Positions 1-64,000 of a stretch of DNA of 64,000 nucleotides are shown here, piece after piece; positions within the stretch are counted from its first letter, which is position 1; every line of letters begins with the position of its first letter. The translations under genes and the position numbers were made by a program. Origin of the DNA: Owenia fusiformis (Eukaryota > Annelida > Polychaeta > Sabellida > Oweniidae); the NCBI GenBank assembly GCA_903813345.2, contig CAIIXF020000004.1, forward strand, positions 18,151,513 through 18,215,512, read 5' to 3'. Under the pieces are notes generated by a model. That model searched no databases, was not told where the DNA came from, and worked only from the letters and a program-made list of their open reading frames with translations.

Positions 1-2657
1 ATTTTGATGCTTTCTGAAGAACATGATGTGTGTCATACATGTTTTAGCTCCAAATATCGTACGAAACAAGCTTGTTTAAAATATGTATCATAGAAAACTA
101 GCTATATAACTATCAATGGCATATAACAAGATGATGTGTAGTCTTTGTAACAGACTAAGTAAACACTGTAACTGAATTCACGTGAGAAAACTACATGCAT
201 TTGTATAGGGCAACTTGTGCGTACAGGTTGACGTTTCGATTTTATAGACATTGCTTAAAGTCTCCACTAACTATCTGATTATAATCATGCAATATCTGGA
301 AGGTCCAATTGTCATTAATGTTTAATAAGCTTGGAGTCAGGATTTAATACAAATGCAATTCTACACAACATTTACAGCTCTCGGAGGATATATGTACTCG
401 GACGTTAATCTTTGGAAGTAATTATATCTCATTGGTCAGTACCAGGGATTTTACCTTTTATCAAAATGGCGGATCTTCAATATCATGCAAGCTAAGTGTG
501 GTTAAATGTCAAAGCCCAATATTCAAGGCAAAGCGTTTTATTTTGATGACATAAACCGTCCGCCATTTTATAAAAGAAGGGGACGGTCGTTCCATTCCTT
601 CTAGTGATATTGACCAGTGAGGTCCTCCTAATTATGTATTGCTCTTCAAGTGTACATTACAGGTTCAATACAAGTTTTCATTGGGTGAAGTTTCAGCTGA
701 CGCTTAAAGAACACAATCATTTTCGGAGATCTAATTTAAGGCTTTCTTTTATACAGTCTCCATCGTAATGTCTAGGCAAAAAGTAATCTCATAATGAGTA
801 CATGTACACGGGACCTATAAATCAAATTAATAATTTATTAAAAATGAATTATATTATTTCAAAACATAACTATTTCAGAAGACAAAAGTGACGTTTTGTA
901 GTTTATAATTACATGAAGAGCCTCGAACAACTGGTAAAGACCATATATCATGATAAAATAGTCTCCAGAGAAACACTTCTGTAACAATGACAAATCAGAA
1001 GGGATGGCTTAACCTTTGCCTACGTGCTAATTTTATTCATTGAATTTGCCACTTGTATTAAATAGCAAATGTTTGACCTAATAAACTTGCCAGTATATTT
1101 GCAAGTACAAATAGATAATGTGTATAAATCTAATTCCTGAAAGTATACAGCGAATACTGATGCTTTGGTTTAGCACACGCTTTCTGCAAGGGTTTGGCAT
1201 GAGGTTTCCTCATTGGAAACCCATATGGGACGAAGTGTTTTTATAATTTCAAAGATCAAAACACTTAGAGGATTCCTCTACCAGGTACGCACATGACCAG
1301 GGAGGCGGGCAATTTTATAGAAAATACTTCAGGCAGGTTTGAAACTTTGAAAATGATGTCCATGTGGTGGTGTCTTTTCGCTTATAGATCAAATCTGCCT
1401 AAAATTTGCCTCGCTAGCCAGTGTCAAAAATAAACTTAATGGCAGAATCAGATAAAACAAGATCGCGACAACAACTTATTGTCATGTCTATTTTCTAATA
1501 TTAACCAAAGTGTGTTTGAGGAAAACTAAAGATGTTTACAATAAAACATTTATTTTCTATTAATATGGTTACTGTTTCTATTATTTTCGAGAATTTAAAA
1601 CCCTTCCCCCATTTTGGCACTTTGACTCCTTAATAAAATTGATAAACTCTTTTTGTTGATAAAATTGTTCTAACATATCGTGGATCTTTCGGGATATAAA
1701 CTGAGTTTGTGAGGAATATATTTGTAGGTCAACTACAATCATGTTGCTTGCAATTTTGACACTCCCTGTATGATTCTCCCTGTAATTCCTCAAAAGTGTC
1801 CTTCTGACCAATGATCAGGTTTGGAAACCTGTGGGACGAAGGAAACAGAACTTATGGGATGATAGCAGAAGAAAATGGCAACACACTGAGTACGTATCGG
1901 GTTCACAAATTACATTCTCTGCCGATATGCCCATGTGAATCTGAGGTACTACTTTAACAGAAAACAGCTCGAACGTTGACAATTAGCACAACTCAGATCT
2001 GGAACTATTCCACGTTTCATAGAAACTAGAAGGTAAAATAAAACAAAAACGGATTTGTTGCAAAGGACCTGTAAATGTGACCAAACCACAATGGAAAATT
2101 AGATTAAAAAATGATGGAATTTATTGGAGAAACATAAGTTACTTTGCCCTGACTGACCGAAGTCGTCACTCTTGGCAAAATATGCTTGCACTAATATGCT
2201 TGCACTAATATGCTTGCACGAAATTCTAGTTTGGACAGGACAATTGCAAACACAATCATTTATACCACCAGTCGATGCATAGGATATTTCCAATGTAGTT
2301 ATTTCCACTGATATTATTGTGTTCTTTACAAGGTGATAAACAAAATGTATATTGTATTCTGGTAGCTGTATTTTAACATTGCACCAAATGTGTCCATAAT
2401 ATAGGTTGGTGCCTTTTAATATTATACAAAAAGAGTCCCTTGTGGATTATTCTTTACGTCAATGCAAGTTGAAAAATGAGTCAAAGTGAGCCATTTATGG
2501 ACCATTTTATTAGTATAACATTCATATACATTAAAATCATTTAAAGCTAATGTGATCAAATTTGATTAGATACATATATTGCCATAGTTTCAGCAATATT
2601 GCTTGCAAAATTGTTTGATGTTGTATCTTATAAGTAATCTCCATAAATAAATAGATA
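1..2657. other. Non-coding, nothing recognised
   Basis: AT-rich sequence with frequent stops in all frames. The only local oddity is a triple repeat of ATATGCTTGCACTA near 2184-2220. Confidence 0.6.
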
Positions 2658-2659
2658 TA

Positions 2660-3897
2660 CAGGGTGTCCCGAAAGTATGCCCCCAGGCAGGCATACACCA
2701 ATGTCCCCATAGTATGTGTCATATATCACTTTAAAGCTTATCCAAAGCTACATTGATTTGCCAAGTATCATGGTTCAACTCACAAATGGGAAAAAGTTAC
2801 AGGCATTTCAAAACTTAGTGTTTGGCCAAAATTAAAGTTAAATTTAGTATCCTGGAAACAGCGCTAACCTCAATGTGACCAAAAATGTGGATGCTATCGT
2901 CAAAGAGAGGGTGGCTATGAGTTGTAAAAAAGGTTAGTGAGGGTAGATATACTCCAAGGAAATTCTTCTAAAAAGCCTTAAAAAGGTTTTATGAGCATTA
3001 CAAAATGCCATACCTCTATTTGAAGTTTATTTAAGGTCATCTGGAAAGAATCGCTGCTGTTAAAGCGGCTTAGCATGATTTTTAGTGATTTTTGACAATA
3101 TTCCTGATATTTTTGTCCAAGTTAAATATCTTACCTTTCTGTGAAGGCAGGCTATGTCCCCTAACTCTGTGGATAAACAGAGAATTCTCAATTTAAGTTG
3201 AGAATTTATTTTAAGATAATTTACCACAGAAATTCCTTGTGCTCCATTACACAACTTTTGATGCCATCACACAAAATGGGGAATTCCCTCTCAGTTTAAA
3301 TTGTTCTTTAGATTTATCAAATTAATATTCATATTATGGGATTAAGGGACATAGCCACGTTGCCCAAACCCAGTAGTAGGAAAAGGGAGGATCTAGAGTC
3401 CATGAGAAAAGCAAATATACTGCTGCAAGCTACTTAGTTATTGTGGTAACATGACTAGAATTAGAAATCACAGATTTACAGCTTTGGGGATTTCCCTTTC
3501 TCTTACTTTTTGCCAGGTAAGAAGCAGGTATTTTATCCTTGAATTGTGATTCTGAATGACCTATAACATGTCTGGGCCTTCATGTATATGTATTTATTTA
3601 CCCAGTGATTGATTTAGTAACTCAATTTGGGTAGAAATAGGTCCAAATAACATTGCCAAACAGCTTTAACATGGCCAAGGGAGACACGCCGACTATTTAT
3701 TTTGTGTAAAACTAAGCTTTAATTTTGGTAAAACACTACATTTTGAAATGCCTGTAACTTTTTCCCATTTGTGAGTTGAACCATGATTCTTGGCAAATCA
3801 ATGTAACTTTGGATAGGTTTTAAAGTGATACATGACATACTATCGGGACATTGGTGTATGCCTGCCCAGGGGGGGAGCATACTTTCGGGACACCCTG
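2660..3897. mobile_element. Non-autonomous mariner-like transposon with long inverted repeats
   Basis: The ends are CAGGGTGTCCCGAAAGTATG and its complement, with TA on each side (2658-2659 and 3898-3899). The inverted repeats extend about 175 bp with scattered mismatches, reaching GGGAAAAAGTTACAGGCATT on each side. The 1238-bp length resembles mariner elements, but the interior has no transposase-like frame, so this is a decayed or derived non-autonomous copy. Confidence 0.82.
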
Positions 3898-3899
3898 TA

Positions 3900-5284
3900 T
3901 ATACAAATACATTATACATACTATAAACATATCAGTAAGTACATGTAATGACTCGTATTATTGGTTTGATATTACTTCTTTAATGCAACAGTTGTAATGT
4001 TATTTTTGCATTTACATATATGGTTGTAGACGTCTATGCAAGTATGTATCTAAAACTTACGTTTTAATTAACCATGCAATATCTAATCATTGTGCCCACT
4101 GAATGTTTGGACCAAGTTCCCTTACGAATACTAGTACAAAATATTAAAAGCCCCAATTATGCAATTTTATATCATTTACCTCCCAAATGAGTAGAATTCT
4201 TATTGGGGCACAGCTGTCGGCTTTGTTGTTTCTTCAACAAGCTGTCTCCCCAATGTCAGCTGGTTCTATTCCTCTTAATATCGGTAGTTTTAGACAACTA
4301 ATTTGTAAAAAACAATGTCTCCAATCAAACCCTTTTACTCTATGGATTGGATAGCCTCTATTCTACACATTTCAGCACTGGCTCTCTCACCGACTTTCAT
4401 AAAACTATTTACAAAATGATTTACTTCGTTTTTGGCATTTTAACATTTCCCAAACGTCTCATTGTCATAAAATGTGCACTTTTTCAGTAATTTATTGCAT
4501 TTGGTTTGTATTATGTATTGCTAATTTTGAATCATTCTATGATTTACATCAATCGTAACAACAACTTTGAATTAGTCTAAAATCTAGTGCTTATCCAGTG
4601 GCGGATCCAGAAATTAACAAAGGGGGGGACATATCTTGAGTCTGGAGATAAATTCCCGCGCTTACACGTAATAAAAAATGTTGGGCCCCTAAACCAAAAA
4701 TTGAGCCCAAATTTTGAAAACCTGGCCAAAAAATACCTAAAATTCTGCCCCTCGGATGCGTCACTGTTATCAACAATTGAAAAATATTTGTGATAATTCC
4801 ATTTGGCCTCGAAGGTTTACACCGTTTACAGCCCTTTTGGGTCAATAATATAAACATGAGTGAGAAAATACATAGCTGATTTAATGTTTGATAGATTGAT
4901 ACATTTTTAGATGTATAATATTCTCAAATACTCTCAAATCTTCAAGTTCAGAAACACATTCAACATACTCGTCTTGTAACCAATGGCCGAGGACTCACAT
5001 TTACAAAAACGAAATTCAAATATGGAATAAGTAATATCGAATATTCCTCTAAGTGTCACATCTCAGACATCTTTGTGATTTACTAAGAATTAGGCGGCCT
5101 AGTTGAACCAGAAAGCATCAAGGAATGTATATTTTATAACAGTATAATATGAGACCTGGTATTAGTATTCCCTGATCTTAAAGTCATACTTTTGATTTCC
5201 CTATAAATATCTAAATAAATGATCTAGAATAATTTATGTCGTAATTTGGTAAACCGTGATAAGTGATGAGACGCATAGGATTGA
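3900..5284. other. Non-coding, with one probable old repeat end
   Basis: No gene seen. AGTGGCGGATCCAGAAATT at 4598, followed by a run of G, has the look of a widely dispersed transposon terminus, but its partner end was not found. Confidence 0.4.
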
Positions 5285-6262
5285 ATACTTAAACATTTGT
5301 TTTATAAGCAATACAGTGAGCAATTTGAACTGGCATAGGCTGGAATACTGGTACATTTTTTTATAAGCAATTCAGTCAGTAGTTTGAACTACCATAGGCT
5401 AGAATACTGAAACATTCGCATTATAAATAATTAGTTAGTAGTTTGAATTGCCATAGCCTGGAATACTGAAACATTTGTTTGATATTGAGCAATACAGTTG
5501 TTGTTTTTTTGACTGTAAAAAGCAGGAATACTGAAATATTTGCATTGCGTATAGTCAGTAATTTGAACTGCCATAGGTTGGAATATTGAAACATTTGCAT
5601 TATAAATAATACAGTTAGTAGTCTGAACTGCCATAGGATGGAATATTAAAACATTTGTTTGATAAGCAATACAGTTAGTAGTTTGAACTGGCATAGGCTG
5701 AAATACTGAAACATTTGCATTATAAATAATACAGTTAGTAGTTTGAACTGGCATAGTCTGGAATACTGAAACGTTTCTTCTTAAGCAATACAGTTGGCAG
5801 TTTGAACTGCCATAGGCTGGAATACTGAAACATTTGTTTTATAAGCTACGCAGTTAGTAGTTCGAACTGCAATAGGCTGGAATAATGAAACATTATTACT
5901 TGATAAGCAATACAGTTAGTAGTTTGAACTGGCATAGTCTGGAATACTGAAACGTTTCTTCTTAAGCAATACAGTTAGCAGTTTGAACTGCCATAGTCTG
6001 GAATACTGAAACATTTGTTTTATAAGCAACGCAGTTAGTAGTTTGAACTGTAATAGGCTGAAATACTTTAACATTTGTTTTATAAGCAATACAGTTAGTA
6101 GTCTAAACTGTCATATGCTTGAATACTGAAACATTTGTTTTATAAGCAACGCAGTTAGTAGTTTGAACTGCAATAGGCTGAAATACTTTAACATTTGTTT
6201 TATAAGCAATACAGTTTGTAGTCTGAATTGCCATAGGATAGAATACTGAAAATTATTATTAA
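5285..6262. repeat. 60-bp tandem array
   Basis: About 16 diverged copies of a 60-bp unit with ATACAGTTAGTAGTTTGAAC, CATAGGCTGGAATACTGAAA and CATTTGTTTTATAAGC. A 107-codon minus-strand frame here is a product of the repeat. Confidence 0.92.
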
Positions 6263-6289
6263 GCAATACATTCGATTTCATCTCGTACC

Positions 6290-7580
6290 AATACAGAATT
6301 TCTCGAGCACAATATATCCTGCATTGCAGTTCAACTCATTCAATAACTTGATCTATGATCAAATCTAGTATTTCAATCAAACTGCATGGATTTTATTATG
6401 GATGTGGTAGAATGTCGACTAAAATACAGCAATATATTTTGATGCACTTATTATATCAAACAAAAATTGCACACTGTACATGTCATTTTAGATGTAGGGA
6501 CCCTCTCATTTCATTTACGTGATAAAGCAAAGTATAATTCAATTAAAGTATATAAATAAAATATAAATATGCAAAAGATGTTGACTGAAAAAAGCTACTT
6601 AAATTGTATCATTTGCGGATAACCTTCACTTCTGTTTAAAGTCGTAAAACGCTAAGACTAGAAGCTATTGAATATGGCGCAAGAGTATCATATTATAAAA
6701 TGTACCATTTCTTTTTTATCTTTTAATGGCACAATATCGTGACATATTATTTTTATATATGTTTCCAGCACAACCCTGGAGGTATTAATGACATCTAGAT
6801 GTATTGAGTATTTTAAGAAATAGTGTTTAAGTTTTGTCCAGCTTGGTTATACTGCTCCCCCAAGCTTAACAAAAAAGTGAACAACATTTTTTATAAAAAA
6901 ATAAAAGGACCCAATACTAGAGGTTATTGAATGATTTGAAGTCCAATGCAGGATATATTCTGCTCGAGAAATTCCATATTGGAACGAGACGTAGTCGAGT
7001 GCCAATACAGAATATCGAGAGCAAATTTTATCCTGTATTGCACTTCAAATCATTATCGTGTGATCCCCTGTATTGCTACTGATAGTGTACCTTCCGTACC
7101 AATATTTGCTGTATTGCGACGGAGATGATCAATGGGGACAATCTCAATAGCAATACTGATTGGTACAGCACAATAACTGACCAATCAGAAGGTTTCATTT
7201 TACAGATCATACGATAATATAAGTTGTTGAATGGTTTGAAGTGCAATAGAGGATATATTCTGCTCGAGAAATTCTGTATTGGAACGAGACGAATTCGAGT
7301 GCCAAAACAGAATATCGAGAGCATTGATATCCTGTATTGCACTTCAAATCGTTCTATAACGATTTTATCGTGTGATCTTAGGTCAATACATTTTACTTAG
7401 GAGATAATTCCTAAAAAAATATTCTGAATTTTTCGTATTGCTACTGAAATTGTCCCCTCTGCACCCCCTCTATATTGCTACGGAGATGATCAATGGGGAC
7501 AATTTCAGTAGCAATACAGATTGGTACAGCACAAGAAGTGACCTATCAGAGGGCTTCATTTTACAGATCATACGATAAAT
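6290..7580. mobile_element. Cluster of foldback (MITE-like) elements
   Basis: Two related inverted-repeat modules alternate. Module A has arms GAAGTGCAATACAGGATAT and complement (about 6940-7045 and 7238-7350), with CTCGAGAAATTCTGTATTGG inside; a half copy is at 6290-6345. Module B has ends TTATCGTGTGATC and GATCATACGATAA (about 7048-7219 and 7365-7578) with inner arms around GTATTGCTACTGA. No coding capacity. The alternation suggests nested insertion followed by local duplication. Confidence 0.68.
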
Positions 7581-10009
7581 TGAGATCTCATTACCTTCAG
7601 AATTATGCTGAAAACCTAATAATGGAATAATTAATTATTTTTGGTATAACGAAACATATGAGTAAAAAATATGTTTGTGCAGTTTTCTTAGTGTTTTTAT
7701 GAAAAATAGCATGCTCTCCCAAGCTGGACAAATCTTCCTATCATCGGGTGTGAGCGTATGAGCTAGAACTCAATGTTTAGATTCTAAAGTGCCACAACTT
7801 ATTAGTAACTCCTTAGTAACATGGCATCATGTGCGTTTAGTGATTATTTACTGGATATGGTCATTGATTTTTAGTTTTAAAGTCTAGTTGTTATGAATAT
7901 TAGTAAATGAATGAATATTATGATAATCAGATTGTTTTGAACTACAGATTGAAGGAATTGTTAATTCTACAGTCACCAGCCATGCGACAAGCACACTCAA
8001 TCAAAACTAATCCACAGACAGTTAAGGGTTGAATATTGGGGAGTACACTATTGGTTAGTTTGATCACGTGCTACATAGATGTGAAAAATGATCATGAAGC
8101 GATTGGCTTTATCCTTACCTGAAGATGAAGTTTTAAAATAATCTGCAAATAAAAATAAAAATCATTAGAAATCTGAGTTAGGGTTGAAAACAAATAATAA
8201 AAGGGATAAAGAAGATTATAATAAGGTTGCTTTAAACATAGCTGTGCGTTGACAGGAAGGGTAAACAGATAGGATGTGATATTTTTGTATGATATTTATA
8301 TCTCCGTATGCATATATTACCATACGCACCTTGAGAATAAAATAGAAGACCCTTCTCTACGTCCAATGAGGAAGTATAATGATCGAGGACATTCCATATA
8401 TTCATAGCTTTATAGAATAAATACCCAAATCCAAGAAAAATCACAAAAAGAACGGAGATTTTTTACAAAAACATGGATTCTTTCAACTATGGGAGAGAAG
8501 TCTGTTACGAGTAAACTGTTCCACTCTCTGACCTCAGTTCAATTCTGCTCTCAACGAGCGTAATGATTTACCGTCTCTGGGGGCTTGTAAATATAAGTTT
8601 CTCCTTGGAAATATTTGACCATTGGGATAGTCTAGTGTGGCGTCAGTAATTAATTACCTTGTGTGCCATTGAGGTGATATTTTGCATGCTTATTACATCA
8701 TTATTATTTCATAACAAATATGATTGAGTTGTTGGTGATAATATGTCATACATGTATGTGGTATCAATCGAAGAGGGCATTCTGGAACAGGATATGCCAT
8801 AAATGTGGTATTATTTTAGTCAGTGTAATGTTGATCTTTGTTCTTTTCCACTACAAAAAACGTGTTTCTGAATTGATTTCCTTATTAACGAGTTACAGCC
8901 TACAGGTATCTAAGCTCGTTCTGATACAATATTTACATATTTGTTTCCTCGCAAATATACAATGCAAAAGAGATTACCTGGCTTAACATGATGACTTACA
9001 TCTTATATTACATTTAGACGTTCAAACTCTGCATTATTTTCAGTAATACATAACCAATGAGGCATGCTAGTGAAGTGTGAGACTTTGGGAATCATTGATT
9101 GACCAATTGCATGCATCGGATAATTACTGCTACAGAGAGTACGCAACTCTTGTATGCTCAGAACTTTGGAATGTTGTACTGTCGGATATATTACCAATTC
9201 ATTTTTTCATGAGCCGTCCTAATGGCTATACTAGACCAGGATGAATAATCATATTTTGATTAGACATCATCTTTTTAAACGAAATTACCAGACACATTTG
9301 CATCACCAACTAATTTTTCTGTTCTGTCACTATGTTAAATGTCAACTTTGAAGATTCGAGAAAACAATAAGAAGATTCTACACATTTGTTCCATCGCAAG
9401 CAGTTCTACTTAAAACCATACTTGTGTGGCCCTGTATGAGGATATTATGGATGTTATGGATAAAGTATAAGTACTGGGTTTTAGGAGGAATGATAGCCAA
9501 GGCCTTAGTCCGAGGCTATTATATTTCTTCTACGACCCAGTGCGATGAATCATCTTAGTGTGTTGGGAAGTGTTTAGTAAGTTCAGGTTCAGTGCACTGC
9601 ATGTTACAGGCCAGGTACAGTTTAAACTTTGATTCCTTTTGTGTTTACTATTCAACTACTGAATAGGTGAATAGGGTGTAATTAGACCAGCTTTATTGTA
9701 CCACACTGGTTTTGGATAGCTTGCCATGTGAAATTATTTAAAAGCAATAGAAAATGAATGCACCTTTCTTTGTTACGACTGTATATCCCCCAAAATAGAT
9801 ACAGTTCATTCTATTGTGTTGCTACCTAAGTTGGGTTTAATCTTAAGGAATCCTTCATTGATATTAATCTTACAATAACCCTAAAAGTTTACGGCTCAGA
9901 TATTGTCACCATGCATTTGTTTTGTTTACATCTTTGGCCTTCTCAGTAAATGTAGATTCATTCTAAAACAATGTATGGTTGGGAAATTGTTGGCTAACAG
10001 TAGTCTCAT
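7581..10009. other. Non-coding, nothing recognised
   Basis: Short frames only; none shows family features, a signal peptide or convincing splice context. Confidence 0.55.
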
Positions 10010-10680
10010 GGTACAGTTTACAAGGTTCAATGCTGAATAACAGTGGGATCATTTGACAAGTGTCAATGCACACTGGCTACCAGTGGGATTATATTACACT
10101 TTACTAGGAACAGCGCTGACTAACAATGGGATCATGGTACATTTTACAAGGGCCACTGCTGACTAACAATGGGATCATGGTTCATTTTACAGGGGTCACT
10201 GCTGACTAACAATGGGATCATGGTACATTTTACAGGGGCCACTGCTGACTAACAATGGGATCATGATACATTTTACAGGGGTCACTGCTGACTAACAATG
10301 GGATCATGGTACATTTTACAGGGGCCACTGTTGACTAACAATGGGATCATGATACATTTTACAGGGGCCACTGCTGACTTACAATGGGATCATGGTACAT
10401 TTTACAGGGGCCACTGCTGACTAACAATGGGATCATGGTACAGTTTACAGGGGCCACTGCTGACTAACAATGGGATCATGGTGCATTTTACAGGGGCCAC
10501 TGCTGACTTACAATGGGATCATGGTACAAATTCGAGGAACAGTGCAGACTAAAAAAGTGGGGCAATGGTACAGTTTACAGGGTCAATGTTGACAAGCAGT
10601 GGGATCATGGTATTTTACTGGTACAGTTTACAAGGGTCAATACCCTATAAAAGGGACAATGCTGACTACCAGTAATTGTT
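10010..10680. repeat. 43-bp tandem array
   Basis: About a dozen units of 43 bp (CTGACTAACAATGGGATCAT, then GGTACATTTTACAGGGGCCA); the central copies (10100-10520) are nearly identical and the edge copies diverged. Confidence 0.92.
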
Positions 10681-10960
10681 CATTTACGTTTTGTCTATAA
10701 TTCCCCGAACTGACACTATTAGTGAAATTGAGCAAAAAATACATTGATTTTATCAGGAGGAAGTCTTTGATTACAATCCTAGATGTGTGCCTACTTGAAC
10801 ACAATGTTATTAGATATCGACTGTTTTCTAACTACTTCTGTCAGCGCATTGCAAACGATACCCACTCGGCATAAAGTACGCATTAGAGTTATCTAACACG
10901 ACTGGACATGGAATCTTCTTGGTGTGCGAACGATGGTCAAGTGTTCGATGCATGAGGTCT

Positions 10961-11927
10961 ACACAGGGAGATATGACGAGTATTAAAATAGTACTCATGG
11001 TATTTTAGTGCTACCAAATGAGCACTTATGGCATGAGTACTGATTTATTGCATGTTTTAGTGCTCATTTAGTACTCATATGATGAGTGATAAAATAGCGC
11101 TAATTTCATTGATTTTCCATTACTCAATGAGCACTCATACTATGAGCACTAATGAAGTGTATGTTTTAGTACTAAATTAGTACACATATCGTGATTGATG
11201 AAATAGCACCAATTCCATTGAATTTTCATTTCTCAATGAGCGCCCATACTATGAGTACTAATTTATTGCACGTGTATCATGAGTGATGAAATAGTACCCA
11301 AAAGTTAAAATGACTTATTGACTTTTTTAATTGAGGAAATAAAATACAGAATACGTAATAAATCACATTTTAATTAGAAGAAAACATGGAAAAATATATC
11401 ATTAAATTTTTCAAAACATTCCCAGTCCTGTAGTTATTTCATGGAACGGTCTGAAGCTAGGAAACAAAATGACAGACACCATATTGATCCATTTATGAGA
11501 AAAGTGCATATGTATATATATACTGCTTTGTTACTCAAAGTTAATGATGAAGATGTGTGAATATTTGGAACAATTATTGACAGATGTTGGAGTGAGTCAA
11601 AATAAGAGAATAGAATGAAGCTGGCGATGTATAACCCTGCTAGCATGTCACTGGCTTACTGTTAATAGTGGTCAATTTTCAGTAAATAAACAATATTTTA
11701 GTAATGAGCAATTTTGTATAGCACTCAAGTAGTACTAAATCAGTTACTCAAAATATCATTACTAAAACGATACTAAAATAAACACTTATTTTTCACAAAA
11801 TTAGTACTAAAATATCACTCCAGTACTAATAAATTAGCACTCTGGCAAAAGTGCGCTCATGAGCACTCATGCCACGAGTGCTAATTTGTCACTAATTTTG
11901 TACTAACTAACTGAGTACTCCCTGTGT
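10961..11927. mobile_element. Inverted-repeat element rich in AGTACTCAT-type words
   Basis: The ends ACACAGGGAG (10961-10970) and CTCCCTGTGT (11918-11927) are perfect inverted repeats. Both flanks (10980-11300 and 11690-11915) are full of short alternating words such as GAGTACTAAT, ATGAGCACT and TTAGTACT that are partly self-complementary. The middle (11300-11690) is ordinary AT-rich sequence with no transposase. It looks like a non-autonomous DNA transposon with subterminal repeats; superfamily unknown. Confidence 0.6.
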
Positions 11928-12297
11928 GTATAATACACTTGGTTTAGTAACGAAGGTATAAAACTGTTGATATCTAATAACATTCTTGATCCACTACAAG
12001 TCCCTGGCATGTATTTAAACACACATTCATGATCGTTGTAGCTCCTTCAACAACCCGACCCTGTGTTTTAAGATTCTGATACGCGTGGTCATGCAAAGAT
12101 TAGGAAACAACACCTTCGTGGTATGATTCAGCAAACAATGCATTGAGTCCAGGGCTTAAATCCTTAATTTACACATAGCTAGGCAAGGTGTGTCCGATTC
12201 CAGCCAATCCCAACACAGTATTCCATATAACTACAGTGTATCACTAATATATCACTAATCACTACATCCAAGGTCACTCCTTATGTGGTAGTCAAGG

Positions 12298-12953
12298 TGA
12301 CAGCTTGACTCTTCAGATTGAAAATGATGTTTTGCCAACTTAACCCTTGCAAGACGTTTCATTGAAAATATGTTCTTTAAGTGATTTTGTGTTTTTATGT
12401 GACATGGTAGAGAATATTTTGCAATGTGTGAAAAGAGTTTAAGCCCAAGACTAAATGTATTGTGGAATGACCATTGTTTCCTACTTAACACTCGATGCTG
12501 CGCATCTCGTCCAAGTTTTGGAAAGCAACACCTTCAAGGAATGGTCATTCCACATTGTATTAAGTCCAGGGCTTAAATCCTTAATTCAATGTATGTTTAA
12601 TTTAATGTATTCAATGTATTCAATGTGACAGCTTGACTCTTCAGATTGAAAATGATGTTTTGCCAACTTAACCCTTGCAAGACGTTTCATTGAAAATATG
12701 TTCTTTAAGTGATTTTGTGTTTTTATGTGACATGGTAGAGAATATTTTGCAATGTGTGAAAAGAGTTTAAGCCCAAGACTAAATGTATTGTGGAATGACC
12801 ATTGTTTCCTACTTAACACTCGATGCTGCGCATCTCGTCCAAGTTTTGGAAAGCAACACCTTCAAGGAATGGTCATTCCACATTGTATTAAGTCCAGGGC
12901 TTAAATCCTTAATTCAATGTATGTTTGATTTAATGTATTCAATGTATGGCTTA
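12298..12953. repeat. 328-bp tandem duplication with internal inverted repeat
   Basis: Two nearly identical 328-bp copies (about 12298-12625 and 12626-12953), with a third, decayed partial copy upstream (about 12100-12170). Each contains an imperfect foldback: AAGCCCAAGACTAAATGTAT...GGAATGACCATT against GGAATGGTCATTCC...AAGTCCAGGGCTTAAAT. No gene was recognised in it. Confidence 0.88.
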
Positions 12954-13869
12954 TGTAAGCTTTTAATAAAAAATGTCGTGTTCGATATCTAATGTACTGA
13001 TAAACCATAAGTATAATGTAGCTAAGATTATATAAATTATCGATATTAAAATCGCTTTACATATTTGGATTCCATGAAAAGGACGATTGAAATTAGAAAA
13101 CAAGAGCTTCATGCAAAACTAGTTTTCATTATATCTTGTTCCTTTATTCAGAGTTTATTTTCGTCTGCTTGACGTGTGACAAAGCACCCCATGACAAATC
13201 ACATTTCATTTGTTAATATCTGGGCCCCCTGGTCATTTCAGCACGTATCTTAATCAAGGTAGATTGCAATCTCAAGAAAGTCATCCGTCTTCATTTCCAG
13301 CTGAACCTTCCCCTAACCAAAAGTAAAAGCCACCTTACAATCATTGTATCAATCAATAACCTAATTTTGACAATTATACCGATTTCATATTATGAATAAT
13401 TATGCCTCGTGTCTAAGTGATTCAGTGATGTGTGACAAATGCTTACCACGTGGTCTTTACTTGGAGATATTACAACAAGCCACATATCCTAGCTGTAGGG
13501 AGCAGTAAAAGAATGTGATGAGGCACAGCACGCTGGAGACAATACAAAGAGGAAATACATGGATATGGATGCTAAAATAAGTGTTCTAATTCTGTGGATG
13601 AAATTGGATTTCATTTTGCTTGCATTTACTTATTCATCCGTTAAATAGAAATGTTAGTAATAACAATTTTCTTCATGTTCAAGTGACAGTTCCAGCTTAT
13701 GGTTGATGGTTTTTGATTCCGCAATTTCATTAGATGTATTAAGCCCATGCTAGAAGATATTGGCATGTCTTAAATATTCACATTACTTTGCACTGTAGAA
13801 CTGTTGTTTTATGATGAAAGGAAATTGTATCTATAATTCCTGTTATGTCCATGCTTATTCAAATACTTA

Positions 13870-14270
13870 CTGCTTCACGAGAGCAACACTTGGCAGTGTC
13901 AAAATATAAAACTTACTGCTCAATAAAAGCAACTCATGGTCAAATAAAAATAAGGTACTAATCACTGAAGCAGCACTGGGCCAATGATAGAAATCAATTA
14001 CTGCTAACCAGGGCGACTCTTGGTCAGAGAGAAGTTAATTATCATTTAATCAGGGCAACTCGCAGACGTCAAATAGATATCAATTACTACTTAATTTGGA
14101 CGACTCAAGGTCAGAGAGAAATTACTTGCTAATTAATCAGGGCAACTCGGGGTCAAATATAGATTACTTTCTTGGTTAATCAGGGTAACACCACAGTGTA
14201 ACACAGGGTCAAGTTGAAATTACTTGCTCATTTTAATATTGGGGAAACTCGTGGTCAAATAGAAATCACT
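13870..14270. repeat. Degenerate tandem array
   Basis: Loose copies of a roughly 55-65 bp motif with ATCAGGGCAACTC, GGTCAAATAGAAAT and ACTTGCTAATTAATC. It is strongly diverged, so this is an old array. Confidence 0.65.
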
Positions 14271-17200
14271 AAGCTTGCATTCCCAAATGCAACTTTCGGC
14301 TGTCGGCTAACCTACTATTTATGACCATTTACTCGTTTACCTCATTCATATATGAATGGGACAGTAGCGGGTTCTATTGATATTTAAATGAGTTGCCCAC
14401 GTGACATTCGCGAATACAAGCTTTTTCTCAGTCAAAAATAAAAAAAATTATAGCTCAATTAGAACATCGCATTCACAATGACAAACCAGTTATTTACTGC
14501 TAGTTCGTGCGTGACAATGGATGTCTTAAAGTACTGTTACAAAGGATATCAAACGCAATAACTATCCAGGGGGACAAATTTAAACGTCCGTATACCCGTA
14601 CATGTTTGAGTGTATCATCGGTCCATCCTACCATCAAATTGTTAGAAGTGCAATTTAAATGTGATAAATTCCTCACAATAATTTGCCACAATTGCAAATT
14701 GGCATCACTTCAATTTGGCAAATTGCATGGACTTGTTTCATCTTGCACCCCAAGCAATTGTAAGAAGTCAAAGATTAGCCATCTGTGAAACGTGATAGAT
14801 GACTCGTGTAATAATTGTAAGACCCCGTCCCGTTCCCTTAAACTTCATTAAGGCGCTCTAGCGTTTAGACATCTTACTTGATCACGATTGGAATTATCCT
14901 CTCATTTTCAAATGAGATAGCACTACTGTTGTGATATTAGTGAGTTTAAACTTGTAATGTTTATAACAACCTAAATGTGAACGGAAAATTTTAAGCGATG
15001 ACTTTGTATGGGCGATTTGTCATATGTCCTGCATATGTATAGGTTGGCGTTTCGATTTTATATGCAAGCTTAAACTCCCTATTAAAAGACGCGCACGGGA
15101 AAATCAAGTAATTTACATGATTAACGGGTGTATTTTCAATCGAGGAGTCTGAAAAATGTCTAGTATATGTACCCTCTTGCGACGATACGAAGGTACGAAA
15201 TATTCGTTCATTTTAAAGACAACATCACTTTTCAGTCTCATTGACATACTATCTTCACGAATTTCAAGTGATTCTGCGAAACAAATCACTTTACCACCAC
15301 TCATGAAAATGAAGTTGCGTAGTTTTGTAAATGGAAGATGCAGTTGCTTAAGTTTGATATGTTTCCATCAGGGTCCAACCGTTATTCAGAGGGCAGGGGA
15401 CATTATTTCTTCACTACAATGTATATTAGTCGAGTATGCGCGGGCTTGATGGAGAGTCGCTGATTTAATTTTACTTTACTTTGGTGATATCAGTATCAAT
15501 TGTTAGAGGTTTAAAGATATGCTAGGCAGATAAGTAGGTCAGTATTACATAATCATGAAATGAATAAGTCTGAAAATACAATTGGTCAGAATGTACTAAA
15601 ACCTGCTTGAAACTGAAAAACATTGCATGCTCTATTCCACACAATTTGGAGGCTTTTGAAATTCGCAGTAACAATGAATAAGTGACTGTATATAATCATT
15701 GCATAGAAAACACTTCATGTAGTGTTTATCATTGTTGTTGTTCAAATATTACGTATTTTGTGTTTTGTTCACACAGAGACAATTGTGATCTGGTATGCGG
15801 GTGAAATTGATGAAGTTGAATAGAGCGACCAAGTAAAGATTTCCCTTTGATCTTCCAATTACAACACAGAATATGTCAAATTGTATTTGAACAGTCCCAT
15901 CAATGTTATTAAACATATTTGTTCAAGAAGATATTTATTTGTGTCTGAAGCACTTTAAGGAAGTAGGCGTTTGTGTAATTCATTTAATAACAATCGTCCA
16001 TTCGATTTGACATATATAGGAACGATGATGGGAATAAATACAATAAATTCTTGAAATAATCTTTATTGATAATCCTTAAAAGTCACAATTATTTGTAGTT
16101 AACAATGCAGTACAAAGTTATTTCTAATTTCATAAATGTGTTTTGTCGCTCGTCCAGGCCATTAGAATGTGGATGATAGGTAAAATCCATTCCCGATCAA
16201 TATTTATCAAACTGCATGTATCTTTTACTTGATAAGTTTACTTAGAACCTCGGCTAATCATTTTCATGAAATATAAACCACAGTTACATTTAATACAATG
16301 CGTTCATTATTCGATCCCTATTCGCTATAATAACCTAAGTTGGCATCGCAACTGTATATGCACTATTAATATACTGAGTTAGCCATTGCATGCTCTTTTT
16401 TACTTTAATGATGTGTGTGGATGATAACAATATTCTTGAAAAGGCTTTCTTCGTTATAATGGTACTTTTTCGATGGTCGATGCAGTGTGTTTAAATTGTT
16501 TTGATTGTTGTTTTTATCTTTCCCGTATTCCCCTTTGTGGTTCTCACATGGATTCATATGATATAAGAGGATTAAAGCAAGTATTGAATACGAGGCAGGC
16601 TTTTCCAAAATGAGGACCTCTCTTGAGATAAGTTGCGAGACAAATGCGTTCGTTAGAACTGGTATAGATATAAGCAAATAACTCTTAGTATTATTGTAAC
16701 AAGACAGTTTGATGGATTCAACAGAGTTCACTTTGCTTTCAGAGGCATCCATCAGCTTTGACAGCCAAAACTGTTCGAGCAGTTACACTACATCGTTCCC
16801 AGTTCACGATTGAACAATGTCAAATAACACATAATATATTATCACAAAAGTATGTACCAGATGATGAGACATCCTTCAAACATGGGGATGCATATTATAA
16901 ACGGATTGATGTCTTCCTTCCAGAAGGATTAATTTTTAATTTTCACGAAAATATAATCGTTGATATCGAAAGAAACGGGGCACCAACCTACAGATATCGA
17001 AAACGTTTAAAAAGCAATTGTCTTGAATAAATAATTTAACGGTTGACAAAAAGGGTATACATGTATAGTTCATGTCTTTGTACAGAGGGTTGGTTTATAT
17101 GGTGTCAGCTTTAAGTCAATGTTGTGATAGCTTCACAGAGTATTTGTAATGTATACACCCTTCTCTTTAAGGGCACTCGACACCTTTTCAAGACCAGATC

Positions 17201-18879
17201 AAATACCTTGTTAGCGGTAACAAGATGTAAAAGCGCCAACGTCAGTGTGTTTATATGGATAAATAGAACTGGAAAATACACAAAGAGGGCATGGTGAGGA
17301 GGAACATTGTTGCATCCTAGAACTAGTAATTCCAATTAAGAATGTTCCAGGGAAACATTGTGTTTGATAATGATATCTGAGGCAGGGAATCATTATAGCC
17401 ATTAGGAATGAAATGAAAATAATCCTCGGCATTTAAACGAAATGCCTCAAGATTAAACAGCCATTTCCTCGGGTCATTTGGACCTTGAAAATAAAGTGTA
17501 CCCATTGAAATCTCATGATTATTCATATGTTTAAGAAATCATTGAACGACTGGATTTGCAAGATACACGATCAATTATCAGTTAGCTTACAGAAAATATA
17601 TCTGCTTGTGATCTCAGTTCAATTACAGAAAATACTACTTAACTTATAAAAGACACTGTTGTGTATATTTAATCTGGGGACTTTTGTGTGACCATGGTAA
17701 ACATTAACAAGGGTCGTGTGAATGGCTACCATTAAGATAGAGATTACGGGTATTAACTAGTAAGGCGGTTAATAATGGTGCTAAATCTTGGTATTTACCC
17801 CGTATTTACATTCCACGCATGTCAATACATGTGCATTATTTACTACAGTTCCCGAAATTCGATTTTAGAAAACTTTTGTATCCCGCTTCAATCGTACTTT
17901 TATTTTATTGAATCGCATATTGGGTTTTCTTTCTATGAATTGTAGTACGTTTAGCTGTTTCATTTTCCTGTTTTGTTTCGTTAGACTATTTTGTGTCTTT
18001 CAGCAAAACATCAACAGTGCTGTATTATCGTTCTCAAATCATCAGTTGGTCCGCAGTTAATCACAGTACTACAATGGAGGGCCGAGAATAGATGCCACGC
18101 GGTTCTCTTTGTCCAAAGCTTGTGATTCAAAGAGAATGTGGATTGCAATATCCAAACCTGGGTTCTAATGCAAATAAGCGTGAAATTTTGGCAGAGAGCA
18201 TATTTTATGACATATAAAATCAACCCCAATTAAACAGTAATTAAGCAAATGGTAACTAAAGTGTTAGACCTCACAAGACTTTGATTGGAGAAATATGAAT
18301 TGGTAAAAATAATTATCCAAATAACACACACCCAAGTCAAGCTCACAAAATTATCTTAGTTATGTTGACATAAAGAGTCAATAAAATATAGTACTAAATC
18401 GTATTATGATTGCGTCACACAGCCCATGGGTCATTTAAAATAAATCATAAATTCTCAATATCTATAGCTTAAAACCTGATGATTTCTTTGATTTTGGAGG
18501 TTTAAAGCTAAGGAAACTACTTGCAAAAGTACGTATTAACGACAACTGCAGCTCATTTACAATCGATTCATTTTATTTTTAATATCAAAGTCAATCTGCT
18601 TATAGAACAGAGATTTTTACATTTATTTATAATTCGATCATATCATATTCTGTAGAATACCCCAGGCACATTGACTGGTTACATTTGTTAGGTTTTGTCG
18701 ACCACTCTTGCGCATTTAGACCACACTGGCGTAGGATGATGTATGAGGTGACGAAACTATCACCAGATGTAGTTCCTAAGAATTATATCCAAGTGTAAAA
18801 GTTTAGAATATATAGCAATATGTTATGTGCTTGGTATACTGCCACTTTAACATTGTAACTGCATACGACCATTACTTTA
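14271..18879. other. Non-coding, no supported gene
   Basis: Contains short open frames at 14507-14788, 15156-15449, 16405-16752 and 16713-17030, none of which I recognise. The last has an acceptor-like TTTGCTTTCAG before it and protein-like composition but no partner exon. Confidence 0.4.
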
Positions 18880-19325
18880 CAAGACGTGTCAAATATTTGG
18901 TTCTTCATTGGGCAATGATCACCTGATCGGTGAGTTACTTTAAAAGACGTGTCAATTAATATTTGGTTCCTCATTGGGCAATGATCCCCATGATCGGTGA
19001 GTTACTTTAAAAGACGTGTCAGATTTTTGGTTCTTCATTGTGCAATGATCCCCCAGATCGGTGAGTTACTTTAAAAGACGTGTCAAATATTTGGTTCTTC
19101 ATTGGGCAATGATCCCCATGATCGGTGAGTTACTTTAAAAGACGTGTCAAATAGTTAGTTCTTCATTGGGCAATGATCCCCCTGATTGGTGAGTTACTTT
19201 GAAAGACGAGTCAAATATTTGGTTCTTCATTGGGCAATGATCCCCTTGATCGGTGAGTTACTTTAAAAGACGTGTCAAATATTTGGTTCTTCATTGGGCA
19301 ATGATCCCCATGATCGGTGAACTTT
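18880..19325. repeat. 64-bp tandem array
   Basis: Seven copies of about 64 bp: AAGACGTGTCAAATATTTGG, TTCTTCATTGGGCAATGATC and CCCATGATCGGTGAGTTACT. Most units hold a good splice-donor-like CG|GTGAGT on the plus strand; no matching exon was identified nearby. Confidence 0.93.
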
Positions 19326-20331
19326 CACATTTATTGAAGAATGTCAAACCTCAAAAGAAGATAAACTAAGGGTTTGGTTACTTTATTTACTTTTGCTTGG
19401 GATCATATTGACAAGCAGGGTATAATAAATAGCAATTACCTAGAAAATCCATAATCGTAAATACATCCAAGGAATTCAATTAGCACAACTAATATAAGTT
19501 TAGAGGCACTTCCAAGTCAATGGATTTATACACTCACACAATATTTTACAGTTTTTACACTAAAAGCAGACACCTTCAGAAATAAGATACTTCGGTTGAC
19601 AACCACTCGTCTCCCGGGTACAGTTACGATCGCGTATTTTAAAAACTACTATTTTGAAAACTAGCTAGAGTGATTAATCAGGAGTTTTCTTGTTTTAGAT
19701 AATCAAGCGAATGTTGAACGTACACTACAATGTCTTGTCATTTATTCACCTTAAGTTTGAAAAATGTCACCATTAAGTTCATGTTAAACTGAAATCAAAA
19801 TAACTCAATAATGATTGGGGCACAAGAAGATTAGCTCAGTGGTACCGAAATGTCGAGACGAGGTCGAGCGAATGCAAGGGTAAGCTTAAGTATCTTTAAC
19901 GCAATATCTAGATCACCCTGTATATCCATGCATCAGCTATTTTGGCACCTGAACCCATCCTATTAGAAGATGAGACTATTTTCTTCAGACATACGAGTAT
20001 AGCTTGAAATCTCAAATGTCACCATCTAAAGTAATTGAAAGTTGCTTTAAGCCTTTTTATCGTTTACCAATACATAATAGATATAGTATTTTACACAGCC
20101 TCCCTCGGTAATTCAAGCCCTCATGAAAATGTATAGAATTTTCAAATTATTCGCATCTTTGAATTATTGTGTTCATGTTTTGTTAATTAATGTGAGTCTC
20201 GAAGTACCCTTGCATGATTGCATTTGTGTGCATTTAATATTGCCCTTGAGTTTCTTCATTGTCATTTAAAATAATGGATTTTAGTGTATAGTTACCATAA
20301 CTTCTGAACTCTGTGTCAAGTTGACATGGGA

Positions 20332-20665
20332 CAATGGTGCCAATATGGTGGGGTCTGGTGGTGCCAAAATGGTGGGGTCTGGTGATGCCAATATGGTGGG
20401 GTCTGGTGATGCCAAAATGGTGGGATCTGGTGATGCCAATATGGTGGGGTCTGGTGATGCCAAAATGGTGGGGTCTGGTGATGCCAAAATGGTGGGGTCT
20501 GGTGATGCCAAAATGGTGGGGTCTGGTGATGCCAAAATGGTGGGGTCTGGTGATGCCAAAATGGTGGGGTCTGGTGATGCCAAAATGGTGGGGTCTGGTG
20601 GTGCCAAATGGTGGGGTCTGGTGGTGCCAAAATGGTGGGGTCTGGTGGTGCCAAAATGAGCCTGG
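20332..20665. repeat. 24-bp minisatellite
   Basis: About 14 copies of GCCAAAATGGTGGGGTCTGG plus TGAT or TGGT. The period is a multiple of three, so several frames stay open on both strands (112, 119, 108 and 112 codons); none has a flanking gene structure. Confidence 0.94.
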
Positions 20666-21940
20666 TGGTGCCGTTTGCAGGAAAGTGTACTAGATGATCA
20701 TATTGAAGAAAACCATAGCGGGAATCAAAGGTCTTGCGATCCGCGATGATCTCATGACGTAAGCAAAGCTGATGATTCAGCCTATGCTAAATAAGGTGAT
20801 TTTAATAATAATGCAACACACGAGATCGACCGTACAAACTAAGACAGACATTTTTACGTGGGTGGGTAGTCCTGGAATAAATAGCCCATTTACGCATACG
20901 TAGTTTGTTATTGCACTAAGCGCTATTGTCATAATAATGTTCACCACCCTCCAACCGCCCCCCACCACGGGCCTGACTTCAGATAAAAAGTCAATCGATC
21001 CCCTGTGGATACGTCAAAAAATTGCCCAAAGGCATATAACCCCGAGACGTGAAATACTTCTGAACAATCTCTGCCCATTACGTAATTCAATTGAGCGTAT
21101 GTTATCCTATTACAGGGATCTATTATTCACTTTAGGCTATACTTTTCCCCGAGGGTGTCGCAACTAGCCCTAATTATCTTTACAAGGCCGATAATGATTT
21201 CTTCATTGTTTCAATTCTCCCGAGATAATCACATGCTGAAACTTAGTTTTTCAGAAAATCGAAATATGGCCGACTAAAGACTTCCTTTAAATAACTATTT
21301 TGACACATGGGACTATGTTCGGTGACAAATGCATTCGGATCTGTAAAATTGGACGGTGGTTAATTGACATTAAAGCAGTGAACGACCAGTAGAGAAAGTT
21401 AGTTAAATTAGAAAGTTGTTGGTACGCTTCAAAGTTGACAATGGCCTTGTATTTTTAGAAATAATGCCATAACCTGGAACACGATTATGAGTAAAATCGA
21501 AGCACTATATAGTTCTTGGTTATTATTGGCTTTATGATAGACTTGTGTCCAATGAGGCTTGAACGTACATCAAACTAATGCTTACTTTATGCATCCATCT
21601 CAATATTATGCGGGAGCAGTGCGTCTTTTAGGCTTATATTAGCCCACTTATTAGTCTTAATATTCGTTTGGGGCACAACGGCGGGTCGCCAAACTCTGAC
21701 GGAAGGTTAATGTCGGTTATTTTATTCATCCTCGGTTTATTAGAGTGTCATAATAATACATTTGAGAACTTTATGTTTTCATGGACTTCGAGAAATAGAC
21801 TGGAAAGAAGCCCTCATTGTCTCAATGAGCTCGGCCTATTAGTCCGGAGTTAATACACTGCTAGACGGATCTTTAAAAAGTTTATCGCTCTGTGATTTCG
21901 GTAATAGTACTTAACAGAAATTTAAAAAAGGCCTTAGTTA

Positions 21941-22207
21941 ATGTCCTGTTTAATTTAAGAACCCCTATTCTATCTTTCGAAAATGGATTCTAGCAATACT
22001 ATCTAAAAGGATACTTACTTGTTGAGATTCGATCAACTTGAGTTCATGGTGTATGTCCCCATGTTGAGTCAATGTGTCCTTGCTGAAATCCTCATTTTCT
22101 CAGAAGAACTCAAGTTGATCGAGTCTCAACAAACTATAGATTGATGCAGGATAGTATTGCTAGAATCCATTTTCAAAAGTAAGAACAGGGGTTCTTAAAC
22201 AGGACAT
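21941..22207. mobile_element. 267-bp foldback element
   Basis: Long imperfect inverted repeat: the left arm starts ATGTCCTGTTTAA and runs through GGATTCTAGCAATACTATC and GAGATTCGATCAACTTGAG; the right arm carries the complements and ends TTAAACAGGACAT. The loop is about 50 bp. The RNA would fold into one long hairpin. Confidence 0.75.
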
Positions 22208-25200
22208 TGGGCTTGCTTTTTGGAACTTTTTGTTGGTACTTTAACCTTTTTTTCAATTATTTTGAAATGACACAACTTAACGTAAAATGTAAGAAACTCG
22301 ATCTATTCTTAAAAACAATGTGGTGCACGTTTAGATCTAACAACAACAAGATCTAACAACTTTTACTGGGAAAAGTTATTTCACTCATTTGATATAAATT
22401 TTCAAGAGTTCCGATCCGTCTCTTCAGTTACTGGTCTAAACATGTCCCTGGTGCCCGATATTGTCCCCTGGTAGTTAATTGTCACGCAACAGAGAACTTT
22501 ACCAATGCCAAGCCGACCAATCAGAGGTGTTGGCTGTTCTGGGTGATAAATGTTAGAAACTTAAATCACATGACAATATCTGCTTTTAACTGTCTGGACC
22601 ATTTATCACAAAGCTGTCTTGCACTTTTAGTCATTTTGAAATCCCTATAGGAAATAACTATTAGTGGGTCTGTTAGAATTATAGCAAACTTAAAACAGAT
22701 GAACATTCCTCTCCATAAGGTTGGCGACCGGGAGTCACCTTATGGATCACTCATCGAAGCCTCGTTATGGCTTTATCATAAAAAATCAGTTATATTATAA
22801 TCAAGGAACAAAGCTAAGATTCCAACTTTGACAAGCTGATATGCTACCCATTGATATTTGGTTGCCAAGAAACTTATCGCGAAATTCTTGAGTTTGTGTC
22901 AATAATTCCATAGAGGACCATTATAACATTTTCATCCCATAACTTGTTAACGGGCTCAGCTCTAGCTTAGTGAAACAGTTCCTAGTGCTCATTAGAGTCT
23001 TATTTAGCTTGCGATCTCAAGCTAATGATACCGTGACTTCGTGGATTTTGAGATAAATGGACCTGGAGAGAGCTACCACAGAAAAGATACCTGATTCTGA
23101 AATTTATCCTGCTCAAAATAGTCTCAAAAATCACTTCGCCATCTCTAGAAATTAGAAATGTTTCCTGATAGAATAGTACTTACCCTATCGATAGGAAACT
23201 TCGATTCATTTGTCAAACACTAGATGGCACTGTCCCAGGCCAGGAAATGGAAAAAGCTTTTCATACAGGAAATAAAATTACCAACTCCGGACGATATTCC
23301 TAGCGTAACTTTCCCGAAGAATTTCGTGAGTGTATGAAATACATTTACTATCCTGAAGAAATCACTGAGTTTGTGTGTTAAACTTAGCTGTCTAGACCAA
23401 TCGTCTGATGAGGTTTGTACTAAATAACTAGTAAGCAATTTGACATATCCAAAGATGTCATTGACAATTTTAAGAGACGCCATTGGGAATCTCGCATTTA
23501 TCGATAATACACGCCTTTGTAAGCTTACATGTATTTTCAGTAAGTCACCATACATTAAACTTTATAATATTAAATATACGTTCAATAACAGGACTAAGTT
23601 TTTGTTGGTTTATGGACATTCATTGCTTTGATATAACTTTTTCAAAAGATTTTTACTGACATTTTCCGTCTATTGAAATTGTAATTGTAATTCGTTTGAA
23701 AGTTAAGATAGACAACCAAATGCATACTTCTCGTTTTTGCAGACTGAATAAATGCACGCTGGATTGACTTCTGACCTTAATCCCGTAGATAAGGATCGCG
23801 TTCCCGCGGGAAATTATTCTCCTGCAGTCGGTATTGTAAATTGGAGGAATTGCATCCCATGGGATATTTTCTCAGCCAATTTAGGCATTGTTGAATCTGA
23901 TAAAGTTACTTTTGACGATACCATGGCATAAGTATGATGTGTTACTAGCTCTCCGGAACACATTTCCGGCCTATGCAAGCTCAGTGCCGCATCAAATCTT
24001 TTAATGTTTTATTTCTCCCAAGTTGTCGTTGAGTTTACAGTTTCAAAGATATACGTTCCCTCCCTTATTTGAAATGTACGCACATTTCCAGCCTGTGCAA
24101 GCTCAGTGCCGCATCAAATCTTTAATGGTTTATTTTTCCCAAGTTGCAGCTGATCAGTTTACAATTTAAATGATATACTTTTCTCCCCTTGTTTGAAATG
24201 TATGCACTATGTTGTGAGTTTGGATGAGTTGGGTCATGGGCTTTCAACAGATATTTTGCTTTTGTATTTCATAATAACCAGATTTTCTTTGTGAAAGTAA
24301 CAGACTAATTCATTTAAGGTAGACCCGTGTGCTCAGCTAATCAGTTAAAACTCAAATACCTATATTTTGGTATCGAAAGCTGGAAATAACGTGGCCAACC
24401 TAAAATTTTTGGCAACGTCAGTTTTAATTGAAACATGGTATTACTAAAGTTTGAAAATATGTTTTTATCATTCACTGACTAATTTTTATGAATTAGTTAT
24501 TTTAGAGATTTTCGAAAAAAATATTGTGAAACTAATGATGTCAGCTTTTCATTTCACAAATACTCAAATTTACCGCCATTTTTCAAAAAAGGTTGAAATT
24601 TTTAAATCATCAAATATTCCACTATGCAATGCATGTCACATTATTTTTTAATATAGATTGAACAAAGGACACACTATTTCAGCAATAAAATATCATATCT
24701 AATGTGCTTCTTTAACAAGGTGACAAAAAGTTTTTGAAAAAAAGATTGAAAAATATATCTATGTCAATCTTTTCTAAATATGCAAAACCAATGTTGATTG
24801 TCTAACTATGATAAAAAGAATAATGTGTTTTCAATATTACTTTACCATTAGTTTCTGTGAGAACTAAAATGTTAAAGTGCATTATTCTCTGAAAACGTTC
24901 ATGCATGAATATCGCAAGAGTTCATTTCTCGCTTATCTATCATCCAATTTTTTTCATTCCTTTAAAACCGATGAGGATGGACGTTAAATATCGCTTGCTA
25001 GTATTAAAAGATACATGTTACCTCTAAAATTAAGTTTTGAATAAATTCATGATTTTTAGACCCAAAGTCCTTCAAGAACTTCTTTTTGACATTAAAAAAG
25101 GTTTCACATATCACACTTTGATAACATCGGGTAGCTAAAGTGGTTTAAACTTTATATGGGACCTTTAATGTGATGTTGCACCTTGGTATACCATGATATG

Positions 25201-26378
25201 ATGATAGTTCGGTCAAATATGAAATAGTGCAACCTTTTGAACCCCTTCTATGATACCGTGCCTAGTCCATCTAATTCAACGAAAAATTATAACGTATAAC
25301 AATTGTAAAATGTTATATAAATGGGAGTAGACTTTTGGGAAGATATATCATCAGGGAGACATTGACCAGAGACCATTTGTCCATCTGATATAACAGAGTT
25401 TTTATTCCAATATATTTTCTAAAAGATTTCCTTGGTTCTGGATATTATACATATAGTACCATAATATCCGGATCATTAACCGCCCATAACCTTCCACAAT
25501 AGACCTCATTATGAATAGAATTTCATTTTCTTCGAGTAGAAGATTGCTCAATTAGACTGATAGTGGTTATCGATGCACTGGGTCTGTATTTGATGATTGT
25601 GATGGCGCAATGACCTCGAACTAGACTGTCCTCCATCAATGTCATCCTATACGACACCTGCTTCATATCATATCTCAAACAGCACCATTGTACCGAGTAC
25701 AATCTCTTAGGATAGCTTTGAAACCTTAGGGAAGAAAAATCGTGAATGACTTGCGGGAGTCAATCCTCCTTATAGGATTGTCTTGTGAAATTGCTGACCA
25801 CGTGACAATATGCAACCAATGATATCAGCCAGATGCTAGCACGTGATGATGTCCTTTTCCAGGCACAAAAAGGTAGCACTACAGTAACCTATTAATACAA
25901 CTCCTTAGACACTTCTGTAATGAGTCGATGGTGGATAAAAGCTGTCCAGTCCCTGATGAACAAGGAAATATTGGAATCAAATATGGATGATGACTTAAGG
26001 GCGTTTAAATAATTGACTTGTTTCGAACTTGAGATTGTATATTGTTCACAAACCATGTCTTCTGGGTGATCACTGGTCTGATTAAGTTATGTTAGACTCT
26101 TGCAAAACCCTTTCAGCTTTGGGGTATATTTTGTTTTGGATATACAAAGAAGCTCTGCTTTAAAAGACAATGAAAATGTTATGGTACGATAACCTTTTAG
26201 AACTGATTGTCTTGAAAAGGAACTCTATTAATAATTAATGTATTAACTGTATTAATAGGAGCTGTTAATATATGATTACCGGCAAATAATTCATTTATCT
26301 CTTTGACTAATTGATTAATAAGAATCCGAATGATGGTACAGGCGTTATGTGTATTGGAAGTCAATAAAGTATGTAATC
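22208..26378. other. Non-coding apart from the 122-bp duplication
   Basis: No gene seen. A 111-codon minus-strand frame at 23220-23555 has no recognisable motif. A small imperfect hairpin around CCATAAGG...CCTTATGG lies at 22714-22746. Confidence 0.5.
23959..24205. repeat. 122-bp tandem duplication
   Basis: Two diverged copies (23959 and 24081) sharing TGCAAGCTCAGTGCCGCATC, TTTCCCAAGTTG and GAAATGTA(C/T)GCA. No gene was recognised. Confidence 0.85.
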
Positions 26379-28308
26379 AACACATGGGTATGGTTTTGTA
26401 TAGTATATTCTATCAATCTGTAATATACTGCAGTAGGGGGTCTACACATGGGTATGGTTTTGTAGAGTATATTCTATCAATCTGTAATATACTGCAGTAG
26501 AGGGTCTACATATGGGTATGGTTTTGTAGAGTATATTCTATCAATCTGTAATATACTGCAGTAGGGGGTCTACACATGGGTATGGTTTTGTAGAGTATAT
26601 TCTATCAATCTGTAATATACTGCAGTAGGGGGTCTACACATGGGTATGGTTTTGTAGAGTATATTCTATCAATCTGTAATATACTGCAGTAGGGGGTCTA
26701 CACATGGGTATGGTTTTGTAGAGTATATTCTATCAATCTGTAATATACTGCAGTAGGGGGTCTACACATGGGTATGGTTTTGTAGAGTATATTCTATCAA
26801 TCTGTAATATACTGAAGTAGGGGGTCTACACATGGGTATGGTTTTGTAGAGTATATTCTATCAATCTGTAATATACTGCAGTAGGGGGTCTACACATGGG
26901 TATGGTTTTGTAGAGTATATTCTATCAATCTGTAATATACTGCAGTAGGGGGTCTACACATGGGTATGGTTTTGTATAGTATATTCTATCAATCTGTAAT
27001 ATACTACTGCAGTAGAGGGTCTACACATGGGTATGGTTTTGTAGAGTATATTCTATCAATCTGTAATATACTGCAGTAGGGGGTCTACACATGGGTATGG
27101 TTTTGTAGAGTATATTCTATCAAACTGTAATATACTGCAGTAAGGGGTCTACGCACGGGTATGGCTTTGTATAGTATATTCTATCAATCTGTAATATACT
27201 ACTGCAGTAGAGGGTCTACACATGGGTATGGTTTTGTAGAGTATATTCTATCAATCTGTAATATACTGCAGTAGAGGGTCTACACATGGGTATGGTTTTG
27301 TAGAGTATATTCTATCAATCTGTAATATACTGCAGTAGTGGGTCTACACATGGGTATGGTTTTGTAGAGTATATTCTATCAATCTGTAATATACTACTGC
27401 AGTAGAGGGTCTACACATGGGTATGGTTTTGTAGAGTATATTCTATCAATCTGTAATATACTGCAGTAGGGGGTCTACACATGGGTATGGTTTTGTATAG
27501 TATATTCTATCAATCTGTATATACTGCAGTAGAGGGTCTACACATGGGTATGGTTTTGTAGAGTATATTCTATCAATCTGTAATATACTGCAGTAGTGGG
27601 TCTACACATGGGTATGGTTTTGTAGAGTATATTCTATCAATCTGTAATATACTGCAGTAGTGGGTCTACACATGGGTATGGTTTTGTATAGTATATTCTA
27701 TCAATCTGTAATATACTGCAGTAGGGGGTCTACACATGGGTATGGTTTTGTATAGTATATTCTATCAATCTGTAATATACTGCAGTAGGGGGTCTACACA
27801 TGGGTATGGTTTTGTATAGTATATTCTATCAATCTGTAATATACTGCAGTAGGGGGTCTACACATGGGTATGGTTTTGTAGAGTATATTCTATCAATCTG
27901 TAATATACTGTAGTAGGGGGTCTACACATGGGTCTGGTTTTGTAGAGTATATTCTATCAATCTGTAATATACTGCAGTAGGGGGTCTACACATGGGTATG
28001 GTTTTGTATAGTATATTCTATCAATCTGTAATATACTGCAGTAGGGGGTCTACACATGGGTATGGTTTTGTAGAGTATATTCTATCAATCTGTAATATAC
28101 TGCAGTAGGGGGTCTACACATGGGTATGGTTTTGTAGAGTATATTCTATCAATCTGTAATATACTGCAGTAGGGGGTCTACACATGGGTATGGTTTTGTA
28201 GAGTATATTCTATCAATCTGTAATATACTGCAGTAGGGGGTCTACACATGGGTATGGTTTTGTAGAGTATATTCTATCAATCTGTAATATACTGCAGTAG
28301 GGGGTCTT
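26379..28308. repeat. 64-bp satellite-like array
   Basis: About 30 highly uniform copies of a 64-bp unit: TACACATGGGTATGGTTTTG, TAGAGTATATTCTATCAATC and TGTAATATACTGCAGTAGGG. Variants such as TAGAG/TATAG and an extra ACT before CTGCAG (near 27005, 27200 and 27400, about 197 bp apart) mark a three-unit higher-order period. Its uniformity points to recent expansion or ongoing homogenisation. Confidence 0.96.
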
Positions 28309-28625
28309 CGGGTAGGGAATGTGTAGGGTTCGTCATTGATGGGATTTGTATAAAGTCGAATTATCCCAATTATGTATGTAATGTAATATATAAGTCAATT
28401 AGTTTTCATATGTCAATATCAATCCATGTTATTTAGTCAATTTACAAGTAGATTACTAATTCCATTATTCGCATTGTGAAGCGAACTATTCAAGAAAAAC
28501 ACTTCCTATGAATATGGTTAAGATATAATTCTGAGTGACATCATCTTATCAACTTTTGAGTGACATCATCATTATCAAACTATCAATAAAAGCACGAATT
28601 GGCTTAGAAATCAATGGGATATGAT

Positions 28626-28885
28626 ATTGATTACACCGAGATTTATCACATGCTCTATGATTTCAACGAGATTTATCACACGGCCTTATGATTTCAACGA
28701 GATTTATAACGTGGCCACGAGATTGCAACGGGATCACATGATCCTATGATTTCAACGAGATTTATATCCTGATCATATGATTGCAACGGAATTTATAACA
28801 TGACCATATGATTGCAACATGATTTACCACATGATCCTATGATTGCAACAATATCTATTAAACGACCCTATGATTGCAGCGATCT
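28626..28885. repeat. About 30-bp degenerate tandem array
   Basis: Eight or so diverged units of the form TATGATTTCAACGAGATTTA plus TCACATGGCC, drifting to ATGATTGCAACATGATTTAC rightwards. Confidence 0.8.
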
Positions 28886-29599
28886 TCCTTTACTAAGTGG
28901 TTAAATGTGGCTATAATAATTAAGTTTAGCTATAGGTTTTTGAGAGAACTGGGACGTTTCCTCCAATCATGTCATGTGTAGTTTAACCTCGTTTAATACG
29001 AAAAGTACTGGGAAACTCTAGCACAAATTGCATTCCATGATATGATCTTTCCCGACTGTTGCAAAACGATTTCCTTTGGGGATATCAAAAGATTAGAAGT
29101 CGCAATCATTTAGATATCAAAGGCTATAAAACACACCTTCTATGGAATAGTAAAGGCTGTGAATGAAATAAAGCCCATGTTTAGTATAATTGAAGCATAA
29201 AATAACGAGTGTTGATGTTGTTAAACACACGTGTTGCATCAGAGGAGTAAAGTAATCAAAGGAACTATTAAGGTGGGTATGCAGAATGAATTTACAAACA
29301 TGTCTAGATAACTTTATACACATTATAACTTATGAAATGATGTCATGCTCAAACATTTTCCCAAGTTCTGTAGTCCCATTTTGCCAATTCTCAATATGAA
29401 ATGCACAAGATCGTGAAATGCAACAGCGTTTGATCAATATTTGGGATCTTGGGGGTTTGTATCCATTATTACTTATTGTTACGTGTTTATTTTTCTTGTG
29501 ATTTGTAAAACCCATCGGATTAAGATTACCCTACTTTTGCTGCAAGTACTCATTACTGTCTTAAATATGAATAACGATAGTGCCGCATGTTCAAATTCT

Positions 29600-29905
29600 C
29601 TGATTGGTGGCGCATGGTCTCATGTTTTCGATTAGTGACGGAATGTGTAATATTTTACTATAATTCGTAGTGGCGCATGGTCTCATGTTCTTGATTAGTG
29701 GCGGAATGTGTAATATTTTACTATGTTATGTTATATAGACGTTCATAGTGCCGGGTGGTCTCGTCTTTTCTCATTAGTGGTGCGGGATGTGTAAAATTGT
29801 TCTACATGACAATGTTCATAGTGCCATTTGGTGTCGTGTTTTCAGATTATTTGTGCAGAATGTGTAAAATGTTTTCAATACGTTCATAGTGCCGCATGCA
29901 TGATT
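29600..29905. repeat. Degenerate array of about 75 bp
   Basis: Four to five loose copies sharing TAGTGGCGCATGGTCTCATG, TTGATTAGTGGCGGAATGTG and TAATATTTTACTAT, with the later ones increasingly altered. Confidence 0.7.
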
Positions 29906-31159
29906 TTGTGTTCTCTGTGTCTTTGTGTAATGTTTTTCTACTTGCCTTTGCGCTTCCCAATCATTTTAATTCTCCGACTTGTATTCACAAGTGAAGATCT
30001 TTCTAAATGAAGTGTTGTTTACCCTAGACACCTATATAAGCACCGGACAAATCGAAATACATTCATGATATTATTGTAAATTGATCAAGTGATTTGGAGA
30101 AATATCTCTAGCTCTTTGTACTAAGTGTTTTCTTTATTGGCTTACTTCTATTAGCCCTTGCATTACATTTCAGTTTCAGTCCGATTTCTTTCTCAAATCA
30201 ATTACAAAAGGGAAAACAATGATTTTTCAAACATAAAGTATGATATATAAGAATGCAACAAATCCCCATTTTTTTTCACTGATTAAAGTTTAATAAACGC
30301 AGGGTGTGTAAACTAAAAAAAGTACATTGGAACTTTACGTCTGTAGAGAAGTATCTTATTGTCATCATTTTATAAATCGCATCAGTTAAGTAAAGTAACA
30401 TAAACCCTTGGTTTCCACTTGTTTATAAAAAACGATCTTAACTTATTGTCACTAATATTCTTATTTACAACATCACCAAAGTATTTTCCAGGAAAATGTG
30501 TTGGGGTGTTTTTCGACTGAAAATATGGGAAAGGGGAAATATAATACCTTATTTGACTTTTATTGAGTTTTGTCTTGTCCTATTAAAGTTAACCTTGCCT
30601 ATTTTGGATCCTGGCTACAACCTTGTTATTTGTTTCTCTAAGCTGGACAGATTTCTTTGAGTGGCAGTGTGTGATGATTATTTTAGGTCTACAGTCTACA
30701 GAGAGGAATCTATTAGTGGTGTCCTTTACCTTGTAATCATCGGATTTCCCCTCGGCATAAAGACAAGGAAACAACCGAAGATGAAACGTTTCCCCAGGGG
30801 ACACAAATGGTCAAAGCTTTATGATCATAAGTTTTTATTGGAATTGAAGCAAATTGGCTATAGCAATTTAATTTGTAAGAAGTAGCTTTTTTATTAATCA
30901 TTTTTATTTCAAGTTCATATATTATAACATTTGATATCATACAATGAAAGTTCAACAAAATTAATCAATTTAACATTAATTGTGTCGAACTTCGAAGTAA
31001 ATATACCATATACTAGTATGCAACACAAATATGTTACAATTATTCATAACTGTTCATATGTAAACAAAGGGGAAATTACAACCAAGGCTGATATTAGAAT
31101 GCTTCACAAAAACAGTGTGCAGTGGGGTAAATTCCGGTGTGATGTAACACACATGTTAG

Positions 31160-31885
31160 TCAATCTTGGTTGCTTTTAAAAATGTTAAAAGTTGCTTTCA
31201 GAAGAAGTCTATTATCTTCATTACTAAGTTCAGTGTTACCATGTAAAAGCATTTTTACTTTGTTAACAGAGTTAGCATCTAAGAATTTTTCTAAACAACC
31301 AATTATATGGAGATCTATAAGCAGTTGGATTCTATCATCTATGTTGAGGGCATTTGAGGAAAAATGAGTAGGGGTTTCATTTGCATGACCACAATTCCAG
31401 GCTGGTGAGTCAATGTTTGTAAAATGATGAGCAAATAAGATCCACTTTTCTAGTGATATTAAGTGATGCTATAATATTTATACATTTTTCATTCCAAAAT
31501 GCTTTCTAAGTTTGCCTTTAAAAATTGATATTCTGCAATTTTTAAAATCATTAGGCAGACCATTCCATTCTTCAATTGCAGCAAATATGTAGTTTTTCTA
31601 AATGAAAAGCTGATATTGAAAGGCACGTTGCACTCTCTGACAGCCCTCGGGACATGTAAGTATGTATTAAATATTTCAGTGACATATGGAGCTGATAAAT
31701 GTATTCTATTTTTAAATAGAAATGGGCAAAGGTGGCTTCTTCTCTCAGACAAAGTTATCCAATCTAATCTCTTCAAGACGTTATGAGTGTTTGAACCATG
31801 AAAGCACCAGAAATTAGACAACCTGCATTATAATACAGCGTATCAAGTTTGCTGGTAGCTATATTTGGAGCACTATTATAAATCA
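31160..31885 (-). pseudogene. Degraded LINE: end of the reverse transcriptase ORF
   Basis: Minus-strand reading in shifting frames gives, in order: SKLDTLYYNAGCLISGAF (about 31840), LDWITLSERR (about 31750), EEWNGLPNDFKNCRISIFKG (about 31530), then SPAWNCGHANETPTHFS (about 31395) and LLHGNTELSNEDNR ending with TGA at 31162-31160. This order matches the thumb and C-terminal region of CR1/L2-like non-LTR retrotransposon ORF2 proteins, including the C-x-C-G..ET..HF zinc-knuckle-like end. Stops (TAA and TAG near 31470-31480) and frameshifts separate the pieces, so it is a dead 5'-truncated copy. The clade is uncertain. Confidence 0.72.
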
Positions 31886-34623
31886 ATTTTACTAAGAATA
31901 AAAGAATTATACAGTATATAGTTTCCAAATGTTCCGAACGATTATAATATCTTTATTTTCCCATTATTCATGGATCATTTTATAACGAATTTGCATATTG
32001 ATAAAAATTGCGTAAACATGCACGCAAGTTGTTACAAAAAATTTACATCATTCATTTATTAGTATGGGTTTGGGATTGTCTGTACTTCCTTGGTTAGGTC
32101 ATTAACATGTTCCTGACTGCACAACTGGGTATAAAAACAGATGGGATTATCTCATCTCCTTGAGTTGCCCGGAATTCTATTATCTTATAGGCAACCGTAC
32201 TAATGTAGGAATTACCAGGACTTTGTTTTATATTCTGTCAAATTATTCAGATTTCGTAATAGATTCTTAAATTTCCTCCATGCGTTTCTTCCTTACATTC
32301 GATGACTTAACCATTGAATTTTTTCATTCGACCTCGTTGTAATATTGATTGACGAACTAAGTAAAATTCATGCTACAAGGACATGCAATAACACACATTA
32401 AATGTTACGATGAAATATTAAATGAAACGTCTCCGGGGAGTTAGTGCTTGGAGCTCATCTTGGTTTATAAAATCTCAAGAGTTCCAACTTGGGTTTTGGT
32501 ATACTTGAGGCAAAGATATACAGTAAAAACTATAGGCCTCCTTTATCCGGCAAATGAAGCTATCGAATGCGATCAATCCAATACAGATGTCTTAAACTGC
32601 GAAGTAAACGCGTCCAGTATGAAACATGAGGTGTTCCCCTTCGCCCGTTAGAACACTCGATGATATCTTATTGCGAACTGATATGCAAAAACGTATGAAT
32701 CAATTTCACATAAATGCTAACCAGTATTAAGTTATATGCATTCAGCCAAAGGGCATGGTTTGTTCAAATATTTTCCTGACTTTTTGATAAGAAATATTTT
32801 CCCAAGACAAACGTATAACATAATGATATCGAACGAGACCCTTCAAAAACTATAATGTAAACAGTCTTTTGCTCTATTTTAGTAAGACTAGTCTCATATA
32901 TTATGTGGTCCCCGATTGTATCAAACTTAGCTTTAACGATCTAGCCAGACAAACATGTTAATCCAATGAACGCAGAGCACAATTACTTCTATTATTTAAA
33001 TTCTACACAAGTATATGTAAAACATTGGTGAAAACTCCACGAAAACCATGGCGAAATATAACGAAGGGTTTACCAGTTTTCATGCGTATTTGATAGATCC
33101 GTGAAACAGAAAAGACTGCATTCGAGGTTAAATACAAAAACATATTATGGGAGGGCATTAGAGGGGTGGCAATAGTGCTTATAGCCCTTTGAGACATCAC
33201 ACAAAGCGAGTAAACACTTCATCAAAAATATTAAATCGGGTAATTGTTATTTTTCTATACCTACTATGTTTGAACAAATAACCTGCTGTATCAGAATTTT
33301 TGAAATACTTAAGTGCTTATTGTGTTGTTACGATGAGTTGCCCATGTATTTTTATATTGTAGTATTATTCTGTGAAATAAAATAATAAGAAAATATATCA
33401 TGTATTTCGCGTATGGGCCGTGTTCGATTGACAAGTAAAATATCGATACATTGAATTGACCAAGATGTTTAGGGGCGAAATCAATACAATGACAGAAAAT
33501 GATGAATCTACCAGAAAACCGGAATACATAACATAATTGCCAGCTCAATTGTAACTCAGCTATTGTGTTATTATGACATGTTAAGTTTAAGTTCGAGGAC
33601 AAACAATTTTAACAATCGGGGGTATGTTACACGACTCAATACATCCTCATAAACTAATACAGGGTGACGCCATGTGGGTTTTCATAACTGTTTAGAAGTA
33701 TGCAAGAGTCGCTCATAAGCGATCTTTGGGAATACACCAAGCATGTATTATAATTACTTATTCAAAGATAATAGACTAAAAGGATTAACCTGACGTCATT
33801 TTGTGTTTTGTGGTGATTAACCGCTACAAAATGTGTGCTATTCTTGGCATGAAAATATACGAAGTGAGATCATTGTCCTGCAGATGGATGCCAGTGGAGG
33901 GTCGATGACTTTTGTCGAAAAGGCATACAATTCACAAAATTAAATTGTATTCCCTCTGTTCATTTAATGAAACCAATTCTAAATGGAATCAACGGCAGTA
34001 TTATCAATTATAAATCATTCGGTCGTTCGTTTATGTAATTTAACGCAAATATAAGAGAAACGCGAAGATTAAATGTCAAGGGAACAAGAAATTATGAATA
34101 AGAACCAAAGCAAATTTAAATTCAAAGAAAGGAAACATTTAATAAAGTATATAGTAGAATATTAGAATCCGAGGCATCACGTCCTATGATCAGAATCCTT
34201 TTGGCTTGTATAATTCCTTTTCATGCCTATTTTCTAAATTGAATATAATATTTATATTTTAGTCTATCAATAGACTATTTGTTATCATTTGGTTAGAAAT
34301 CATTTATGACTGTTAGTGATGGTGTCACTAACTTATTTTTCTGTCAAAATTCTGTGTAGTTTTTAATCTTGAAGGAAGATAATATATTTTAAGGTTCAAA
34401 CTGATAGAGGACAGAGTGATATGTTTTTATCCTGGATAAAAATCATTTCATGACTAAATCATAGGATGTTCTTTCTATTCCAAAGTTGAATTAAACGATT
34501 CAAATCTGTTAACCTTTATCAACCCATATTTCAAAGGTATTCGATGGGTTTTTGAAAAGTTACCCAAAATATGATATTTTCTCAACGGTTACAAAAATGC
34601 CGTTTTTCTTTTAATATGATATC
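31886..34623. other. Non-coding flank left of the LTR element
   Basis: No gene, array or transposon end recognised up to the CTAT target copy at 34624. Confidence 0.55.
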
Positions 34624-35269
34624 CTATTGTAACATTCAGCCTAATTATGGTAGTGTGGATGTTGTTTAAAAGACTGTGTCACTGTGGGTCTCAGGGTATA
34701 CGTTAAATATACACGTGGGAAATCTGTACATAACAACTTATATACAATTAAATACAATAATACGTATATTGTGGCGTTTTAGCCCGTCAAAATAATACAT
34801 GAAAATCGATGTATTTGCTTTACTTCAGTTACTGAGGCACTAAGATTAAAGTCCTTTATATGCGATGATAGTTTTCGAAGCACTAATATTAGAGTCCTCT
34901 ATACGAAAATACTTGTACTCTCAATTGTCTCTTGAGCTCTGGACTTGTTCAATTCAGCTAGGTATAAATCTGGGAATAACAGTCTCTCATTACAGCTTCA
35001 GTGATTATGCCTTGGAATAACAGTCTCTCAATGAAGGCAAATCTCAAGCTGGCCTGAAATAAAATAACTAAGTCTGGAATCAACTTAGTCCTCAATCAGG
35101 CTGGAGTTATCTTAACTAAGTCTGGAAATGGCAAAGTTCCTCAATATGTGGAATCTACCCAAGATTCCCAGTAGTTCCCAAATAAACTAAGTGTCTCGTA
35201 CTTAGTTTCCATCAAAGTCATCCAGGTCGGGAGTGACACTATTCATCGTCCCCAACAGGCAACATCGAT

Positions 35270-35985
35270 GAAGATCCTCTAAGTTCCTCAATATGTGGAA
35301 TCTGCCTAAGATTCCCAGTAGCTTCTAAATCGATGAAGATCCTTTAAGTTCCTCAATAGGTGGAATCTGCCTAAGATTCCCAGTAGCTCCTAAATCGATG
35401 AAGATCCTCTAAGTTCTTCAATATGTGGAATCTGCCTAAGATTCCCAGTAGCTCCTAAATCGATGAAGATCCTTTAAGTTCCTCAATATGTGGAATCTGC
35501 CTAAGATTCCCAGTAGCTCCTAAATCGATGAAGATCCTCTAAGTTCTTCAATATGTGGAACCTGCCTAAGATTCCCAGTTGCTCCTAAATCGATGAAGAT
35601 CCTCTAAGTTCTTCAATATGTGGAATCTGCCTAAGATTCCCAGTAGCTCCTAAATCGATGAAGATCCTCTAAGTTCTTCAATATGTGGAATCTGCCTAAG
35701 ATTCCCAGTAGCTCCTAAATCGATGAAGATCCTCTAAGTTCTTCAATATGTGGAATCTGCCTAAGATTCCCAGTAGCTTCTAAATCGATGAAGATCCTCT
35801 AAGTTCTTCAATATGTGGAATCTGCCTAAGATTCCCAGTAGCTTCTAAATCGATGAAGATTCTCTAAGTTCTTCAATATGTGGAATCTGCCTAAGATTCC
35901 CAGTAGCTCCTAAATCGATGAAGATCCTCTAAGTTCTTCAATATGTGGAATCTGCCTAAGATTCCTGGTAGCTCCCAAATAAACT
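35270..35985. repeat. 65-bp tandem array in the left LTR
   Basis: Eleven or so copies of a 65-bp unit containing AAGTTCTTCAATATGTGGAA and CTAAATCGATGAAGATCC, differing at a few positions. The same array is at 42092-42807 in the right LTR. Confidence 0.93.
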
Positions 35986-36029
35986 AAGTGTCTCATACTT
36001 AGTTTCCATTAAGTCATTCAGGTTGAGTG

Positions 36030-39000
36030 AAAATATTCCAAGTTCCTCAACAGCTCCTCCAAATGAGCTAAGTTTCTGGTACTTATTCTCAATCAGGCTT
36101 GAGTTATATAAACAATGTAGGGAAATGACAGAGTTTCTCAGTCCAGCTGTATTTCCTCAATCAGGCTGGAATATTCCTCAATCCAGCAGAGTCCTTCAAA
36201 CAGGCTGGAGTTGTATCAACTATGTCGGGAAATGACAGAGTTTCTCAGTCCAGCTGTATTTCTTCAGTCAGACTGGAATATTATGAACTTTGTCTGGAAA
36301 TGGCAAAGTTCCTCAGTCAAGCAGTATTTCTTCAGTCAGGCTGGAATATTGTATAAACTATGTCGGGAAATGACAGAGTTTCTCAATCCAGCAAAATTCC
36401 TCAATCAGGCTGGTATATTATGAACTTTGTCTGGAAATGGCAAAGTTCCTCAAACCAGCAGTATTTCTTCAGTCAGGCCGGAATATTGTATAAACTTTGT
36501 CGGGAAATGACAAAGTTTCTCAATCCAGCAAAGTTCCTCAATCAGGCTGGTATATTATGAACTTTGTCTGGAAATGGCAAAGTTCCTCAAACCAGCAGTA
36601 TTTCTTCCGTCAGGCTGGAATATTATATAAACTTTGTCGGGAAATGACAAAGTTTCTCAATCCAGCAAAGTTCCTCAATCAGGCTGGTATATTATGAACT
36701 TTGTCTGGAAATGGCAAAGTCCCTCAAACCAGCAGTATTTCTTCCGTCAGGCTGGAATATTGTATAAACTTTGTCGGGAAGTGACAGAGTTTCTCAATCA
36801 GGCTGGAATATTATGAACTTTGTCTGGAAATGGCAAAGTTCCTCAGTCCAGCAGTATTTCTTCAGTCAGGCTGGAATATTGTATAAACTATGTCGGGAAA
36901 TGACAGAGTTTCTCAGTCCAGCTGTATTTCCTCAATCAGGCTGGAATATTCCTCAATCCAGCAGAGTCCTTCAAACAGGCTGGAGTTGTATCAACTATGT
37001 CGGGAAATGACAGAGTTTCTCAATCCAGCAAAGTTCCCCAATCAGGCTGGAATATCATGAACTTTGTCTGGAAATGGCAAAGTTCCTCAGTCCAGCAGTA
37101 TTTCCTCAATCAGGCTGGAATATTGTATAAACTATGTCGGGAAATGACAGAGTTTCTCAATCCAGCAAAGTTCCTCAATCAGGCTGGAATATCATGAACT
37201 TTGTCTGGAAATGGCAAAGTTCCTCAGTCCAGCAGTATTTCCTCAATCAGGCTGGAATATTGTATAAACTTTGTCGGGAAATGACAAAGTTTCTCAATCC
37301 AGCAAAGTTCCTCAATCAGGCTGGAATATCATGAACTTTGTCTGGAAATGGCAAAGTTCCTCAGTCAAGCAGTATTTCTTCAGTCAGGCTGGAATATTGT
37401 ATAAACTATGTCGGGAAATGACAGAGTTTCTCAATCCAGCAAAGTTCCTCAATCAGGCTGGTATATTATGAACTTTGTCTGGAAATGGCAAAGTTCCTCA
37501 AACCAGCAGTATTTCTTCCGTCAGGCTGGAATATTCTATAAACTATGTCGGGAAATGACAAAGTTTCTCAATCCAGCAAAGTTCCTCAATCAGGCTGTAT
37601 ATTATGAACTTTGTCTGGAAATGGCAAAGTTCCTCAAACCAGCAGTATTACTTCCGTCAACAAATTGATGAAAAATAATCGATCTAAAAAAATGGCTAAG
37701 TTTCTCAAGTTAGCTAAATTATGAAAAGAATAATGTAAGTTTCTCAATCTCAAAAATTGGCAAAGTTTCTCAAATTAACAAAAGAAAAACATTAAGTCTC
37801 TTGATCTCGAAATTGGCAAAGTTTCTCAAGTTAACAATAGAAAAACAAGTTACTAATAACACCTGAAAATACAAGTTTCTGGCACTCCTTCTCAATCAGG
37901 CTGGAATAATATAAACTAAGTCTGGTAATGACAAAGTTTCCCGGTCCAGCAGTAATTCTTCAATCGGGCTGAAATATTCTAAAACTTTGCCTGGAAATGA
38001 CAAAGTTTCTCAGTTCAGCAGTATTTCATCAAACGGGCTGGAATATTCTAAACTATGCCTGGAATTGACAAAGTTTCTCGGTCCAGCAGTATTTCTTCAA
38101 TCGGGCTGAAATATTCTAAAACTTTGCCTGGAAATGACAAAGTTTCTCGGTCCAGCAGTATTTCTTCAATCGGGCTGGAGTTATCTAGACTATGTCTGGA
38201 AATGACAAAGTTCCTCGATCCAGCAGTATTCCTTCAAACAGGCTGGAATATTCTAAACTATGTCTGGAAATGGCAAAGTTCCTCAGTCCAGCAGTATTTC
38301 TTCAGTCAGGCTGGAATATTGTATAAACTATGTCGGGAAATGACAGAGTTTCTCAGTCCAGCTGTATTTCCTCAATCAGGCTGGAATATTCCTCAATCCA
38401 GCAGAGTCCTTCAAACAGGCTGGAGTTGTATCAACTATGTCGGGAAATGACAGAGTTTCTCAGTCCAGCAAAGTTCCTCAATCAGGCTGGAATATTATGA
38501 ACTTTGTCTGGAAATGGCAAAGTTCCTCAGTCAAGCAGTATTTCTTCAGTCAGGCTGGAATATTGTATAAACTATGTCGGGAAATGACAGAGTTTCTCAA
38601 TCCAGCAAAGTTCCTCAATCAGACTGGAAAATTATGAACTTTGTCTGGAAATGGCAAAGTTCCTCAGTCCAGCAGTATTTCCTCAATCAGGCTGGAATAT
38701 TGTATAAACTATGTCGGGAAATGACAGAGTTTCTCAATCCAGCAAAGTTCCCCAATCAGGCTGGAATATCATGAACTTTGTCTGGAAATGGCAAAGTTCC
38801 TCAGTCCAGCAGTATTTCCTCAATCAGGCTGGAATATTGTATAAACTATGTCGGGAAATGACAGAGTTTCTCAATCCAGCAAAGTTCCTCAATCAGGCTG
38901 GAATATCATGAACTTTGTCTGGAAATGGCAAAGTTCCTCAGTCCAGCAGTATTTCCTCAATCAGGCTGGAATATTGTATAAACTTTGTCGGGAAATGACA

Positions 39001-39365
39001 AAGTTTCTCAATCCAGCAGTATTTCTTCCGTCAGGCTGGAATATGGTATAAACTATGTCGGGAAATGACAAAGTTTCTCAATCCAGCAAAGTTCCTCAAT
39101 CAGGCTGGTATATTATGAACTTTGTCTGGAAATGGCAAAGTTCCTCAAACCAGCAGTATTTCTTCCGTCAGGCTGGAATATTGTATAAACTTTGTCGGGA
39201 AATGACAAAGTTTCTCAATCCAGCAAAATTCCTCAATCAGGCTGGTATATTATGAACTTTGTCTGGAAATGGCAAAGTTCCTCAAACCAGCAGTATTTCT
39301 TCCGTCAGGCTGGAATATTGTATAAACTTTGTCGGGGAATGACAAAGTTTCTCAATCCAGCAAAT
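36030..39365. repeat. 68/137-bp tandem array in the left LTR
   Basis: Two blocks (about 36030-37660 and 37880-39365) of a roughly 68-bp unit, arranged as 137-bp pairs: one half carries CGGGAAATGACAGAGTTTCT, the other CTGGAAATGGCAAAGTTCC, both followed by CAATCAGGCTGGAATAT. The blocks are split by a diverged AT-rich stretch (37661-37880). Repeated overlapping 66-codon frames (MSGNDRVSQSS...) are a by-product: 137 is not a multiple of three and each frame stops after 1.5 units. Confidence 0.93.
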
Positions 39366-39972
39366 CTTCTAAGTTTCTCATCAATCCTCAAATGAAACGC
39401 TGGCACGGGAGATGTGTTCCAATCAAAAGTTGCTTACGTGTCTCATAGGAGCGATCCGGGCTCTGTATTTATACCCCAGACAGGTTTTGCACACGAACCT
39501 AACAAGTGATTAGTGGGCTGATGCAATACCTCGTCACCGGATGTAATCACTGAATCAGGATATTAGTTTCGTAAAAATAACTGGCTTCACTTACAAATCA
39601 CGATCTCGGCTTTTACACCCAATATCAATACATGTTTGGTACATAATCAACAAGAGTATAGTATAAACTCAATAAATATAACCATAAATGATCGCTATCT
39701 AGTCTAATTACGCTTCGATTTGATCGAATTGAAAGCAGGAAGTGATAATTTCTGTAAAATGATAGTCAAGAGTTCTCGATCAACCGTAACCATAGTCACT
39801 GGTAAAACTACCCGATCAACATTAACTAAATCTGAACTCGATAAAATAAAAAGTTGCTAACACCTCTGTAAGTACAAATAAAGTGCTTTAATCGATACTA
39901 CAATTAGAGATCTTAATAATCTCAACTGTGAAGCACTTAAATCAAAAAATTTAAAATCAAAATTTTGTTACA

Positions 39973-39986
39973 CTCCTCCAATCCAA
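39973..39986 (-). other. Polypurine tract of the LTR element
   Basis: Immediately next to the 3' LTR, the minus strand reads TTGGATTGGAGGAG up to the TGTAAC of the LTR. It is short and has interrupting T residues, but it is in the right place to prime plus-strand DNA synthesis. Confidence 0.5.
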
Positions 39987-40294
39987 TGATTTTGGTGTTA
40001 ACAACACCAAGCCAAAGTACAATAAAAAAATAACAAAATTTTGCTATCTTAGCTATCCTACAAAATACAATCCTACAATTTTCTAACCTCGAGGTTAACT
40101 AGCTTTCAATATAATGTACAGTGTAGATTCTAAACTCTGGCTTATCTCAAACCCTAACACTAGATATCTAACTATTTGAATGTCTAATTCTGTGTACATT
40201 AATAACTTTTCACAACTCTCAGCTAAATGTCAACTTCACATATAGGACAAAATCATACTCATCCTAAATGTCTTGTTTGAAGCTCACTATCGAG

Positions 40295-41392
40295 TTAGTG
40301 TCTCTTGGTAAGGGAATGATGATTATTTCTCCCATAACTATCTGTGTCACATACTCTTTCCGGAGCCACCATCCTTTTAGTGTCTCGAGCGGACACAACC
40401 CCTTTATCTTTGGGTGATAAATATCTCCCTGTCGCTACATGAGACCGTCTCTCATGGACTTCCGGTGCCCGTTCTTGTGCCCGTCTCCTGGAGTAGCAGT
40501 CGGCTATTCTATGACCGAATTTATGGCAATAATAACATTCCAAGTTCCGAGATGTACTTCCCTTTGATTCAACAGTATACTGGCTCGGTTTTTCCAATAC
40601 CTGAGTCTTCTTAGGTTTTTCTGGATATTCCTCCTGGCCTTGTATATCGTTTTCCATCTCCTCTAACATCTGGTTTGTCTTGTCTACTCTGTCCATTTTT
40701 TCTTGGACATTAACATGGCTACACTTGAGCTTCTGAAAATCTTCTACTAATCGATTCCGCATATCTTGTAGTTGTCTCTCTTGAGTCTCCTTACTGACTT
40801 GAAACTGTTCTGCAAGTTCACTAATGCTATCGATTTGTATTTGCAAGGACTCCCTAAATCCCATCATCAGACTCTGTTGTGTTTCTAAAACTTGCATCAT
40901 ACATTTTTGTTGAGCCTCTGTCAACATCTGTATTTGACGCTGCTGAGCTACAACGGTCTCATTCATCATGGTTAACTTTTCGTCACCTTTCGCCTGTACT
41001 AAACCCGATGATTGTCTATCAGTTACGGTTGGGGTTAAGGGTAATGTACGCCTTCTTGATGAGTCTCTTACATCGCTACGGACTGGAGACTGGGTGTTTT
41101 GTAACTCCTTTTCAGCCCAATAGTTATACCCTACACTCCAAAGACTAGGAGAATCACTGTTCTCCACTTCCCCAGTTGTATTTTTCATTCTCTCTCCTGA
41201 ACTTGGCGTTAACATCTCAGGAGACACCGAGTGAGTCACTTCATCTTCTCTTTGCACTAGCACAGTATCATTACCAGCTCTAGGGCTATCCATCTCTTCA
41301 GCACCTGTTTTCGTAACTACTGTCTTCTCAAAATCACTATCGGCCCTATTCACAACATCAGGAGGAGGCCGAAGATCAGACTCTTTCTCCAT
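40295..41392 (-). CDS. Gag-like nucleocapsid protein of the LTR element
   Basis: A 365-residue frame starts with ATG at 41392, only 57 bases after the 5' LTR edge, and ends at 40295. Order: acidic, Ser/Thr-rich N-terminus (1-135), a long Gln/Glu-rich helical segment probably forming a coiled coil (about 140-255), then one CCHC zinc knuckle C286-x2-C289-x4-H294-x4-C299, followed by an Arg-rich tail. The zinc knuckle is the RNA-packaging signature of retroelement Gag proteins. I could not identify a capsid major homology region, so the capsid part may be divergent or absent. The frame is open, in keeping with a young copy. Pol functions would have to come from another element. Confidence 0.85.
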   Translation of the reverse strand: MEKESDLRPPPDVVNRADSDFEKTVVTKTGAEEMDSPRAGNDTVLVQREDEVTHSVSPEMLTPSSGERMKNTTGEVENSDSPSLWSVGYNYWAEKELQNTQSPVRSDVRDSSRRRTLPLTPTVTDRQSSGLVQAKGDEKLTMMNETVVAQQRQIQMLTEAQQKCMMQVLETQQSLMMGFRESLQIQIDSISELAEQFQVSKETQERQLQDMRNRLVEDFQKLKCSHVNVQEKMDRVDKTNQMLEEMENDIQGQEEYPEKPKKTQVLEKPSQYTVESKGSTSRNLECYYCHKFGHRIADCYSRRRAQERAPEVHERRSHVATGRYLSPKDKGVVSARDTKRMVAPERVCDTDSYGRNNHHSLTKRH

Positions 41393-41430
41393 CTCGGGTG
41401 AAGTATATGTAATCTATGATTCCACACGTT

Positions 41431-41448
41431 ATCCCACCACTGCCACCA
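41431..41448 (-). other. Primer-binding site of the LTR element
   Basis: One base inside the 5' LTR edge, the minus strand reads TGGTGGCAGTGGTGGGAT. Its complement ends in CCA like a mature tRNA and resembles the acceptor end of a Leu tRNA (ATCCCA...CACCA). Position and the TGG start are seen; the tRNA identity is inferred. Confidence 0.6.
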
Positions 41449-42091
41449 GTGTAACATTCAGCCTAATTATGGTAGTGTGGATGTTGTTTAATAGACTGTG
41501 TCACTGTGGGTCTCAGGGTATACGTTAAATATACACGTGGGAAATCTGTACATAACAACTTATATACAATTAAATACAATAATACGTATATTGTGGCGTT
41601 TTAGCCCGTCAAAATAATACATGAAAATCGATGTATTTGCTTTACTTCAGTTACTGAGGCACTAAGATTAAAGTCCTTTATATGCGATGATAGTTTTCGA
41701 AGCACTAATATTAGAGTCCTCTATACGAAAATACTTGTACTCTCAATTGTCTCTTGAGCTCTGGACTTGTTCAATTCAGCTAGGTATAAATCTGGGAATA
41801 ACAGTCTCTCATTACAGCTTCAGTGATTATGCCTTGGAATAACAGTCTCTCAATGAAGGCAAATCTCAAGCTGGCCTGAAATAAAATAACTAAGTCTGGA
41901 ATCAACTTAGTCCTCAATCAGGCTGGAGTTATCTTAACTAAGTCTGGAAATGGCAAAGTTCCTCAATATGTGGAATCTACCCAAGATTCCCAGTAGTTCC
42001 CAAATAAACTAAGTGTCTCGTACTTAGTTTCCATCAAAGTCATCCAGGTCGGGAGTGACACTATTCATCGTCCCCAACAGGCAACATCGAT

Positions 42092-42807
42092 GAAGATCCT
42101 CTAAGTTCCTCAATATGTGGAATCTGCCTAAGATTCCCAGTAGCTTCTAAATCGATGAAGATCCTTTAAGTTCCTCAATAGGTGGAATCTGCCTAAGATT
42201 CCCAGTAGCTCCTAAATCGATGAAGATCCTCTAAGTTCTTCAATATGTGGAATCTGCCTAAGATTCCCAGTAGCTCCTAAATCGATGAAGATCCTTTAAG
42301 TTCCTCAATATGTGGAATCTGCCTAAGATTCCCAGTAGCTCCTAAATCGATGAAGATCCTCTAAGTTCTTCAATATGTGGAACCTGCCTAAGATTCCCAG
42401 TTGCTCCTAAATCGATGAAGATCCTCTAAGTTCTTCAATATGTGGAATCTGCCTAAGATTCCCAGTAGCTCCTAAATCGATGAAGATCCTCTAAGTTCTT
42501 CAATATGTGGAATCTGCCTAAGATTCCCAGTAGCTCCTAAATCGATGAAGATCCTCTAAGTTCTTCAATATGTGGAATCTGCCTAAGATTCCCAGTAGCT
42601 TCTAAATCGATGAAGATCCTCTAAGTTCTTCAATATGTGGAATCTGCCTAAGATTCCCAGTAGCTTCTAAATCGATGAAGATTCTCTAAGTTCTTCAATA
42701 TGTGGAATCTGCCTAAGATTCCCAGTAGCTCCTAAATCGATGAAGATCCTCTAAGTTCTTCAATATGTGGAATCTGCCTAAGATTCCTGGTAGCTCCCAA
42801 ATAAACT
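42092..42807. repeat. 65-bp tandem array in the right LTR
   Basis: Exact counterpart of the left LTR array, shifted by 6822 bp, with the same unit number and order of variants. Confidence 0.93.
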
Positions 42808-42851
42808 AAGTGTCTCATACTTAGTTTCCATTAAGTCATTCAGGTTGAGTG

Positions 42852-45800
42852 AAAATATTCCAAGTTCCTCAACAGCTCCTCCAAATGAGCTAAGTTTCTG
42901 GTACTTATTCTCAATCAGGCTTGAGTTATATAAACAATGTAGGGAAATGACAGAGTTTCTCAGTCCAGCTGTATTTCCTCAATCAGGCTGGAATATTCCT
43001 CAATCCAGCAGAGTCCTTCAAACAGGCTGGAGTTGTATCAACTATGTCGGGAAATGACAGAGTTTCTCAGTCCAGCTGTATTTCTTCAGTCAGACTGGAA
43101 TATTATGAACTTTGTCTGGAAATGGCAAAGTTCCTCAGTCAAGCAGTATTTCTTCAGTCAGGCTGGAATATTGTATAAACTATGTCGGGAAATGACAGAG
43201 TTTCTCAATCCAGCAAAATTCCTCAATCAGGCTGGTATATTATGAACTTTGTCTGGAAATGGCAAAGTTCCTCAAACCAGCAGTATTTCTTCAGTCAGGC
43301 CGGAATATTGTATAAACTTTGTCGGGAAATGACAAAGTTTCTCAATCCAGCAAAGTTCCTCAATCAGGCTGGTATATTATGAACTTTGTCTGGAAATGGC
43401 AAAGTTCCTCAAACCAGCAGTATTTCTTCCGTCAGGCTGGAATATTATATAAACTTTGTCGGGAAATGACAAAGTTTCTCAATCCAGCAAAGTTCCTCAA
43501 TCAGGCTGGTATATTATGAACTTTGTCTGGAAATGGCAAAGTCCCTCAAACCAGCAGTATTTCTTCCGTCAGGCTGGAATATTGTATAAACTTTGTCGGG
43601 AAGTGACAGAGTTTCTCAATCAGGCTGGAATATTATGAACTTTGTCTGGAAATGGCAAAGTTCCTCAGTCCAGCAGTATTTCTTCAGTCAGGCTGGAATA
43701 TTGTATAAACTATGTCGGGAAATGACAGAGTTTCTCAGTCCAGCTGTATTTCCTCAATCAGGCTGGAATATTCCTCAATCCAGCAGAGTCCTTCAAACAG
43801 GCTGGAGTTGTATCAACTATGTCGGGAAATGACAGAGTTTCTCAATCCAGCAAAGTTCCCCAATCAGGCTGGAATATCATGAACTTTGTCTGGAAATGGC
43901 AAAGTTCCTCAGTCCAGCAGTATTTCCTCAATCAGGCTGGAATATTGTATAAACTATGTCGGGAAATGACAGAGTTTCTCAATCCAGCAAAGTTCCTCAA
44001 TCAGGCTGGAATATCATGAACTTTGTCTGGAAATGGCAAAGTTCCTCAGTCCAGCAGTATTTCCTCAATCAGGCTGGAATATTGCATAAACTTTGTCGGG
44101 AAATGACAAAGTTTCTCAATCCAGCAAAGTTCCTCAATCAGGCTGGAATATCATGAACTTTGTCTGGAAATGGCAAAGTTCCTCAGTCAAGCAGTATTTC
44201 TTCAGTCAGGCTGGAATATTGTATAAACTATGTCGGGAAATGACAGAGTTTCTCAATCCAGCAAAGTTCCTCAATCAGGCTGGTATATTATGAACTTTGT
44301 CTGGAAATGGCAAAGTTCCTCAAACCAGCAGTATTTCTTCCGTCAGGCTGGAATATTCTATAAACTATGTCGGGAAATGACAAAGTTTCTCAATCCAGCA
44401 AAGTTCCTCAATCAGGCTGTATATTATGAACTTTGTCTGGAAATGGCAAAGTTCCTCAAACCAGCAGTATTACTTCCGTCAACAAATTGATGAAAAATAA
44501 TCGATCTAAAAAAATGGCTAAGTTTCTCAAGTTAGCTAAATTATGAAAAGAATAATGTAAGTTTCTCAATCTCAAAAATTGGCAAAGTTTCTCAAATTAA
44601 CAAAAGAAAAACATTAAGTCTCTTGATCTCGAAATTGGCAAAGTTTCTCAAGTTAACAATAGAAAAACAAGTTACTAATAACACCTGAAAATACAAGTTT
44701 CTGGCACTCCTTCTCAATCAGGCTGGAATAATATAAACTAAGTCTGGTAATGACAAAGTTTCCCGGTCCAGCAGTAATTCTTCAATCGGGCTGAAATATT
44801 CTAAAACTTTGCCTGGAAATGACAAAGTTTCTCAGTTCAGCAGTATTTCATCAAACGGGCTGGAATATTCTAAACTATGCCTGGAATTGACAAAGTTTCT
44901 CGGTCCAGCAGTATTTCTTCAATCGGGCTGAAATATTCTAAAACTTTGCCTGGAAATGACAAAGTTTCTCGGTCCAGCAGTATTTCTTCAATCGGGCTGG
45001 AGTTATCTAGACTATGTCTGGAAATGACAAAGTTCCTCGATCCAGCAGTATTCCTTCAAACAGGCTGGAATATTCTAAACTATGTCTGGAAATGGCAAAG
45101 TTCCTCAGTCCAGCAGTATTTCTTCAGTCAGGCTGGAATATTGTATAAACTATGTCGGGAAATGACAGAGTTTCTCAGTCCAGCTGTATTTCCTCAATCA
45201 GGCTGGAATATTCCTCAATCCAGCAGAGTCCTTCAAACAGGCTGGAGTTGTATCAACTATGTCGGGAAATGACAGAGTTTCTCAGTCCAGCAAAGTTCCT
45301 CAATCAGGCTGGAATATTATGAACTTTGTCTGGAAATGGCAAAGTTCCTCAGTCAAGCAGTATTTCTTCAGTCAGGCTGGAATATTGTATAAACTATGTC
45401 GGGAAATGACAGAGTTTCTCAATCCAGCAAAGTTCCTCAATCAGACTGGAAAATTATGAACTTTGTCTGGAAATGGCAAAGTTCCTCAGTCCAGCAGTAT
45501 TTCCTCAATCAGGCTGGAATATTGTATAAACTATGTCGGGAAATGACAGAGTTTCTCAATCCAGCAAAGTTCCCCAATCAGGCTGGAATATCATGAACTT
45601 TGTCTGGAAATGGCAAAGTTCCTCAGTCCAGCAGTATTTCCTCAATCAGGCTGGAATATTGTATAAACTATGTCGGGAAATGACAGAGTTTCTCAATCCA
45701 GCAAAGTTCCTCAATCAGGCTGGAATATCATGAACTTTGTCTGGAAATGGCAAAGTTCCTCAGTCCAGCAGTATTTCCTCAATCAGGCTGGAATATTGTA

Positions 45801-46187
45801 TAAACTTTGTCGGGAAATGACAAAGTTTCTCAATCCAGCAGTATTTCTTCCGTCAGGCTGGAATATGGTATAAACTATGTCGGGAAATGACAAAGTTTCT
45901 CAATCCAGCAAAGTTCCTCAATCAGGCTGGTATATTATGAACTTTGTCTGGAAATGGCAAAGTTCCTCAAACCAGCAGTATTTCTTCCGTCAGGCTGGAA
46001 TATTGTATAAACTTTGTCGGGAAATGACAAAGTTTCTCAATCCAGCAAAATTCCTCAATCAGGCTGGTATATTATGAACTTTGTCTGGAAATGGCAAAGT
46101 TCCTCAAACCAGCAGTATTTCTTCCGTCAGGCTGGAATATTGTATAAACTTTGTCGGGGAATGACAAAGTTTCTCAATCCAGCAAAT
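42852..46187. repeat. 68/137-bp tandem array in the right LTR
   Basis: Counterpart of the left LTR array, shifted by 6822 bp; one T-to-C change (37263 to 44085) was noticed between the two. Confidence 0.93.
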
Positions 46188-47523
46188 CTTCTAAGTTTCT
46201 CATCAATCCTCAAATGAAACGCTGGCACGGGAGATGTGTTCCAATCAAAAGTTGCTTACGTGTCTCATAGGAGCGATCCGGGCTCTGTATTTATACCCCA
46301 GACAGGTTTTGCACACGAACCTAACAAGTGATTAGTGGGCTGATGCAATACCTCGTCACCGGATGTAATCACTGAATCAGGATATTAGTTTCGTAAAAAT
46401 AACTGGCTTCACTTACAAATCACGATCTCGGCTTTTACACCCAATATCAATACATGTTTGGTACATAATCAACAAGATTATAGTATAAACTCAATAAATA
46501 TAACCATAAATGATCGCTATCTAGTCTAATTACGCTTCGATTTGATCGAATTGAAAGCAGGAAGTGATAATTTCTGTAAAATGATAGTCAAGAGTTCTCG
46601 ATCAACCGTAACCATAGTCACTGGTAAAACTACCCGATCAACATTAACTAAATCTGAACTCGATAAAATAAAAAGTTGCTAACACCTCTGTAAGTACAAA
46701 TAAAGTGCTTTAATCGATACTACAATTAGAGATCTTAATAATCTCAACTGTGAAGCACTTAAATCAAAAAATTTAAAATCAAAATTTTGTTACACTATGA
46801 ATAATAATATATATCATTTATCAAATGAACGAGAAAATCCGAGCGGAGATCAACCCTTTCAAGATATTTAAAGAAATGTGTCTCAGAGGAAGACACATAT
46901 TTCTACTAATTGGTCCAAATTGCTCAAACAAGGTCAAATGTATATGTGTCATTATAAAAATTGCGAAATTCATTTCAAGGTTCAGCATGGCCATCATGAG
47001 AAATCTGGTGGCACTTTTACAATTCCTTTCTAGATTCTAATTGAGAACAGAAAAACGTCATGATAATTATTAAAATGTTTATTCACTGGTTTATTTTGAA
47101 TTGTGAATATAGCTACGAGTTCATAAAAACACCGACTTTGTAAAACCTACTATTCCGTTTTTGTGAATTTGTACATTAACCTTATCCGATTGTAGAAGCC
47201 CTTTATATGTATTAAAACCAAAACCGCGAAAACCAAAGTAAGTTTCAGAGTTCATTGCATTTAGTGGAGATACGATAAATTCACCAACCTATCTTTGGAC
47301 TGTGGCTGGAGGGTCGTGATAATTAAAGACAATAAGTGTATAATGAAGCCCTATCAGATGTGAAACATAATTATAATGTCAAAGGTAATGTAGGGCGTGA
47401 CTAAAAAACACATTTTTAAGATACCTTAAAACTATCCTCTGGACTTTGTTTACTTTATATCCCCTCCGTGTAATTTATATACATGAATGGAGAACAGGTG
47501 TAAGACAAGGATAACGGCCTTAC

Positions 47524-47950
47524 CTGGCACGGGAACGTATATGTTCAGGTTCAGACATTCTTCCGTCTGGGTAACAAGGAATTTCTGTAATCTCTTCAGA
47601 TGGAGAACCTTTCCCCGGGGGAGATCTTTCTCTAGATCTTTATCCCGGGGGATGTGCTGGGGGCAGGCTGGTCGGAAGCTAAACGCTGACCTTACGTCAG
47701 TCCATTTTTCCATCGGAGACGTAGGGGGCATAAAGCGTAGCTCGCCCCCTAGGAGTGAGGCGTATTGGATACCGAAATAACCTTCAACGGGTGTTAACTC
47801 TCGGTTTGGGATCTCCATAAGAACGCCTTTGATTTTACCGTATTTTGTTTGGATGACCCGTTGACTGATTTGCTGTTTGTACACTTTCCCAAATGTGTGG
47901 TCCAAGAGGGTCAGAAGAACTGAGAAGACTACCAAAGGCTTTGAATCCAT
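47524..47950 (-). CDS. Neuroligin-like protein, first coding exon (partial)
   Basis: The exon encodes 142 residues plus one base and ends at a donor, CCAG|GTAAGG (47524/47523). A signal peptide (about 1-21, hydrophobic VVFSVLLTLL) leads into the N-terminal carboxylesterase-fold strand region: QTKYGKIKG (34-42), PVEGYFGIQYAS (54-65), RFMPP (72-76), Cys96 in ACPQ and Cys132 in EECLNLNIYVP. The PRGKVLHLKRL segment before EECL resembles the insert of invertebrate neuroligins, which are catalytically dead postsynaptic adhesion proteins that bind neurexin. Start chosen: ATG at 47950; an upstream in-frame TTG at 47959 is not a credible start. The usual Tyr in CLYLN is Asn here. The next exon (HGGSY region) was not found between 1 and 47.5 kb, so intron 1 exceeds 47 kb or the gene is truncated. 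Another carboxylesterase-like adhesion protein is possible. Confidence 0.8.
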
Positions 47951-49439
47951 CGTGTCCAATTGTCCTAAACTGTGCTTTGTTTATCAAAAATCCAACAAGT
48001 TCATACCTTACACGTGATTCCTTATTGCTCTTGCGCCATTAAGATGGGGTTATTATTAACAATATCTGTTAAGTAGATAAATCCTATATCCAATACTTTA
48101 AATTCGTTTCATGATCATTACTTATTTATTCAAAATGAACAGATCTAGCAGTTTCCGTCAAAGATACGTACAGCAATGTCAGAGTCAATCTTGCATGTCT
48201 GGAATAATCATGGGATAATCTAATACTCGCATGTCAATTATAACTTGGAATGTGTCAATCTGAACGTCCCAGATGTATAGCTACAACTACAAAATTCCAC
48301 CTTCCCGCATATATTTTATGGACCGTGACAGTAACCTGTCCAATAACACACCTATTTATAATCGTGTCAAGAATTATTTCCTTGCGTCTTTAGGGTGCTG
48401 TTGCAGGTTCAGAATTCTTCAGTCTAAACGCATGTATATCATTCTTTTATCAAGTATATTCCAATTTATTTATTTCTCACTCAAATTGTTGATGTCTCAC
48501 TCATTTAATGTAAAGAGTTGTAATGTAAAATCACAAATAGTTTCTTACTTGCAATATGTACGTCTTCTTGTGGACGCTCTCATTCAAACGTGTCAAATAC
48601 ATTTCTAAACGTGGACATAATCAGCGAAGGTGGCATGTTTGCCGGAGATGAGTTGATGTCTCTTTCAGCTAAATGCCTATCTTACTAATCTCTTATTACA
48701 GCTCTATAGCAATATCACTAACTGGATGTTCTATCAACTAATATCATATCAATAATAGAAATCATCACACGGAAGATTCCAAAAATAGCGCCGTATTAAT
48801 CCTTCTTAGATCTTCTGAGATCCTAAGGAATCATTAATTTGTCTCCATTTAGTGACAGTGTGTCCAAACGGCTTTGAGTGGCAGCTAACTCCCATAAACG
48901 CCTTGGACACGATTGGTCTCCGGGAACACTCGCAGGCCTTCTACGCTACCGAGACTGATTGCATCTGAGAAAGCAAGTGAGATGTTTGATCGAAGTAGAA
49001 TCGTTCTTTTGGCTATACACTGCAGAAAATCAATATATGATTGTAGAATTCTTTATGAGTGTGTTTACAGGTCTTCGCAAAGCCGAGCCATCGTCCCAGG
49101 ACAGACTAAATATTTAAATATCAAATTTCGGTAGTTTATATTATTATTCGGGCGACATTACCCAATATAGAAGAACATATATATTTACTCCTTCAAATAC
49201 ACTGGTATAATTGCATTTTACCATTTCCTTAACTCAATAGTGGTTATTGAAACCAGCGTCTCACAAATTAAATACTCATAGTGTTCGTAACGTTCCTGCA
49301 AAAGTGCTATTTTACTATATGACATGTATGATGAGAGATATGATAGGACTTTTGCAGAGATATAATACTCGACCTACTGTAAGCATAAGCTTCTACTTAG
49401 AACCAATCTGACCTCCATGGTGTAAATCCTTAAAAATAT
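47951..49439. other. Upstream region of the neuroligin-like exon
   Basis: Would hold the 5' leader and possibly the promoter on the minus strand. No TATA box, further coding exon or repeat could be assigned. Confidence 0.4.
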
Positions 49440-50090
49440 AAAACGTATAAATTATGAGTTCGGGCGAACTCATAATATGCCTCATGGGGACATTTTTCTA
49501 ACATTCTGTGAGCTTCTCAAGTAATTTTCTATTTTGGGCACTTTCTAGGCAAAAATACAGTGATTTTTATTAAAACAATATGTTTTCGTTCAAGTAAAGT
49601 ACCCACGATGATAAAAATATCAATCGAACAATTCGAAAATTTATGGATAGGGACCCCATGTCAACACGTCTTTCAAAATGTTGAACCTTTTTACTCACAA
49701 GAGGATCTTCTTTTTCCGTTTTTTATTGCATGAAAAGCTTATTCAACAAGGGGTCTAAAACTTGGTATTGGAAGTGTAGTTTTGAAGATATCAATTTTCG
49801 ATGACCAAAATGATGCTGAAAACAATGGATAGCATGAGTTTTCCCTGTGGGAAAATAACATGGGGTATGTGGTTTTTAACTTTAACGGATTTCAATACGC
49901 ATCCCCTTTTCAGAAATCGTTAATTAGTATAGTGTAGAAGAAACTTTCAATATGTTTAAATTGAGAAAAACAAGATCCTCGTTTTAGAAAATGAGCCTAA
50001 CATTTTTAAAAAAGTGCAAAGATGGGGTCCTAATCCATAATTTTTCAGAGAGTTGGAATGATATTTCACTATCATGGTGACTTCACCATT
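49440..50090. repeat. Inverted-repeat region
   Basis: A short perfect palindrome, ATTATGAGTTCGGGCGAACTCATAAT in form (49452-49477), is followed by a loose inverted repeat. TTATGGATAGGGACCCCATG (near 49650) matches the complement of ATGGGGTCCTAATCCATAA (near 50020), and AAAATGTT...TTTTT also recurs inverted. Probably an old foldback element; no gene seen. Confidence 0.4.
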
Positions 50091-51099
50091 GCATTGATGG
50101 CCAGAAATTTCCCATGGAGAAAGATATGACCGTCTAAAATCACTTGCTATACTGCACAAGGACCTTGAGGGAGTTGTGAAATGTAACCTGTTATTTTTCC
50201 CAATATTCATTGCATGATGCATTGATGTTATTTTGATCACAAGATGGTACACTCCCCTCCATATTACAAGATGGTACGCTCTCTTCCATATCACAAGATT
50301 GTACCTACAGAACGGATCAAATTACAAGAATTCTAGCAATTGTGTAATAACATGACAAAATATCACCATCTGTAAGTGTTGCAGTTATACGCCTAATGCC
50401 GACGACAAATGTCATCACAGAAATCCCTGGTGACATAAAAATAGACTCTTGTGCGAACCGATGCGCAACTTTGCGCATGCTTCCGAAGCCGTCACATATA
50501 GTCATATTCGCCAGTACACGCAATACAAGTTGACGTTGGTGGGGGGGGGGTTCATTCATGTGCGAGGAGGCTTTTATATATTCAAAGTATCAAAGCGGAG
50601 AAATGATGGAAGTGAAAGCTACTGTTGATGAAACACAAATGTGTTGTACGTGCGAATATTATTGTTTCACAATATAATTAAATTTATACATGTATAATTG
50701 TCAATTAATATCAAGAAAATAAAGATCTTCCAAAATGGTTTCACAATGGTATCACCAATAATTCTCAATTTAACCTTATTCATCCATTCATCTTCTGAAC
50801 TCAATTCATTTATAAGTTGATATATTTTCATGTGGGACTCTCCACATCTATCCCTCATACGTTGAATTAGGAAATATGTGGAATCATTGAAAGAGTGACA
50901 TTTGCAGCGTAAATGCGTAAATTGTAATTCAATTAGGGATTTCTTTTCTATGCTGATCAGCATGACAAATGTACGCTGATCATTTGTTTGAGAGCTGGTT
51001 TGAGGCATTTTTGAATATTTATGGAAAGTTTGGAGTTTCGATGCAAATATTTATAGGCGGGGCAAAAGGCTAAAGGAGGTATTATTAATTAGTTACATT

Positions 51100-51713
51100 T
51101 CCACATTTCGGCCGAGATTTTATGATTTATGGTGTAATATATGACCGAAAATTTCATTCTGTTCATTGTTAAAAGACCGAAATCGCGTAGCGATTGAGGT
51201 CTTTGGCAATGGCCAGAATAAAATTTTTCCCAAGGGAAATATGTGTATATCCCGAGGGACCGCAGGGACCGAGGGATATACACATATTTCCCTTGGGATA
51301 AACCCTGTATCCAAAACCGACCGTACATAACAGATGTATTTCATACCTACTGATGTTCTAGGTACGTCATATACCTTATAAAGTTCCAAAAATCAAAAAT
51401 ATATTTAAGATACACATTTTCTTGGTGTTATAAAGTGTTTTTTAAGTTTCTGAGATTTTCAAACTCATATAACTCATATTTTGAAAAATTTGAAAAGAAT
51501 GTGAACATTTTTTTAAATAAAAGAATGTGAAAAAAAATTGGAAAAAATGTGAAAAAAATTTTGGAAAAAAAAGATTTGAAAAAATTGTGAAAAAAAATTC
51601 AGGAGCGGGACCGGATTGGATACAGCGTGTATCCATCCCGCCCTGGACCTTGGCTAGATACAGTATATATTCCCGCTCGTTATGTACCTAGAACCTCAGT
51701 AGGTATGAAATAC
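51100..51713. mobile_element. Composite foldback element with nested hairpins
   Basis: The arms TATTTCATACCTACTGATGT (from 51337) and its near-complement ending at 51713 enclose an A-rich centre. To the left is a perfect hairpin (51229-51297, stem CCCAAGGGAAATATGTGTAT) and a smaller one around AATCGCGTAGCGATT (51180). No protein is encoded. The design, short hairpins beginning GACCG and ending GAGGTC, is shared with the next element. Confidence 0.6.
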
Positions 51714-51722
51714 ACTCCAATA

Positions 51723-51949
51723 TAGACCAGTAAATCAATTGTTCTAGCTATTGTGACGTCACGTATCATATTAGAATTAAGAAATATAGACCGAAGAGCA
51801 GGGGTAATATTGTCGAATACACCCCGCAGGGCTAGGCACAAACGTTTTCTGTACCCCAAACGACCGAAGGTAGTGAGGGGTTCAAAAGCTTTTGTGCCTA
51901 GCCCTAAGGGGTGTATTCGACAATATTACACCTGCTCTGAGGTCTATAT
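51723..51949. mobile_element. Foldback MITE, TATAGACC family
   Basis: A long hairpin from 51781 to 51949: AATATAGACCGAAGAGCAGG, then GTCGAATACACCCC and GGGCTAGGCACAAA, are mirrored on the right by TTTGTGCCTAGCCC, GGGGTGTATTCGAC and CCTGCTCTGAGGTCTATATT. The preceding TATAGACCAGTAAATCA stretch (51723) belongs to the same family, because it recurs in CDC20 intron 2 (62283), and the hairpin arm recurs in intron 7 (58930). Confidence 0.75.
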
Positions 51950-54317
51950 TACGATTCGAACATGAAAACTCACCAAAATGTTTCGAATATTCATTATGGT
52001 CCGCCATTACTACGGCCCGCCGTTATGACGTCACACATTACACGTATTACCAGGGGTTTTGTTCGCGAATATACCCCGGGTGAAATGTTGACTTTGTTAA
52101 AAGTTTATAGAAGGCGTGAATACAGTCATGTTCGAATCAGTTTTAGTTGAAGAGTCTGAATAAATAAATTTCTGAAAACTTGTCAAGGACGTGAGCCGCC
52201 TATGACATCATATAAGCCATCCATGCATCGCTTGTTTTATACCTGCTTAGATAAGTTTTTCCACAATGTGCCTCGTATTTAGAATACACCATGGTGTTTT
52301 TGGTGATCCTATGGATTCACTGAACTCATTTTATTTAAAGAACACATAAGCACTATGCAAGTTAAAAGACAAAGGAGATGTCCCTCCAATGTTTATACAC
52401 ATTTGTGGCATCATATCTAACACCTATTCGTGATGTACACTCAATAAAGTCAAAATGCGGTTTTATCAATTTCCCATGCATATGATCTGTTCCTTAAATT
52501 TTAGTAATGTTCTTTTCACAAGATTGTAAGATTCTCAGAGATTAATTTAAAGTTATTGAGAAATTAGTCAGAAAAATAAGATTTGAATTTATACTCTAGC
52601 TTTGATTATAGGGATATTGCTTGACATAATACTTCAAGTTTAACAGGAATAATTTTTCTTTCTTAAATTATCAAAGTACTGAGATCCTCATCACATCAGG
52701 AACTCATTTGTCTTTCTTATATTCATTTGACAAAGTCGTTTTAAAGAAATGTTATAGCTTTGAAACACTGTATCTATCATCTACATTCTCAGACAAAGAC
52801 TCTATCAGGCAAAATGGCAATGTCGTTTTTATTTTATTTTATCGTTTGTATGTAGTGACAGCCGCCATTTTTTCACTTCAACATTTAGAATCGTGATTTT
52901 TGGTCTTATTTTCTAACGAAAATTTCCAAAACCCACAAGTAATGATCGAGATATTGGTTCGAATCTTTTGGACTGTTTTCATTGTTGGAAAATATCGAGT
53001 TTCAATCCTGGGAGCCAATCCTCTTTGCTTTTGAAGTATATATCTAGAATGAAATTAATAAATTAGTTTTATAATTCATAGCTCTATAAGGCTTATTTTT
53101 AACTATTTCCTGCATGGCTTCTAATTAGGTACGATCCATTAGTCTCTGTTTTATAGAAAGTACATTAAAAGGAAACGAAGGATTAGAGATAGGATGATCG
53201 TGACCTTTTTAAAAACTGCCTTAATTTTACAATTGTCATGAACGAAGTCTGGCATTTCAATTTAAGTTTAGGAATGCTGTCAAAGTATAAACAGTTGTGG
53301 CATAACAAAGTTAGTTTAGTTAGGTGGAGTTGGGGGGTGGGGGGTAAACGATGGTTACGTTAGCGATTAGTGTTGATTTTTTAATATTCAAGTGAAAGAC
53401 AAATGAACACATTACGTCAAAAGAGGGGAGGGGTCAGACCATAACACAATTAACTTCATTTTCCCATGACTATTGATGATTAGACATCATCCCTCATTTT
53501 GTAATATTCCTGGTAAACTCTCTTGGCAGTGTCTGAGATAGAGTTGTCGAAGTCTAACATAACAATACCATGGAGTGAAATAGACCATAATTGGAGTGAA
53601 ATATACCATAACTCTTCTCTTGGACAGTAAATTAACAACTTAGCTATTTAGTATAAAGATATGTATTTCAAACAAATATAAATAAATGGTTTGTGAAATA
53701 GCACCTACGGAATTTGTATAGTCAACACACTGCAAACTGATTCTAAACCAAGCCAGTACAAAATACAAAATAAATATGATGAAAGCAAATTTTCTTTTAA
53801 ATTAGTAATACTGGTGGATCATAAAAATCTGACCATGATTTCAATTTTTTGTGTCCATTGTCCTGCCATTTTGTTTAGAATCACACATAACACTGTAATA
53901 CTGCATTGGTGACTATAGAAATGTAATTTGCATTGATTTGAAATGTCATTTTTGTAATTTTATCAGTAATAATATAGTCTCAAAACCTTGCTCTCATACC
54001 TTTGCATTCATTTATCTATCATGTATATAGTCTAAGCACAGCCATGCATGAGACAGGTAAGGTTAAAACTGGCTCACAGAAATGTTCTAGTGGAGGGGGT
54101 CACAAGGGCATGTGGCTAGACTACTGAAATGTTATGAAATAATATCCATTTCCTTTTTTAAATAAAAGTAGAATTAGGATTAAACAATTAATTTGCACTT
54201 TCCGGATTTTAAGTGAGATCATTTTGCTAGAAGACATTAAACTGTCCATGTCTGTCTTTGCTTCATTCATATTCCTGAGATCACTTAGTGTAAACTTTCA
54301 CCAGAGAGTACATATTA
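51950..54317. other. Non-coding, downstream of CDC20
   Basis: Would contain the CDC20 3' UTR on the minus strand, but no canonical AATAAA signal was noticed close to the stop codon. No other gene seen. Confidence 0.4.
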
Positions 54318-57300
54318 TCATCTGATTGATCCTCTCATCAACATGGCCTTCCCCATATGTCCAGAGTCTTTCACTTTTCCACACACAGACTTCTTGGTTT
54401 TATCGACAGCAAAACATTTCCACAAACGAATTGTCTCATCTGCTGCAGCACTAGCAACAGTGGTGCCATCTGGTGATAGAGCCAGAGAGAGAACACGTGC
54501 AGAATGACCTGTGATTAAATATAAAGTAAATGCGATGTCTAGATTTTAATTCATTTATTGTATGTGACACATAAATCTAGTAATGTTGGTTTATGTTTGT
54601 TTTCAAAATGTAGTAGATAACTTGGTATTGCCCAGTGTTCTACATTCCTCAAATGTTGCCCATTGCCATTGCAAAGGAATGTTACATATTACCAAAAAAA
54701 CAGTAATTTCCTATACTGTCAAGTTCTCATAAATGCATCTAATATTTTGGTATTTTTGTAAAAACATTTATTTTGCACCATATACAGGGTGGTCCAAAAA
54801 AAGTGAACCCTTGCAACCGGCTGTATTTCACTTATTACCTGCAGGAATCCTTTCATAGTTTCCAATGTTGCAGAGGAAGGTCTAAAATTTTTGTTGGTAC
54901 TATACATTTTTCTTAGTATTGAAATTTGCAGAAATAATAAACCCTAACGAAACATCACTAAAAATGGGTAAAATGTGAACTTCAATCTGCGATTCTTCAA
55001 CCCTTCAACAATCTTCCCATGGAAATCTTTTAAGCCAGAGTCTGGGAAACCTAATGTTTTCTGACTTTGTTTGGTTTTGAATCCCACACAATATGATGTA
55101 AAAGTTAGCATCCTACCTCTGTTAGTTGCAAAGTTATTGTGATCAAAAGAAGTGTTCAATGCTTCCAAAGACGAGAACATCTTCCAGTGAAATCGCAACA
55201 TAACCCTGGTTTTTGTAAGATTTTATATGAAGGGCTTCTCAGATTTTGGGTCACAAGGGGTAACTTTGCCTCCCTCTACCCGTTGGTTAGGTAACATGCC
55301 TCTAAACTGTTGAATGGTTAAAACAGCTTCAAAATGGTCAATAAAAGTGTGAAATGTGTTTTCTGCTCAAATAGTGTCCCATTTGTCATATGGTAGAGTT
55401 TAAACTTATAATCTCTCACTGAAAGCTTTTTTAAGATCATCTAATGTGTATCAACAATTTCCATCAATCACATTGGTAAAATTTTGCACAAAATCTAATT
55501 TGAGGCATGTTTGTTTAAGTGTAAGAGAATAAATGATGATGTCAACAAAAATTTTAGACCTTTCTCTACAAGATGTGATAATATGAGCAAATTCATGCAT
55601 GTATTAAGGAAAATATAGCCTGTTGCAGGGTTCACTTTTTTGGACCACCCTGTATTTATTTCACTGGCAAAGGGTGCCAATTCATGTAGACATTGCAGAG
55701 CATAGTAATTAGAAACTGACGGATGTATGGAACACATGAGAACAAATATCAGTCCGCAGAACCAAACACACAGGCCAGTACTATATTGATACTTTGAAAT
55801 ATTTTCAATGTTACACACCCAAAACTCTGCTACTCATAGATGGGTACAGTGTACTTCCATATATTAAAATATATTAAAGTAACTCACCTGTTAACTCTGC
55901 TACTCTGGTCATATACAGTATGGGTACTTCCATATATTAAAGTAGCTCACCTGTTAACTCTGCTACTCTGGCCATAGATGGGTACTTCCATATATTAAAG
56001 TAGCTCACCTGTTAACTCTGCTACTCTGGTCATAGATGGGTACTTCCATATATTAAAGTAGCTCACCTGTTAACTCTGCTACTCTGGTCATAGATGGCTA
56101 CTTCCATATATTAAAGTAGCTCACCTGTTAACTCTGCTACTCTGGCCATAGATGGGTACTTCCATATATTAAAGTAGCTCACCTGTTAACTCTGCTACTC
56201 TGGTCATATTCAGTATGGGTACTTCCATATATTAAAGTAGCTCACCTGTTAACTCTGCTACTCTGGTCATAGATGGGTACTTCCATATATTAAAGTAGCT
56301 CTTCTGTTAACACTGCTACTCTGGCCATAGATGGGTACTTCCATATATTAAAGTAGCTCACCTGTTAACTCTGCTACTCTGGCCATAGATGGGTACTTCC
56401 ATATATTAAAGTAGCTCACCTGTTAACTCTGCTACTCTGGCCATAGATGGGTACTTCCATATATTAAAGTAGCTCACCTGTTAACTCTGCTACTCTGGTC
56501 ATAGATGGCTACTTCCATATATTAAAGTAGCTCACCTGTTAACTCTGCTACTCTGGTCATAGATGGCTACTTCCATATATAAAAGTAGCTCACCTGTTAA
56601 CTCTGCTACTCTGGCCATAGATGGGTACTTCCATATTTTAAAGTAGCTCACCTGTTAACTCTGCTACTCTGGCCATAGTTGGGTACTTTCATATATTAAA
56701 GTAGCTCACCTATTAACTCTGCTACTCTAGTCATAGTTGGGTACTTCCATATATTAAAGTAGCTCACCTATTAACTCTGCTTCTCTGGCCATAGATGGGT
56801 ACTTCCATATATTAAAGTAGCTCACCTGTTAACTCTGACCATAGATGGGTACTTCCATATTCTAAAGTAGCTCTTCTGTTAACTCTGCTACTCTGGCCAT
56901 AGATGGGTACTTCCATATATTAAAGTAGCTCACCTGTTAACTCTGCTACTCTGGCCATAGATGGGTACTTCCATATATTAAAGTAGCTCTTCTGTTAACT
57001 CTGCTACTATGGTCATCAATATGCACTTCCATATATTAAAGTAGCTCACCTGTTAACTCTGCTACTCTGGCCATAGATGGGTACTTCCATATATTAAAGT
57101 AGCTCTTCTGTTAACACTGCTACTATGGTCATCAATATGCACTGCCATATATTAAAGTAGCTCACCTGTTAACTCTGCTACTCTGGCCATAGATGGGTAC
57201 TTCCATATTTTAAAGAAGCTCACCTGTTAACTCTGCTACTCTGGCCATAGATGGGTACTTTCATATATTAAAGTAGCTCACCTTTTAACTCTGCTACTCT

Positions 57301-60300
57301 GGCCATAGATGGGTACTTCCATATATTAAAGTAGCTCTTCTGTTAACACTGCTACTATGGTCATCAATATGCACTTCCATATATTAAAGTAGCTCACCTG
57401 TTAACTCTGCTACTCTGGTCATATACAGTATGGGTACTTCCATATATTAAAGTAGCTCACCTGTTAACTCTGCTACTCTGGCCATAGATGGGTATTTCCA
57501 TATATTAAAGTAGCTCACCTGTTAACTCTGCTACTCTGGCCATAGATGGGTACTTCCATATTTTAAAGTAGCTCACCTGTTAACTCTGCTACTCTGGCCA
57601 TAGTTGGGTACTTTCATATATTAAAGTAGCTCACCTGTTAACTCTGCTACTCTGGCCATAGATGGGTACTTCCATATATTAAAGTAGCTCACCTGTTAAC
57701 TCTGCTACTCTGGCCATAGATGGGTACTTCCATATATTAAAGTAGCTCTTCTGTTAACTCTGCTACTATGGTCATCAATCTGCACTTCCATATATTAAAG
57801 TAGCTCACCTGTTAACTCTGCTACTCTGGCCATAGATGGGTACTTCCATATATTAAAGTAGCTCACCTGTTAACTCTGCTACTCTGGCCATAGATGGGTA
57901 CTTCCATATTTTAAAGTAGCTCACCTGTTAACTCTGCTTCTCTGGCCATAGATGGGTACTTCCATATATTAAAGTAGCTCTTCTGTTAACTCTGCTACTC
58001 TGGTCATAGATGGCTACTTCCATATATAAAAGTAGCTCTTCTGTTAACACTGCTACTATGGTCATCAATATGCACTTCCATATATTAAAGTAGCTCACCT
58101 GTTAACTCTGCTACTATGGTCATAGATGGGTACTTCCATATATTAAAGTAGCTCACCTGTTAACTCTGCTACTCTGGTCATAGATGGGTACTTCCATATT
58201 TTAAAGTAGCTCACCTGTTAACTCTGCTACTCTGGCCATAGATGGGTACTTCCATATATTAAAGTAGCTCACCTGTTAACTCTGCTACTCTGACCATAGA
58301 AGGGTACTTCCATATAGTAAGCTGATTCTGTGAGAAACCATGGCCTGAGAGCAACTCTTTGTAGTCCTTGTTCCACACTATAGAACACACCTGAAGAAAT
58401 ATGTACACGAAAGAATGAAAACACATGTTGCAGACACTCAGATGTCATGTTAAAGAACATAAATATACAAGGCATTAACATGCAAAATGTCACCAACTGC
58501 CATTTGTAACATTTGATACAGACGCTGACCACCAAACGCCAAACACCATTCACAAAAAAGTTGGAGTTGGTGGTAACTGGTAATATAAAAATGAATATTT
58601 TGACAGATATCTGCATGGAGAGATATTCTTAAGTAATTACATGTTTAATTACAAAAGCCCTTGTATTATCTTACCTACAAACTTTTCTACAAACTTTTCA
58701 TGACCAAATGTTATGGCATTAGGAGTGAGAAGCTATAATTAATAAAGACCTATTACATTTGTGAATACCTGAGAGTTTGTATCTGTACTGGCCAACATTG
58801 ACCCAGTTGTGATGTTCCAGAAATTGATGCAGCGATCAGCTGTACCACCTCCAGTTGCTAGGAGAGATGGTTGCCATGGACACCATGACAGTGCCTAAGA
58901 ACAACAATAAATGCGTTTAATATTTAAGAAATATAGACTGAAGAGCAGAGGTAATGTCGTCCAGTACAGCCGGCATATCGAGGCACAAATGTTTTCTGTA
59001 AAATAATACCATGGATTTTTTTTAGATAAACGACACATTGGTCCAAAAATCACAGATGTTCATAAGCGCAACTACATATGAACATTTACCTTGACAGCTG
59101 CCAGGTGTTGAGTGAAGGTATGTATTGGGGATGCGGATTCTTGCATGGTAGCTCCCCATATATTCACCAAGTTATCATTACCACCACTGCCAAGATGGCG
59201 GCCATCAGGTGACCAAGCAAGACCACACACCTCCTGGCTGTGATTGGCCAGTGTTCCAATATGGTGGTTAGCAACCCTGACGTCATGGTGATGTATTGCA
59301 CCTGATCGGCAGCCACTGTAATCAAATAACATAGTTACCAATAAGGTCAATCATCTGCTTCGACTGGAGTTTCTATAAAAAGATTATAATCCAATAAAAA
59401 TTCATATACTATAATTGTGAATTACATTGCTCTGTTGGTGTCTCTAGAGAATGCTATTTCTAGAACATAATCCATTTTCTTGAATATTTTCCATAGACTT
59501 TATATAAAAAGGCCCTCTTAAGATCTCCAACTTACAATAAACTTGATTTGTGGTGTTGCCTTACAGGTTTTACTGTAAAGGGAAAAAGTAAAGAACTCAC
59601 AGAGAATGATTACATTTTGTGGCTTACCTCGACAGTATGTAAGCATTCCATGCTAAACTTCCCACTCTTGCTGCATGCCCTGTCATTGTTCTCACCAACT
59701 TCTGAGCACCTACATCCCATAGCTGGAACATATGCAGCAATATAATATCAATTATACAACAATATCCTTCTATGGTAAAGTACATCATCCACCTCTTCTT
59801 ACTTTTATTAATACTGATTCCCCAAGTCATACTTTTTGTTATTTGATCATGCAATACTTTAGGAAAATGAAAGCTATCACTCTTAAAAATGGTATCACAA
59901 TTACATATGGAAAGCTAGTTCGAAGGTCAACAAAAAATACCATTGGTTTTTCAGCTTCTTGACAGACTAGTAAATAAGTGAATAATAAATAGTAGGTGGC
60001 ATACCTGTACAGCCCCTGTGCTAATACCAACAGCCAATATATTGCCTTCTTTGATTCATTGCATTCAACATACCTGTACAGCCCCTGTGCTAATGCCACA
60101 GTCAATATATTGCCTTTTTTGATTCATTGCATTCAACATACCTGTACAGCACCTGTGCTAATACCTACAGCCAATATATTGCCTTCTTTGATTCATTGCA
60201 TTCAACATACCTGTACAGCACCTGTGCTAATACCAACAGCCAATATATTGCCTTCTTTGATTCATTGCATTCAACATACCTGTACAGCACCTGTGCTAAT

Positions 60301-62896
60301 ACCAACAGCCAATATATTGCCTTCTTTGATGCATTGCATTCAACATACCTGTACAGCACCTGTGCTAATACCAACAGCCAATATATTGCCTTCTTTGATT
60401 CATTGCATTCAACATACCTGTACAGCACTTGTGCTAATACCAACAGCCAATATATTGCCTTCTTTGATGCATTGCATTCAACATACCTGTACAGCACCTG
60501 TGCTAATACCAACAGCCAATATATTGCCTTCTTTGATGCATTGCATTCAACATACCTGTACAGCACCTGTGCTAATACCAACAGCCAATATATTGCCTTC
60601 TTTGATGCATTGCATTCAACATACCTGTACAGCCCCTGTGCTAATACCAACAGCCAAAATATTGCCTTCTTTGATCCATTACATTCAACATACCTGTACA
60701 GCACCTGTGCTAATACCAACAGCCAATATATTGCCTTCTTTGATCCATTGCACGGATGAGACGTATTCATCCTGATTCTCAATTTCAAACAGTTGCGATA
60801 TACTTCCATCAGATGCATCCCAGATGTAGACAGCGCCCCCTAGGGCCACGACAAGGTGGTTGTTGGCAGACCAATGTAGCAGGTTCAGATCTGGAGTTGA
60901 GGGTGTATTTTTGATGTATTTTAATATGCATCTCTCTTCTGTATAGAGAATGTATCAAAATTGGATATCTTATATTTAATATGATATCTCTAACACATAG
61001 AATAACATTAAGCAGAGTACATACACAATCAGTGTGATTTCATACACGGTTTGTTCAAGTTTGCAGAATCGATGTTAGTAAAATGACATGTGTTCATGTG
61101 TATTTGTACTGTGAATGCATTGTTTCAGAATTACATTGAATAGAGTCCACAAATGCAAAAAAAGAAGAATGCAATAAACACATTCTAGTTTGAAATGCCC
61201 AGAATGCACCATATACAATGTCAATTTTAAAATATTTACGGGCTTGTAGTGATGCAAACCCAAAAAGCACACCCCACATTCACTATTGCTGGCTATGCCC
61301 CTTCATAGCTCCAATGTAATTGTTTTCTACATTCTTGAATACTTACAGTAATCATTGAGTAGTTCAGGGGCATCTAGCACTCTCTCAGCTTGTTGGGGAA
61401 TGAATCTGGTAGATGTGCTCTTGGGGGCTGTTGTCTTTGCTGCACTGTACAGAACCTTCAAACTGCTGATGTGGCCTAGGTACATAAAAAGATAACTGGT
61501 TTAAGCTCCTCATTTCCAAATCATTGTTAGTATGATTGCACATATGAAACACTGACTTGTATTGATCACTTTTGCTTTTTTTGAAATTTAGAACAACAAA
61601 TGTTAATGGCTGCACAATTCAGTCTATCTGATCTTATGAGAGATCCATGATTCAATTCAATCAAAATCAATCAAATCAAATGTTAAGAAAACAAAGAGTA
61701 GTCTTATTCCCTCCTTCTCACCCTCTTTTGCCTGTGGAGCTTTTTGTTTGAATGATAGGATTTTAGCATTTTGTTCTCCAACATTCTCATCAAGTTTGCG
61801 TTGATATTCAATTTTATTAGGACTCAAGGGGTCTTCATTTTCTTCATTGTTTAGCAGCCTGTAGTGACTGATGTCCATCTCTGTTGTGGTTCTGTTAGGT
61901 ATGAATCTGAAAAAGGAGTGGGATCATTTGACAATGGAATGTATCAATATATAATATCAATGGTTGCACTGTACTAATAACTCAGAGATACTGATACTGA
62001 TGTTCAGAGATATACTGAATGTCCTTCCCAGGAATTTTCTCAAGTGGGTGCGAAATTTCCATTTTCATAGCACTGTCCAAAACATGCTGATTTTTCAATG
62101 TGATTTTACTAAGATTTTTTCTTGCTTACTGTTAAAAGAATGGAGAAGATAAAATCTGAGGTCACAGCTTTGTCATAAATCATGGAATCGAGGTATCTAT
62201 GATCCTGATATAATTAAAGTATGCCATTGTAACAGACATAACAACAGTTACTGTTTGTGGAGCAAAATTTACTCTTCATACATACCCCACTATAGACCAG
62301 TAAATCACTTGTTCTGGTTATTCTGACATCACATATCATGTTAGAATAATGATGAAAGTGAACTTTACCTGTCTGAGGCACCCTGTGCTCCAGGTTTGCT
62401 TGTTGGGGTGTTCTTATTCGGAGTCTTTCCTCTCAGGCGGAACTTGCTTGTTGGAGTTTTAGAAGGGGTCTTTGATGGTCGAGCACTTGTTGGTGTATTT
62501 GGGGTCTTTTTATTTGGAGTTAGCTTCATTGTTAGAGGGTTGGCCGACTTTGGTCTACGTGGTGACAGACCCCTTGAATCATTCACTAGAACAAACTGAA
62601 CACTTTGAATTGGCTGAAGTGATGCATATTGCTTATTTGCATGTCCGGATATCTTCAAAAGGCTACTTGATTAATTGGTTTAGAATTACTGAATTTGACG
62701 ACAGACTTTTTTCTTTAAAGCTACAGTTCTTTGTTTGTATGTATCTGAGTATCTATGTACCTGCATCACTTAAGGAAAGAGTTCTCACTCCAGACTCCAG
62801 TGCTTTACGTTGCCACCGCATCATTGGACCTTTCTGTATAGGAGCATCCATCCTAACAGAGTCCTGTATGGCACTGTCCAATTGGAAGTGTGACAT
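54318..62896 (-). CDS. cdc20: CDC20, APC/C activator (10 coding exons, complete)
   Basis: Exons read on the minus strand: 62896-62761, 62585-62369, 61906-61722, 61475-61347, 60890-60694, 59722-59628, 59315-59090, 58894-58769, 58390-58273, 54508-54318. All introns are GT-AG, phases match, and the 1620 bases give 539 residues plus TGA. Seen: N-terminal RWQRK segment (27-31); Ser/Thr/Pro/Lys-rich tail (49-110) with many TP sites; C-box DRFIPNR (117-123); Mad2-binding-type segment AKILSFKQK (165-173); WD40 propeller from about 224 to 515 with GHSQEV-like and HHHDVRV blades; C-terminal Ile-Arg ending. These match the family: CDC20 recruits substrates to the anaphase-promoting complex and is held by Mad2/BubR1 at the spindle checkpoint. 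Human CDC20 is about 499 residues, so length fits. No KEN tripeptide was found; an RKAL D-box-like site is at 30-33. The ATG sits in a CCACCATG context. Introns 5 and 9 contain exon-junction repeat arrays, and intron 9 also holds a small transposon. Confidence 0.96.
54785..55652. mobile_element. Non-autonomous mariner/Tc1-like element in CDC20 intron 9
   Basis: Imperfect terminal inverted repeats of about 110 bp begin CAGGGTGGTCCAAAAAA at 54785 and end with the complement at 55652, flanked by TA on both sides. TA targets and CAGGGTG-type ends are usual for Tc1/mariner elements. The 868-bp body has no transposase-like reading frame, so it would need a partner in trans. It lies between CDC20 exons 9 and 10, just downstream (in gene direction) of the 58-bp array. 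Confidence 0.72.
55828..58272 (-). repeat. 58-bp tandem array made of the CDC20 exon 9/intron 9 junction
   Basis: About 42 units of about 58 bp directly follow exon 9. On the minus strand each unit has the last 43 bases of exon 9 (encoding roughly [14 protein letters not shown] plus one base) then about 15 bases of intron starting GTGAGCTACTTTAA. The true exon end is 58273, the copy attached to the rest of exon 9. Eight copies (near 56298, 56870, 56990, 57103, 57338, 57747, 57981 and 58037) have the donor GT changed to AA; several of these share linked changes in the neighbouring unit, a sign of amplification in blocks. Some units have a few bases inserted (55910, 56210, 57425). The copies lack an upstream acceptor, so they are not cassette exons. 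Read-through in the exon frame meets TAA 14 bases past each donor. Confidence 0.93.
58930..59012. mobile_element. Partial TATAGACC-family MITE in CDC20 intron 7
   Basis: One arm only: AAGAAATATAGACTGAAGAG, then GGTAATGTCGTCCAGTACA and GAGGCACAAATGTTTTCTGT, matching 51779-51852 with about 20% change. It lies between CDC20 exons 7 and 8. Confidence 0.65.
60002..60693 (-). repeat. 69-bp tandem array made of the CDC20 exon 5/intron 5 junction
   Basis: Ten extra units (one is 68 bp) follow exon 5, giving 11 donors with the real one at 60694/60693. Each unit on the minus strand has the final 57 bases of exon 5 (encoding roughly [19 protein letters not shown]) and the first 12 bases of the intron (GTATGTTGAATG). 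The donor CAG|GTATGT is kept in every copy. The unit nearest the exon shares the exon's GATCC variant, while more distant units have GATTC or GATGC, as expected for outward growth from the exon. Because 69 is divisible by three, long open frames of 259, 210 and 217 codons appear on both strands; they are by-products. In the exon frame, skipping a donor gives Val-Cys-stop. Confidence 0.94.
62278..62348. mobile_element. Partial TATAGACC-family MITE in CDC20 intron 2
   Basis: CTATAGACCAGTAAATCACT, TTGTTCTGGTTATTCTGAC and CATATCATGTTAGAAT match 51720-51777 at most positions. Only the outer segment of the element is present. Confidence 0.65.
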
Positions 62897-63294
62897 GGTG
62901 GATAGTATGGCCAGTGATTGCTGAAAGATTCAGGAGTATGCCAGTCAACTGACGTTGAAACATGAAGAATTGAGATGGATGATGAATATTAGAATTTTTC
63001 TTTTACGAAGGGCAACAGGGAAAGGATTTTCCATACAAGAATGTTATTAAGTGAGGACGTCACTTGAGTCAATGGTATCATTGGACCACCTCTCTCACCC
63101 ATACAAGCACATCGAAACCATGTTGTGATAGGAGAACACAATCAAGACCCCCTGGACTTTTTGCATGTTCAGTCGTACCACATATTCAACTTTCTACTTC
63201 AAAGAAGAAGTTACAAATCCGCCACTTTATGTGCTAATTTTGCGATTGTACTGACCAGTTGAATTATTTTTGTCAAAATTAAATAAATCTGAAG

Positions 63295-63357
63295 TTTAAA
63301 TAAACAAGGGAAATCCTCTAATTGGTTGTTACATTAATTTACCATAAACCTGATTGG
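63295..63357 (-). promoter_or_regulatory. Candidate CDC20 promoter: twin CCAAT boxes and a CHR-like site
   Basis: On the minus strand, upstream of the CDC20 ATG, two CCAAT boxes (63357-63353 and 63325-63321) are spaced exactly 32 bp start to start. A TTTAAA motif follows at 63300-63295. In vertebrate G2/M genes, paired NF-Y boxes about 31-33 bp apart followed by a CHR element (TTYRAA) are the standard arrangement bound by NF-Y and DREAM/MuvB. The motifs are seen; their role is inferred. They lie 425-460 bp above the ATG. A CTTTCAG acceptor-like sequence just before the start region (about 62931) suggests a spliced 5' leader. Confidence 0.45.
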
Positions 63358-64000
63358 CTGCCTGGTTCAAGGCGTGTGTTGGTACAGGTGTCGACTTCAT
63401 GGGGATTCCCCTTGATTGCTGCGGAATCAATTGTGTTCAATTCTGACAGACCATAGGTTGTTCTGTTGATTATTTCAATATATCAGCGATACTATACCCA
63501 TTAGTGGTACCAAGGTATATCTAAGGTATGCAATATATTAAATACGCAATATAATGGGACATTACTGATTGTCCGGGAGAGAAACCTATGGTATTATACT
63601 GCATCTTTAAACATGGGATGGTATTTCCCTGATGACCAATTAACAGTTACAATACTACACTCTTAAAACAAACTCAAAACAAACAAACAATTTTGATGAT
63701 GATAATTTCCCAGTGGTCTTTGAATAATTTCTAATGTTGTTATTAAATATAAGGTGTTTGTTTACTTTTTTCGACCTGATAGTGATTTTGAGAAAAGTTG
63801 GGTGGAGTACAATCAGCCAATCAATCCCCTCCCCAACATGACACACAATTCCTACCACTGTATCTACCTAAAGCATTTTGGGTTTCAGAACAATGGTGTG
63901 GCCAAAAGTCATACATTCGTATATAATTAGAAGTCAATGCTTCATGCTTCCATGTTCAGGGGAGGGAAGGGAATGTCTCAGAACAGGCAAGTCCGAAGAA
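63358..64000. other. Non-coding, upstream of CDC20
   Basis: Further CCAAT boxes appear on the plus strand near 63634 and 63818. No coding exon is recognised to the window end. Confidence 0.4.

Follow-up and report, generated by a model that had tools for sequence, protein, structure and literature searches.

Minisatellites spanning exon-intron junctions in CDC20 and other genes of the annelid Owenia fusiformis

Minisatellites that lie across exon-intron boundaries are known from lancelets as mirages and have been described there in Adh3, the globin genes BflGb6 and BflGb9, troponin C, and PGBD5 (PMC3087553, PMC3902484). According to these two papers, RT-PCR and the Adh3 data indicate that mirages leave splicing undisturbed, and the arrays are unstable in length, with even somatic instability reported (PMC3087553, PMC3902484). 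In human segmental duplications, internal tandem repeats averaging 30 bp in four copies also occur at exon-intron boundaries (PMC2812944), and the Rogers model (PMC4974935), in which an intron arises when AGGT is duplicated in tandem, resembles the arrays of Owenia in that the duplication copies a splice signal. The literature that we searched contained no account of annelid mirages, and the passages seen of a recent earthworm metallothionein paper contain intronic minisatellites but none that span junctions.

The Owenia arrays that we describe here have boundary-spanning units, lie at donors or acceptors, and hold many copies with AG/GT, all of which they have in common with lancelet mirages, whose unit lengths of 10-160 bp overlap theirs. 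In CDC20, the units combine exon with adjoining intron (43+15 nt and 55+14 nt) and GT is present at 34/42 and 11/11 junctions, while further arrays, eight at donors and five at acceptors in addition to an 18-copy array in a KIF4-like gene, extend the structure to several genes. On the other hand, the CDC20 copy number reaches 42, compared with 2-7 given for the globin and PGBD5 mirages in the lancelet passages, and mirages have been seen in a few lancelet genes, whereas junction arrays are common across gene families in our Owenia sample. The host phylum also differs, although this is not a mechanistic criterion: Owenia is an annelid, and the mirage cases named in those passages are all from lancelets. 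The human repeats, which are likewise minisatellites over exon-intron boundaries, have their effect in young paralogues, where they alter splicing or create introns (PMC2812944), while CDC20 has an intact coding sequence and an intron that it shares with a paralogue. For CDC20, we considered and rejected intron gain through an AGGT duplication: no new intron is seen, and the paralogue, which lacks an array, carries an intron at the same position. The kind of structure is therefore already known, as the lancelet mirage, and the novelty appears to lie in the phylum, in the copy number, and in how often junctions seem to carry arrays.

Two donor arrays in CDC20

We analyzed a 64,000-nt stretch of Owenia DNA, referred to here as the window, in which the CDC20 coding region occupies positions 54315-62896 on the minus strand. 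In the assembly, the gene-specific portion of a published O. fusiformis syt1 primer (PMC8111721) has a single exact match, inside a synaptotagmin exon, which argues against a lancelet host; the elav1 forward primer, which may span an exon junction, has no match at up to 2 mismatches, and mitochondrial COX1 has none. Its 10 coding exons, whose boundaries were set by GT/AG junctions and homology (the second exon's acceptor by reading frame), lie on the minus strand at 62896-62761, 62585-62369, 61906-61723, 61475-61347, and 60890-60694 for exons 1-5 and at 59722-59628, 59315-59090, 58894-58769, 58390-58273, and 54508-54315 for exons 6-10. Human CDC20 is the best solved relative of the joined 10-exon protein (phmmer, 5g04_R, E 1.3e-165), which bears out the identity assigned to the gene in a preliminary description of this DNA; the acceptor placed there at 54508 is also correct. 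Read along the minus strand, the penultimate coding exon (exon 9; 58273-58390, minus strand) extends to base 58273, where its end and the following donor read ...GAGTTAACAG|GTGAGC, and its final 43 nt form the genuine copy of a repeat. The last intron (54509-58272, minus strand) is 3764 nt long, compared with 175-971 nt for the other eight introns between coding exons, and contains both the array built from this repeat, array 1, and an element with terminal inverted repeats. The element, at 54785-55652, is bounded by near-perfect inverted repeats (CAGGGTGGTCCAAAAAAAGTGAACCC), is flanked by TA, and resembles a mariner element or MITE.

Array 1 opens the last intron with 41 decoy copies of a 58-bp unit at 55830-58272 (minus strand; TRF and unit list). 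TRF reports it at 55869-58320 with a period of 58, 42.2 copies, and 91% matches, and the distal end, at approximately 55830-55870, is a degenerate partial copy. Each unit consists of the last 43 nt of exon 9 and the first 15 nt of the intron, so that both the roughly 42-fold array of exon end and donor and the 43+15 bp division of the unit, as first described, are confirmed by TRF, the 42 junctions, and comparison with exon 9. Most decoys (37/41) are 58 bp long, with three of 63 bp and one of 50 bp. When all 42 junctions are considered, the genuine one included, GT is kept in 34, made up of 30 that read CAG|GTGAGC and 4 close variants, and the other 8 read CAG|AAGAGC. Among the decoys themselves, 29 match the genuine CAG|GTGAGC exactly. 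The initial description of the copies as 5' splice sites holds for the 33/41 decoys with GT and fails for the 8/41 that read CAG|AAGAGC, which are not donors. Readthrough past the exon 9 donor would yield ...ELTGELL*, with TAA at intron nt 12-14, and any decoy, if used, would add an in-frame stop, as had been predicted.

A second donor array, absent from the preliminary account of CDC20, lies at 60000-60752 on the minus strand (array 2; TRF). It has a 69-bp unit in 11 copies, including the genuine exon end at 60694, and each unit joins 55 nt of exon end to 14 nt of intron start. All 11 junctions carry GT and read CAG|GTATG, and a TGA stop follows the donor at intron nt 7-9. Two of the nine CDC20 introns between coding exons are thus opened by copies of their own donor.

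No exon junctions were evident at the other arrays of the 64-kb window, as judged without gene models there. A 64-bp minisatellite with 30 copies occupies 26380-28307 with no identifiable gene around it. In addition, 34651-40001 and 41473-46823 form a direct duplication (6822-bp offset, 99.6% identical over ~5.4 kb) that holds complex minisatellites and is either recent or an assembly duplicate.

Junction arrays in other gene families

We surveyed chaperonin (PF00118) and kinesin (PF00225) genes in stretches centred on exons, together with six myosin (PF00063) stretches, with TRF period cut-offs of at least 40 in the chaperonin and kinesin sets and at least 30 in the myosin set, and judged whether arrays span junctions by inspecting the sequence and reading frame. 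Splice sites were spanned by 13 of the 27 arrays, 8 at donors and 5 at acceptors. Since these arrays belong to other gene families, the junction array is not peculiar to CDC20. The donor arrays comprise 154 bp x2, 48 bp x5, 28 bp x17, and 105 bp x2.4 in chaperonin genes, 82 bp x8 and 61 bp x14 in kinesin genes, and 34 bp x4 and 41 bp x4 in myosin genes; the acceptor arrays comprise 83 bp x9 and 96 bp x4 in chaperonin genes and 87 bp x3, 93 bp x4, and 64 bp x17 in kinesin genes. Beyond these 13, a KIF4-like gene carries an acceptor array of 159 bp x18 at a motor exon (G000:C2:23266345-23269188), which surfaced through a profile that matched the same 38 residues repeatedly and in which the genuine exon is the last copy. 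In every sampled gene whose array edge was read, the genuine exon forms the outer edge of the array, and copy numbers span 2 to 42.

Adh3 was considered as a mirage locus common to Owenia and lancelets and was set aside, as none of the arrays in the ADH region on contig C9 looks derived from an exon. Elsewhere on this contig (G000:C9:37986009-37994334), one myosin motor exon (profile residues ~25-84) recurs in a row of about ten further, unevenly spaced copies, which resemble the alternative exons of a muscle myosin gene.

To ask whether junctions are over-represented, we fixed exon positions beforehand and compared the arrays with random placement. In the chaperonin set, 5/10 arrays fell on a junction compared with 1.12 expected (P=0.0017), and in the kinesin set, whose exon annotation is confined to the motor domain, 2/14 did so compared with 0.93 expected (P=0.24); with these pre-set exons, the two sets combined gave P=0.002. 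Of the arrays with at least 3 copies, 11/16 lie across a junction, for which the tail P would be 1.8e-6 even against an expectation of 15%; this count is descriptive, having been made after the sequences had been seen. The sample behind this enrichment is small and covers three gene families. Junctions may be preferred birthplaces of minisatellites in the Owenia genome, with mirages making up a large share of genic arrays, either as a mutational hot spot or through retention that aids exon recognition; we put the chances of this at somewhat under even. We judge that such a genome-wide preference, more than the CDC20 array itself, is the part worth following up.

Decoy divergence and the persistence of the arrays

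In the 37 full-length decoys of array 1, divergence is 0.042 in the exonic part and 0.040 in the intronic part, and no codon-position constraint was seen when looked for. With equal divergence of the two parts and 8/41 donors lost, we found no selective constraint on the array 1 decoy sites. Identical units are spread along the array with no strong higher-order period, the pattern expected from turnover by exchange. Two sites distinguish the genuine exon 9 end from the decoy consensus, and at one of them the encoded residue is altered, with valine in the genuine exon and alanine in the decoys. Because human CDC20 also has alanine at this position, the decoys may keep an older exon 9 sequence. 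A CDC20 paralogue on contig C1 (G000:C1:56790284) conserves intron positions, including that of the last intron, and has no arrays.

We consider it probable that the CDC20 arrays are mirages, that is, near-neutral minisatellites that are tolerated as exon definition picks the outermost site. Such an array would be seeded by a tandem duplication that by chance spanned an exon-intron junction, and slippage or unequal exchange would then enlarge it, with the first copy staying the working exon end and the remaining copies becoming intronic. Only the outermost copy joins the rest of the exon, the first donor in donor arrays and the last acceptor in acceptor arrays, and in both array types this choice gives the shortest exon, which fits pairing across the exon. 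Under exon definition, the upstream acceptor would pair with the nearest downstream donor so that the exon-proximal site is used, and in acceptor arrays the correct site, the last acceptor, would be selected in like manner. Nearest-site pairing across the intron, on the other hand, would give the wrong site in donor and acceptor arrays alike. From this anatomy, we infer that the outermost site is used through exon definition. With the outermost site used and mis-spliced RNA carrying a premature stop and presumably being removed, the array would be close to neutral and its copy number would drift.

The near-neutral reading is favored by the equal exonic and intronic divergence of the decoys, the 8/41 without GT, the paralogue without an array, the donor and acceptor arrays in unrelated chaperonin, kinesin, and myosin genes, and the undisturbed splicing and unstable length reported for lancelet mirages. 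Counting against it, 29/41 decoy donors are identical to the genuine one. Moreover, a purely neutral, position-blind model leaves the junction excess (5/10 compared with 1.1, P=0.0017) unexplained, and a mutational bias toward junctions or selection for retention may be missing from it.

One way to account for the excess is that exon-intron junctions are a mutational hot spot, for example through transcription- or chromatin-linked breaks, that seeds duplications which are neutral thereafter. This would refine the near-neutral explanation and not replace it. The junction enrichment in the chaperonin test and the 11/16 count are what it would produce, as is the presence of arrays at donors and acceptors alike. 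However, the sample is small, with three gene families, and the kinesin set by itself is not significant with pre-set exons; we put this proposal forward tentatively, with the balance leaning somewhat against it.

Retention by selection could also yield more junction arrays than random placement and the 11/16 share among arrays of at least 3 copies, if added U1 (or U2AF) sites strengthened the genuine site and so aided splicing. We think this unlikely, as the decoys are unconstrained, the paralogue has an intron at the same position without an array, and copy numbers vary from 2 to 42.

CDC20 is dosage-sensitive, and the preliminary description had raised the alternative that the decoys tune it, with internal donors used in some transcripts to introduce a stop that leads to their destruction and sets the CDC20 level. 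The in-frame stop from every decoy and the GT retained in 33/41 of them would suit such a role. A regulated poison-splicing array is not what the decoys indicate, as they are unconstrained, with equal divergence of their two parts and 8 donors lost; the paralogue also does without an array, and unrelated genes carry similar arrays, acceptor ones included. Splicing is, furthermore, reportedly undisturbed by lancelet mirages (PMC3087553). The tuning alternative is unsupported by these observations and appears very unlikely, and reliable choice of the exon-proximal donor fits the sequence better.

Finally, we think it highly improbable that a short repeat was falsely expanded in assembly: the copy number rests on one assembly, but the units fall into three length classes and differ by private variants scattered among them, which a stuttered copy would not show, similar arrays occur at unrelated loci, and the Owenia assembly is PacBio-based (PMC9977687).

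Implications for splice-site choice and minisatellite birth

The choice among dozens of identical splice sites, each with its exon context, is normally studied in constructs, and the housekeeping genes of Owenia supply natural versions of it at donors and acceptors. In each case, the protein is preserved by the site whose use makes the exon shortest, as is predicted by exon definition and not by nearest-site pairing across the intron, and the arrays seem frequent enough for a test of how the correct splice site is chosen in cells. If junctions are preferred seeds, this would hint at how minisatellites arise and would provide raw material for new exons and introns. The Owenia arrays would also extend mirages from lancelets to another phylum.
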